Positions 1 to 51,499 of a DNA stretch of 51,499 bases are shown piece by piece. The notes below the pieces were generated by a model. It saw only the letters and a program-made list of their open reading frames with translations. It was not told the DNA's origin and searched no databases. Position 1 is the stretch's first letter. Every line of letters starts with the position of its first letter. A program made the position numbers and the translations under genes. Where the stretch lies: assembly GCA_030684555.1 (NCBI GenBank), contig JAUXVN010000024.1, positions 1 to 51,499 of the forward strand, given 5' to 3'. The stretch is from Ignavibacteria bacterium. GTDB lineage: Bacteria; Bacteroidota; Ignavibacteria; Ignavibacteriales; Ignavibacteriaceae.

Positions 1-638
1 TTTTCAGATTTCCTTTGAATATCAAACCCTGTGTTGTTTAACTCTGTTGCAGTTTGCCAGGTAAGATTAACTTTACTCCCATTCACAATTGCAACAAAAG
101 AAACTAATTCGACCGGGATAACACCTTGATAGTCAATAGTCATTTTAAGTCTGTTAAAATTTATTGGCTGAGCAACTGTATAACTGCCTGAATCAAACAT
201 CGGAACATTTATTAATGTTCCAGTAGCTATATCCTGTAATAGCCCGGTTATCTGAGGTGGAAGATTCCACTTTATTGTAACTGTAGTACCCGAACCTACC
301 TGATATTGTATTCTATACTCTTTACTTCCAGTAAAAGGAAACGAAGGTGCATTCCTATAATCTTTAAGCGAACTTTTAACTCCACTAAATCCACCTTCCG
401 GTAAAAGTAATCGGGCATCCCAGGCTGTTGGTGGCGGTAATGGAGGTAAGTTTGCCTCACCGAACTGGAAGTCAAAATTATCACTTGCAAGTGAATCCAA
501 TCCAAATTCTAAAACAGTTGAGCTGCCAACATCATTACTAACAACAACAAATTCTTTTACTCTTGGTATTGAATCTGATTGCGAATAAAGACCAGTTGTC
601 ATAAATAATATTACGAAAGTATAATAAATAAATTTCAT
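1..638 (-). CDS. secreted T9SS-type surface protein, N-terminal part (3' end outside window)
   Basis: An open frame runs from an ATG at 638 without a stop to the left edge, giving 212 codons. It begins with a signal peptide (MKFIYYTFVILFMTTGLYSQ). Next comes the module GEANLPPLPPPTAWDAR, then DYRNAPSFPFTG, matching residues 61-99 of the next gene, so the two proteins share a homologous N-terminal domain of about 130 residues. The last visible part, PVELVSFVAIVNGSKVNLTW followed by QTATELNNTGFDIQRKSE, is a phrase I know from Ignavibacteria and Bacteroidota secreted proteins, where it usually precedes a T9SS sorting domain. That domain would lie outside the window. The function is unknown. It is the last member of a row of three related genes. 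Confidence 0.85.
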   Translation of the reverse strand, partial: MKFIYYTFVILFMTTGLYSQSDSIPRVKEFVVVSNDVGSSTVLEFGLDSLASDNFDFQFGEANLPPLPPPTAWDARLLLPEGGFSGVKSSLKDYRNAPSFPFTGSKEYRIQYQVGSGTTVTIKWNLPPQITGLLQDIATGTLINVPMFDSGSYTVAQPINFNRLKMTIDYQGVIPVELVSFVAIVNGSKVNLTWQTATELNNTGFDIQRKSE

Positions 639-665
639 TTAACACCTTTAATGTGGATAATAAAA

Positions 666-693
666 CCATCTCCCTCATAACTGAAGGAGATGG
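666..693 (-). terminator. intrinsic terminator of the 961-aa surface protein gene
   Basis: The arms CCATCTCC (666-673) and GGAGATGG (686-693) pair perfectly around a 12-base loop. Read on the minus strand the stem is followed by TTTTATTAT. It sits 16 bases past the stop codon of the gene at 709-3594. Confidence 0.7.
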
Positions 694-708
694 ATGTAAT
701 TGATTAAA

Positions 709-3594
709 TTATTTTAAGAATAACATTTTTTTAGATTGGGTAAAGTCTGCTGCAGTTATTCTGTATATGTAGTTTCCACTACTTACAAAATTTCCGCTGT
801 TGTCTTTTCCATCCCAGTTTAAATTATATGTACCGGCTTGGGCATTGCCTGAATGTAAATCAGCAACCACCTGTCCTAATAAATTATAGACTTTAACTGT
901 TACAAAACCATCCTTAGGAATTGAGAACTGAATACTTGTGTTTGGATTGAATGGATTGGGGAAATTCTGTGATAGAGAATAATTCGATGGAACTACCTGA
1001 ACCTCATCGTACTTAATCTCTACTTCTACTTTTTGCAAAGCGTTATTGTTTTCATCAGCAATGATTATCTTATTGATTTCTATATCTTTTGGTTCGCTGA
1101 GATTAAATGGAAGATTTGCAAGAAGATATGTCCCTGCTTCTAATGGTAATGATTGCCCGTCATATGTAAGCGTTCTTAAGAAATCATTTAACTGGTAGTA
1201 TAATTTCTGATCAAAAACAGAGCTTATTTGTGTATTGGTTGGAATTGTAGAATTCACTCCATTTAATTCAATCTGTACACCTTTTACTTTAACTTTTGAT
1301 TCTAACCCAACTGTTATACCAGTCTTATAAAAATTGAATGTAAGTTTAGCATCCATACCGGAAGTTATTTTTTCTAATTCGCTAATTACAAATGGATTAC
1401 CCAATGCTCTATTTACTGGATTACTATTTGGATATAACCCTGTCAATACTATGTTTTGTAATACTGCAAGATCAAGTACGTTAATAACACCATCAGGTGA
1501 CGGAAGAGGGGCCGGGGCAATCCAGGGAGATATATCGCCATTTGTAAATGCCTGACCTGTTAATGTTATCCTTCCAAGTATATAGTCAATCATTGTAAGA
1601 ATATCAAGCAAGTCAACGTTATCATCAAGATTAACGTCACCTAACAAACCATTGATTGTTCCGTTGTAGATGGTGAGTAATTCATCAGGCCCTGATGTAA
1701 TATTAGCATTTACTACCGGAGTACCTGTCGCACCAAATACATTTTCAAAACCGTTAGATGTTGTAGTTGAATTGCCTGTAATACTTACTACGTCATAAGA
1801 AAACTTCATTATTTCTACATCAGAAGTTCCGGGCAATATTGCGTTATCTGTGTTTCCAAGTATTACAACTTTTATACTATCTCGATGTGAACCATCGGGT
1901 TGTATTGGTCCCGGATAAACTTGATAATCGAAAGAAAAATCAGACGCTGGAATTCCATCACCTCTGCTAACGGAGTTTAATATTAATTTATGATTTGCTT
2001 TGCCAAGTATAAGATCAAACTGCAAAGCTTTTAAAGGTTGACCTGTATAGCCTCTTAAAACTATTGCATCCTGATTGTTTGTAGTTCCGTCATATAATGT
2101 TCTTGTTTGTTGCACAAATTCTAATGAACCACCCTGTGTGCGACCCGTACCTTGCAATGTTAATGTAGATGGTGATCCTTCAGCATTGTGTGAGAAGGTT
2201 AAATTACCAGTTACAGGACCTGCAACTATTGGAGTATATGTTACATTAATTACTGCGTTGCCGTCTACAGCTATATTAACCGGGAATGTGTTTGGTGCAA
2301 ACGTAAATTGAGGATCAGTTGAAACAATACCTGACAATACTAATTGTGCATTTCCTGTATTGCTTACCGTTACTGGCACAGTTGAACTACCGCCAACTGA
2401 TACCTGACCAAAATCTAATGAAACAGGATTGATAGCAAAAATTGGTGCAGTGGTTACGCCGTTACCTGTCAGAGAATATAAAAACGGTGAACCAGCTGCA
2501 TTGTGTGTGAATGTTAATTCAGCATTCTGAGTACCTGCTCCTGAAGGAGTAAAGGTAACATTAAATACCACATTGCCGCCTACAGCAATATCAATCGGGA
2601 ATGCGTTAGGTGCAAATGTATACTGTACATCCGACGAAACAATATTCGTTAATGTTAATTGAGCATCACCTGTGTTATTGACTGTAAACGGTAATACTGC
2701 ATTTTCACCAACATTTACAGAACCAAAATTTAATGACGCAGGGCTAACACCAAAAACTGGAGCTGGCGTGTATCCAACACCCTGGACAGTATATAATGTT
2801 GGTGAACCAGCAGCGTTGTGTGTAAAGGTTAAATCAGCTGATTGATTTCCATTTGCAGTTGGAGTAAATGTAACAACAAATATTTGATGCCCACCAGCAG
2901 CAATGCTTACTGGAAAAGTATTTGGTGTAAATGTAAATTGTGCATTTGAAGATGTAATATTGCTTATGTCCAATGCCAATGTACCGGTGTTACTTACTGT
3001 TACGTTTGCACTATTCGATAAACCAACTACTGTTGGTGCAATTATAAGTGGAGATACAGGTGATATAGAAAATGAAGGTTCGGGAGGAACTATATCTGTA
3101 TAAGCCATTATAATATTTGCGGAAGTTGCTGAAGCAGTAATTGTGTATGATCCTGTTCCTGTCTGAGGTCCACTATTAAAGACAACACCACCAAATACAT
3201 CCTGGATGGTTATTACTGCATTTACAGGTACATTATAATTAATAGTAACTGATGATCCACCAGTTTGTTGCTGCCACGTTAAATTGTGGGTTATGCTGCC
3301 AGTGAATGGGAAAGAAGGGACATTCCGATAATCACGCAAAGATGCTTGAGCACCAAGAGTAAACCTTGCATCCCAAACACCTGCCGGAGGTAATGGGGGT
3401 AAATTTGCTTCGCCTAATGCAGGGTCAAGACCTGATGTTGCTGTTTGATCCAATCCAACAAACATATTTGTTGATGAAGGTACTGTTGCATTATTGCTTA
3501 TAGTAATTGGAATATCGATTTGAGCCTGGGAGTATATGTCATTGATCCCTACTAACAATAACAACACTACAAATATTGAAAATAGTCTACGCAT
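709..3594 (-). CDS. T9SS secreted protein with choice-of-anchor D repeats, cohesin-like region and dockerin
   Basis: This is a large cell-surface or extracellular protein of 961 residues. A signal peptide covers about 1-24. The GEANLPPLPPAGVWDARF module (61-78) follows. Three tandem immunoglobulin-like repeats of the choice-of-anchor D / ASPM-SPD-2-Hydin type occupy about 173-275, 279-379 and 383-484, each with an NFGxVxVG-like strand and a FTHNAAGSP motif. Residues 489-645 look like a cohesin-type domain. Residues 649-722 are dockerin-like, with calcium-loop acidic residues in GDVNLDDNVDLLDIL and a second loop near DGVINVLDLA. The C-terminus (about 875-961) is a type A T9SS sorting domain with QNFPNPFNPNTSIQFSIP. 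The substrate is unknown; the cohesin/dockerin pair suggests an adhesive or scaffold role. Confidence 0.9.
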   Translation of the reverse strand: MRRLFSIFVVLLLLVGINDIYSQAQIDIPITISNNATVPSSTNMFVGLDQTATSGLDPALGEANLPPLPPAGVWDARFTLGAQASLRDYRNVPSFPFTGSITHNLTWQQQTGGSSVTINYNVPVNAVITIQDVFGGVVFNSGPQTGTGSYTITASATSANIIMAYTDIVPPEPSFSISPVSPLIIAPTVVGLSNSANVTVSNTGTLALDISNITSSNAQFTFTPNTFPVSIAAGGHQIFVVTFTPTANGNQSADLTFTHNAAGSPTLYTVQGVGYTPAPVFGVSPASLNFGSVNVGENAVLPFTVNNTGDAQLTLTNIVSSDVQYTFAPNAFPIDIAVGGNVVFNVTFTPSGAGTQNAELTFTHNAAGSPFLYSLTGNGVTTAPIFAINPVSLDFGQVSVGGSSTVPVTVSNTGNAQLVLSGIVSTDPQFTFAPNTFPVNIAVDGNAVINVTYTPIVAGPVTGNLTFSHNAEGSPSTLTLQGTGRTQGGSLEFVQQTRTLYDGTTNNQDAIVLRGYTGQPLKALQFDLILGKANHKLILNSVSRGDGIPASDFSFDYQVYPGPIQPDGSHRDSIKVVILGNTDNAILPGTSDVEIMKFSYDVVSITGNSTTTSNGFENVFGATGTPVVNANITSGPDELLTIYNGTINGLLGDVNLDDNVDLLDILTMIDYILGRITLTGQAFTNGDISPWIAPAPLPSPDGVINVLDLAVLQNIVLTGLYPNSNPVNRALGNPFVISELEKITSGMDAKLTFNFYKTGITVGLESKVKVKGVQIELNGVNSTIPTNTQISSVFDQKLYYQLNDFLRTLTYDGQSLPLEAGTYLLANLPFNLSEPKDIEINKIIIADENNNALQKVEVEIKYDEVQVVPSNYSLSQNFPNPFNPNTSIQFSIPKDGFVTVKVYNLLGQVVADLHSGNAQAGTYNLNWDGKDNSGNFVSSGNYIYRITAADFTQSKKMLFLK
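2143..3078 (-). repeat. three tandem repeats of about 315 bp encoding choice-of-anchor D domains
   Basis: The FTHNAAGSP-like motif recurs at residues 258, 363 and 468, an exact period of 105 codons (315 bp). DNA similarity is visible around each 'gcattgtgtg' block near 2185, 2500 and 2815. The units have diverged, so this is an old domain duplication rather than a recent slippage product. Confidence 0.85.
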
Positions 3595-3649
3595 TTAACA
3601 CCTCTTTGATTAAAAAATTAATAAAATTTTGATGGAGTTCTGAATACTT

Positions 3650-3677
3650 CCCCGTCTCCTTATGAAAGGAAACGGGG
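3650..3677 (-). terminator. hairpin downstream of the 1154-aa propeller gene
   Basis: CCCCGT and TCCTT (3650-3661) pair with AAGGA and ACGGGG (3666-3677), with one C-A mismatch and a 4-base loop. It lies 33 bases past the stop at 3711. No clear T-run follows on the minus strand, so termination activity is only probable. Confidence 0.5.
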
Positions 3678-3710
3678 CAGATTTTAACTAACTATTTCAT
3701 TCAGGAAGTT

Positions 3711-6700
3711 TTATTTTAATAGCATCATTTTTTTAACTGACGTAAAGTTCTTTGTCCTCAGTTCATAGAAGTATAAACCAGAAGCCACATTTGATGCATC
3801 CCAGTTTATTGAATATGAACCTGCATCCATTGTTGAGTTAACAATCACAGCCACTCTTTGTCCGATAGTATTGTAAATTGAAAGTTTTACATCGCTAACC
3901 TCAGGAAGAGAGAACTTTATTGTTGTTGTTGGGTTGAATGGATTTGGATAGTTTTGGTCTAATGAATACTTTATTGGAACGATATTCTCCGAAGATACTT
4001 TAAGTACATTAACACTGCTGTTAGATAGGGCAAAGGAGTTACCATCTTTTACAACTGTGTTTACTTTTGAACCATCTATTGCATCTTCAAGATTTAAATC
4101 CATATCCTTAACTGATATAGTTACAGGGTATGTTACTCCATTTAAGTCGATTGTATTTGAACTTGAATAAAGATCTTCTACAAATCTCTGTGAACCAAAT
4201 CTTACGTCAAATAATCCTGCCGGTGGTAATGGAGGCAGATTGAATGAATTTAGTTCTGCAGATTCGTTTGTTGAATATAATGTGTAGCTTTTTCCTGCTG
4301 CATCGTTTATTATAATTTTTCCCCAGTTCTCTTTTATTTTATTTACTGATGTGTTTGTTGTTTTCTTTAAAGCTGAAGGTATATTTATTGAGCCTGCACC
4401 TGATAGTTCTACCCAGTAACCATAACCTGGTGTTAGTGTTGTTGCTATCTGGTAACCCGTGTTTGGAATATATTGGTAAAATGATCCTGTAATAAGTCCT
4501 GAAGGTGATGTTGTTACGCCTGATGTTGCTACTGTATTCTCATAACCGCCTATCAGGTTCCAGCCGCTTGCTGCAACTATTGGATCATTAGCTACGAGAT
4601 TGATGCCACCTACTGGCCACTCATCACCAGTGTTGTATGTGTTTGGTCCTAAGTGAAACATCCAGTAACCTTCACCAGGTGTTGCTGTAGTTACTGACTG
4701 GTAACCATTTGAATACTTATACACTGGTGTGTTTATATCTCTTGCTGCCCACCAGGTATTTACATTTTGATTAGTCGGATGCAGACCTGGTATTGATACT
4801 AAGTTCCACTCGTCGCCGACAGAAACTGATAATGGAAACGTGGTAGTACCAACGATAGATTGATCCATATAACTTCCTAAGCAATACGCTGGATCATCAT
4901 TAATTGTTTCGAAGTATCCACCCAAGTAAACATTCTTATCTGTCTGATTAACTATTACAGAACGTAGTTCACCAACCAGAGCAGGAATCCAATTTGTTGG
5001 AGTCCCGGAATTTATATCAATTGCAGCTATGCCCCTTCTTGGTAAGCCGTTTACAGATGTAAAATCACCACCAGCATATAATGTTGAACCAGCTATATCA
5101 ATATCATATACTCTTGTAATGCTAATACCATCAATAACATTGGGATTCCACGGAAGAACATTTCCATCGAAATCAATTGAGGCAAGACAATTTCTCAACA
5201 CTGAACCGACTTGAGAGAACGCTCCTGCTAAGTAAACCGTAGAGTTATCTACTTCTAAATCATATGCAGCTAAACCAGATGCATTTCCACTATTAGGATT
5301 CCAGGATGTTGGAATACCAAATACATCATCTACTGCGGCTAATCTTGATCGCGAAACTCCTTGTATGGTCTCGAATCCACCACCCAAATAAATTGTTGAG
5401 CCGGAAAAAGTAATTGAATTAACCGTTTCGTAACCTGAATTACCACCTATCTGCGGATTCCAAGCGGTTACTTGTTCTGTTAAAAGATCAACACACGCAA
5501 GTCTATTTCTTACAGAGTCTCCAATGGTTGAAAAGTTAGCACTAATATAAAGTTTATCATCATGAACTCTTAATAATGTAACTAATGAATTAAAAGTTGA
5601 TGACGCAAGAAAATTAGTAGGTTGTCCTGTGGTATTATCAACTGTAACAAATGCTCTCTGATATTTAATACCTACACTATCTATATCACCACCTATAAAT
5701 ACATTTGAACCATGATGAGCTATTGATGAAACAGTAGGATCCCAGCCCCATTCGGTGTTTAAATTCGGATTCCAATCCGTAACTGTATTGTTTAACAAAT
5801 CTATTGCTGCGATAGCTTTTCTTGTTACACCATTAACTGAAGGAAATTCTCCACCAGCGAATATCTTATTATTATTTAGTAGCAGAGTATAAACACCATT
5901 TTCTGAAGCAATGGTAGAATAATCTGCAATGTGAGGATCAAAACTTGAGACTAAACCGTCACTACGATTTATAGCTACTAAATTATGGCGCCGATTTCCT
6001 CCAACTAAGTTAAATGTACCTCCAGCATAAACATGAGAATCCGAGACTTCAAGACTAAATACTTCTGGCCTATTATAGACTGCAGTATCGTACCAATCAG
6101 CAGAAATATTTGGATTCCAGGATAATGCAGTTGGTGTACCATCTTTAGTAACAGCGGCTATTCTATTTCTTAATGTTGAAGTAGTTCTTATTCTGGTAAA
6201 TTGGCCACCAATAAATACAGTATCACCAGAAACAGCAACTGTATAAACTAAACCTGGTATAGTGAATGAAGCACTTGCAAGAACATTAGGATTCCAGGAT
6301 TGAACTGAATTAGAAAGATATGTATTAACTCTCCCTATCCCTCTTCTTGTGGTACCACCAATTGCATTAATATTTCCCCAAACGTAAAGTGTTGAATCAT
6401 TATCTTGTAACATTAAACCATAAACAGCAAAAGGCAGATTAATACTATACTCAGCCACATCGCAGCTCCAACTAGTTACAGTGCCATCTGAAGTATTGAA
6501 CGCTGCTAAATTTCCTCTGGGAATAGAACTGACCAGAGTATTTACATTTAGGAAACTGCCCCCGACGTAAACTACATCATTAGTTGCAACTATTGACCAT
6601 ACAAATCCATCAGGTTGTGGATCCCAATTGGTAGTTACTCCAGTATTGGCATCAACAGAAGCAGCAAAATTTCTTGAAATACCGCCAACTTGAGTAAAGA

Positions 6701-7175
6701 TACCACCCAAATAAACTAAGGTACGATTTAACGCAATAGTTCTGACGGTGCCATTTGTGCCTGGATTCCAATTTGTTACTGTTCCATCAGAAAGAATTTG
6801 AGCAACATTGTTACGATATGAGTTGCCAACTTTCGTAAATGAACCACCTATGAACCAACCACCATTTCCATCACTAATACAAGCATAAACGTTTCCATTA
6901 ACTTTAGGAAAATTAGCATCGTAGCTACCTGAATTAATATCGAGAAACACTCCGCGTCCGGTGTTTGGACCTACATAGTTAAAATATCCACCAATGTATA
7001 AAGTATTTCCGTCCCGATGCATTACATCAATTCCTCCATTGGTTACTGGAAAATTTTGATCTAAGGGTTGAGCTAATGCGGAAGATTGAAGCAACACAAT
7101 TACAATTGCGAATATCCAATAACTAAATAGTGTTAAGTGGTTTTTCGCCAAAGAAATTTTAGTACAATTCTTCAT
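3711..7175 (-). CDS. T9SS secreted beta-propeller protein with about 14 'YxGGxFxxVG' repeats
   Basis: A signal peptide covers roughly the first 35 residues of this 1154-residue protein. It is followed by about 14 repeats of 45-65 residues, each with a core such as LYIGGYFNYVG, WFIGGSFTKVG, VYLGGIFTQVG or LYAGGDFTSVN. These are delta-60-like propeller blades. Two copies of a WNLVSIPG / GWNLIGGYE-type domain follow, with GEGYWMFH and GYGYWVEL motifs. A NLPPLPPAGLFDVRF module sits near residue 980. The C-terminus is a type A T9SS sorting domain (QNYPNPFNPTTTIKFSLPEV, ending KKMMLLK). It is a surface-exposed protein of unknown ligand. The LPPLPP module, N-terminal in its two neighbours, is here near the C-terminus. 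Confidence 0.9.
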   Translation of the reverse strand: MKNCTKISLAKNHLTLFSYWIFAIVIVLLQSSALAQPLDQNFPVTNGGIDVMHRDGNTLYIGGYFNYVGPNTGRGVFLDINSGSYDANFPKVNGNVYACISDGNGGWFIGGSFTKVGNSYRNNVAQILSDGTVTNWNPGTNGTVRTIALNRTLVYLGGIFTQVGGISRNFAASVDANTGVTTNWDPQPDGFVWSIVATNDVVYVGGSFLNVNTLVSSIPRGNLAAFNTSDGTVTSWSCDVAEYSINLPFAVYGLMLQDNDSTLYVWGNINAIGGTTRRGIGRVNTYLSNSVQSWNPNVLASASFTIPGLVYTVAVSGDTVFIGGQFTRIRTTSTLRNRIAAVTKDGTPTALSWNPNISADWYDTAVYNRPEVFSLEVSDSHVYAGGTFNLVGGNRRHNLVAINRSDGLVSSFDPHIADYSTIASENGVYTLLLNNNKIFAGGEFPSVNGVTRKAIAAIDLLNNTVTDWNPNLNTEWGWDPTVSSIAHHGSNVFIGGDIDSVGIKYQRAFVTVDNTTGQPTNFLASSTFNSLVTLLRVHDDKLYISANFSTIGDSVRNRLACVDLLTEQVTAWNPQIGGNSGYETVNSITFSGSTIYLGGGFETIQGVSRSRLAAVDDVFGIPTSWNPNSGNASGLAAYDLEVDNSTVYLAGAFSQVGSVLRNCLASIDFDGNVLPWNPNVIDGISITRVYDIDIAGSTLYAGGDFTSVNGLPRRGIAAIDINSGTPTNWIPALVGELRSVIVNQTDKNVYLGGYFETINDDPAYCLGSYMDQSIVGTTTFPLSVSVGDEWNLVSIPGLHPTNQNVNTWWAARDINTPVYKYSNGYQSVTTATPGEGYWMFHLGPNTYNTGDEWPVGGINLVANDPIVAASGWNLIGGYENTVATSGVTTSPSGLITGSFYQYIPNTGYQIATTLTPGYGYWVELSGAGSINIPSALKKTTNTSVNKIKENWGKIIINDAAGKSYTLYSTNESAELNSFNLPPLPPAGLFDVRFGSQRFVEDLYSSSNTIDLNGVTYPVTISVKDMDLNLEDAIDGSKVNTVVKDGNSFALSNSSVNVLKVSSENIVPIKYSLDQNYPNPFNPTTTIKFSLPEVSDVKLSIYNTIGQRVAVIVNSTMDAGSYSINWDASNVASGLYFYELRTKNFTSVKKMMLLK

Positions 7176-7532
7176 ATAAGTACCTCCTGACAGTGATTGT
7201 TTTTCTCTTACGAGATGTTGTTTAAATAATTATTATTAAATTGTTAAATTCTAAGGCTAACTAAGTAATAAATGTGGGAGGTAACAATACCCCATTTGTG
7301 GGTTTTTAGGGATTTCGAATAAATATAACGACGTTGCCGATAAGCGGCGCCCCAGAACAAGGATGCCACCTAAAAAACAACAGCCAATAATTTGAAATTT
7401 TTATTTAACAGAACTACTTTATAAAGAACATTACATGGAAGAACAAAGCCAATAATTTTACAAATGCCAAATGCGTAAACAGCTTGCCCCGCTCTGCGGG
7501 GGCATTCGCTTGATTGGCGGGTTAGGCAACAA
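7176..7532. other. intergenic region with GC-rich hairpins, unlike its surroundings
   Basis: No gene is visible. The part 7333-7370 (GCCG/CGGC hairpin and GGCGCC) and the part 7486-7530 are GC-rich islands in AT-rich DNA. AGCCAATAATTT occurs twice as a direct repeat, at 7382-7393 and 7447-7458. The right end carries the attC-like element described separately. The left end (7176-7260) holds the upstream region of the propeller gene. Confidence 0.6.
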
Positions 7533-7533
7533 T
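7464..7533 (-). repeat. attC-like palindromic element at the 3' end of the NTF2-like gene
   Basis: On the minus strand the element starts GTTGCCTAAC right after the stop codon, fitting the integron R'' core RYYYAAC. It continues with a strong CCCCGC-AGA-GCGGGG hairpin (7487-7501) and outer arms GCCAA/TTGGC. The matching right core GTTRRRY is not clear (GTTTACG is seen), so this is an imperfect or degenerate attC-like structure. Confidence 0.4.
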
Positions 7534-8036
7534 TAATTTTTACCTATCACTGCATTTTGATAACGCTCTAATAGTTTGGAATCTTCAATTGATCCGTGAT
7601 GATGAACTTGTCGCCATACTCCATTTACACGTTTAAATATTCTACTTGTTCTTATTGCAAGTTGTATCTCTTCAGTCTTTGTCTTGAAATATCCTCTCTC
7701 TCGACCTACTGCATAGAACATATTTTCAACTTCGTGAATTGTGTAATCATAATATTCAACATAAACATCCGCTGGTCCATTAAATATTTTCTCATAGACA
7801 GATTTAATCTCATTCCAACCTCGTTTAATACCTCCTAACGGATTATCCATTACGACTTCCGTTGTTTGATCCCAATTCTGCGACATTGTCGCTAAGTCAC
7901 GATTATTAAATGCAAAGTAAAATTGCACTAATGCTTGATAGGATTGTGATAAATCTGTGTGACCTTCTTTTCCTGTAATTGCTTTTTGTGATGGTTGCAT
8001 AATCTTTCTCGTAATTGACTGATATTGTTACCTAAC
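7521..8036. repeat. 13-bp imperfect inverted repeat bounding the NTF2-like gene
   Basis: GTTAGGCAACAAT at 7521-7533 and ATTGTTACCTAAC at 8024-8036 are reverse complements with one difference. The right copy overlaps the TAG stop of the regulator gene (8036-8038), and the left copy overlaps the end of the NTF2-like gene. Both contain the GTTRRRY core expected at integron cassette junctions. Confidence 0.6.
7533..8000 (-). CDS. NTF2-like / SnoaL-like small protein, possible gene cassette
   Basis: The 155-residue protein has the compact layout of the SnoaL-like/NTF2-like (YybH or DUF4440 type) superfamily. A helical start (YQALVQFYFAFNNRDLATMS) is followed by beta strands with TEEIQLAIRTSRIFKRVNG and a final VWRQVHHHGSIE. 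Members of this fold serve as small enzymes or ligand-binding proteins, so no specific reaction can be named. It has no signal peptide and should be cytosolic. The gene sits alone between a T9SS gene and a regulator gene and is framed by a 13-bp imperfect inverted repeat. That framing matches the layout of an integron cassette: start after GTTAGGT, end at GCCTAAC. Genes of this family are common cassette cargo. Confidence 0.8.
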   Translation of the reverse strand: MQPSQKAITGKEGHTDLSQSYQALVQFYFAFNNRDLATMSQNWDQTTEVVMDNPLGGIKRGWNEIKSVYEKIFNGPADVYVEYYDYTIHEVENMFYAVGRERGYFKTKTEEIQLAIRTSRIFKRVNGVWRQVHHHGSIEDSKLLERYQNAVIGKN

Positions 8037-8677
8037 TATTTATTAATAAATGGTATGAAATGAAAAACTTTTGTTAAAGCTTCGGTTTTTGAATGTACTT
8101 GAAGTTTTCTATAAATATTTTTGAGATGTCCTCGAACGGTTTCTGGACTAATAAATAATTTTTCAGCAACTTGTTTATATGTGTAACCTTTTATTAGTTG
8201 ATTCAGAACATCCATTTCACGATCTGAAAGACCATCAAACTCTTTATTTGATTTTGCACGAAACATTTCGAGTACCCTGCGAGCAATTTGTGGATTCATT
8301 GCTGAACCACCATTATGCAAATCATATAATGATTCAACAAGTTTGATTGGAGGTGTTTTTTTTAATAAGTATCCATCTGCCCCAGATAGGATAGAATTAA
8401 AAATTCTTTCATCATCTTCAAAAATGGTGAGCATTACCACTGAAGCTGGAATATTGAGAGCTTTTATTTGTTCAAGACATTCTATCCCACTTATACCTGG
8501 TAAGCCAATATCCATTAATACAATTTCTGGATTTATTACGTAAATATTTTTTAATAAACTTTCTGCGCTTGAATACGCACCTACACAAAAGAAATTGGAA
8601 GATTCATTCAGAACCAACTCAATTCCTTCTCTTATTTCTGGTTCATCTTCAACTATTGCAACTTTTATTTTATTCAT
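8036..8677 (-). CDS. response regulator, NarL/FixJ (LuxR) family
   Basis: The protein has 213 residues with two domains. The receiver (about 3-125) has acidic D11 and E12, phospho-acceptor D56 in VLMDIGLPG, T84 in VVMLT and K106 in YLLKK. The LuxR-type helix-turn-helix (about 148-205) contains LSDREMDVLNQLIKGYTYKQ and LFISPETVRGHLKNIYRKL. It should be phosphorylated by the sensor kinase encoded immediately upstream (8821-11868) and then bind DNA. The DNA targets are not evident. Its stop codon is embedded in the right inverted repeat of the adjacent cassette-like gene, so any cassette insertion would have occurred directly behind it. Confidence 0.93.
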   Translation of the reverse strand: MNKIKVAIVEDEPEIREGIELVLNESSNFFCVGAYSSAESLLKNIYVINPEIVLMDIGLPGISGIECLEQIKALNIPASVVMLTIFEDDERIFNSILSGADGYLLKKTPPIKLVESLYDLHNGGSAMNPQIARRVLEMFRAKSNKEFDGLSDREMDVLNQLIKGYTYKQVAEKLFISPETVRGHLKNIYRKLQVHSKTEALTKVFHFIPFINK

Positions 8678-8820
8678 AATTAAATTATTAATTTATATTT
8701 ATTTTAGTGAAGATGGTTTTATATTGAAAACATAATTGTCATTTCCTACCGATAAATAATTTATCAGGTAATAAAGATAGTTTTTAATTCTTTTAAAGCA
8801 ATACCACGAATGTGTTGTTA

Positions 8821-11800
8821 TCATGAATTAAGAAAAATACTGAAACGAACAATTGTGCCTTTACCTGATGATGATTTAATTGATAAATCTGCGTTAACTG
8901 AATTTGCACGTATTTTCATATTATCAAGACCAAATCCCGGCATATTCTCATTTGAATACGGATTACTTTCAAAAAAACCGATACCATTGTCTTCTATTAC
9001 AAATTCTAAATTAAATTCATTCACTTTTAAAGTGACTAATACCGATGTTGCCTGTGAATGTTTTGCTAAATTATTAATTGCTTCTTTGAATATTAAAAAA
9101 ATATTTCTTCTAATTTCAGGAGTGAGTGTAATGTCTTTAATTATTTCAGGGAAATCAAATATGTATTTAGTAGAACTATTTTCAAACATTTCATTCAGAT
9201 AGTGATTCATATAAAAAATGAGACTATTTACTGTATCATATTTGGGGCTTAAAGACCAAATAATTTCATTCATTGAATCGATATTTTCACGTGATATTTG
9301 ACCAATAGATTTAATTCGTTTCTTTATCTCACCAATTTTATTTTTGTCCATAGTTCCATTATTAACATCATTTTCTATTCTGTCGCTAAGAATCGCCACA
9401 CGCGTTAAATTAGACCCAATTGAATCATGCATATCGCGTGATATTCTCGATCTTTCTTTTTCAATAATGTTTTTTTTCTCAAGATCAGCAACCCGTTTTT
9501 TAATTTTGTGCGATATATAGAATCGAATAATTAAATATATAATAGAAGCAAATAAAATAAACATCAGAGCCCTGAACCATACGGTTTCCCACCAAGGGGG
9601 TAAAATCGAAAATCCAAATTTTATTGGTCCGCTGATTTTATCACCATAATCTTTACCCCATACATAAAAGGTATAATTACCGGCTGGAAGTTTAGAATAT
9701 TCCTTTTTATAGTCAGAAGTCCAACTAGACCGCGTATCATCAAATCCAACTAATTTAAAGGAATATAAATTTTCAGTTTCTTTAAAATAGGAAAGCAAAG
9801 CAAATTCAAATGAAATAGTGTTTTGTGTATAATTAAAATTTATGTTTGCAGATATATTAATTCCAGAATTATAATTTTCGACATGTATTCTTTCAATAAT
9901 TAAAGGTTTACTCACGGTATCAATAACTTCCAGATATGGATCAAAATATGTCGCTCCTTCGGTTGTTCCAAACCATATTCTTCCCTTTAAATCCACAAAC
10001 GATGCACTTGAAATTCCTTCATCATTTGGTAACCCATCTTCAACGCCAAATTTTTCAGAAAATATTTCGCCATTATTTAAAAATGAAAACCGGGTAATCT
10101 TATTGTTAGTTAATAAATATAATTTCCCAAATTTGTCCTCCTCTATTCTGTACACCGAATTATTAGATATGTAAGGTAGTCGGGTAGAATTATAGTTATT
10201 CAATGATTTTGTTTTCAATTTATATTCGTAAATTCCATTTCCCAATGTAGCGAACCAAATCGTCTTCTCTTTCTTTTCACCATAATTGTACCCATAAATA
10301 TCATTTACCGCAATTCCAGCTAATTTAGTATCAGAAGAAAAGTTTTTCCAGGAACCTTCCTTAAGTACTGCAACACCATTAGTAGTACCAAACCACAATG
10401 TACTATCCATAGATTCATACATACAGAGAATTGTATTATCATTTAGTCCATCAGCCGTTGTATACATCGTAAATTTATCATTAACTAATTTCGAGACTCC
10501 TGCATCACTTCCAAACCAAATTGATTTATCTAACGATTGATAAATAAACCAAATTCTATTATCCGCTAAACCATCATTTTTTTGATACTTTTTCCACACA
10601 TTATTTTTAAATCGATAAACACCTTCAAAAAACACACTCACCCAAAGCGCTCCCTCTTGATCCTCATATAAGTAAAGGATTGAACCAGTAATATTTTTAA
10701 TTGTTTCAAACTTGCCGTTACTAAAGCGCAGTAATCCCGATTCCGTCCCAAAATAATAGTCACCATTTTTCGTTTGAATTATTGCTGTTGTACCTCCTTG
10801 TTCAATTCCCATTCTTTCTGTTAATCCTTTCCATCGCCCTTCAGTATATCTAACTAAACCAAGAAAAGTACCAAACCATAAGCTACCATCAGATGTTTCG
10901 GAAATACTCCATACTAATAAATCGTCTTTACTTCTAGTTCCAATTTTAAATCTAATAAAGGTCGGTGCTGAATAAGTATTGTTTTTTAAACGATTTATTT
11001 TCCATGCACCCCTCATTGAACCTATCCAAACCGTTCCATTTCTACTTTGGTGAATAGAAGTAATTACATTGTTGCTTTTTTCATCACCTATATAAAATAT
11101 TTGCCAATTTTTACCATCAAATTTTCCAATCAAACCATTGCTCCCAAGCCACAAAGAACCATCAACAGCCTGGAAGACCTTATAAATCTGCCTCCCACGT
11201 AATTCAAAAGGTAAAGCCAGTATTTCCCATTTACCATTAGTGTATTTTGATACACCTTTATTTGTTGCAAACCACATTGTATCATCAGAACTTTGACAAA
11301 TTCCATAGACTATATTTCCAGCCAATCCGATTTCGGTATCAGTATTGATAATTTCCCATTTGTCTCCGTCTCTTCTTGCAAGTCCTTTATTTGTTCCAAT
11401 CCATATAACAGATTGTTTTTCAGTTGTAATCTCTTCTGAGATCGTAATTATATAATCACTCGGTAAACCATCTTTAACACCATAAAAGTCCCATTTGTTT
11501 TTATACAATCGAGCAACGCCACCACGGAGAATACCAAACCAAACAGAGCTATCTCTAACGACTTTTATTACTTGAATATAATTTGATTTGCTTTGAGCTG
11601 GCATATTTTTGATTTCCCATCTACGGGAATTATAATACGCAGCACCGTCTTGTGTCCCGATCCATATTTTCCCAACACTATCTATAGCTGTTGAAATTAC
11701 ATTGCTCTGTGGTAAACCATCTTTATTAGTATATAACTTGAGCGGGTATGTACAAAAGATTGAAATATCATCTGTCTTTTTTTCTTGTGAATAATAAATG

Positions 11801-11868
11801 GGTGAATAAAAAATTAAATAAATAAAAACAAGGCAGAGTGCAAAAGTGCTAATTATTCGACAACGCAT
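8821..11868 (-). CDS. membrane sensor histidine kinase with Reg_prop beta-propeller and Y_Y_Y domain
   Basis: A signal sequence (residues 1-27) leads into a large periplasmic part of two-component-regulator propeller repeats. Each carries W-I/F-G-T/S signatures such as GKIWIGTQDGAAYY, SIWFGSDAGVSKL and TLWFGTTNGVAVL. A Y_Y_Y domain (about 660-750, YSFKLVGFDD to YTFYVWGKDYG) follows. One transmembrane helix lies at about 757-780. The cytoplasmic HisKA_3 dimerisation region has phospho-acceptor H814 in RDMHDSIGSNL. The HATPase domain has the N-box EAINNLAKHS, DNGIGF and GFGLDNM. The layout is that of HTCS-type sensors, but the receiver and DNA-binding parts are a separate protein, the neighbouring gene at 8036-8677. 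The ligand is unknown. Overall length is 1015 residues. Confidence 0.93.
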   Translation of the reverse strand: MRCRIISTFALCLVFIYLIFYSPIYYSQEKKTDDISIFCTYPLKLYTNKDGLPQSNVISTAIDSVGKIWIGTQDGAAYYNSRRWEIKNMPAQSKSNYIQVIKVVRDSSVWFGILRGGVARLYKNKWDFYGVKDGLPSDYIITISEEITTEKQSVIWIGTNKGLARRDGDKWEIINTDTEIGLAGNIVYGICQSSDDTMWFATNKGVSKYTNGKWEILALPFELRGRQIYKVFQAVDGSLWLGSNGLIGKFDGKNWQIFYIGDEKSNNVITSIHQSRNGTVWIGSMRGAWKINRLKNNTYSAPTFIRFKIGTRSKDDLLVWSISETSDGSLWFGTFLGLVRYTEGRWKGLTERMGIEQGGTTAIIQTKNGDYYFGTESGLLRFSNGKFETIKNITGSILYLYEDQEGALWVSVFFEGVYRFKNNVWKKYQKNDGLADNRIWFIYQSLDKSIWFGSDAGVSKLVNDKFTMYTTADGLNDNTILCMYESMDSTLWFGTTNGVAVLKEGSWKNFSSDTKLAGIAVNDIYGYNYGEKKEKTIWFATLGNGIYEYKLKTKSLNNYNSTRLPYISNNSVYRIEEDKFGKLYLLTNNKITRFSFLNNGEIFSEKFGVEDGLPNDEGISSASFVDLKGRIWFGTTEGATYFDPYLEVIDTVSKPLIIERIHVENYNSGINISANINFNYTQNTISFEFALLSYFKETENLYSFKLVGFDDTRSSWTSDYKKEYSKLPAGNYTFYVWGKDYGDKISGPIKFGFSILPPWWETVWFRALMFILFASIIYLIIRFYISHKIKKRVADLEKKNIIEKERSRISRDMHDSIGSNLTRVAILSDRIENDVNNGTMDKNKIGEIKKRIKSIGQISRENIDSMNEIIWSLSPKYDTVNSLIFYMNHYLNEMFENSSTKYIFDFPEIIKDITLTPEIRRNIFLIFKEAINNLAKHSQATSVLVTLKVNEFNLEFVIEDNGIGFFESNPYSNENMPGFGLDNMKIRANSVNADLSIKSSSGKGTIVRFSIFLNS

Positions 11869-12621
11869 GTGGTATAATTCCGTGTGAGTTTATCTATTTA
11901 ATTTTAATTAATTCCTAAAAGAATTTTTTCAATAAAACAATTTTAGAAGATTCAAACATTTTTTGTTTAATCAGAATTCCCAAAAACATTAATGTAATTT
12001 TGATTCATTAAAAAAGTCATGATAAAAAAAACTAAGGATTTATGAAAATTTATTCTATTAGCTGCAAAAGCAAAAGACATTCTATATTTCATACATATTG
12101 TACACTGCAATAAACTTTGTTTAAATCCCATATGGTAATATTTAAAATGTTAATCCGTGTAGCAAGTAAAATTTAGCAACGACCATATTGCTAAAATGAT
12201 GGATATGTTTTTTAATTCGCGCGATGTTAATCTTCTCTAAAAAATTATTCATATCATCTTTATAAAGATAGAAATATTAACCCGGATTTGTCAATAGCCA
12301 AAAATTTCTAATGACATGTTCCGTAATAAGATAAACTTTTATTTTCTATTGAAATATTTCCTTTTATTTTGGCGCAACACTCAAAATTGAAATATTGCGT
12401 TTTTAGGCTGATTTCAAAGAATTTATTGTTTGTCAATTGTTAAATATTAATAGGTTTAAGAATGTTTTTTAAATATAGTGACAGCTCATATTCCCTCTTA
12501 ATTTATGCGGTTGATTGGTTTGAACAGATAGTGAATTACTTACCCGGTTTTTTCTCTTCGACCACAGTCTCTTCGCCTGTGGCCGGATTGATAATAAAAA
12601 TAAAATTATTAGAATAATTTC
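11869..12621. other. 753-bp non-coding, very AT-rich region
   Basis: No convincing gene is present. A palindrome ATCTTTATAAAGAT lies at 12256-12269, and a CCACAG/CTGTGG hairpin at 12562-12582. On the minus strand at about 12540-12610 a short open stretch reads INPATGEETVVEEKKPGK and then a stop, but it lacks a start codon. It may be a gene remnant. The left part should hold the promoter of the sensor kinase. Confidence 0.5.
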
Positions 12622-14103
12622 CTAGTTAAATACTTTTGTTCCAATTCTGCAATCAAGGCACCGTTGTTTTGTGCAATATGATCTGAATAACTCAATCATA
12701 CCCTGATAAATCACTGTTCGTTTCCACGCATTATGTAATGACAATGATTCAGCTATTTCAGTAACTAAACTATTCTCAGCATTTATATTCACTTGTCCAA
12801 ATATCTTCAATACTTTTTGAGCTAGTGATTTCTTTCCAAATAAATCGAAATAGATATACATAAACGGGAGAATTACGTTTATGTAAATTTCATCTGCCCG
12901 ACTGCTCCCGACTAAATAATGTATATCTTCCGGTGCTTCTTTATCAAAAACATAATGTTTCGCCCAATATCCATCAGCTTTTATTATTAATAAACTTTTT
13001 ACAGAGTTTGAAAGAACTGTATGATTATGAATTTCAGTGAACTTTTTAACTAATACAGTTATTAGATTATGATTTAATATTTTATCAACAACGCGTGCAC
13101 CTCCTGCTATACGCAAAGTTGGGAAATTTAATGGTCGAAGTCTAAAGAAGTGCCAATCTGTTTGATCATAAATTCGTCCATCGTATGAACCTTTTAAATC
13201 CGTCCAAATCTTAGTAACGTCTTTTGTATATTCAGATACTTCTTGAGTAGGTAGATTTAACACATCGGGAACTAATCCCGCAATATTAAATAATACAGAT
13301 TCATAACCTTGAATTACATTTCCGTTGGGAGTAAGGCTTCGCATAATTTCTATGTTTGCACTTTGTGCAAGTTTCATCATAATGGTTTTGTTTTGAGAGT
13401 AACCAAGTGCTTCAAAGATTTCTTCATAAAACAACTGCTCCCAGATTTCTCGTTTATTTAGTTCAGAAACTGTAAATGTTTTGTCGTAATAATTCTGTGG
13501 AATCTCGTAGCGTATAACAGGTTCTTTTAAGTGTAAATCGGAGAGATAAATCAATTCTTTTAATCTGTGAACCATCCGTTCACATTTTTTCTTAAATCTT
13601 TCTATTCCGAGTTCAAATAAAAAATCTACTTTAGTTTTTTCATCAGCTGTGGCTGCTATTGCATGACATGGAATTTTGTTTGTTTTATTTTCACGTTCAC
13701 TTACAATTGCTTTGCGTAAAGAGGCATTTATCCCTTCTTCTAAAAAGGAATCAAAGCAAACAGTTGGGATTTTTCTTCCTTCCTGAGTATAAACAAATTT
13801 ACTGTTTGAGTCACAAGAAAGAATTGCATGGAGAATAACTTTATTATATCGTTTATTTAGATTATGTCCGTGAGTTTTCCAATCTGATTGGAGGTTGTCT
13901 ATTTCAACATCACCTACATAAGTTATATTTCCAATTTTTACTCTTGCATTTAGAAAGTCCGGACCCCCTGTCTCGGTGTTTTCAATCCCTCTTTCAAAAA
14001 CAAAAATCTTTTCGCCGCAGGCTGTGAAAATTTCCTTATTAATATTTTGATTCTTCCATATTTCATAAAGAAATTTTTCGGGAACTTTAATTTGTACGCT
14101 CAT
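12622..14103 (-). CDS. DUF2851 family protein
   Basis: The 493-residue protein matches the DUF2851 family, common in Bacteroidota and relatives. Recognisable parts are EKFLYEIWKNQNINKEIF at the start, then TGGPDFLNARVKIGN, VGDVEIDNLQSDW and VILHAILSCD. The far C-terminus has a cysteine-containing YCTKQRCLDCRIG motif. No signal peptide or membrane segment is evident. The function is not known; the GPDF...VEIH-type core is nuclease-like only by loose analogy, and I do not assign an activity. Its start overlaps the end of the upstream unknown gene by 17 bp, so the two are translated together. Confidence 0.85.
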   Translation of the reverse strand: MSVQIKVPEKFLYEIWKNQNINKEIFTACGEKIFVFERGIENTETGGPDFLNARVKIGNITYVGDVEIDNLQSDWKTHGHNLNKRYNKVILHAILSCDSNSKFVYTQEGRKIPTVCFDSFLEEGINASLRKAIVSERENKTNKIPCHAIAATADEKTKVDFLFELGIERFKKKCERMVHRLKELIYLSDLHLKEPVIRYEIPQNYYDKTFTVSELNKREIWEQLFYEEIFEALGYSQNKTIMMKLAQSANIEIMRSLTPNGNVIQGYESVLFNIAGLVPDVLNLPTQEVSEYTKDVTKIWTDLKGSYDGRIYDQTDWHFFRLRPLNFPTLRIAGGARVVDKILNHNLITVLVKKFTEIHNHTVLSNSVKSLLIIKADGYWAKHYVFDKEAPEDIHYLVGSSRADEIYINVILPFMYIYFDLFGKKSLAQKVLKIFGQVNINAENSLVTEIAESLSLHNAWKRTVIYQGMIELFRSYCTKQRCLDCRIGTKVFN

Positions 14104-14491
14104 AATAACTCCCCAGTTTTTCTCGGTTCAACTCAATTTTTGTAATTATAGATTTCCTTTTCCCTTTAAGAAAAAAGACTTCATAGCTACTTTTATCGGT
14201 AAACCGGATATTATTGAATGTAACAATTTTTTTATTACAATGATAAAAAAGATCTATTTTCTTTTCATCGTTGAACAAATAAATATCGATAAAATCATCA
14301 TTATGATTTTCGAGTGTGATGGATAAATTTGAATTATTAAATTTGAAATCAAGAAGTACTAATTTAGGAAGTGACATATCTATTGGAATCCCGTCAAATA
14401 AAACTACCGGCGGGAATAAAGGTTGGAATCGATCATCATTGAATTTACCGGACTGTTTAATACTTTCCGGATCTTTTTGATTTTTCATCAT
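14087..14491 (-). CDS. hypothetical protein, 134 aa
   Basis: I do not recognise this family. The protein is soluble with no signal peptide, rich in charged residues and beta-strand-like alternation (LVLLDFKFNNSNLSITLENH, VTFNNIRFTDKSSYEVFFLK). Two ATG codons are adjacent at the start (14491 and 14488). It overlaps the DUF2851 gene by 17 bp and lies 60 bp past pyrF, placing it at the distal end of the nucleotide/cell-shape gene run. The overlap supports it as a real gene rather than a chance frame. Confidence 0.7.
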   Translation of the reverse strand: MMKNQKDPESIKQSGKFNDDRFQPLFPPVVLFDGIPIDMSLPKLVLLDFKFNNSNLSITLENHNDDFIDIYLFNDEKKIDLFYHCNKKIVTFNNIRFTDKSSYEVFFLKGKRKSIITKIELNREKLGSYYERTN

Positions 14492-14551
14492 AATATTTAA
14501 TAATTACAAATCAAAATTAGTGATTAAGGGGACAAACTAAAAGTGAAATAA

Positions 14552-15364
14552 TTAAATTTTATTTTCTGCAACTGCCTGATTCAGTTTTGACAACTCAATT
14601 CTTGCTTGTTCAGCAAAATCATTCCCATTGCTTTTGTAGATAATCCCACGGCTTGAATTAATAATAAAGTTATTGTTTTTATACTTAATAAAAAGTCTAA
14701 CAACATCTTCAAGACTACCACCCTGTGCTCCAACACCTGGTAAAAGAACAGGAAGTCCTTCAAATGACGAAACATTTCCCTCGAGTTCAGAAATTTGTGT
14801 CGCTCCGAAAACTATACCAAGGTTCTTATGTTTATTCCAACTTAAAACTTTTGTTAATACTTCCTGGTATAAAAATTTATCGTTAGATATTCTAACTTTT
14901 TCAAAATCGGCAGCTCCCGGATTTGAGGTAAGGACTAAGATAAAGTTTAGTTTTTCATGATAATTTAAAAATGGTTCAATAGAATCAAAGCCCATGTAAG
15001 GATGTAAAGTTGACGCATCAACTTTAAATTCATTGAATAATGAATGTGCATATTTTTCGGCTGTATTACCAATATCACCTCTTTTTGCATCACCGATAAT
15101 GAAGTGGTTGTCTCCAATGTATTCGATAGTTTTATATAACGTCTCAATTCCTTTAATACCTTCGGATTCAAAAAATGCAAAGTTTAATTTATAGCCGAGT
15201 GCTAAATCTTTGGTAGCATCAATTATTTCTTTGTTGAATTGAAATACCGGATCATCGGAAGTTAAGAGAGATGATGGTATTTTTAATTTGTCCGGATCAA
15301 GTCCAACACAGATATGTTTGTTTTCTTCATAATTTGATTTCAGTTTCTCTTGTGCAGTTTTCAT
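14552..15364 (-). CDS. pyrF: orotidine 5'-phosphate decarboxylase, subfamily 2
   Basis: PyrF converts OMP to UMP in the last step of de novo pyrimidine synthesis. The 270-residue length and the sequence fit subfamily 2 of this TIM-barrel family. Visible parts are HICVGLDPD (17-25), YKLNFAFFES and the catalytic block DAKRGDIGNTAEKYA with D92, K94 and D97. LTSNPGA is followed by a phosphate-binding C-terminal region (LLPGVGAQGG and NSSRGIIY). The start codon shares one base with the dcd stop (TAATG), so the two are translationally coupled. Confidence 0.95.
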   Translation of the reverse strand: MKTAQEKLKSNYEENKHICVGLDPDKLKIPSSLLTSDDPVFQFNKEIIDATKDLALGYKLNFAFFESEGIKGIETLYKTIEYIGDNHFIIGDAKRGDIGNTAEKYAHSLFNEFKVDASTLHPYMGFDSIEPFLNYHEKLNFILVLTSNPGAADFEKVRISNDKFLYQEVLTKVLSWNKHKNLGIVFGATQISELEGNVSSFEGLPVLLPGVGAQGGSLEDVVRLFIKYKNNNFIINSSRGIIYKSNGNDFAEQARIELSKLNQAVAENKI

Positions 15365-15900
15365 TATTTAAAATTCCTATACATCATCGATTTTACAGGA
15401 TAAACTGTTTTTTCATTATACTTTGCATTTGGTTTTGAATTGTAATGAGTAACAATTTCACCGGAAATCTCAAAGTATATTAGCTGTCCGATTGGCATAA
15501 ATTTATAAATTTTAACCGGTTGTTTTACTGAAATTTCCAAAGTCCAAGTATTACAAAAACCTTCATCCCCCTTGCCGGCAGTTGCATGAATATCAATCCC
15601 CAAACGACCGACACTTGATTTACCTTCTAAAAATGGGACGAAGTTTCTCGTTTCAGTATATTCGTGAGTCACTCCGAGATACAACTTTGATGGGAGCAGT
15701 ATATAGCCATAATCAGGAATTTCGAATGTTACAATTTCATTGTTTTCCTTAGCATCAAGAATATCATCTTCATAAACCGAAAGCCATCTTCCCAGACGAA
15801 CATCATAACTGTTTGTTCCTAAATTTTCTTGTTCAAAAGGTTCGATAACAATATTACCAGTTGCAATTTCTTCTAAAATCTTTTTATCAGATAAAATCAT
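15364..15900 (-). CDS. dcd: dCTP deaminase
   Basis: Dcd deaminates dCTP to dUTP, supplying dUMP for thymidylate synthesis. It is a trimeric dUTPase-fold enzyme in the cytosol. The 178-residue protein has the family start MILSDKKI, NLGTNSYDVRLG, the substrate loop GKSSVGRLGIDIHATAG and catalytic E122 in WTLEI. The GDEGFCNTWTLEI version is usual for bacterial dCTP deaminases outside the enterobacteria. Whether it is also a dUTPase cannot be told from sequence alone. It lies 9 bp after rodA and overlaps pyrF by one base. Confidence 0.95.
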   Translation of the reverse strand: MILSDKKILEEIATGNIVIEPFEQENLGTNSYDVRLGRWLSVYEDDILDAKENNEIVTFEIPDYGYILLPSKLYLGVTHEYTETRNFVPFLEGKSSVGRLGIDIHATAGKGDEGFCNTWTLEISVKQPVKIYKFMPIGQLIYFEISGEIVTHYNSKPNAKYNEKTVYPVKSMMYRNFK

Positions 15901-15909
15901 ATTAGGCTC

Positions 15910-17139
15910 CTACGTATAATTTTTTCGAGTTCTATAAATGTTGAGAACAATTCCGAGCATTGCCATATTTACAAGAAGTGAACTTCCACCATAACTAATA
16001 AACGGTAATGGAATTCCTATAACAGGCATTAATCCTATTGCCATCCCTATATTTATGAGAAAGTGAATGAAATAGACTGATAAAATTCCAACGATAATCA
16101 TACTTAAAAAATTCTCTTTAGCCATCGAAGCAATTCTTAATATTCTTACAAACAAAAAAAGAAATAAAGCGAGAACAATTATACTGCCAACAAATCCAAA
16201 CTCTTCACCAATCACACAATAAATAAAATCAGTCCATTGCTCGGGAATAAATTGTAATTGAGTTTGATTACCGGATAAAAAACCTTTTCCCCACAAGCCT
16301 CCCGAACCTATTGCTACTTTAGCTTGAATAGCATTGTAACCTGAACCAAGCGGATCAGCCATTGGATCGATAAATGATTGTATTCGTTTTTGCTGGTGTG
16401 GACTAAGTATATCATAAACATAATCGACAAAAAAACCTGAAGCAATATTAAATCCTAAAATCGAACCACTCAAGAATATATCTTTTTTGAAATAGATTAA
16501 TAAAGCTATTACGAATAGAATTGAAATCAACATATAGTAAAAACCAAATATTGAAGCTATAGAAACAAATGCAGGAGCCAGTACAACAAACATTCCAAAT
16601 AGACTGATTCCTGACCAAAATAATAAAATCAATATCATTCCGAAAAAGACAAAAGAACTTCCAAGATCAGGTTCCAACATAATCAGCGCAACGGGAAGTA
16701 ATCCTAAGCAAAGAACTATGAATATATCTTTTAAGTTTTCTAAATCAATATTTTGTTTTGATAGAAAATGTGATAACATCATCACTGTAGATAACTTTGC
16801 TAATTCTGAAGGTTGAAAACTAAAACCTGCAAATACTATCCAGCTTTTTGCTCCACCCGCACTTTTCCCGATAATCAATACAACGACTAATAAAAAAATT
16901 GAAAATAAATATGATGGGATTGTTATCATTCTAAAAAACTTAGTAGGTAAGAGATAGACAACAAAAAAGACAACAATCCCTACACCTAAAGCAAAAAGTT
17001 GTTTCTCAATATTTCCTTTTCCTAATGGATTGCTAACAGTAGAACTATAAATAGCAAATAAGCCGATAACCACTAATGCTATCGCAGTGAAAAAAAGTGT
17101 AAAATCAAATTTGTCGTTAAGTTTATAATCAATCCTCAA
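15910..17139 (-). CDS. rodA: rod-shape peptidoglycan polymerase RodA (SEDS family)
   Basis: RodA is the integral-membrane glycosyltransferase of the elongasome and works with PBP2. The 409-residue protein has about ten transmembrane helices. It also has the SEDS signatures [30 protein letters not shown] followed by [20 protein letters not shown], and a C-terminal [13 protein letters not shown]. The start is a TTG at 17139, because no ATG fits and a GGAGG lies 9 bases upstream. This makes it overlap mrdA by 11 bp. It follows mreB, mreC, mreD and mrdA in the canonical order. Confidence 0.96.
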
Positions 17140-18931
17140 TTTCCGGTACCTCCATAACAGCGATGGGAGTTGCAGAAGAATTAGTTATAAACCCTTTTTT
17201 CTTCATATATACTTCAATCATTTTTTTTGCGATTGGTGCAGCATGTGTAGAACCAAATCCAACATTTTCGACTAAAACTGCTACAGCTATTTGCGGATTT
17301 TCATAAGGGGCAAACCCGATAAAAAGTGCGTGATCTTTACCATGAGGGTTTTGTGACGTTCCAGTTTTACCGGCAACATGTACTTCCGGAAGTCGCACAT
17401 TCGTTGCTGTTCCGGCTCCATTTACAACGAGGAACATCCCTTTTTTTACAATATCAAAAGATTTTTGGCTAACCTTTGTGTCAACTTTTTCGTGCTCTAT
17501 TCTATGTAGTTTTTTATGTTCATCAAAATAACCACGGACAAAATGAGGTTTGTACGAAATTCCATTGTTGGCAACTAATGCAGTGTAATAAGCTAATTGT
17601 AAAGGCGTAACATTCACTTCACCTTGCCCAATTCCGAGGCTCACCAAAATACCTTGAGGCCAATTTTTTCCATAAACTTTTTCATAATAGTTAGTTCGTG
17701 GAATTAATCCCTTAGATTCTTCACCGAGATCAACTTCAGTTTTTACACCAAGTCCAAATTTATTAGCATAATCTGCAAGTCGATTTAATCCGATTTTAAA
17801 TATTAATTGATAGAAAAATACATTACACGACTTCTCTATGGCGCGATAAACATCGGTCACTCCGTGCGCTCCATGACATTTGAAAAATCTGCCAAATGTA
17901 AAACCACCGCTGCAATTAATAACACTTTTATCTGTAATTACTCCTAATTCTAATCCGATTAATGCAGACAATACTTTAAATGTAGAACCGGGAGGATGTG
18001 CTCCCATCGTTGCCCGGTTAAATTGAGGTTTTAAAGGATTGGAAGTTAATTCTCTAAGATATTCTCTTGAAGTAACATAAGAAAACTGGTTGAGATCATA
18101 ATCGGGTCCGCTTGCCATAGCTATAATTTCTCCGGTAGCAGGTTCAATTGCTACTGCGGCTCCACTCTTCCCTTTTAATTCTTGCTCGGCAATTTTTTGT
18201 ACATCAACATCAAAAGTAAGGGCTAAATCTTTTCCTTTTATTGAAGGAATATCTTGTGAACCATCTTTGAATTTTCCAACTTCTCGTCTTCTTGAATCAA
18301 CTAAAATAAAATTATATCCTTTAGTACCTCTAAGTATTTTCTCATAAAATTTTTCCAAACCATTAGAACCCATTACATCACCGGGTGCATAATAATCTTT
18401 TTCCTTTTTGAGTTGTTGAGGGGAAATTTCTTTTGAATAACCGAATGCATGTGATGCCATAATTCCGGCAGGATAATTACGCTGCATTTCAATTATATAA
18501 TCAACGCCGGGAAGATATTCTTGATTCTCTTCAATCCAGCCAATTGCCTCAAATGAAGCACCTCGTTTTACTTTAATTGGGATAAACTTTGAGTAGTGTT
18601 TATTCCTGAATAGAATATCGTCTATATATCCTTCTTCAAGCTCAAGTATTGATTCTAAAAACTTACTATTCTTTTTGTCGTATTCGGATGGTGTAACTCT
18701 TACAGTATAAGCGGGAATATTTTCAACAATTAAAACTGTATCTCTATCATAAAATACTCCTCGTAGGGGTGTTTGCTCAATTGCTTTAATGCTGTTTCCG
18801 GAAGATTTTTCATCAAACTGTTTTTGTTGTACTATTTGAAGTTGAAATAATCGAAAACTGAAAAGAAAAAAAACTCCGACAAGTACCGAAAATAATATTG
18901 TCTTTCTTTCGTTTAATATTTCTTTGGACAT
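17129..18931 (-). CDS. mrdA: penicillin-binding protein 2, elongasome transpeptidase
   Basis: PBP2 cross-links peptidoglycan during lateral wall growth. The 600-residue protein has one N-terminal transmembrane helix (about 12-30) and a dimerisation domain with the [20 protein letters not shown] block. The transpeptidase domain has SxxK in [13 protein letters not shown] (about residue 315), SxN in KSCNVFF and KTG in [20 protein letters not shown] (about residue 523). All three catalytic motifs are intact. Its start shares a base with the mreD stop (TAATG), and its end overlaps rodA. Confidence 0.96.
17149..17153 (-). promoter_or_regulatory. Shine-Dalgarno site that fixes the TTG start of rodA
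   Basis: GGAGG on the minus strand lies inside the 3' end of mrdA, nine bases before the TTG at 17139. Confidence 0.7.
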
Positions 18932-19419
18932 TATATATAACTCCTTTTCGGATAAAAGAAAGTTACAAAAAAACAGAGTGCTGAAGTATATAATCCCGGT
19001 AATAATCCTTGATAGAAAAAGAGAGTAATTATATTTGTATTTATGTCAAAACTTGTAATTAATGAAATTGTTATCGAATCGATAATAGTTATTAACAGTA
19101 CGATCATGGGATAGGAAAAGGATTTAAAGTGGAGGTCAGTTTTATTTTCATTAAAGAAATAACCTGCAATAAATCCGCTAAGAGTTTTACTGAACATCAT
19201 ACTTCCGAGAATGCCGCCTGAAATAAAATCAAAAAATAAACCGCATACGAAACCAAAGATCGTCCCATAGAACTGTCCATTTTTCAAAGTATAGAATACC
19301 AACAACATTAATATTAAATCGGGAGCTATACCTTCAATTGATATTAAAGGGACAAAAAATATTTGCAGCAATAAAATCGGGAAGAAAAAGATGAGTGGTT
19401 TTATTTGTTCAAATTTCAT
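18931..19419 (-). CDS. mreD: rod-shape determining membrane protein MreD
   Basis: MreD is a small membrane subunit of the elongasome. The 162-residue protein has about five hydrophobic helices and the family-like segments LILMLLVFYTLKNG and GFVCGLFFDFISGGILGSMM. MreD is poorly conserved in sequence, so the call rests on these motifs, the size and the position between mreC and mrdA. One base separates it from mreC, and it overlaps the mrdA start. Confidence 0.93.
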   Translation of the reverse strand: MKFEQIKPLIFFFPILLLQIFFVPLISIEGIAPDLILMLLVFYTLKNGQFYGTIFGFVCGLFFDFISGGILGSMMFSKTLSGFIAGYFFNENKTDLHFKSFSYPMIVLLITIIDSITISLITSFDINTNIITLFFYQGLLPGLYTSALCFFVTFFYPKRSYI

Positions 19420-19420
19420 A

Positions 19421-20254
19421 TTAAGGATTTCTATAAAAATTCATTTCGATATTATTATTAACCACCTTTTTAGTCAATCCTAAAACGAATACATATTCAA
19501 CGCCGTACATATCTGCGAAAGGTTCAATAATCAAATCGTTGAAATAACCTTTTTCAGGATTTAATACTTCTTTAACAATTCCTACAGGAATAGGAATACT
19601 GATTAGAGAACTAAGTTCGGATGTGACTACTCTATCACCCACATTAATATCTGCCGTTTTGGGAAGGTTTGTTACAGTAAGATAACTTCCGTTCCACCTT
19701 AAAATACCTTGAAATCTGCTGCGTTCATCTTTAACAATAACTTTAAGATTTGAATTGTGGAGGTTTCTGATGATTGAATAATCTTCAGCTACAGAATTGA
19801 CTAATCCTATAAAACCGTCTCCATTTAATACCGGCATTCCGACTTTCACACTATCTTTGTAACCGATGTTAATTGTAAAAGTACTTTGAGATGCTGCAAA
19901 AGTTTTTGAAACAATTGTTCCGGGATAGAGTTTATAATGAAGAGTATCGCGAAGATTAATTAGGTTTTTTAGTTGTGAGTTGAGTATTCCAAAATCTCTA
20001 AGTTTTGAAATTTCAAGTATTAATTCGGAATTTTTTCTTCTAAGAGATTCATTTTCACTTTTAACATCTGAGATTTTTATATAATCGTGAAGCAAAGATG
20101 AGATAACAGAAAATGAACTGAATGCAAATGTTCTAATTTTCTTTGTTGATTGATGATCGTTTAAAGTTAAGGAAATAAGACTAATAACAAGTAAAATTAC
20201 AAGGACAATATATTCCTTAAAATTCGACCAAATCTCTCTTATAAAACGAAACAT
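19421..20254 (-). CDS. mreC: rod-shape determining protein MreC
   Basis: MreC is a periplasmic scaffold that links MreB and MreD to the wall synthases. The 277-residue protein has a membrane anchor (about 15-30) and a coiled coil (about 58-100, SENESLRRKNSELILEISKL). The beta-barrel part has STFTINIGYKDSVKVGMPVL, DGFIGLV, DERSRFQGIL and DINVGDRVVTS with PVGIV. This is the standard layout. Its start overlaps the mreB stop by one base (TAATG). Confidence 0.96.
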   Translation of the reverse strand: MFRFIREIWSNFKEYIVLVILLVISLISLTLNDHQSTKKIRTFAFSSFSVISSLLHDYIKISDVKSENESLRRKNSELILEISKLRDFGILNSQLKNLINLRDTLHYKLYPGTIVSKTFAASQSTFTINIGYKDSVKVGMPVLNGDGFIGLVNSVAEDYSIIRNLHNSNLKVIVKDERSRFQGILRWNGSYLTVTNLPKTADINVGDRVVTSELSSLISIPIPVGIVKEVLNPEKGYFNDLIIEPFADMYGVEYVFVLGLTKKVVNNNIEMNFYRNP

Positions 20255-21279
20255 TAATAGCGTCTGTTACGAATTAAAACTCTTGAATAGTGATTTAAGT
20301 TTTCAATTATTTTTCCTGCCCCTCTAACAACCGCAGTCAACGGATCTTCTGCAACGTGAACCGGAAGGTTTGTTTCCATTCTAATCCGTTCATCCAAACC
20401 TTTTAATAAAGCTCCGCCGCCGGTCAACATTACACCTTGATCAAGAATATCAGCAGAAAGCTCCGGGGGAGTTCTTTCAAGTGATTGTCTTACTGCATCT
20501 ACAATCTGTGAAACTGCCTCATTAAGTGCTTCTCTAATTTCGACAGAAGAAACTTCAGTGGTTTTTGGAACACCTCCTACAAGATCTCTTCCTTTAACCT
20601 TAATTGTTAATTCTTCTTTTAATGGAACGGCTGAACCTACTTCACATTTTATTGCTTCGGCAGTTTTTTCACCAATTAGTAAGTTATGACTTCTTTTAAA
20701 GAATTGTTGAATTGCATAATTCATTTCATCCCCTGCAATTCGAATAGATTCTTCATTAACAATACCGGATAACGCTATAACAGCAATTTCTGTTGTACCA
20801 CCGCCAATATCAATTATCATACTTCCGATTGGGGCATCTACATCAATACCTATACCTATTGCGGCTGCCATAGGTTCAGCAACCAAATGAACTTCTTTAG
20901 CTCCGGCATGTTCGGCACTATCCCGAACTGCTCTTTTTTCAACTTCAGTTACGCCGCTTGGAACAGCAACAACAATTCGCCGGCTTGTCATAAAACCTGC
21001 ATTTACTCTTTTTATAAATGCTCTAATCATTCCCTCTGCAATTTCAAAATCGGCAATAACACCATCACGCATTGGTCTGGTAACTTTAATTTCTTTGTGC
21101 TCTTTACCCTGCATCTCTTTTGCTTTATTACCGATAGCAATAATTTTTTTTGTATTTTTATCAAACGAAACTATTGACGGCTCATTAAGAACAATCCCTT
21201 TTCCTTTAACATAAATAAGTGTATTGGCGGTTCCTAAATCCATCGCAATGTCAGATGATATTAAATCAAATAATCCCAT
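20254..21279 (-). CDS. mreB: actin-like cell-shape protein MreB
   Basis: MreB forms membrane-associated filaments that steer cell-wall insertion, implying rod-shaped or elongated cells. The 341 residues show the actin-fold ATP-binding motifs DLGTANTLIYVKGKGIV near the start, SGVTEVEKRAVRDSAEHAGA, the phosphate-2 motif IDIGGGTTEIAVI and a GVMLTGGGALLKG adenosine motif. A GAGGAA ribosome-binding site precedes the ATG. It opens the mreBCD-mrdA-rodA block and lies 8 bp after purH, so it is probably co-transcribed with the purine genes. Confidence 0.98.
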   Translation of the reverse strand: MGLFDLISSDIAMDLGTANTLIYVKGKGIVLNEPSIVSFDKNTKKIIAIGNKAKEMQGKEHKEIKVTRPMRDGVIADFEIAEGMIRAFIKRVNAGFMTSRRIVVAVPSGVTEVEKRAVRDSAEHAGAKEVHLVAEPMAAAIGIGIDVDAPIGSMIIDIGGGTTEIAVIALSGIVNEESIRIAGDEMNYAIQQFFKRSHNLLIGEKTAEAIKCEVGSAVPLKEELTIKVKGRDLVGGVPKTTEVSSVEIREALNEAVSQIVDAVRQSLERTPPELSADILDQGVMLTGGGALLKGLDERIRMETNLPVHVAEDPLTAVVRGAGKIIENLNHYSRVLIRNRRY

Positions 21280-21287
21280 AATTCCTC

Positions 21288-22802
21288 TTAATGTTTAAAG
21301 TGTCTGATACCGGTAAAAACCATCGAAATCCCATTTTCATTGGCTGCATCGATAACTTCATTATCTCTAACAGAACCACCGGGTTGTATTACTGCACTAA
21401 TTTTATTTTCTGCAAAAGCCTGAATTCCATCTGCAAATGGGAAAAATGCATCTGATGCAACAACAGAATTTTCAAGATTAAATCCAAATTCTTTTGCCTT
21501 CATAATAGCAATTTTCACTGAATCTATTCGGGATACTTGTCCGGCACCAATTCCAATAGTCTGTAAATTTTTTACTAAAACTATCGCATTCGATTTCACA
21601 TGTTTTGTTATTGTCCAGGCGAACTTCAGATCATTCAATTCCGAATTCTCCGGCTCTTTAACGGTGACAGTTTTTAACTCTGATTCAAAAACTTTATTGT
21701 TAGCTGATTGGGCTAAAACCCCTCCCGGTATTGACCGAAAAGTTGATTCTTCCCCTTTAATTTTTTTTAACTGTTTTAATATTCTTCTATCTTTTTTCCT
21801 TGTTAGAATGGACATTGCAGCTTCTGAAAATGATGGAGCAACTACTACTTCCAAAAAGATTGAATTTAGTTTAATGGCTGTTTCTTCATCCACTTCTTTG
21901 TTAAACGTTACAATACCACCAAACGCAGACACTGTATCCGATGATAGAGCTTTTTCATAAGCAGATAAGACCGTATCGGATAAAGCAACACCACATGGAT
22001 TATTGTGTTTAATTATGGCACATGCTGTCGATTCAAAATCCTCTATTATTTGAACTGCTGCAACTAAGTCAAGAATATTATTGTAAGATAATTCTTTTCC
22101 GTGCAAGATTTCAAAGTATGAGAAAAAATCGCCATAAACTGATGCAGTCTGGTGCGGGTTTTCGCCATATCGTAAAACCTTAGATTCATTGAGATTAATT
22201 CTCAGATTTTTTTTAGGAAGGTTAAATCTATTTTCTAAAGTATTAACTATAAATGTATCATATTCAGATGTATGGGAAAATGCTTCAACTGCTAATCTAA
22301 TTTTTGTTTCTGAAGAGATTTTTCCTGTGTTTAATTCTTGTATAAAATCATCATATTGTTCAGGGCTAGTTAAAACTGAAACAGAATTATGATTTTTTGC
22401 AGCTGCTCTAATTAAGCTTGGTCCGCCTATATCAATATTTTCTATAAGTTCGGAATCGGTAACACCAACTTTTTCAGCGGTTTTTTTAAATGGATACAAA
22501 TTCACACAGACTATATCAATTGAACCATAATCAAGTTCATTCATTTGATTAACATCTTCTTCAACTTCACGCCTGAATAAAATTCCACTAAAAATTTTGG
22601 GATGTAAAGTTTTAACCCTTCCGTCAAAAACTTCGGGTGATGATGTGTAATTGCTAATCTCTTCGCAACTAACTCCATTAGACATTAGTAATTTAGCGGT
22701 ATTTCCGGTTGCCAATATTTTGTAACCATTAGAAATAACAGAGGAAGCAAATTCCACAATTTTACTTTTATCCGAAACACTTATTAACGCATATTTATTC
22801 AC
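21288..22802 (-). CDS. purH: bifunctional AICAR transformylase / IMP cyclohydrolase
   Basis: PurH performs the last two steps of de novo purine synthesis, formylating AICAR and closing the ring to IMP. The N-terminal cyclohydrolase domain (about 1-195) has the MGS-like fold with KTLHPKIFSGILFRR and YPFKKT. The transformylase domain contains LRYGENPHQ, IKHNNPCGVALSD and FPFADGI. At 504 residues it is slightly shorter than the E. coli protein. The start is GTG at 22802, directly yielding NKYALISVSDK. It follows purN by 12 bp and precedes mreB by 8 bp. Confidence 0.96.
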   Translation of the reverse strand: MNKYALISVSDKSKIVEFASSVISNGYKILATGNTAKLLMSNGVSCEEISNYTSSPEVFDGRVKTLHPKIFSGILFRREVEEDVNQMNELDYGSIDIVCVNLYPFKKTAEKVGVTDSELIENIDIGGPSLIRAAAKNHNSVSVLTSPEQYDDFIQELNTGKISSETKIRLAVEAFSHTSEYDTFIVNTLENRFNLPKKNLRINLNESKVLRYGENPHQTASVYGDFFSYFEILHGKELSYNNILDLVAAVQIIEDFESTACAIIKHNNPCGVALSDTVLSAYEKALSSDTVSAFGGIVTFNKEVDEETAIKLNSIFLEVVVAPSFSEAAMSILTRKKDRRILKQLKKIKGEESTFRSIPGGVLAQSANNKVFESELKTVTVKEPENSELNDLKFAWTITKHVKSNAIVLVKNLQTIGIGAGQVSRIDSVKIAIMKAKEFGFNLENSVVASDAFFPFADGIQAFAENKISAVIQPGGSVRDNEVIDAANENGISMVFTGIRHFKH

Positions 22803-22814
22803 GATTTCTTTAAC

Positions 22815-23426
22815 CTAAACTTCTATTAAAACACGATCATCTGACAATTTAATTTTCTTATCTGCAAATTTTCCTAACACATAGGGCAATATTTGATGTT
22901 CAACGGAAAGAACTTTTTGTGCAATTTCTTCGGGAGAATCAACTGTTGAAATATCAACACATCTTTGTGTTATGATTTTTCCGTTATCAAATATTTCATC
23001 AACAAAATGAACAGTTGCTCCGCTAATTTTCATTCCGGATTCAAAAACTGCTTTATGTACATTCATTCCATACATCCCTTTCCCGCCAAACAATGGAAGT
23101 AATGCCGGGTGTATATTGATAATTCTATTTTTGAATGTTTTAATTAACTCATCAGGAATTAATTTCAAAAACCCTGCAAGTACAATTAAATCAACTTCTA
23201 AATCGACCAATAATTTCGTGACATCATGAAATGAAATATAACCCTGGTTATTTTTTTCTGATACTGAATAAGCGGGAAGTGAATTTTCAGCTGCAATTTC
23301 GAATGCACCACATTTTTTTTTATCACTAATAACAACTTTGACCTGAACTTTGTTCTTTAGTTCAAGGTTAGACAAAATTGCATTGAGGTTTGATCCTCGA
23401 CCGGAGACGAATACTGCTAAATTCAA
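22815..23426 (-). CDS. purN: phosphoribosylglycinamide formyltransferase (GAR transformylase)
   Basis: PurN transfers a formyl group from 10-formyl-tetrahydrofolate to GAR in purine synthesis. The 203-residue protein has the phosphate loop GRGSNLNAIL and the catalytic triad N104, H106 (INIHPALLP) and D143 (VHFVDEIFDNGKII). The start is a TTG at 23426. It gives the expected NLAVFVSGRGSN beginning, and no ATG is available. Upstream GAAGAG could act as a weak ribosome-binding site. purH follows 12 bp later. Confidence 0.95.
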   Translation of the reverse strand: MNLAVFVSGRGSNLNAILSNLELKNKVQVKVVISDKKKCGAFEIAAENSLPAYSVSEKNNQGYISFHDVTKLLVDLEVDLIVLAGFLKLIPDELIKTFKNRIINIHPALLPLFGGKGMYGMNVHKAVFESGMKISGATVHFVDEIFDNGKIITQRCVDISTVDSPEEIAQKVLSVEHQILPYVLGKFADKKIKLSDDRVLIEV

Positions 23427-23504
23427 TTTTTCTCTTCAAAATAAGATTGAAAATTAGCTAATTGTTTAAAAATTGTCAATGAAATGGATGGATTAATCCT
23501 GGAA

Positions 23505-25012
23505 TTAAACATCTTTTTTTGATCGTAGACCTGAAACCAGAGTTTTCAACTTATTCTCATAGTCATAGTTTGAATAACTTGATGCTCTTTCAAGAAATTC
23601 ATAAAATCTTTCATCATTTTTCATTTCCATTGAAGTCCGTGCAAGGTTATAATATGCAAACGGAACTATCCAATTTTCTGTATCTGATTTTAACTGAATT
23701 GCTATATTCGCATTTTCAATACATTCATCATATTGCGATAAACTGAAAAACGCTTCACTTAACCAATACGCAGTCTCAACTTTAACTAACTTATCTTCAC
23801 AATTATCAAATAAAAATTTAAGCGAATCAACTGCTTCGGTATAATTCCTTGATTCAACTAAATTTGAAAATCGAATCAAGTTTTTTTCATCATCACTTAA
23901 AACACGAGTTAAAAATATTGCTCCCCTTCTTTTGGCATACACATCATCATCAAGTGATAAGTTCCCTTCATTTACATATTGAAAATACATCTTAGCCGAA
24001 GGTCTTTCATCTAACATTTCATGACAAATAGCTAATCTATAGTAAGCAATTCCCTTGTAGTCATTTGTTAATGTTGATGAGAGAAATTGAATATAAAATT
24101 CTTTTGCTTTTTCAAAATTATTTTTTCTAAAGTTAATATCACCGAGTAAGAAATTAGAGAAAGAAGTAATCTGTTTAAAAGGTGATTTTTTCTCTTTTAT
24201 TATTCTTTGAAGCTGTCTTTCAGATTGATTTAGTTTTCTATCTTTTAGATCTGTTACAGCCGATGTATATAAAAAGAGTAAATTACCTGGATAGCTCTGA
24301 GAAAGCTGCGTTAATAATTTCCCGGCTTTTTCATACTCATTAAAATATTCACTGTAAATTTGAGCCAGATAAAATTTTGCTTCAACTTTTGCAAAGATTC
24401 CTTTTTCAGAAGTTAAAGTTAAGAATCGAAGTCCTTCTTCCTGATCACCATTAAATCCGATTGTACTTAAAGCCCATTTAAAAGTTGAAGGAACTTTACT
24501 AAGTGCGAATTTGAATAAACCCAGACCAAGATATGCATCATAATTTTGTGCGTTTAACTCAATAACTTCATTCAAAAAAGAACTTGACTTTTTACTTGCC
24601 CAAATCATATCTAAATATTTTTCAGCTTTACCGAATGCAATTGCACGGTAACCATAACTACTACCTAAAATGAATTTAGCAACTTCTTCATTCTTTGGGT
24701 CTTTTAAAAAGTTATCAGCTTTATCAATTGCTGCATCTGAATAGAATATGAATTTGTCTAAATCTTTTTTATCAGAATTTCCAATATAATTCCATAAATA
24801 AATTGTAGATTTATAGTGATACCCTCTTGGATCAGCCGGATATTTTTTAATCAATCCCGAAAAAGTATTCTCAGCCGCCTGCATCTGAAAATCGTAAGAC
24901 TGCTTTAGTCCTTCACGAATAATGTTTTCGATTTGCTGATTATTTGCCGAAAATGTTTTAAAGGCAAGAATTAAAATAATTATAAAAAATAATCTTGTTC
25001 TAAGTTGCATCA

Positions 25013-25013
<1 letters not shown>
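23505..25013 (-). CDS. secreted/periplasmic TPR-repeat protein
   Basis: The protein of about 502 residues has a signal peptide (MMQLRTRLFFIIILILAFKT) followed by helical hairpin repeats typical of TPR proteins. Examples are YDAYLGLGLFKFALSKVPS, AKFYLAQIYSEYFNEYEKAG, LLGDINFRKNNFEKAKEFYI and GIAYYRLAICHEMLDERPSA. It probably acts as a periplasmic scaffold; the partner is unknown. The best start is the ATG at 25013, which overlaps the pyrG stop as TGATG. An extended frame begins three bases earlier with TTG. It is inserted between pyrG and purN, whose products have no obvious link to it. Confidence 0.85.
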
Positions 25014-26662
<1,649 letters not shown>

Positions 26663-26712
26663 TCAAATATAGAGGCATTTTTGTTAAGTAACAATTTATA
26701 AGTGAATAAAAA

Positions 26713-26747
26713 AACTCGAATACCAAAAATATTTTGATATTCGAGTT
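26713..26747 (-). terminator. intrinsic terminator of the citrate synthase gene
   Basis: A 16-bp stem with one mismatch (AACTCGAATACCAAAA against TTTTGATATTCGAGTT) encloses a 3-base loop. On the minus strand it is followed by a run of T residues (TTTTTTTATT). It lies 19 bases after the stop at 26766 and separates gltA from pyrG. Confidence 0.85.
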
Positions 26748-26765
26748 GTTACGAAATGAATTTTT

Positions 26766-28049
26766 CTATGTGGAAGATTTAACTTTTTCTACTAACCATG
26801 AATAAGGTACAGATTTAGGACGTGTAATTGGTTTCAATTTTGCACGATTGACTACTGCTTGTGCCGATAAACCTAATACTCTTGAGAGTGCAAATATTAC
26901 AGTATAATATGATAACTCTTTAATTCCATAATGATAGAGTAAAGCACCACTTCCTGCATCTACATTTGGCCACGGATCTTTTATTTTTTCAATATGTTTC
27001 AGGATTTCAGGAACAACTTCGAATGTTTGAACTACTGTCTGGAAAATAGGATTATCGCTGCAATATTTTTTACCGAATTCAATGAATGCATCAAATCGCG
27101 GGTCAACAATTCTTAATACTGCATGACCATATCCCGGGATAACCTTACCGGATTTTAATGTCTCAGTAACATAATCGGTTATCTGCTCTTTAGTAGGAGT
27201 ACCATTAAACCGTTCGACAGTATCAACTATCCATTTAATACATTCCTGGTTTGCTAAACCATGGAGTGGACCAGCTAAACCGTTGAGTCCGGCTGAAACA
27301 GAATAATAAAGATCGGAAAGTGCAGAATTAACAACAATTGTAGTCATTGCACTAACGTTTCCGGCTTCATGATCAGAGTGGAGAACTAAGAATAATTTCA
27401 TTAGTTCATAAAAACCATGAGGGGCATCTTCCATTCCAAGCATATGAACATAATCACCGGTTAAATCCATATCTGCAACAGAAGCAATTAATTCACCTTT
27501 ATTGAAGCGCATTCTATAGATGCCTGCAGCTATTGCAGGTAATCTACCAATTAAATTAAAAGAGTCTTCTAAAGTATATTTCCAATAATCGTTTTTCTTC
27601 ATCCCTTCATCATAATGCTTTGCAAATACAGATTCTCTTTGCATAACCAAAATAGCTGTATTAAGCATTACCATAGGATGTGTATCAGGTGGAAGAGCAC
27701 GAAGAACATCCCACACATATCCGGGGACTTCTTTATTCTTTTTTATGTGTGATGAAAATTCAACTAATTCTTCATCTGTTGGGATATCACCGGTTAACAG
27801 AAGATAAAATATTTCTTCAGGTGATTTTTGAGTTAGTTCTTTTAATGGTATTCCCCTAATGATAAGCCCTTTATCGTTAGGTACTTCTGATGTATCACAC
27901 AAAAGTGAAATAACACCCCTCATACCACCATACATTTGCGCAACCGAAACATCTGAGACTTTAAGGCTGCCGTGATCTTTTACCATCGCAGCACCTTCTG
28001 CCCGCCAAACCTCAACTTTTTGATCAAGTTTTTCGTAGATAGGAAGCAT
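26766..28049 (-). CDS. gltA: citrate synthase, mitochondrial (eukaryotic) type
   Basis: The enzyme condenses oxaloacetate and acetyl-CoA into citrate at the entry of the TCA cycle. The 427-residue protein has catalytic H263 (LAGPLHGLANQE), H309 (GYGHAVLR) and D364 (PWPNVDAGSG). The motifs HSDHEAGNVSA, NSALSDLYYS and the mitochondrial-like DPWPNVDAGSG place it with mitochondrial-type citrate synthases rather than with the hexameric NADH-regulated GltA of E. coli. Such enzymes occur in scattered bacteria such as Geobacter. It is a single-gene unit with its own terminator. The symbol gltA is used for function only. Confidence 0.95.
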   Translation of the reverse strand: MLPIYEKLDQKVEVWRAEGAAMVKDHGSLKVSDVSVAQMYGGMRGVISLLCDTSEVPNDKGLIIRGIPLKELTQKSPEEIFYLLLTGDIPTDEELVEFSSHIKKNKEVPGYVWDVLRALPPDTHPMVMLNTAILVMQRESVFAKHYDEGMKKNDYWKYTLEDSFNLIGRLPAIAAGIYRMRFNKGELIASVADMDLTGDYVHMLGMEDAPHGFYELMKLFLVLHSDHEAGNVSAMTTIVVNSALSDLYYSVSAGLNGLAGPLHGLANQECIKWIVDTVERFNGTPTKEQITDYVTETLKSGKVIPGYGHAVLRIVDPRFDAFIEFGKKYCSDNPIFQTVVQTFEVVPEILKHIEKIKDPWPNVDAGSGALLYHYGIKELSYYTVIFALSRVLGLSAQAVVNRAKLKPITRPKSVPYSWLVEKVKSST

Positions 28050-28184
28050 TTTTGAACCCCTTACTTTATGAAAGGAAATAAAATTTACCTTTATTAAATT
28101 AGTTTTTTTTCAACATTCAATCAATACAATTTGTATAGAAATACAACATTATTCATGCTAATGTTCGATTTGTTTCTTTAAAAC

Positions 28185-28212
28185 TGAAAAGGCAGGTAAA
28201 CCTGCCTTTTCA
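28185..28212 (-). terminator. terminator of the five-gene outer-membrane operon
   Basis: A perfect 12-bp stem (TGAAAAGGCAGG with CCTGCCTTTTCA) has a TAAA loop. It sits 16 bases past the stop at 28229. The downstream minus-strand sequence is T-rich. Confidence 0.85.
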
Positions 28213-28228
28213 TTTGAAACAAATTTGA

Positions 28229-29662
28229 TTACTTCATTAATAACATTTTTTTAGCTATTCTTGTACCGTTTGAAACTAATTCATAAACATAAGTACCTGA
28301 AGCTAAATTTGAACCGTTGAAAGTAAAAATGTATTGTCCTGAGTTCAAGTTCTCGTTAACTAAAACGGCAACTTCACGACCAAGAACATCATAAACCTTC
28401 AAAGATGTCATACCTGAATTTTGAACAGAGAATTTAATATCTGTTGATGGGTTGAATGGGTTTGGATAGTTTTGTACTAATTCAAATCCTTTAACCAAAC
28501 CACTGTTATCATGACGTAAACTTTGTGGTCTGTTAGTGTTAATAAAACGTTGGACACCAGGATAAGCTGATGATCCAAAGTTACCAACATAACATGTATC
28601 TCCGGTTGGACTGAAAGCAATAGCACGTGGACGTTGAAGAGTACCATCAACCAAATTTACCCATGGAATACTGTCAACTACCATGTTATTTTCCACATCA
28701 TAACCGTACCAGGTGTTTGGTGACCAGTAAGTAACTACAGGAGTTCCGTCCGGTTCAACAAAACGATTTGGAAGATCATTTCCAGAACCGGCACTTGCCC
28801 ATAACCAACCTGTAGCAGGATCCCAGGTAAATGACTCAGAGTCAAATCCTTTTAATATTACACCAACTGAATCAAATGTACTGAATTCATCTGCTCTTTG
28901 ATAAACATAAATACCATGTAATGTATAACCTGCCCAATAAATTACATTTCCATCAGAAGAAACTTCAAATGAACGTGAAAAGCCAACACTCAATGGGACA
29001 GCATCACCAACATAATTAAATGCATTATCATACTCTTTTATTGGTTGAGCTCCACCAACTACTTGAGCAGCAAACATTTTATTTCCTTCTTTAGAAATAC
29101 CAGGCGATACAGATGAACCTGCAAACGGAACTACTTTACCTAAACCAAAACCAGTTTTGTAATCAAATTTGTAATGAAAATAGGCATAAACTGCAACAAT
29201 ATTACCATTAGCATCAGCTCTCATACCACGACCGGTTGTTATTGTTCCTCCTACAGCAATCCAAGGATAGGCTCCAGAAATTGTATCCACAACCGTACCG
29301 TTAGCATCACGATAAAATAATATCGGGTTTTCTACTTGAATCCCATTGGTTGTTGGGAATGTATGTAAAGTTCCATCCGGATTAAAAACATGAAGTGCAC
29401 GAACAGCTATTGATGAATCAAGGTTTTGACCGGGGTTGTTAACATCTGGATAAGGAACAGTTACTCTATTTCTTGCATAAGCATAATAGTCCATCATCCA
29501 TACTTTTCCATCAGGATCTACAGCCATACCGTGAATATTACCTGTCATTTTAATTGCTGCGTCTGATGAATCCGGAAAAACTCCGGAAAACTGCCATTGA
29601 GAATAACCCGTGACAGTTAAAAGAACCAACAACGTCAAGACTCCAAAGAATCTCTTTACCAT
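28229..29662 (-). CDS. T9SS secreted propeller-like protein
   Basis: The protein of about 477 residues begins with a signal peptide (MVKRFFGVLTLLVLLTVTGY). It has a propeller-like body with NHL/SMP-30-like strands (GMAVDPDGKVWMMDYY, SSDGNVIYWAGYTLHGIYVY, IAFSPTGDTCYVGNFGSS). A type A T9SS sorting domain closes it (QNYPNPFNPSTDIKFSVQN, ending KKMLLMK). The ATG at 29662 is chosen over a longer TTG frame at 29704, because AAAGGAG lies six bases before it and the signal peptide begins there. It is the last gene of the operon led by the TonB receptor. Function beyond surface display is unknown. Confidence 0.88.
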   Translation of the reverse strand: MVKRFFGVLTLLVLLTVTGYSQWQFSGVFPDSSDAAIKMTGNIHGMAVDPDGKVWMMDYYAYARNRVTVPYPDVNNPGQNLDSSIAVRALHVFNPDGTLHTFPTTNGIQVENPILFYRDANGTVVDTISGAYPWIAVGGTITTGRGMRADANGNIVAVYAYFHYKFDYKTGFGLGKVVPFAGSSVSPGISKEGNKMFAAQVVGGAQPIKEYDNAFNYVGDAVPLSVGFSRSFEVSSDGNVIYWAGYTLHGIYVYQRADEFSTFDSVGVILKGFDSESFTWDPATGWLWASAGSGNDLPNRFVEPDGTPVVTYWSPNTWYGYDVENNMVVDSIPWVNLVDGTLQRPRAIAFSPTGDTCYVGNFGSSAYPGVQRFINTNRPQSLRHDNSGLVKGFELVQNYPNPFNPSTDIKFSVQNSGMTSLKVYDVLGREVAVLVNENLNSGQYIFTFNGSNLASGTYVYELVSNGTRIAKKMLLMK

Positions 29663-29668
29663 TTTTTT

Positions 29669-29675
29669 CTCCTTT
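29669..29675 (-). promoter_or_regulatory. Shine-Dalgarno site fixing the start at 29662
   Basis: AAAGGAG on the minus strand ends six bases before the ATG at 29662. It rules out the longer frame starting at 29704. Confidence 0.8.
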
Positions 29676-29725
29676 GTTTGTTTGTATTTAATAATGGATA
29701 ACAAAAATATCCACTTTTATTTTCT

Positions 29726-31015
29726 TTAATTACCAAAATACGGAGCACTAGTTTTTCCTATATAAACTTCAACTATTGCTTCTTTATCAGGTTCAGTGGT
29801 ATTTGCAATTCGTCTGACATAATAAATATGTGGTCCGGGTCCCCAAAAAAGAGATTGACACCTCATTTTCCCTTTCGGGTCAAGTACACCTGGATACAAA
29901 ATATTTGAAGTGCCGTCATTACGAATAACTATTATTGGTTCAACACCGCTATTAAGTTTGGTATTCACTCCGAGATAACAAATCCCATCTGATGAGAATG
30001 CCAATGAGGTAGCATCTCCTGAATAACCGGCTGCCGTAAAATCAAAATATAGTTCGAGAGGACCGAGATCTTCATTGGCAAGAATTTCACCTCGCCAAAT
30101 ACCTTCTTTATTATCTTTATTTCCGCTGAAATAAACGTAACCGTTAAAAACTCTTACACCACTGACAACAAATGATGGACTTGGAAAAGTTTTTACTGAT
30201 TTATCTTGTTTAATTCTTGAAATTGTAGTTGCATTACCTGCAGCCCACATATTTCCATTCTGATCAAAATCAAAATCATTTGTAGAACCAATTCCTGCAG
30301 ATGAGGTTACCCATGAAGCGGGAGTCGCACCGGGTAAAATTCTAAATATACCAGCTACACCTCTTGTTGCGTATAAAGCACCGTCCGGTCCAAATTTCAG
30401 TGAAGACCAAAGTGATTCTGCTCCTTTGGGTGCATATGAACTTGTATCACCGGCAGGAGTAATTTTCTTTATGCCTAAAAGAAAGTAATACATATTTCCG
30501 GCATTATCAAAGGTAATTGCTGATGGAGATACACCCGTTCCAAATTCAACAGCAACTCGAAAAGCTGACATGAGTTTATACTGAATTGTATTACTTGTAC
30601 TCAAAGCATTTTGAACAACGACACGAACATTGAGTGAATCACTTACAAAATTGGGGGCTTTAACTAATAGTGAGGTTGTTGTTGCTTGCAGAACAGTTCC
30701 TTTTACGTTACCGAAGTAAACAAAGTTTTCACCTACATTAGGTGAGAAATTGCTTCCGGTAATGGTTACTTCTTCAATACCTGCCAAACCTTGATTTGCC
30801 GGTGCTAATGATGTAATAACCGGAGCCGGTAGAGGTGTAGTATAATCACCATTCCAGAGACTGGTTATTTTATCTTCCTCGTTACAACCGGATAAAATAA
30901 CCATCGCAAAAAGAGCGGCAAAAATAAATTTTGGTATTGTAAAATGATTAGAATTTGAATGTCTTTTTATTTTCATAACATTTGCCATTTTAATTAAACT
31001 TATAATATTTTTCAT
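29726..31015 (-). CDS. lipoprotein with IPT/TIG domain and propeller region
   Basis: The 429-residue frame has a hydrophobic stretch ending in a lipobox (ILSGC, cysteine at about 44 from the first ATG). This implies a lipid-anchored, probably outer-membrane protein. An IPT/TIG domain follows (about 66-150, PVITSLAPANQGLAGIEEVT, then GSNFSPNVGENFVYFG). The rest looks like NHL/SMP-30-like strands (AITFDNAGNMYYF, LKFGPDGALYATRG). The real start may be an internal ATG (codon 10 or 14), which would shorten the lipoprotein signal to a normal length; no Shine-Dalgarno decides. It sits between the PorV-like and T9SS genes, suggesting a shared surface complex. Confidence 0.82.
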   Translation of the reverse strand: MKNIISLIKMANVMKIKRHSNSNHFTIPKFIFAALFAMVILSGCNEEDKITSLWNGDYTTPLPAPVITSLAPANQGLAGIEEVTITGSNFSPNVGENFVYFGNVKGTVLQATTTSLLVKAPNFVSDSLNVRVVVQNALSTSNTIQYKLMSAFRVAVEFGTGVSPSAITFDNAGNMYYFLLGIKKITPAGDTSSYAPKGAESLWSSLKFGPDGALYATRGVAGIFRILPGATPASWVTSSAGIGSTNDFDFDQNGNMWAAGNATTISRIKQDKSVKTFPSPSFVVSGVRVFNGYVYFSGNKDNKEGIWRGEILANEDLGPLELYFDFTAAGYSGDATSLAFSSDGICYLGVNTKLNSGVEPIIVIRNDGTSNILYPGVLDPKGKMRCQSLFWGPGPHIYYVRRIANTTEPDKEAIVEVYIGKTSAPYFGN

Positions 31016-31029
31016 TGTTTTAATTATGA

Positions 31030-32043
31030 TTAGAATCCAAAATGGAGACTGAATTTATGCACGCTAGAAAAAGTTGTCCATGGTACATAAGCATAATCGA
31101 TACCGAGATTAAAATCATCGATTGACTTTTGAAAACCTACTCCCGCCGTAAAATTATGTTCATCATTAGGAGCTGACCAACCGGCTCTAAGTGCAAGTAA
31201 ATTCATAAATTTATACTCTACACCAGCATTAATCTGTTCTGCAAAATCTCGCGGGTGAACAGCTTCAACTGTTAATTGAATAGAATGTTCATTTTTATCA
31301 AGGTCAAAAAGATCAGCAGCGTTGTAAGCAACACCAACTTTAAATATTAATGGAAGTTGGAAGCCTTCTCCCTCGAGTTTCATTTCCTTAGAAAAATTTC
31401 TTACAACTGCACCGAATGAAAGGCTTTGAAATCCGGTATGATATAACATTCCAAAATCAAATACCAGTACGTTTGGTTTATATTCCTTCTTAGTGTAAGA
31501 GCCTGTGGAAACATCCACAGCAGTTACCGAAGCATCCAAATCTTGAACAGCATATTTTAGATTTCCACCGATTGAGAATTTATCATTTAAAGCTTTCGAA
31601 TAAGTAACTCCAAAATAATATGCTTTTGGATTATAAATACCCATATCAATATAACCCGCATCATTACTGGCTCTAATTGTTTCTAGGAAATCACCATAAT
31701 CAACATAAACCATTGACAATCCAAGGACACCATAATTACCATCATAAGGAGCAAATGATGCAGCACCATAATAGTAATTAATATCGGCAATCCATTTAAC
31801 CTGCCCGAGTGAAACATCAGAAAAAGCTGTTTGTCTTGCCAAACCAGCCGGATTGAAGAATAAAGAAGATACATCTCCCTCAAGTGCAGTAACTGCATCA
31901 CCAAGTGCCGAAGCTCTCGCATCGGGACTAACAAGCAAGAACTTCATCCCGGTTTGTGCAAGTTTTTGTTGACTAAAACTTAATTGTCCTACCGATAATA
32001 TTATCAATAAACAAAGAGCAGAAATTTTATAAATATTTTTCAT
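31030..32043 (-). CDS. PorV/PorQ-family outer-membrane beta-barrel protein
   Basis: The 337-residue protein starts with a signal peptide (through SVGQLSFSQ). It continues with the PorV/PorQ-type block AQTGMKFLLVSPDARASALG, DVSSLFFNPAGLA and a series of amphipathic strands ending KFSLHFGF, typical of FadL-like barrels. PorV shuttles T9SS cargo to the sortase in Bacteroidota. Here it is encoded inside an operon with secreted proteins, so it could serve that system or be a dedicated pore. It is not certain that this is the primary PorV. It lies 22 bp after the preceding gene and 14 bp before the next. Confidence 0.85.
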   Translation of the reverse strand: MKNIYKISALCLLIILSVGQLSFSQQKLAQTGMKFLLVSPDARASALGDAVTALEGDVSSLFFNPAGLARQTAFSDVSLGQVKWIADINYYYGAASFAPYDGNYGVLGLSMVYVDYGDFLETIRASNDAGYIDMGIYNPKAYYFGVTYSKALNDKFSIGGNLKYAVQDLDASVTAVDVSTGSYTKKEYKPNVLVFDFGMLYHTGFQSLSFGAVVRNFSKEMKLEGEGFQLPLIFKVGVAYNAADLFDLDKNEHSIQLTVEAVHPRDFAEQINAGVEYKFMNLLALRAGWSAPNDEHNFTAGVGFQKSIDDFNLGIDYAYVPWTTFSSVHKFSLHFGF

Positions 32044-32065
32044 GTTTTATTACTCTCTTTCGGTA

Positions 32066-34117
32066 TTAACGTATTACGACGAATTTAAGAATTTTTTGAT
32101 CGCCGGTGTTATTATCTTTCACAACCGCTATATAAATACCGCTTACAATTACCTGGTTAGATGAAGTTGTACAATCCCAATATTCATCACCACTACCGTT
32201 TGTGTGTTCAATAGTTTTAATCAATTCACCATATTCGGTATAAATTTTTATGTTTGCATTTCCCGGAAGATTGAAGAAGAACATTCTATCACTTCTTTCA
32301 GGGAAACGAAGATTATTTGGATCTGATGCTAAGTTAAGCGGGTTAGGTACTATTCTCACATTATCCAAATTTAGAGAAGCTTCTTTTTTCAGGAATGTCG
32401 GGTCAAATGTTTGAGTATAATAACGGCTGCTGACTAAATTTCCTGCAGGTATATTTAATGTAGGATCGGCGGTAATTGGTTTACCAACAGACTGTAAGAA
32501 ATAATAACAATTAACACCACGCGGAACTTCAGTATCATTATATGAGCGGGCACTTACCGGTAAATCTGCTATCATATTATAAGTACTGTCAACACTTCCG
32601 ATTGCACGGTAAACTCTGTATCCGGTTATATCAGGATCAGCATCATTGTAAGGTTTCCACTTAAGAGAGATTCTATCTCCTAAACCATCAACATATAATT
32701 CTTGTGGAGGTAATGGACTTTTTTCAAAATTCCAATTATTCTGAAATGCATTTTGTATTCTCCTGAAAGTTTGGAATAATGAATCTCTACCGGTGAAGAA
32801 TGCTGTATTTTTAGATAAAGCATCTTTATCAGCTTTATATTTTCTGCCGACTTCTATTGCCCTTTCTCTGCTAATTCCGGCAACAGCTTCAACCATAACA
32901 ATTCTAATACTATCTCCGGGACCTAAATTATACGGTCCATAACCATTACCGGCTGAGAAACCTCCGTTAGTTCCAACAGCCGGATCTTTTGTTGGCTGAA
33001 TAGGATTAGTTTCACCAATTTTTGTCATGTGACGATTTTCGTTTCCGGCATTGATGAAAGCATACTCATCCGCCATTTTGCCGGCATTAAATGCATCATT
33101 TCCGGATTGAAGTGGTCCATCTGAATCAAAGGTTTTAGTTGTTGATGGTTGACCGGGATCATCAGTTTTATCTGATGCAGATTTATCGGCATGAACAGTA
33201 ACAATTCCAGCAAACTGAGGAGCACCTAATCTTCCTGAAGTATCAGTAGCAGGAACATATAAAGCAGAATTCCAAATTGGTCCACCGAGATTATCATATT
33301 GTGTAAAACTAGGATACCTACCATGCCATGCAAACTGAGCTCTGAATTGTTCATTTGGAGGGTCAACTAATTTACCGTCACCTCTTGTATCATAAGTGGT
33401 ATTCATCCCCCATCCTGTTGGGTTTCCAATAACATAACGGGTTTGTTCACAAGGAGCTAATCTCCATTGAAAGAAAAAGACTACATCTTTTAAGTTTTGA
33501 GTCGGTAGTTCAATATCTGAATCACCATTCACATTGCCGGTATTTTTAAAGGTGTATTCGTTCACAATATAGTTATCATGATATTGTTGAGAAAACTGAA
33601 AAACTCTCCTCGTCATCGTAATACCAAGTTGAGAATTTACGATAGTTTCAATTTCTCTATCCCATTGCATAGTTGGATCAATTTCATCAACATCAACCGA
33701 CTTTCCTTCCGAAAGACTTCCGTCTACAAATACAACCGGTTTTTCGGATTTACTTTTCATCGCATGTTTAATCGGGAAAAACTCACCACCACCTGAAACA
33801 CGTGGACCAACATGAACAACTTTTACCGGAAAGAATCTTCCCTGTTCATCTGTAAAATCCTTTGTACCAATCCACATTGCTTTCCATGCTTGAATATTTT
33901 GATAATCATATATAGCAGGCCATTGCATTCCGTATTGTTGACGTTTGACGAATCCTTCTTCAATTTCACTTCCGATTGCAGAGAACCAGTTGTGAAGTGA
34001 GCCGACTGACATCCATTTAACATCAAATTGAGCAAATAAATTTGACTGCCCCATCAATAGGAATAGAACAATTGTGATAAGTTTTGAAAATTTTCTGAAT
34101 GATTTATTTTGAATCAT
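32066..34117 (-). CDS. large secreted protein with fibronectin III-like and T9SS-like C-terminus
   Basis: The protein of about 683 residues starts with a signal peptide (KLITIVLFLLMGQSNLFAQ). A long unassigned region has distinctive segments (WFSAIGSEIEEG, KVVHVGPRVSGGGEFFPIKH, QWRLAPCEQTRYVIGNPTGW). A fibronectin III-like domain follows (ELYVDGLGDRISLKWKPYND, ITGYRVYRAIGS). The C-terminal domain (IKIYTEYGELIKTIEHTNGS, SGIYIAVVKDN, ILKFVVIR) looks like a divergent T9SS sorting domain. The ATG at 34117 is preferred over a GTG at 34144, since AGGA lies nine bases upstream of it and the signal peptide begins there. Its position behind a TonB receptor suggests it may take the place of a SusD-like partner. 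The function is unknown. Confidence 0.8.
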   Translation of the reverse strand: MIQNKSFRKFSKLITIVLFLLMGQSNLFAQFDVKWMSVGSLHNWFSAIGSEIEEGFVKRQQYGMQWPAIYDYQNIQAWKAMWIGTKDFTDEQGRFFPVKVVHVGPRVSGGGEFFPIKHAMKSKSEKPVVFVDGSLSEGKSVDVDEIDPTMQWDREIETIVNSQLGITMTRRVFQFSQQYHDNYIVNEYTFKNTGNVNGDSDIELPTQNLKDVVFFFQWRLAPCEQTRYVIGNPTGWGMNTTYDTRGDGKLVDPPNEQFRAQFAWHGRYPSFTQYDNLGGPIWNSALYVPATDTSGRLGAPQFAGIVTVHADKSASDKTDDPGQPSTTKTFDSDGPLQSGNDAFNAGKMADEYAFINAGNENRHMTKIGETNPIQPTKDPAVGTNGGFSAGNGYGPYNLGPGDSIRIVMVEAVAGISRERAIEVGRKYKADKDALSKNTAFFTGRDSLFQTFRRIQNAFQNNWNFEKSPLPPQELYVDGLGDRISLKWKPYNDADPDITGYRVYRAIGSVDSTYNMIADLPVSARSYNDTEVPRGVNCYYFLQSVGKPITADPTLNIPAGNLVSSRYYTQTFDPTFLKKEASLNLDNVRIVPNPLNLASDPNNLRFPERSDRMFFFNLPGNANIKIYTEYGELIKTIEHTNGSGDEYWDCTTSSNQVIVSGIYIAVVKDNNTGDQKILKFVVIR

Positions 34118-34166
34118 TGTACATTTTCCTGTTTGTGTTTTCACTTCAATTGCTTTATTTAATTAT

Positions 34167-37100
34167 CTAAAAGAGTTCGAGAGAAAATCTTAAACCCCAG
34201 TAGACATTTCTAATATTTACGAATGATAAAAATGATTGATTTGGCATATCGATATATGCTTTCTCATCAAGAATTTTACTCATTTTGCCATTATCAACTT
34301 CATTCCAGCCATTCCCGTCATTCTGGAAATATTTTTTGGAGTTAGCTTCATAGTAGATTGCAGTAGGCACCGGAGTTCCGACACCTGTTAAAGCAGCAAC
34401 TGCAACAATCGGGACGTAAGCTACGTTCGACTCTCGATAATCACCCGGTCTATCTTCGCCGGGAACGTTTACATAACCAAAGCGGCTGTCAACTATACCA
34501 TCAGGCAGATGAAGTGATTTCATATAGTTATCATTATCATTTCCATCTATGAATCCATATCGGCTCATATATCTTATATTAAATATGTTGCTGATATCAC
34601 AGAAGATTTGGAAATTTGCCGGACCAAACTTAAAATTCTTGCTGAATCTTAAATCGATACTCCAGTAGTCATTCCATTGTACATTATTTAGAACTCCCGG
34701 TATGGCAGAGCTTCCGCCACCAGCCCAGGTGAAATAACTACCTGAACTCCAGTTCCCGAGTACGTTGATTCTCCAATCCGTTAACAAACCAATTCCGGCA
34801 AATTCAGGACCAAAATCTTTGGTTGGTGTGAAGAAGTCAACATTCGCTCTTGCATAAGGTTGAGGTACCGGTTTTTGTTGATAATTTTCTCTGGTAAGTC
34901 TTTCGAATCTTTTTTGTTCAGCCGAATTTTGATAGTAGGTACTAAAATTAAAATAACCCGAGGTTTCAACTGAATAAGTATAATTCAAAAATCCTTGAAC
35001 CCAATCACCACGATTCTTTGTTAAGGTAATTTCAAAACCACGAATATCTTCATATGAATCCGGTCTTGGAGTAGAATAACTAACCTTATTATCACGGCTT
35101 ATAAAAGTAACTAATCTTGGTTGATTAGATACATCTTTATAATAACCTGCTATTCTTATCAAATATTCTTCCATTAAACTTTGTTCATAACCTAATTCAT
35201 ACGCAACCGTTTTTTGTAATGGAAGATTAGGATCAGCAATTTCAGAAATTTTATTTGAGTATGACTCTCTTCTTAACATATATAAATTACGCGGGTTTGG
35301 TAATTGTCTGAAATGTCCATAATTAAAATAGAGTTTACTTGATTCAGTAATCGGGAACGCAACACCAATACGTGGACTAATCATCAGATGAGCTTTAGCA
35401 GGTTCTTTTTTTAATATTTCATCAATAAAAGATGATTTTTCACCTGAGAAGGCTAAATCATAAGGATTCTCAATTACATACCACTCTTCATTTGCATTTG
35501 AATAATCAAATCGCAAACCGAGATTTGCAATCATTCCTTCATATTCAATTTTGTCTTGAACATATAATGCACCACTTAATGGAGTAGTCTTCCATAGATA
35601 TCTAGTATTTGCAGATGGCAAATATTTATCATAAATACCATAATTAACATCATTAGTTGTTAATGTAATTTCGAAACCAGCTTTAATATTATTAAACTTA
35701 TCAATCTGGCTGTTGATGTCAAAACGCCCATTTAAAACTGTAGTTTTACTACTGTCTCTTCCTTGTGACATACCAACACCCATTCTCATATTACTTCCGA
35801 TTCCTGATGAAGAGCTATCTTCAAAACCGAATGGTGCTTCATCTGCATAGTAATAACCTGGGACAATAGCATAAATCCTTGCATTATTTCGAGGTGTTCC
35901 GGGATTTGTACTATATTCTGATAAGAAAGCACTTACCTGTGCTTCATAAAATGTGGTATTTGATATTACGTTAGAAAATTTTGCACCGTACATACTTCTG
36001 TTAATGGTTGATGGTGCCCAATAGTCGGAAGAAAAAACTCTGCTATCTCCATAACTCGTTCTCGAGTTTTGAAGAAGTGTACCAATTGTTACGGCACTCG
36101 CAATAATTCCACCTGTACCGGTATTATTACTTGCGGTTGCATCTGACTGGCTTAACAATCCTTCAACAGTAATCTTCATGGTAGAAGTAATATCGGCGGT
36201 TAGTTTTAATTGTCCCGTGTAGTCCTGATAACTATCTGTTGCAAGAGGAATAATATACATATTTCGATTAGCTCTAAAAGAAGCTAAGAATCTTAAATTA
36301 CCCCAAAGTTTATTAAGGAATGGAACCGGACCGGCTAAACTTGCATCAACATCATAATCAGCTTTTAAAATTCGCGCATCTTTACGATGTTCCCATAAGA
36401 ATAATCGCTGCGCAGCTTCAGGAGAGAGGTCATTTGTGGGGTCATCATCTGACATTAATTTTTCAGAAATTGAATTCCAACCCTGAAATTCCTGATATTG
36501 ACGTTGTGTAAATTCATCCCATGCGCCATTTTTGGTTCCAGTCCATGCAACAGAATTATCTACATAAGGTCTTATCCAATAAGCGTCGGGAGAAGTTGGA
36601 CCATCGCCATAATATTTTTTTCCTGGGGGTCTTATGCGGCTAAAGAAGCTAAAACTATATCGATCATTTTTTCCTTCTTTTGTAACAACATTTACAACAC
36701 CGGAACGTATATTTCCATACTCTGCATTAAAACCACCGGTTTGGATTTGCACTTCATCTACTGAAGTAAAACTTACGGCTGTAAATGGAGAATTATCTCT
36801 ACCATCACGTAAAGTTAATCCATTAACCATGAATGCCGTTTGATTGCTTGCCCCACCCCTTATTTCCAATCCGGCCGATCCAGAACGAATACCGGCTTGA
36901 AGTCCAACAACTGTTGAAACATTTGCAATGGGAAGATTTTCAAATTGACTTGATTGTAGGTTGACAGTACTTGCAGAAACGTCTTTTTGAACTACCGGAG
37001 TTTTTGCAGTAACTACAACTTCCTCAGTTTGAAAAGTTTGAGGTAATAATCTGAAATCAATTTCTGTAGTTTGACCAATGTTTACACGGACATCTGTTAC

Positions 37101-37352
37101 GTTTGAGGCACCATATCCAATCATTGATGCACGTAAACTATAATTTCCAGGCGGAACATTAAGAATTACATAGTAACCTTCTAAATCTGTAGCAGCACCA
37201 AGATTAGTACCTGCTACAATAATATTGGCTCCAATTAAAGCTTCATTTGTGTTTGCATCTTTGATCATACCGGAGATTTTTCCGGATTGCGGATAGACTG
37301 TCGTAATGAGAAGGATGGCTATTAGAAATGTAAAGGTAAAAACCGATCTCAT
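34167..37352 (-). CDS. TonB-dependent receptor with carboxypeptidase-regulatory-like domain
   Basis: The 1061-residue outer-membrane protein has a signal peptide (about 1-21) and a CarboxypepD_reg-like domain (SGMIKDANTNEALIGANIIV, DLEGYYVILNVPPGNYSLRA). The plug domain has EEVVVTAKTPVVQKDVSAST and VVGLQAGI...LEIRGGASNQTAFMVNGL, with QIQTGGFNAEYGNIRSGVVN. A long beta-barrel follows, ending in an aromatic-rich GLRFSLELF. It resembles SusC/RagA-type transporters, but no SusD gene follows. It leads a five-gene operon (34167 down to 28229). An AGGAG lies seven bases before the ATG. The substrate cannot be predicted. Confidence 0.93.
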   Translation of the reverse strand: MRSVFTFTFLIAILLITTVYPQSGKISGMIKDANTNEALIGANIIVAGTNLGAATDLEGYYVILNVPPGNYSLRASMIGYGASNVTDVRVNIGQTTEIDFRLLPQTFQTEEVVVTAKTPVVQKDVSASTVNLQSSQFENLPIANVSTVVGLQAGIRSGSAGLEIRGGASNQTAFMVNGLTLRDGRDNSPFTAVSFTSVDEVQIQTGGFNAEYGNIRSGVVNVVTKEGKNDRYSFSFFSRIRPPGKKYYGDGPTSPDAYWIRPYVDNSVAWTGTKNGAWDEFTQRQYQEFQGWNSISEKLMSDDDPTNDLSPEAAQRLFLWEHRKDARILKADYDVDASLAGPVPFLNKLWGNLRFLASFRANRNMYIIPLATDSYQDYTGQLKLTADITSTMKITVEGLLSQSDATASNNTGTGGIIASAVTIGTLLQNSRTSYGDSRVFSSDYWAPSTINRSMYGAKFSNVISNTTFYEAQVSAFLSEYSTNPGTPRNNARIYAIVPGYYYADEAPFGFEDSSSSGIGSNMRMGVGMSQGRDSSKTTVLNGRFDINSQIDKFNNIKAGFEITLTTNDVNYGIYDKYLPSANTRYLWKTTPLSGALYVQDKIEYEGMIANLGLRFDYSNANEEWYVIENPYDLAFSGEKSSFIDEILKKEPAKAHLMISPRIGVAFPITESSKLYFNYGHFRQLPNPRNLYMLRRESYSNKISEIADPNLPLQKTVAYELGYEQSLMEEYLIRIAGYYKDVSNQPRLVTFISRDNKVSYSTPRPDSYEDIRGFEITLTKNRGDWVQGFLNYTYSVETSGYFNFSTYYQNSAEQKRFERLTRENYQQKPVPQPYARANVDFFTPTKDFGPEFAGIGLLTDWRINVLGNWSSGSYFTWAGGGSSAIPGVLNNVQWNDYWSIDLRFSKNFKFGPANFQIFCDISNIFNIRYMSRYGFIDGNDNDNYMKSLHLPDGIVDSRFGYVNVPGEDRPGDYRESNVAYVPIVAVAALTGVGTPVPTAIYYEANSKKYFQNDGNGWNEVDNGKMSKILDEKAYIDMPNQSFLSFVNIRNVYWGLRFSLELF

Positions 37353-37613
37353 ACTTTAGCTCCTAATTTATCGGATGATTGTTTTCTAATTTATTTAACA
37401 GTAAGATTTTTAATCTTGTATTAAAAACTATGTATTATTTTTAATAGAGTCAATTTTTAAAAGCCTAATGATGAATGACAATTGCATCAAGAACTTATAA
37501 ATTCACAATGCAACTCCTCCTCAAAGCGTAAATAAAAAGTTTTGCTTGACTTTGCAGGTAAATCAAAATAATTTTGAATATCTATTTTACATAATTGTAA
37601 GGGACCCCTCATA

Positions 37614-38513
37614 ATGAAAAGAATACTTTTCTCGATATTCGCATCTATTATAATAATAACTTCAGGTTGTACAGATAATATAACTACAACAATTGTTACT
37701 GAGCCGGATGGAACACTTTCAATCTCATTGAATAATTTACCTCTACTTTCAGATTCTACCCATTTTGCTGTTTGGGTCTTCGGAAAGGATTCCGTTAAAT
37801 TAGATAATTTCAAAGTTTCTAATATCGGCGATTCTTATTCTAAAACTTATGATGTAAAATTAGGACACATTCAAGGAGCCAAATATTTAGCTGTTACAAT
37901 TGAGCATGATACAAGTTCGTTAAATGACTCCATTTCAAAAGGTAGAAGATTTCTTGCGGGAATTTTCTCAGCAAATAAAGTTAATTTAAGTGTTAAAACT
38001 GATATTGCATTTAATAATGATTTTTCGGCAGCTGCGGGTAAATATACATTATTCACTCCAACAGATACAGTTAACACGGTTTTGAAAAGCGGTATTTGGT
38101 TTGTTAAAAATGTTGATGCTCCTCCAATTCTTCCGGCATTAGTTTTACCTTCTCTTCCGGCTGGATGGGAGTATAATGCATGGATTTATGTTGATGGAGT
38201 TGCACTCAAGACCGGCGGATTTAGAAGTGCCTCTATTAAAGATAACGACTCAACCTATTGCGGTCCTCTTTCAATTCCAAATTATCCTGGTGAAGATTTT
38301 CTTAATAATGCTCCAACCGGAGTAACTTTCCCATTGGATTTATCAGGAAAAACGGTTTTCATTACAATACAACCAACCGATTGGAAATTAGACAGATCAT
38401 TTAATTTAGAAATATTAAAAGCAAACATACCGGCAAATGCAACAGAATTTATATCATACGATTTTGAGAAGAATTTAGTTTTACCATCCGGAAGTGGTGT
38501 TGTAATATTTTAA
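37614..38513 (+). CDS. lipoprotein, possibly anti-sigma-K-like fold
   Basis: This is the only gene on the plus strand. The 299-residue protein has a lipoprotein signal with lipobox IITSGC (cysteine 19). It contains two related beta-rich halves: GTLSISLNNLPLLSDSTHFA with WVFGKD, and LPSLPAGWEYNAWIYVDGVA with LKTGGF. The second half resembles the C-terminal domain of RskA-type anti-sigma factors, where a LPxLPAGxxYxxWxxxxG pattern occurs, but without an anti-sigma domain. I regard that as a fold-level hint only. An AGGGA lies nine bases before the ATG, and a strong terminator follows the stop. It diverges from the TonB receptor operon. Confidence 0.82.
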   Translation: MKRILFSIFASIIIITSGCTDNITTTIVTEPDGTLSISLNNLPLLSDSTHFAVWVFGKDSVKLDNFKVSNIGDSYSKTYDVKLGHIQGAKYLAVTIEHDTSSLNDSISKGRRFLAGIFSANKVNLSVKTDIAFNNDFSAAAGKYTLFTPTDTVNTVLKSGIWFVKNVDAPPILPALVLPSLPAGWEYNAWIYVDGVALKTGGFRSASIKDNDSTYCGPLSIPNYPGEDFLNNAPTGVTFPLDLSGKTVFITIQPTDWKLDRSFNLEILKANIPANATEFISYDFEKNLVLPSGSGVVIF

Positions 38514-38542
38514 TCTTTGAATAAGTATTTGCATTCCATTAA

Positions 38543-38572
38543 AGAAAAGACGGGTTTACCCCCGTCTTTTCT
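38543..38572 (+). terminator. strong intrinsic terminator of the plus-strand lipoprotein gene
   Basis: A perfect 12-bp stem, AGAAAAGACGGG and CCCGTCTTTTCT, encloses a 6-base loop. It lies 30 bases after the stop codon. The A/T ends make it potentially bidirectional. Confidence 0.85.
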
Positions 38573-39033
38573 GCTTTAAAACATTTTTATTGTTTGTACA
38601 ACACCGCTTCAGCGTTCCTCTCACCATAAGTTTATATATTAGACACTCCAATAACTTTACATCAACCATTTTTATTTATTCGAACATTTTTGCCTATAAG
38701 CAAAATAAACAGCTGTTATTTTTGCTTATAGGCAAATAAAACAGAATCTATGAAAAAAATCTTAAAACTTTCAAAGAACCCGATATTTAGAAATTGAATT
38801 GTCGATGACTTTAAAAAACGATGGTCCGAGTTGATGAAATGTAATATCGGCAAGTAAATTTTTAAGCGCACTTGTTTAGTTTGAACAGAATGTTCGACTT
38901 TATGTAATGTATAATTATTGCATTTCTAATTGCAATAATTTTGAATTCAATTGCAGTTCACTTTAGTGAACTGATTGTGAGATTGAAAAAAAATATTTGG
39001 CTTTAGCCACATAATTGGATATTGAAAATATCT
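38573..39033. other. non-coding region between convergent genes with several palindromes
   Basis: No intact gene is present in these roughly 460 bases. It holds a 48-bp near-palindrome (38689-38736), a 10-bp-arm hairpin AATTATTGCA/TGCAATAATT (38913-38940), and a 20-bp dyad CAGTTCACT-TT-AGTGAACTG (38954-38973). An open frame with one internal TGA runs from an ATG at 38750 and reads MKKILKLSKNPIFRN, then IVDDFKKRWSELMKCNIGK. This may be a gene remnant. Confidence 0.55.
38689..38736. repeat. 48-bp near-perfect palindrome, operator-like
   Basis: TTTGCCTATAAGCAAAA (38689-38705) is exactly reverse-complemented at 38720-38736, a 17-bp perfect match. The centre AACAGCTGTT (38708-38717) is itself a palindrome. 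Each arm contains TTGC-N-TATA-N-GCAA, which is also nearly symmetric. This fits two dimer-binding half-sites around a central dyad better than a terminator. No gene starts close to it. Confidence 0.7.
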
Positions 39034-39069
39034 AACAAAAAAGGGAGTTTTTCAACTCCCTTTTTTGTT
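39034..39069 (-). terminator. intrinsic terminator overlapping the stop codon of the M29 aminopeptidase gene
   Basis: A perfect 14-bp stem (AACAAAAAAGGGAG with CTCCCTTTTTTGTT) has an 8-base loop. The right arm overlaps the TAA of the gene ending at 39068. Confidence 0.85.
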
Positions 39070-40036
39070 ATAAATCAACAAGTAATTTTCCATCTTTCAT
39101 TAATAATTTTCCATCAAGATAAACGGTCGGTTTTTTAACAACTCCATCTAAGTGAATTGGAACATTAACACTTCCCCCCATCGATTTATTGTTACCAAGT
39201 GCAATGTGAATTGTTCCCATAACTTTTTCATCTTCCAAAAGAACACCGCTAAGTTTTGCACTTGGATTTGTTCCAATTCCAAACTCTGCAATGTTGCGGG
39301 CATCTTTGCCAACTTCATCAAGCATCTTATTCAGTTTTGATGCAATTGAACCACCGGTTATTTTGGTAGCATAACCATCTTTAACTTCAATTTTGAGATT
39401 AACATTTTTCATTAAACCAAGTCCTGCCATTGAACCATCAACAATAAACACGCCGTTAGATGTCCCTTCAACAGGAGCTAAAAAAGTTTCACCGGTGGGT
39501 AAGTTACCGCTTTCCCCTTTTTTATGGAACAATCCTTTTGAAGCATAAGATGTTCTGCCTACAATTGAGAAAGATAAATCTGTTCCAAGTGTTGTTGTTA
39601 TTTTTACAAACTTTCCTTTTTCTAAAATCTTTTTCAATTTGATTGATAATTTAGAAATGTAATTATAATCAGCATTCAAGCCTCTAATCATTACATCTTT
39701 TGTGATACCGGGAAAAGTAGCAATTCTCACCCCTTGTGCAGAGGCTTCTCTTCTGGCATCAGTGTGTGTAAGTGATTTTGTTGTCGGACAAAAGACAACA
39801 TCAAACTTTTTCATTAATTCTGCAATTTGCTGTGAAGGTTCTTCCCCGTTGATTCTTCCGGGTTTCATTTCTACATAAAGTGATTCATACCCGAGCCGCA
39901 ACGCATTTGTGAATAATGAATAACCGATTTCTCTTTTATTGGTGTCTGATATCACTAAGATTTTTTCCTTCTTTTTAACCCCCATGCAATTTATAATTGC
40001 AATTTCTGAAGCACGATCCAACTTTGACATTTTCAT
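39068..40036 (-). CDS. M29-family aminopeptidase
   Basis: The 322-residue cytosolic metallopeptidase belongs to the M29 (aminopeptidase T/AmpS-like) family, which removes N-terminal amino acids from peptides. Likely metal ligands are E183 (TGETFLAPVEGTSNG), E251 (AEFGIGTNPSAKLSG), H277 (GTIHIALGNN), and H295 with D297 (VPIHLDGVV). The family-like YLDGKLLMKDGK end is present. It is shorter than the usual 370-410 residues. A second ATG lies two codons in. It sits in a set of peptide-use genes (transporters, PepD), which fits a role in peptide catabolism. Confidence 0.88.
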   Translation of the reverse strand: MKMSKLDRASEIAIINCMGVKKKEKILVISDTNKREIGYSLFTNALRLGYESLYVEMKPGRINGEEPSQQIAELMKKFDVVFCPTTKSLTHTDARREASAQGVRIATFPGITKDVMIRGLNADYNYISKLSIKLKKILEKGKFVKITTTLGTDLSFSIVGRTSYASKGLFHKKGESGNLPTGETFLAPVEGTSNGVFIVDGSMAGLGLMKNVNLKIEVKDGYATKITGGSIASKLNKMLDEVGKDARNIAEFGIGTNPSAKLSGVLLEDEKVMGTIHIALGNNKSMGGSVNVPIHLDGVVKKPTVYLDGKLLMKDGKLLVDL

Positions 40037-40047
40037 ATAAAACTCCT

Positions 40048-40824
40048 CTATAATGGAAAACTTAAATTCAATTGAATAATTCCGCTTAAACCGCCGGCTT
40101 TAATAAATTTCTCCATTGGAACATCAGATGATTCACGATACGTTAAGTATGAATTATTCTCGCTGTTTTTCATTCGTCCAACTTCAAAAAATGTAAAACC
40201 TATTGAGCCTTCAAGACTAATATAATCTGATACAATTTTTAAAATAAATCCACTCCCGAGTGTATAACCGATTGCAATTTTTTCTGCACTGTAGTTATCA
40301 ATTTGGGAAGATTGGTTAGGGCTGTTTCTTGTTCTAGTTAATTTAGTTCTATTAAGAATGAGTGCTGCATCAATAACTTTCCAATCTAATAACGAAGAAA
40401 TTGACGTTCCAAAATCAACACCAATCGCAAAATTCTGGAGTTGAAGATCATAGGAATGTGTAAAAGTTAAATTATTACTTAAAAAAGCAGCATTGTTTTT
40501 TTGATTGAGACTTGAAAAAGAACTTTTAAGAGTAATCAATAATCCGTTATAATTATGTCTGAAAAAATTTATTCCAAACCGAAAACCTTTTGCATCACCA
40601 AAAGAATCCAATTGTTGACTTAATGTATCTTTACGAGTCTCATTAAAATCAGATACATAATTATTAAAATCATTTGGTTTGAAAGCCGATGATTCAAATC
40701 CTACAAATCCACCAACAAATCCCAAACATCCAAAACCAAATTCTTGTGAATAACTATTTTTGGTAGTTACTATTAAAAATAGAGCTATTGTTACGATTAC
40801 ATATTTTTGTTTGAAAATTTTCAT
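40048..40824 (-). CDS. hypothetical outer-membrane or periplasmic protein
   Basis: The family is not recognised. The 258-residue protein has a clear signal peptide (KQKYVIVTIALFLIVTTKNS, cleavage near YSQ). Many amphipathic strands of beta-barrel character follow (GFRFGINFFRHNYNGLLITL, FAIGVDFGTSISSLLDWKVI, KIVSDYISLEGSIGFTFFEV), and it ends in IIQLNLSFPL. It most likely sits in the outer membrane. It lies 11 bp upstream of the M29 aminopeptidase gene, so the two are probably co-transcribed, but no functional link is evident. Confidence 0.7.
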   Translation of the reverse strand: MKIFKQKYVIVTIALFLIVTTKNSYSQEFGFGCLGFVGGFVGFESSAFKPNDFNNYVSDFNETRKDTLSQQLDSFGDAKGFRFGINFFRHNYNGLLITLKSSFSSLNQKNNAAFLSNNLTFTHSYDLQLQNFAIGVDFGTSISSLLDWKVIDAALILNRTKLTRTRNSPNQSSQIDNYSAEKIAIGYTLGSGFILKIVSDYISLEGSIGFTFFEVGRMKNSENNSYLTYRESSDVPMEKFIKAGGLSGIIQLNLSFPL

Positions 40825-40849
40825 AACTAAAATTTTTTAAATTAAAAAT

Positions 40850-42169
40850 TTAAGAACTCACAGTTGATGCCTTCTCAGCTTTATGTAATAAGAAACTGAA
40901 TAACACTCCAAAAAAACCGAGCGAAGAGAAAATCCACATTCCAAGAGCATAACCGCCCGGATTAGAAGCTGATGCACCTGAATAATCATTCGCAAACCCG
41001 ATTAAAATATTAAAACCGAAAAGTCCAATATTTTGAATCATAGTCATTAATCCATATGCCGTACCAAGTTTTTCCGATTTTACTATTAATGATACAAATG
41101 GCCACATCACTGCCGGTATCATTGAAAATGCAATTCCCATCATCGACATCGGAAGTATTAAGTATTTTGGAATTGAAGCACTTATATCAAAAAAACTTAT
41201 TGTTAGATTAAAGAAATCGCCTTCGGTTAAAACTTCAGGACGACCGAATTTGTAAGTCATCATTAAATAAACAGGGATTATCAACAAAGAACCAATCATC
41301 ATAAATATAGCTCTTTTACCAATCTTATCGGAAAGTAAACCAAACAGAGGTGTGAAAAACATTGCAGCTAATGTGAGAATGCTTGAAAGGTTTCCACCGA
41401 CTTCCCTGCTGGTTCCATGAGCTTCCTGAAAATATTTAATAGCAAAAGTTTGGAATGGAAACATTGCCGAATAAAATGTCACACACAAAGCTGTTATCAA
41501 CCAAAAAGATTTTCCGAATTTAAAAATTTCTTTAATTTCAATTTTATCCTGTTTCCCCTCTTTAGGTAGTGAGTATTTTTTAGTTGCGTAAGCATCTACA
41601 GCAAAATAGATTAATGCACATAACAGCGCAAATACACCTGCCCCGACTGTAAGCCATAATGGTGACTGCCAGTAACCATATAAACTTTTACCCCAGGTTG
41701 GTGAATTTAATGCTAAGAACGAACCAAGACGGGCGACCGTAAGATTAAGTCCGAAAGCAAAAGATAATTCCTTCCCTTTAAACCAGCGTGCAATTACGGT
41801 CGTAATAGCAACTATCATTGATTCAGCACCTAGTCCAAAAACTAATCTACCGGTTGCCATAATATATAATTCACCAGAAACAGCTGTGATAAATGCACCA
41901 AGAGTAATTAGAAAAGTAAAAATTAGTACTGATTTCCGCGTCCCAATTCTGTCGATAATAATACCACCGACTAAAACCATTAAAATATTTGGGAAGCTAT
42001 AAATCGCATTTAACCAGCCTATATTTGAATCTGAAAACCCAAGTTGAGATTTTAATAAATCCGCTAATGGACTTACACTATCATAAATATAATAGTTACC
42101 GAACATAGCAAAACTAATGAAGAATAATACTGCCCACCGAAATATGGGATGAGGTAAAGTCTTTTCCAG
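40850..42169 (-). CDS. MFS transporter with a probable CTG start
   Basis: This is a major facilitator superfamily permease with 12 expected transmembrane helices. The MFS motif A-like IIDRIGTRKSVLIF lies between helices 2 and 3, and the second-half counterpart LLSDKIGKRAIFMM is present. The first ATG (42106) would cut through helix 1. The frame stays open upstream and encodes LEKTLPHPIFRWAVLFFISF, the expected N-terminus of this family. The only start with good spacing is CTG at 42169, eight bases after a perfect AGGAGG, and an in-frame stop lies just before the Shine-Dalgarno. The protein is then about 439 residues. The substrate is unknown; its neighbours suggest peptides or amino acids. 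Confidence 0.88.
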   Translation of the reverse strand: MEKTLPHPIFRWAVLFFISFAMFGNYYIYDSVSPLADLLKSQLGFSDSNIGWLNAIYSFPNILMVLVGGIIIDRIGTRKSVLIFTFLITLGAFITAVSGELYIMATGRLVFGLGAESMIVAITTVIARWFKGKELSFAFGLNLTVARLGSFLALNSPTWGKSLYGYWQSPLWLTVGAGVFALLCALIYFAVDAYATKKYSLPKEGKQDKIEIKEIFKFGKSFWLITALCVTFYSAMFPFQTFAIKYFQEAHGTSREVGGNLSSILTLAAMFFTPLFGLLSDKIGKRAIFMMIGSLLIIPVYLMMTYKFGRPEVLTEGDFFNLTISFFDISASIPKYLILPMSMMGIAFSMIPAVMWPFVSLIVKSEKLGTAYGLMTMIQNIGLFGFNILIGFANDYSGASASNPGGYALGMWIFSSLGFFGVLFSFLLHKAEKASTVSS

Positions 42170-42177
42170 AGTTGTGT

Positions 42178-42183
42178 CCTCCT
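42178..42183 (-). promoter_or_regulatory. perfect Shine-Dalgarno AGGAGG supporting a CTG start
   Basis: AGGAGG on the minus strand lies eight bases before the CTG at 42169, with no ATG, GTG or TTG at a comparable distance in frame. Confidence 0.75.
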
Positions 42184-42213
42184 AAATCAATTGAAAGATT
42201 GTTTCAAAAAAAA

Positions 42214-42243
42214 TCTGAGGTTATCGAATTCGACAACCTCAGA
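42214..42243 (-). terminator. intrinsic terminator of the pepD gene
   Basis: A long stem, TCTGAGGTT with AACCTCAGA plus an inner TCGAATTCGA palindrome and one mismatch, is followed on the minus strand by eight T residues. It separates pepD from the MFS gene. Confidence 0.85.
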
Positions 42244-42274
42244 AAATTATACTTACCTTAATTAAAATGCAAAA

Positions 42275-43735
42275 CTACTTTGAAGCAACATTTTCTAAAA
42301 CTTCGGTTAGAAGTTTATAGAATGGTTCTACTGTATCAATTTTTAATCGTTCATCAGGTGAATGGACTCCGAACATAGTTGGACCAAATGAAATCATATC
42401 CATACCCGGATATTTTTCACCGATAATTCCGCATTCCAAGCCTGCATGAATTGCTTTAACTTCAGGTTCTTTTCCGAAAAGTTTCTTATAGCTGTCTTTG
42501 AATAAAATTAAAATCTCTGAATGAATATTTGGTTTCCATCCCGGATAACCATCACCATGTGTAACTTTAGCTTGAGCCAAATAAAATACGGAAGTTACCA
42601 TATCAACAGAATCTCTGATTTCGGATGCAACCGAACTTCTTTGACTTGTTACGATTTGTACGTCTGTTCCTTTAGTATCAATAATTGCAAGATTTGTTGA
42701 TGTTTCTACTAAACCTTCGATGTCAGGTGACATTTTTAATACGCCATGAGGAATTGCATAAAGAGCATCAATCAAGTTACGATGCGTTTTAATATCCATT
42801 ACTTCTGTTGGCAATTCGCATTTTTCAACAGTTACAGAAAGATTTGGATCTTTTGTAACATTTTCATCTTTAACAATTTTATTAAACTCTGTAACATAAG
42901 CTAAGAAATCTGCTTCATGTGATTGTGGAATTGTTATCGTTGCAAATGCTTCACGTGGAATGGCATTATGTTTATTTCCGCCATCTATTTTAGCAATTCG
43001 AAGTGTCTGATGTTTTGTTGAATGCCAGATTAACCTATTAATAATTTTAACAGCGTTACCAAATCCTGATTGAATTTCAAGACCGGAGTGACCGCCTGTC
43101 AATCCTAACACTTTTATTTCATATGCAACCGAGTCTGCAGGAACCGGTTCAGCAGAAAAAGTAAAATTTGCCATCGTTGTTTTTCCGCCCGAGCAGCCAA
43201 TATAAAGTGAACCTTCTTCTTCGGAATCCATATTCAATAAGATATCTGCTTTTAGAAGTGTCGTATCTAAACTTGAAGCCCCTGTTAATCCGGTTTCTTC
43301 ATCTAATGTAAAAAGAAATTCAAGCGGACCATGTTTTAGAGTTTTATCTTCAAGCACAGCAAGAGCAGCAGCAACACCAATTCCGTTATCCGCTCCTAAT
43401 GTTGTTCCTTTAGCTTTAATCCATTCACCATCGATGTAAGGATGAATTGGATCGTTATCAAAATCGTGTTCAACGCCTCTGTTTTTCTCGCAAACCATAT
43501 CAATATGACCTTGCATCACTACAGTTTTTCTATTTTCAAAACCCGGTGTTGCCGGTTTGTAAACAATAATATTTCCAAAATCATCTTTAACTGTTTTTAA
43601 GTTATTTCTCTCCCCAACCGAAACAACATATTCTGCTATTTTTTCTTCTTGTTTTGAAGGACGGGGGTATTTACAAATTTCTTCGAAATGATTAAATACT
43701 GATTCGGGTTTTAGGTGACCTAATATAGTTCCCAT
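42275..43735 (-). CDS. pepD: aminoacyl-histidine dipeptidase (M20 family)
   Basis: PepD hydrolyses dipeptides, including Xaa-His, in the cytosol. The 486-residue protein shows the two-zinc ligands H77 and D79 (VMQGHIDMVCEKN), bridging D116 (TLGADNGIGVA) and the catalytic/ligand pair E146-E147 (LDEETGLTGAS). The dimerisation lid (GLTGGHSGLEIQ) and the C-terminal IHAGLECG ligand region are present. Length is as usual for the family. It follows the PqqD-like gene by 9 bp and ends at a strong terminator. Confidence 0.96.
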   Translation of the reverse strand: MGTILGHLKPESVFNHFEEICKYPRPSKQEEKIAEYVVSVGERNNLKTVKDDFGNIIVYKPATPGFENRKTVVMQGHIDMVCEKNRGVEHDFDNDPIHPYIDGEWIKAKGTTLGADNGIGVAAALAVLEDKTLKHGPLEFLFTLDEETGLTGASSLDTTLLKADILLNMDSEEEGSLYIGCSGGKTTMANFTFSAEPVPADSVAYEIKVLGLTGGHSGLEIQSGFGNAVKIINRLIWHSTKHQTLRIAKIDGGNKHNAIPREAFATITIPQSHEADFLAYVTEFNKIVKDENVTKDPNLSVTVEKCELPTEVMDIKTHRNLIDALYAIPHGVLKMSPDIEGLVETSTNLAIIDTKGTDVQIVTSQRSSVASEIRDSVDMVTSVFYLAQAKVTHGDGYPGWKPNIHSEILILFKDSYKKLFGKEPEVKAIHAGLECGIIGEKYPGMDMISFGPTMFGVHSPDERLKIDTVEPFYKLLTEVLENVASK

Positions 43736-43744
43736 AGTTAACTC

Positions 43745-44119
43745 CTATTCGTTTATTTCATTAAATGAGATCAAATTTTTATCATACAATTGAAAAATAT
43801 ATTTACTTATTCGCTCGTCAGCCGGATGAATCTCTTCACCAAACTCTTTTTCGACTAAATCAATTATTTCCCCAACGTTTTTCTTCCCATCCATAAGAAG
43901 CCAAACTGCAGAACCGAATTTTTCAAGTTTAACTTTAAAGTCTGCACTCTTCATTTTTGAAGGAATGAATGCTTTTGCAATTTTATTTTTAAACTTTGGA
44001 ATCAGCACTGTAACAATTTTCTCACCTGAAACTTCTTCAGGATATAATTTAACCGGGGTTAAATCGAGAGTATTTACGTTCTGGAAAATTTCTTTTCGTC
44101 TTTTTAAAGATAAAGTCAT
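43745..44119 (-). CDS. PqqD-family peptide-chaperone-like protein
   Basis: The 124-residue protein carries a PqqD-like winged fold (about 38-120), with KLEKFGSAVWLLMDGKKNVG followed by EIIDLVEKEFG and a final ISKYIFQLYDKNLI. PqqD proteins bind precursor peptides for radical-SAM or other modifying enzymes. No such enzyme or precursor peptide lies nearby. It is 9 bp upstream of pepD and presumably co-transcribed with it. Stand-alone PqqD-like proteins exist in many genomes with unknown roles. Confidence 0.8.
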   Translation of the reverse strand: MTLSLKRRKEIFQNVNTLDLTPVKLYPEEVSGEKIVTVLIPKFKNKIAKAFIPSKMKSADFKVKLEKFGSAVWLLMDGKKNVGEIIDLVEKEFGEEIHPADERISKYIFQLYDKNLISFNEINE

Positions 44120-44155
44120 ATTAAAGTCCGTGATGGCATAAAGCCGAAGTAAAAA

Positions 44156-44213
44156 CTTGTGCCTTAGTGCTTTTGAAGCAAAATATTTTTGCCGTTAAGT
44201 CACTAAGACACAA
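44156..44213. repeat. imperfect palindromic intergenic repeat of about 58 bp
   Basis: CTTGTGCCTTAGTG...GCAAAA on the left is mirrored by TTTTTGCC...CACTAAGACACAA on the right. The sequence recalls the 'CTTTGTGTCTTAGTGGC' type of dispersed palindromic repeats found between genes in many bacterial genomes. It lies between the OPT transporter and the PqqD-like gene. Confidence 0.6.
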
Positions 44214-44243
44214 TTAAAAATTAAACAAGTTCTCTAAAAAAAA

Positions 44244-46199
44244 TTACATTGAAACTTGCGGAGGTGCCGGATCGTTCGGATTACCTGCATTCTTTACAGG
44301 AATCTGAATTAGTAACCAGGCAACAACTGCAAACACTATCATACTTATAATAAATGTTGGCTGTGCAAAGAATTCGAACAATTCTTGTTCGAAGAACGCC
44401 ACTCCGGCAAAGAGCAATCCAATCAACGCTTCCCCAGCTATTAATCCGGCAGCAATCAAGATACCATTATTTTCAACACGTGATTTTTGTGCATCATTGA
44501 ATTTTTTCTTTTCATTAACTCTTTCAACTACACCTTTAATTAATCCACCGACGAAGATAGCGAAAGTGGTTCCTAAAGGTAAATACATACCAACGCTGAC
44601 AAGCATCGGGCTTTTTACATTCATAAGGATGAAACCGACACCCATTAACATACCTGTGAATATAAGAATCCATTCCATATCACCGGCAACAATTCCTTTT
44701 GAAAGAATTGCCATCAAACTAGCTTGAGGAGCAGGAAGTGCGTTACCACCAAAACCGGTTCCTCCCATTTTGATATCACCTTCGTGCAAAATTAAAAGTG
44801 GAATAAACATAATTGCTGCTGAAACAACAACACCAATAATATCACCAAGCTGCATTTTCCAGGGAGTACCTCCGAGTATATGTCCCGCTTTAAGATCTTG
44901 TAACATTTCACCGGCTACTGCTGCAGCTACGCAAACAACTGCTGCAACTCCAAGTACCGCTGCAACTCCCGGAATTCCTTCCATACCCAATGCAACCATT
45001 AAAATTGCCGCTACAACTAATGTTGATAATGTTAAACCGCTTATTGGATTGTTACTTGATCCGATAATTCCGACAAGATAACCTGAAACTGCTGCAAAGA
45101 AAAATCCCGCAACAATCATAACGATTGTGGCAACTAAAGCTGCAACAACATTTTGAGCGAAATAATTATAGATGAAAAATGTTGCTACTGCTGAACCGAG
45201 AATACCTATCATAATCCATTTAAAACTAATATCTTGATCCGTTCTATCAGTTTTAACATCAGTACCTGATGCAGCTTTTTTTACATCACCTACTGAACGG
45301 GCAATTCCGGTTGCAAGACTTTTTCTCATTTTCCATAATGTAAAACTTGCGCCAACTAACATACCACCGATTGCGATTGGTCTAACATAATCTTTCCAAA
45401 CTTGAACCATAGTAGACGTCCAATCAATATCAGCAGGTGTATCACCGTTTACATATTTAAAGTAAGCGATAATTGGAGCTAACAAACCCCATGCAAGAAC
45501 ACCGCCGCTAAAATTTAATGCGGCAAGTTTGGGGCCGATGATATAACCAACGCCCATGTATGCAGGACTAACATCAGGTGAACGGAAAAGTAAATGTCCT
45601 TTACCAAGTGTAATTAATGATGACCATGAAGTTGCAAATAATTTAAAAGTTCCGAGAGCTTGAATGACTGCCCCAATTCCCATTGCACTAAATAAAAACT
45701 TTGAGCCTCCACCGCCATGTCTTCCTGCTTTATGAATTTCTGCGGCTGCAACTGATTCCGGAAAAGGAAGTTCAACATCCTCAACCATTACTCTTCTTAA
45801 AAGTGCAACAAACATGATTCCGAGAATACCACCCACGGTCATAATTGCCGCAGAGATCATGTAGTTGCCCGGTGTAAAGAATGGATCCCAGATACCGGCG
45901 ATAAAAAATGCCGGCAAAGTAAAAATTGCTCCGGCAGCAATTGATTCACCTATTGAACCAACGGTTCTAGTAAAGTTTTCTTCGAGTACAGTCCCTTTTA
46001 ATAATTTGATTAATGCCATCCCGATTACGGCAGCAGGATAAGTAGCGGCAATAGTCATACCGGCTTTTAAGCCAAGATATGCGTTAGCGGCACCAAGTAC
46101 TACTGCTAATACTAAGCCGATAATTAATGCGCGTACAGTGAATTCTGCCATGTTGGACTCAGGTGAGACAAAAGGAATGAACTTTTTCGATTCAGCCAT
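44244..46199 (-). CDS. oligopeptide transporter, OPT family
   Basis: The 651-residue inner-membrane protein has about 14-16 transmembrane helices. It shows typical OPT segments: ALIIGLVLAVVLGAANAYLG, LKAGMTIAATYPAAVIGMAL, a large FPESVAAAEIHKAGR cytosolic loop, GSSNNPISGLTLSTL and VAGEMLQDLKAGHILGGTPW. OPT proteins of this bacterial branch import oligopeptides, presumably with proton symport. It stands directly upstream of the PqqD-like and PepD genes, which supports a peptide import and hydrolysis pathway. Confidence 0.94.
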   Translation of the reverse strand: MAESKKFIPFVSPESNMAEFTVRALIIGLVLAVVLGAANAYLGLKAGMTIAATYPAAVIGMALIKLLKGTVLEENFTRTVGSIGESIAAGAIFTLPAFFIAGIWDPFFTPGNYMISAAIMTVGGILGIMFVALLRRVMVEDVELPFPESVAAAEIHKAGRHGGGGSKFLFSAMGIGAVIQALGTFKLFATSWSSLITLGKGHLLFRSPDVSPAYMGVGYIIGPKLAALNFSGGVLAWGLLAPIIAYFKYVNGDTPADIDWTSTMVQVWKDYVRPIAIGGMLVGASFTLWKMRKSLATGIARSVGDVKKAASGTDVKTDRTDQDISFKWIMIGILGSAVATFFIYNYFAQNVVAALVATIVMIVAGFFFAAVSGYLVGIIGSSNNPISGLTLSTLVVAAILMVALGMEGIPGVAAVLGVAAVVCVAAAVAGEMLQDLKAGHILGGTPWKMQLGDIIGVVVSAAIMFIPLLILHEGDIKMGGTGFGGNALPAPQASLMAILSKGIVAGDMEWILIFTGMLMGVGFILMNVKSPMLVSVGMYLPLGTTFAIFVGGLIKGVVERVNEKKKFNDAQKSRVENNGILIAAGLIAGEALIGLLFAGVAFFEQELFEFFAQPTFIISMIVFAVVAWLLIQIPVKNAGNPNDPAPPQVSM

Positions 46200-46485
46200 T
46201 ATATGCTCCTTTTATGCGTAGAGTTTATTTTGATAATTAATTAATTATGAATAATCGTTCAAATATAAAGAGGAATCATAAGCCATTCAACAAAATTCGA
46301 GAAATTTTTATTTACGATTTATTTGGAATGAAAAATTTTTATTTTGGTTTGATTCAACTCGATTTCGAAACCGATTTTAAAATTTCGAAGGTAAAATTTT
46401 TAAAGACGGGTTGGATTTCAATTTATTTGGTTTCGATTTTACTTTTTTGTGAAACTAAAAAAAATATTTCAAGACCATTTGAGGA
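46200..46485. other. AT-rich spacer between the OPT gene and the REC-HEPN gene
   Basis: It should hold the OPT promoter and the 3' end of the upstream signalling operon. No clear terminator hairpin or gene is visible. A plus-strand open stretch across it runs into the REC-HEPN gene and looks non-coding. Confidence 0.5.
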
Positions 46486-47583
46486 CTACAACTTCAAGAA
46501 GTCGATAAGTTTATCAAAATCTTTCTTGGCTATCCAATTAAAATTTATTGCGTGCTTGGCGTAAAAATCTCTTATGGATTGATACTTTATCTCACCTTTA
46601 TTTTCAGACATAAAAATTGCTAAGGTTAGGTTAGCGAAGAGAAGATGAATAATTTCCGGTCGAAATTCTTTATTCGGGTGGACAGACCGATTTCTATAAA
46701 TATTTAAAATATATCCAAATTTGAATTTTTCGTCTATAGTAAAGGCTGCTAATTTTCTTAAAAAGGATTGTCTGCTGGTGAACTCTCGATCGTTAGCCGG
46801 TTTTCCAAAATCCGCGACCCATTTGAAGGCTGCTTCTTTATTTGAATCCGATATTTTTACAATTTCCTCCTCAGTTTTATCTCCTGCAATAAAAACCTCT
46901 AACGATCTATGATATAGTTGTAAGATTAATCTGAAAAGAATGATATCGGCATTAAAATTCTTCCTTTTCAATAACAACATTGTAATTGTTTCGAAGTTGG
47001 ATGCTATCTCTTCTTTAATTGAGAGTTCCCTGAATGGATCACTACAAATTTTGATTTTATTCAAATTCAAATTGTTTAATATCAATTTGTGATTAAGCCA
47101 CAAATCTTTTAAAAAGGCTTGCTCATTAATTTCTGTCACTATTTTTTCAAGATTTTCATTTAACCACTTTTGACTTCCCCCTTCACCATGAGATTTATCC
47201 ATCGTTCTGACAATCAAACCGTTCTGTTTTAAATCTTCATACTTATCCCAAAGGTCTTTTGCATGAAATTGTCCCGAATGAGTTACAATTGCAGTTATCG
47301 GACAGACTTCAAATGCCCTTTCAATAAGCTCGAAACCCGAATCTCTTTTACCTCCTTTACCATCCTCTGTAAAATCAATATCAGCAAAGAATATATCAAA
47401 GTAGTTGTTATCCGTTCCCGATTCTATAATTTTTTGAAGTGCTTTAGAATAACTTTCAGCTTTAACTATTTCAATTTCATTTTTTCCACTCAAATTAGCT
47501 TGTGAATATTCTTCAATTCCTTCTACTAATATGTCTCGAGCTACTTTTGTATCCTCGGCTACTAAGATTCTAATTTTGCGCAT
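46486..47583 (-). CDS. response-regulator receiver fused to a HEPN-like domain (candidate RNase effector)
   Basis: The 365-residue protein starts with an apparently complete receiver domain (about 3-150). It has acidic E10-D11, phospho-acceptor D68 (FADIDF), T101 (IVTHSG) and K130 (MDKSH). The C-terminal part (about 180-335) is all-helical and contains NIYRNRSVHPNKEFRP, in which R297 and H302 form the RX4H motif with N298 in the polar position, as in HEPN ribonucleases. No DNA-binding output domain is present. The natural reading is a phosphorylation-controlled RNase or toxin; this is inference. It overlaps the histidine-kinase-like gene by 14 bp, so kinase and regulator are translationally coupled. 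A non-catalytic HEPN scaffold is the main alternative. Confidence 0.75.
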   Translation of the reverse strand: MRKIRILVAEDTKVARDILVEGIEEYSQANLSGKNEIEIVKAESYSKALQKIIESGTDNNYFDIFFADIDFTEDGKGGKRDSGFELIERAFEVCPITAIVTHSGQFHAKDLWDKYEDLKQNGLIVRTMDKSHGEGGSQKWLNENLEKIVTEINEQAFLKDLWLNHKLILNNLNLNKIKICSDPFRELSIKEEIASNFETITMLLLKRKNFNADIILFRLILQLYHRSLEVFIAGDKTEEEIVKISDSNKEAAFKWVADFGKPANDREFTSRQSFLRKLAAFTIDEKFKFGYILNIYRNRSVHPNKEFRPEIIHLLFANLTLAIFMSENKGEIKYQSIRDFYAKHAINFNWIAKKDFDKLIDFLKL

Positions 47584-48472
47584 AAATTATCTCTTTCGGA
47601 AAAATTATTTTAGTCAGTGTCGAGTTTGTTTCATAATTAGGGATAAAAGAAGTATTAATTTTTAGCAACTCCGTCCACATTTTAATAACTCTTAATCCGA
47701 CTTTTGAAGATTTTGAAATCCCGTCAGGTTCGTTTGTAGGTGTGCCGTTAAACCACTCCGCATAATCCTTTGAGATTGCCCTATTGTTAAAAATTGTTAC
47801 CTCAACAAATCTTTCAGTTTCTTGAAGATTAATCGAAACCACCGGTTTTTCCTCATCAGTGTTTTTCATAGCATTTCTGAGGAAGTCCTTTAATATTAAA
47901 GGGATACTCTCTTTAATCTCTTTATTAATTGAAACATTGACCGCACCTTCAATTGAAATAGCTAAATCAAGCTTTGCCAACAATTCTTCATGGTCATCAC
48001 CGGATATTCTTAATGTTGTAATACCTGATTTAATCGTTTCCAATTGTTCGGAAATAATTTCATTTAAGTTTAGAATTACCATTTCATTAGAAAGAGGGAG
48101 ATTATTGCGCTTGATATACCACATTAATAGATTTGTAAGTTCACGGATTTGACGAATATGAAAATATGCTTTTTCTACTCGCGGGATATCTCTATGTTTT
48201 TCCAGATTTGAAACTGCAACATAAACATCCGTATTAATTGAGTGAGCCATTTCATCAATTATTTTTTGCCATGTTGAAGCTTCGGCTTTGAATTCTTGCT
48301 CGCGAAGTAAAAATTTTTGTTTTTGCTCATAACTTAGAAGGGCTTCTCTCACTAAACTGTTATACTGTTTTTCTTTTTCTCTTTCATAGGTACGAAGATC
48401 ATCGTACTTTTTTAATAATTCCTTGTAAGCAACCTGAAGTTTTTCTAAGGAGTTAAAATCACTTTGGTTCAT
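47570..48472 (-). CDS. soluble histidine-kinase-like ATPase with N-terminal coiled coil
   Basis: The 300-residue protein has no membrane segment. A coiled coil covers about 8-65. It is followed by a HisKA-like helix with H77 (IIDEMAHSINTD), a dimerisation-like helical stretch and a HATPase-like domain. The N-box is FLRNAMKNT (N200, N204) and the G2-like loop is KSSKVGLRVIKMW (G259). The usual DxG of the G1 box is replaced by IFNN (227-230), so ATP binding may be altered. It overlaps the neighbouring genes by 14 bp on both sides and most likely phosphorylates the REC-HEPN protein. A degenerate, regulatory ATPase is also possible. Confidence 0.75.
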   Translation of the reverse strand: MNQSDFNSLEKLQVAYKELLKKYDDLRTYEREKEKQYNSLVREALLSYEQKQKFLLREQEFKAEASTWQKIIDEMAHSINTDVYVAVSNLEKHRDIPRVEKAYFHIRQIRELTNLLMWYIKRNNLPLSNEMVILNLNEIISEQLETIKSGITTLRISGDDHEELLAKLDLAISIEGAVNVSINKEIKESIPLILKDFLRNAMKNTDEEKPVVSINLQETERFVEVTIFNNRAISKDYAEWFNGTPTNEPDGISKSSKVGLRVIKMWTELLKINTSFIPNYETNSTLTKIIFPKEIIYAQN

Positions 48473-49994
48473 CTATATTTTTCTTCCCTTCTAAGTATGC
48501 ATTTAGTTTATCTTCAAGGGTAATTCTAAATAAATTTCCAGGGTTCCCTTCTAAATTTAGGAGAGGTGAAAGATCTTTAATGATTCTTCGTTCTAAATAA
48601 ATTAACCCACTATCAGTTGGTTCAAAATATTCTTCATAAAAAGAAATTTTTATGTTCTCTTCAACCCACACTTCTAAATTTTTTTCACCGATTATCGCAG
48701 AAAGTGTTAAAAGAAATTCCGAGTCATCTATTTTATTAAAATCAAAAAGTTTCTTGAAGTCAGTGTAGAGTGAATAAGTTCTAGTAATGAAAATAATATT
48801 TCTGAGCTTCACATATTCACTTGCCTCTGTTAATCGGAAATTTGGTCCCGTGTAAGCTAAACTAAGGATTCCACTACTTCCTAACCTATGTGATTGCACA
48901 AAGTCTTGGAATTTTAAAAACTCAAGAGAATTACTTTGAAGTATTTTTTTTATCCGAACCAAATCATTTTTAACAATAACTTTTCCTCCTTCTTTATCGA
49001 AGGAATATATATCCGACCTAATTTCTAACTGCGAGATTACATATTCCATTGAAATAGGTTTAGTTATATCGAGTTCGAGAGGAGATCGGTTTATTCGAAA
49101 ATCTAAATTTTTAAGATCGAGAGACTCTCGTTTACTTTTACGAAAATTGTATAAAATTGAATATTCAAATCTTGAGTATTGCGGGTAGAAAATTTGGGTT
49201 CCCCATTTATTTAACCCAACCAAATCATTATAGTTAGATTTTTGTGGAGACACAATTTTATAAAACAAATGATTGTTCTGACTGATTATACTTTGAATTT
49301 TGTCATAAGGTTCAAATAAATGAAACCCGATATTACCATAGAACCCATCAAACCCAGGTTTCTCAAAATTGAAATAGTTGCAGAAACTTTTTTCTAACTG
49401 CTCAATAATATCTTCAATGGATATAGGTCGATTTTCATCATCAAGAATAATTCCTATTTCGCTTTTATAAAATTCATTTACAGCCAAATCATTCATATAA
49501 TATCTAGATTCATACGTTACTGACTCTTCTGGACTATAACTAAATAAAGTACCCACCAAATGATCTTTTAATAATCTTCGAATTTTGTCATGAGGATCAA
49601 ATAAATGAAACCCGCTATTACCATAAAACTCATCAAACCCCGGTTTCTTAAAATTGAAATAGTTGCAGAAACTTTTTTCTAACTGCTCAGTAATATCTTC
49701 AACTGATATAGGTCGATTTTCATCATCAAGAATAATTCCTAATTCGCTTTTATAAAATTCATTTACAGCCAAATCATCCATATAATATCTAGATTCATAC
49801 GTTACTGGGTCTTCTGGACTATAACTAAATAAAGTACCCACCAAATGATCTTTTAATAATCTTTGCACTACCTCGCTCGAAATATTGAACTGCTTTTGTA
49901 ATCCCAATTCTTCAATGGGCAATTTTTCTAAACTCAAAAAATTTAAAAGTTTGTCAAGCATTCCATTGTCTTTTATTTCGTTTGGTGTATTCAT
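48459..49994 (-). CDS. unknown 511-aa protein with a recent 95-residue tandem duplication
   Basis: The family is not recognised. A short helical N-terminus (1-44) is followed by two nearly identical 95-residue units (45-139 and 140-234), each containing LLKDHLVGTLFSYSPE, YYMxDLAVNEFYKSE, DDENRPIS and FCNYFNF. A diverged third relative may lie around 290-340 (KPISMEYVISQLE). The remainder (about 340-511) is unassigned. There is no signal peptide or membrane helix. The position between the CARF gene and the kinase-like gene, with a 14-bp overlap into the latter, suggests a sensing or adaptor role. The recent duplication is unusual for a housekeeping protein. Confidence 0.75.
   Translation of the reverse strand: MNTPNEIKDNGMLDKLLNFLSLEKLPIEELGLQKQFNISSEVVQRLLKDHLVGTLFSYSPEDPVTYESRYYMDDLAVNEFYKSELGIILDDENRPISVEDITEQLEKSFCNYFNFKKPGFDEFYGNSGFHLFDPHDKIRRLLKDHLVGTLFSYSPEESVTYESRYYMNDLAVNEFYKSEIGIILDDENRPISIEDIIEQLEKSFCNYFNFEKPGFDGFYGNIGFHLFEPYDKIQSIISQNNHLFYKIVSPQKSNYNDLVGLNKWGTQIFYPQYSRFEYSILYNFRKSKRESLDLKNLDFRINRSPLELDITKPISMEYVISQLEIRSDIYSFDKEGGKVIVKNDLVRIKKILQSNSLEFLKFQDFVQSHRLGSSGILSLAYTGPNFRLTEASEYVKLRNIIFITRTYSLYTDFKKLFDFNKIDDSEFLLTLSAIIGEKNLEVWVEENIKISFYEEYFEPTDSGLIYLERRIIKDLSPLLNLEGNPGNLFRITLEDKLNAYLEGKKNIDEPK
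49293..49862 (-). repeat. tandem duplication, two 285-bp copies
   Basis: Copies lie at 49578-49862 and 49293-49577. By eye they differ at 14 of 285 positions, of which 11 change the amino acid. The high identity marks a recent in-frame duplication. Confidence 0.9.
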
Positions 49995-50071
49995 TTTGTT
50001 CGTTTCTGTTCTTTTATTATTTGTTAATAATTACAACACAAATATATGTAAATCTTCAACCCGATATAATT

Positions 50072-50085
50072 CCGCAACGTTGCGG
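50072..50085. promoter_or_regulatory. 14-bp perfect palindrome between the CARF gene and the downstream operon genes
   Basis: CCGCAACGTTGCGG reads the same on both strands. It is GC-rich in an AT-rich spacer, 8 bases past the CARF stop and about 80 bases before the next start. On the minus strand a TATATTTG that fits the Bacteroidota -7 element lies about 25 bases downstream, but no matching -33 element was found. It could be an operator. Confidence 0.45.
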
Positions 50086-50093
50086 CAACGGTT

Positions 50094-51074
50094 TTATTCG
50101 ATTATGATTTTTTCAGCAGGAATATTTAGCCCATATAGCTTTGCGTGGCGTTTTCCGGTTATCGATATTTCAAATAATTTTGAGATTGCATCACTAGCTA
50201 AAGTTTGCCTAAATTTTTTATTAGTTTTAGATATGTTCCCTCTAACAGTTGTTAAAGAGAGAGGAAAATTCTTTTTAATCATACTCTCTAGTTCAACCCG
50301 AAATAAATCCGATTCAGGAAAACTTTTTTTGTGGTAATAAATTATCTTTTCTAGAAATTCTTTTGGTGCAGATAATCCCGATAATCTAATTGGAGAAGAA
50401 CTTTTAATTAATAAATCACAAAAATAACGATAGTAAGAAAACTCAATCGGTGAGAGTGGAATTATCACATTACCGATTGAGACAGTTCCTTTGCTCAGAT
50501 TCAGATTAAGTGTCGGTATTAATGCTTCTTTTTCTTGTTTTAGTAAATTAATCTCATTTTCCATACTAATAATTTTGGGGAGTGCAGTCGCAAGTTTAAC
50601 TTCCTTTGTATAAGGTTTTCCGAATTTCGGTTCTCTAACTCTAATTAATTTTAGTGGATACTCTTTAGAAAACTCTCCTGATTCAGAAAGCAATATCCAA
50701 CAGACTTGCATTGATGGAGTTCCGGAAGAAATTGCAGCGGTATATTTATGATTATCATCCTTTTGAAGTTGGTCGCAAAAAATCTTCAAAGGACTATAAA
50801 TCTCATTGTGATCAGTAACATCAGTAATTAAAAGTTTAACAGTCTCGACCTTGCGGGCTAAATTTCTATTAAGGATTTCGGATTTAAGATAGTCAGCAAT
50901 CTGGCTAAAACTAATATCTTTTGAATTCGACTCATTCCAGAGCAGATAACAGATATCCGCTTTAACTTCTTTCAGAGCAGTTAAAATGGCTCCTTCGGAA
51001 TTCCCTTTAAGTTTACCGGCATCGTTCACACCGACAAAAGAAAGAAGTATGTTTATTTGTTTTTGTTTTCCCAT
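50094..51074 (-). CDS. RtcR-like CARF-domain protein with C-terminal winged-helix-like region
   Basis: The 326-residue protein begins with a Rossmann-like CARF domain (about 6-165). INILLSFVGVNDAG forms the first strand and loop, CYLLWNES the second strand, and AAISSGTPSMQVCWILL (113-129) the SGT motif shared with the sensor part of RtcR, the regulator of RNA repair genes. A short coiled linker (170-185) leads to a basic C-terminal region (about 195-326) with LSPIEFSYYRYF and VRGNISKTNKKFRQ...KRHAKLYGLNIP. That region resembles the winged C-terminus of some CRISPR-associated CARF-related proteins. There is no AAA+ domain, unlike RtcR. It probably senses an RNA-derived nucleotide ligand and heads the four-gene unit. 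No CRISPR array or cas gene is in view. Confidence 0.72.
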   Translation of the reverse strand: MGKQKQINILLSFVGVNDAGKLKGNSEGAILTALKEVKADICYLLWNESNSKDISFSQIADYLKSEILNRNLARKVETVKLLITDVTDHNEIYSPLKIFCDQLQKDDNHKYTAAISSGTPSMQVCWILLSESGEFSKEYPLKLIRVREPKFGKPYTKEVKLATALPKIISMENEINLLKQEKEALIPTLNLNLSKGTVSIGNVIIPLSPIEFSYYRYFCDLLIKSSSPIRLSGLSAPKEFLEKIIYYHKKSFPESDLFRVELESMIKKNFPLSLTTVRGNISKTNKKFRQTLASDAISKLFEISITGKRHAKLYGLNIPAEKIIIE

Positions 51075-51086
51075 TGGATAAAAATA

Positions 51087-51103
51087 TTATAATTCGGTTA
51101 TAA
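51087..51103. promoter_or_regulatory. TTATAA-N5-TTATAA dyad just upstream of the CARF gene
   Basis: Two TTATAA palindromes separated by TTCGG lie 12-29 bases before the ATG at 51074. The position suits an operator or an AT-rich promoter; the sequence is simple, so confidence is low. Confidence 0.3.
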
Positions 51104-51499
51104 CATAATAAAGAATTTGCAGATTTTTCATTATAATAGACTTTATTCCGGTCTTAAAACACAATTCTCTTATCATTCTTCAGTTACTTCAATCCAATAT
51201 ATTCTTTGCTGAGTTTTCCTTGCCCAAACAAGATAACCTGTCTGGATTTCTTTTGGTTGAAGGAACTAAATATTTGGCTGTTTCCAAACAATTAACTCTA
51301 TGGTTCTCCTCAATTCCAAAGAACAGTAGATTAAACTAACTTCATCAGAATTATATAACCTCAAATCCGATATAGAAGCAGATGTAGCGAGGAAAATTAG
51401 CAAAAAGTGGCTCGACCTTGAAAAAATTATTCGGGCTATAGTTCTTATACTTGTTTTCATTATTTTCCGGCAATCTCTGACCTTATTTAGTGGGATTTG
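51104..51499. other. region upstream of the CARF gene with a possible broken gene
   Basis: No intact gene is visible. On the minus strand one frame runs from the right edge to a TAG at about 51265 and continues in the same frame as PKEIQTGYLVWARKTQQRIY, then WIEVTEE, to a stop near 51175. The second part looks protein-like. This may be the decayed 3' end of a gene lying outside the window, or chance. Confidence 0.3.

Follow-up and report, generated by a model that had tools for sequence, protein, structure and literature searches.

RtcR, which consists of a CARF domain, a sigma-54 AAA+ domain and an HTH, binds tRNA fragments with cyclic phosphate ends through its CARF domain (PMC7790460); oligoadenylates are not its signal, and both RtcA and RtcB are needed (PMC9650030; this and the other papers cited by accession are drawn on in excerpt). 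CARF-AAA-HTH regulators were linked to restriction-modification (R-M) systems in 2014 (PMC4012209), and in 2024 RtcR-like CARF genes were described at the head of R-M and CoCoNuT superoperons (PMC11090510). In CoCoNuT regions a type I R-M system almost always lies directly after the CARF gene (PMC4012209, PMC11090510); in the excerpts of these two papers, control by the RtcR/PspF-like regulators is predicted and an operator is not given. A second group of CARF regulators, the Csa3/NE0113-type CARF-wHTH factors, includes Csa3, which regulates CRISPR and DNA repair genes (PMC8844856). Outside the CARF superfamily, BrxR, a WYL regulator with two sites in one defence island, and RptR are both repressors, and the excerpts of the corresponding reports describe the quieting and induction of defence genes as poorly known (PMC9122601, PMC12255303).

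The DNA analyzed here (the window, 51,499 nucleotides of an Ignavibacteria contig) carries at 50094..51074, on the reverse strand, a gene that runs from ATG to stop and encodes a 326-residue protein, P0001, which is a member of the CARF superfamily by profile match and fold. An RtcR-type CARF domain occupies about residues 1-162 (50589..51074, reverse strand). Residues 56-146 match Pfam RtcR (E 2.7e-7, 30.7 bits, cut-off 23.1), residues 8-151 match the PADLOC profile RtcR_PspF2 (E 1.6e-16), and in an AlphaFold2 model of the protein (mean pLDDT 88, pTM 0.53) residues 6-169 superpose on the CARF domain of Csm6 (Z 17.7, rmsd 2.5, 154 aligned residues). The motif SGTPxM is invariant in an alignment of 27 CARF rows. 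The sequence-only reading, which had assigned the SGTPSMQVCW segment and the VGVNDAG start to the sensor part of RtcR and had proposed a CARF profile search, agrees with all of these results.

In the model, a long helix (residues 164-185) leads into a compact domain (about 189-326) at the place where RtcR has its AAA+ domain. This predicted DNA-binding, winged-helix-like domain (about residues 186-326; 50094..50519, reverse strand) is also delimited by a match of residues 173-325 to the C-terminus of PADLOC 'CARF5' (E 1.1e-8) and by hhalign comparisons: six NE0113-type CARF proteins, one of which (L072) was checked against Pfam and belongs to PF09623, align over positions 8-322 of the P0001 family profile (99.0%), most evenly in the C-terminal part, and single-sequence matches to proteins of this type fall on the C-terminal part of P0001 as well. 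CARF-sigma54 proteins align to profile positions 10-178 (99.5%). Because profile comparison splits the protein in two in this manner, P0001 can be described as an RtcR-type sensor joined to an NE0113-type output domain. A Pfam search of P0001 returned no AAA+/Sigma54_activat, wHTH or WYL match, no effector domain was matched in Pfam, PADLOC or NCBIfam, and the score against NCBIfam RtcR was 23.1 bits at a cut-off of 650, so the three-part RtcR architecture is not that of P0001. The earlier proposal that a winged-helix-like region replaces the AAA+ domain held for the loss of AAA+, and the replacement is a domain related to NE0113-type proteins. A PDB sequence search gave one BamHI row (E 0.027), which we judged to be chance, and the profile search gave none. 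A 286-residue protein from the island of locus L044 (L044:18243-19103) carries the C-terminal domain of the family and lacks the CARF part.

In the searches made, nearly all members of the family came from Ignavibacteria-type genomes. Of 391 genomes belonging to the class, a P0001 match at E <= 0.001 was obtained in 50, and a strong one (E below 1e-30) in 30 of these; 24 of the 30 form a main clade (42-59% identity over the aligned part) and six a distant clade, f16 (35-37%). A scan of one genome per species (84,980 species), using two short conserved peptides and tblastn, yielded 35 loci, namely 33 family members and two Kiritimatiellae loci with the CARF part only; 31 of the 33 bear titles of Ignavibacteria or of wider Bacteroidetes, Chlorobiota, Melioribacter and Kapaibacterium MAGs. 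The other two (L079 and L090) are both carried by MAG_CA253, whose title, Clostridium sp., is probably due to misnaming or misbinning. Across 262 genomes sampled from the phylum, only members of the class had full-length relatives, with two partial CARF matches outside it; the viral contigs searched held no relative, and the plasmids searched held none of the CARF protein or of the receiver protein described below. For comparison we assembled 41 distinct loci, nearly all from draft or metagenome-assembled genomes with mechanically called ORFs; 37 of them keep the CARF 3' end, including 30 of the main clade. Operator counts omit L054, L060, L062 and L064, in which the contig end cuts the CARF gene, and the CARF tree omits these together with L066 and L102. 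The latter has a frameshifted CARF gene, with its site 288 nt past the broken frame, and is counted among the 30 main-clade loci. Because some loci are closely related (L042/L079, L048/L051), the counts below overstate independence.

Directly 3' of the CARF stop codon, the family loci share a palindromic operator with the consensus TTGCnGCAACRTTGC. In the window this site, TTGCCGCAACGTTGCGG, lies at 50072..50088 on the reverse strand, 5 nt past the stop codon, and contains a perfect 14-bp palindrome (50072-50085). The palindrome as a lone feature, with a 12-bp core unique in the genome, was set aside when alignment of the homologous gaps revealed the wider motif. A predicted -7 promoter box of the downstream cassette, TATATTTG, follows at 50039..50046 on the same strand, 42 nt from the operator start, with a predicted transcription start near 50034. 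With the Bacteroidota -7 consensus TANNTTTG and the numbering of PMC6847099, the operator centre falls near -44.5. An Rfam search of 46000-51499 gave no match.

To score the operator we used the pattern TTGCNGCAACRTTGCNG (maximum 15). A site of at least 12/15 occurs within the first 110 nt behind the CARF gene in 21 of 37 loci, whereas 200 shuffles averaged 0.15 and never exceeded 1; upstream of the CARF gene the count is 0/37, and at other ORF ends it is 11/419, eight of which are further operator-box sites. The consensus was derived from loci that were later scored; spacing and the class-wide scan described below are the less circular tests. For the spacing test, 28 intergenic CARF-strand sites were taken by operator only (score 13 or more). 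TAnnTTTG matched at five or more of its six positions exactly +42 from the operator start at 21 of these 28 sites, and at any other offset between 18 and 79 at no more than 2 sites; exact boxes number 14 at +42, one at +43 and one at +65. A scan of 584,827 bases placed an intergenic CARF-strand operator with a box of at least 5/6 in 24 of the 30 main-clade loci (28 sites), besides two readings that come from the opposite strand of two of these palindromes and two that fall inside genes. The combination is missing from six main-clade loci, of which L132, L091, L094 and L056 are at contig ends, L087 has a box of 4/6 and L058 has none. The f16 clade (7 loci) has degenerate operator sites only, none with a TAnnTTTG box; in five of the seven (among L065-L070) a form close to TTTCCrCAwCGTTkCC was seen 7-16 nt past the stop codon. 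Six NE0113-type loci contain no operator at 13/15 or better, and a shared C-terminal domain does not, therefore, imply a shared site.

Across the 391 genomes, the exact operator-box pattern occurs in nine, once in each, and all nine are among the 24 main-clade genomes (P 2.4e-12); a reversed-pattern control found no match. Five of the nine sites adjoin the CARF gene and are the sites on which the pattern was modelled, while the other four (G218, G311, G079 and G176) lie 2.7-9.8 kb from it and by themselves give P 1.1e-5. Inner operators also stand before a second kinase-receiver cassette (L048), before HsdR behind YhcG (L049), before ARPP-1 (L055, L061), before AAA15-type genes (L039, L047) and before small genes (L044, L057); in L090 an operator precedes a GIY-YIG-HATPase module 4.4 kb upstream of the CARF gene. 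In L134, an operator with a perfect -7 box occurs 1397 nt after the CARF gene with no clear gene behind it, and a short stretch containing an inverted repeat follows. The window genome itself has one convincing operator site only.

The genes behind the operator are exchangeable. The next ORF is co-directional with the CARF gene in 35 of 37 loci, and in 27 of the 30 main-clade loci with a CARF 3' end, recognized modules of nine kinds, assigned by BLAST to representatives, follow or flank it: type I R-M (6/30), a cassette of gene X, kinase and receiver (5/30, with L051 ending before the receiver), AAA15 ATPase (4/30), YhcG nuclease (3/30), ARPP-1 (3/30), GIY-YIG-HATPase with receiver (2/30), reverse transcriptase (2/30), PRTase-CE with an upstream GIY-YIG-HATPase module (1/30) and a SIR2-like gene five genes on (1/30). 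Three of the 30 were unrecognized. The representatives are backed by Pfam or PADLOC matches save for parts read by eye, which are the GIY-YIG portion of the HATPase fusions and the small receivers that accompany them, as well as the window kinase and receiver. On a tree of 35 CARF proteins (16 of 32 inner branches well supported), the 26 labelled rows require at least 13 module changes, where nine states need at least 8; the count of 13 omits L056, L058, L094 and the f16 rows, and with the f16 rows it is 15. Judged from their sequences the neighbouring modules are mostly of anti-virus type, and the recurrence of one operator before such unrelated gene sets suggests that a single sensor activates whichever putative defence genes follow it. 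In the f16 clade the next genes are not recognized defence genes; in L066-L070 the CARF gene is followed by one for a 600-residue protein that by eye appears secreted and von Willebrand-like.

In the window the module is a three-gene cassette on the reverse strand. Gene 1 (X, 48459..49994, 511 residues) has a GIY-YIG_2-like C-terminus (Pfam GIY_YIG_2, 23.2 bits, cut-off 22.4); the match is above cut-off in the window, L052 and L172 and below it in L045, L048 and L171. Within X, 49291-49860 is an in-frame tandem duplication of 285 nt, probably recent since its two copies are 95% identical. Gene 2 (47570..48472, 300 residues) encodes a histidine-kinase-like protein recognized by alignment: the window copy has no Pfam match, its relative L171:7678-8580 matches HATPase_c above cut-off, and the H-box histidine and the N-box are present in all six copies checked. 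The kinase ORF of L051, at a contig end, closes with a peptide that resembles Illumina adapter sequence, and its last residues are probably not real because of this apparent read-through. Gene 3 (46486..47583, 365 residues) encodes a putative receiver followed by a helical domain with an RNxxxH (HEPN-type) motif. It has no Pfam match; receiver structures lead its fold search weakly (E 0.011, none at E <= 0.001), and the model has a pLDDT of 71, falling below 50 at 290-307 where RNxxxH lies. RNxxxH and a DIDF/DLDF motif are nevertheless present in 8 of 8 copies checked, and RNxxxH suggests that the protein is a HEPN RNase. Strong relatives of it occur in 7 of the 391 genomes, plus two weak partial ones, and five of the seven also have the CARF-wHTH protein. 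Detocs-like two-component defence systems likewise consist of a kinase and a receiver-effector protein; the window cassette differs from them by its GIY-YIG-like partner and HEPN-type motif, and no match named Detocs was among those reported by PADLOC 2.0.0, a version that may not include that system. Upstream of the CARF gene, the contig breaks after 425 bp inside a multi-copy IS-like element (end at 51359..51499, unstranded; transposase-like ORF judged by eye), so that side is out of sight. The repeat at 51359-51499 recurs at 11 other places in the genome, mostly contig ends, and beside one copy (L138) lies a 423-residue ORF (982-2253) that by eye is transposase-like.

The same cassette also occurs with another regulator. 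In G215 and G364 (L171, L172), the X-kinase-receiver cassette lies divergently to a gene for a CARF protein of 488 or 492 residues that carries a Sigma54_activat domain (Pfam E about 1e-66), and the gap between them contains a sigma-54 site pointing at the cassette (12/12 and 11/12), the best in each 15-16 kb locus. Two CARF regulators that differ in their output domain are thus found with one cassette, although both genomes belong to one genus (g7) and the arrangement perhaps reflects one event. A further copy of the cassette (L173) has no CARF gene on the 12 kb examined, where the contig ends at the kinase. Sigma-54 regulators activate transcription, and this speaks for activation by the wHTH version as well.

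From the computed architecture, family, operator, spacing, co-occurrence and module exchange, we infer DNA binding by P0001 and activation in preference to repression, and we give a probability of roughly 0.75 to the reading that P0001 activates transcription of a swappable defence locus in a ligand-gated manner. The CARF domain would bind a signal of infection or damage, the C-terminal domain would occupy the operator, centred near -44.5 relative to the promoter that immediately follows the CARF gene, and bound P0001 would help RNA polymerase at the TAnnTTTG promoter. Any module behind the operator would then be switched on, and additional operators would bring more of the island's modules under the same control; for the window, the products would be the GIY-YIG-like protein, the histidine kinase and the HEPN-motif receiver, perhaps an RNase acting in infected cells. 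The 'different output' foreseen for this sensor is supported, most likely in the form of direct control over transcription of the following module. The same operator and targets could instead serve a repressor released by its ligand, as with BrxR in a defence island, and a palindromic site fits either mode; BrxR and RptR, the defence-island regulators cited above, both repress (PMC9122601, PMC12255303). The position of the site centre and its fixed spacing to the -7 box fit an activator better, however, as does the activating nature of the sigma-54 regulators of the same cassette. The lack of a TTG near -33 in 30 of 30 aligned sites (25 loci; selected with a mild box criterion of 4 of 6, which biases box counts upward) points the same way, but it is poor evidence because F. 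johnsoniae has a weak -33 box in any case (PMC6847099). We consider repression rather improbable. Since CARF gene and site stay constant while the modules differ, the palindrome might also be imagined as a recombination or insertion site for module exchange, rather than an operator; the 42-nt spacing to a promoter box, the CARF-strand orientation, the position before genes and the extra copies preceding inner modules make this very hard to credit.

The signal that would gate P0001 as an activator was considered in relation to RNA repair and CRISPR genes. The sequence-only reading had seen neither RtcA/RtcB nor cas genes nor a CRISPR locus nearby, and had named 2',3'-cyclic phosphate RNA ends or cyclic oligonucleotides as candidate ligands. 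Neither RtcB nor RtcA was found in the window genome (99.97% complete), so the rtcBA linkage of RtcR is absent and a plain copy of RtcR signalling is disfavoured. The observation on CRISPR also stood, with six window proteins annotated: no CRISPR-like repeat family was detected in the window at the settings used, and the one Cas10 match of the genome lies on another contig in a Cmr-type locus. That locus (L137, C75) appears to be of type III, with Cas10, an RT-Cas1-like protein, repeats and a CorA-like membrane protein of 848 residues with a DHH-like N-terminus, all but Cas10 recognized by eye. CorA-like proteins go with SAM-AMP, and this locus may be a SAM-AMP system. One of the 24 main-clade genomes, G171, has Cas10 on the contig that carries the CARF gene, many contigs being short; anywhere in the genome, Cas10 was matched in 9 of 24, compared with 58 of 367 other genomes (Fisher P 0.011), counts in which some matches may be false because the Cas10 profile also matched an E. 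coli control; with the f16 genomes added the figure is 9/30 (P 0.073). Locus L055 adjoins cmr genes, and among ten genomes picked for NE0113-type C-terminal matches, eight have Cas10. The family is best read, as judged by Cas10, as lying mostly away from type III CRISPR.

A remote type III accessory, reading cyclic oligoadenylate made by a Cas10 elsewhere in the genome, would be compatible with activation. The Cas10 match of P0001's own genome, the over-representation in the main clade and L055 speak for it and keep cyclic oligoadenylate possible, yet Cas10 was not matched in 15 of the 24 main-clade genomes, same-contig linkage is rare, and the Cas10 locus of this genome has a CorA-like protein, a kind that goes with SAM-AMP. 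The RtcR precedent, in which oligoadenylates are not the signal, also counts against it (PMC9650030), and we regard this source of the signal as unlikely. RtcR-type domains mostly lack a positive residue after strand 4 (PMC4012209), and in our reading the family sequence SSGTPxMQVCWIL agrees with this. We lean, loosely, towards RNA ends as the ligand of P0001. A fuller and more tentative proposal, which we rate as possible but well short of even odds, is a CRISPR-independent alarm: the CARF domain would read 2',3'-cyclic phosphate RNA ends made during infection and switch on an exchangeable arsenal through the shared operator, and cuts by HEPN RNases of that arsenal, perhaps including that of the window, would add to the signal, so that the switch would sustain itself. 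Both the cyclic-phosphate idea and HEPN feedback were already proposed in 2024 (PMC11090510).

P0001 therefore shares an RtcR-type CARF domain and an association with R-M systems with RtcR and the RtcR/PspF-like CARF-AAA-HTH regulators, and differs from them in having no AAA+ domain and in using its own operator and a TAnnTTTG promoter. It resembles Csa3 and NE0113-type factors in joining a CARF domain to a C-terminal domain without an effector, one related to that of NE0113, but its CARF domain is RtcR-type and it is seldom on a contig with Cas10. With BrxR and RptR, as excerpted above, it has in common one regulator family beside many defence systems and repeated operators; their sensor and DNA-binding parts are different, and they repress. 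As far as our literature searches show, the following are apparently new: an AAA-free RtcR-type CARF family beside mostly non-CRISPR modules (the 2020 CARF classification may list such a family), a shared operator with fixed promoter spacing and several copies per island, and the GIY-YIG-kinase-receiver cassette. Because the same sensor, operator and promoter layout recur ahead of many unrelated modules, a single reporter could test for induction by a CARF ligand. The operator can also serve as a marker of candidate defence modules, among them the two-component cassette with its HEPN-type receiver and the ARPP-1 genes, and, under the alarm proposal, since any module landing behind it would become inducible, it may be a place where new defence genes can dock.
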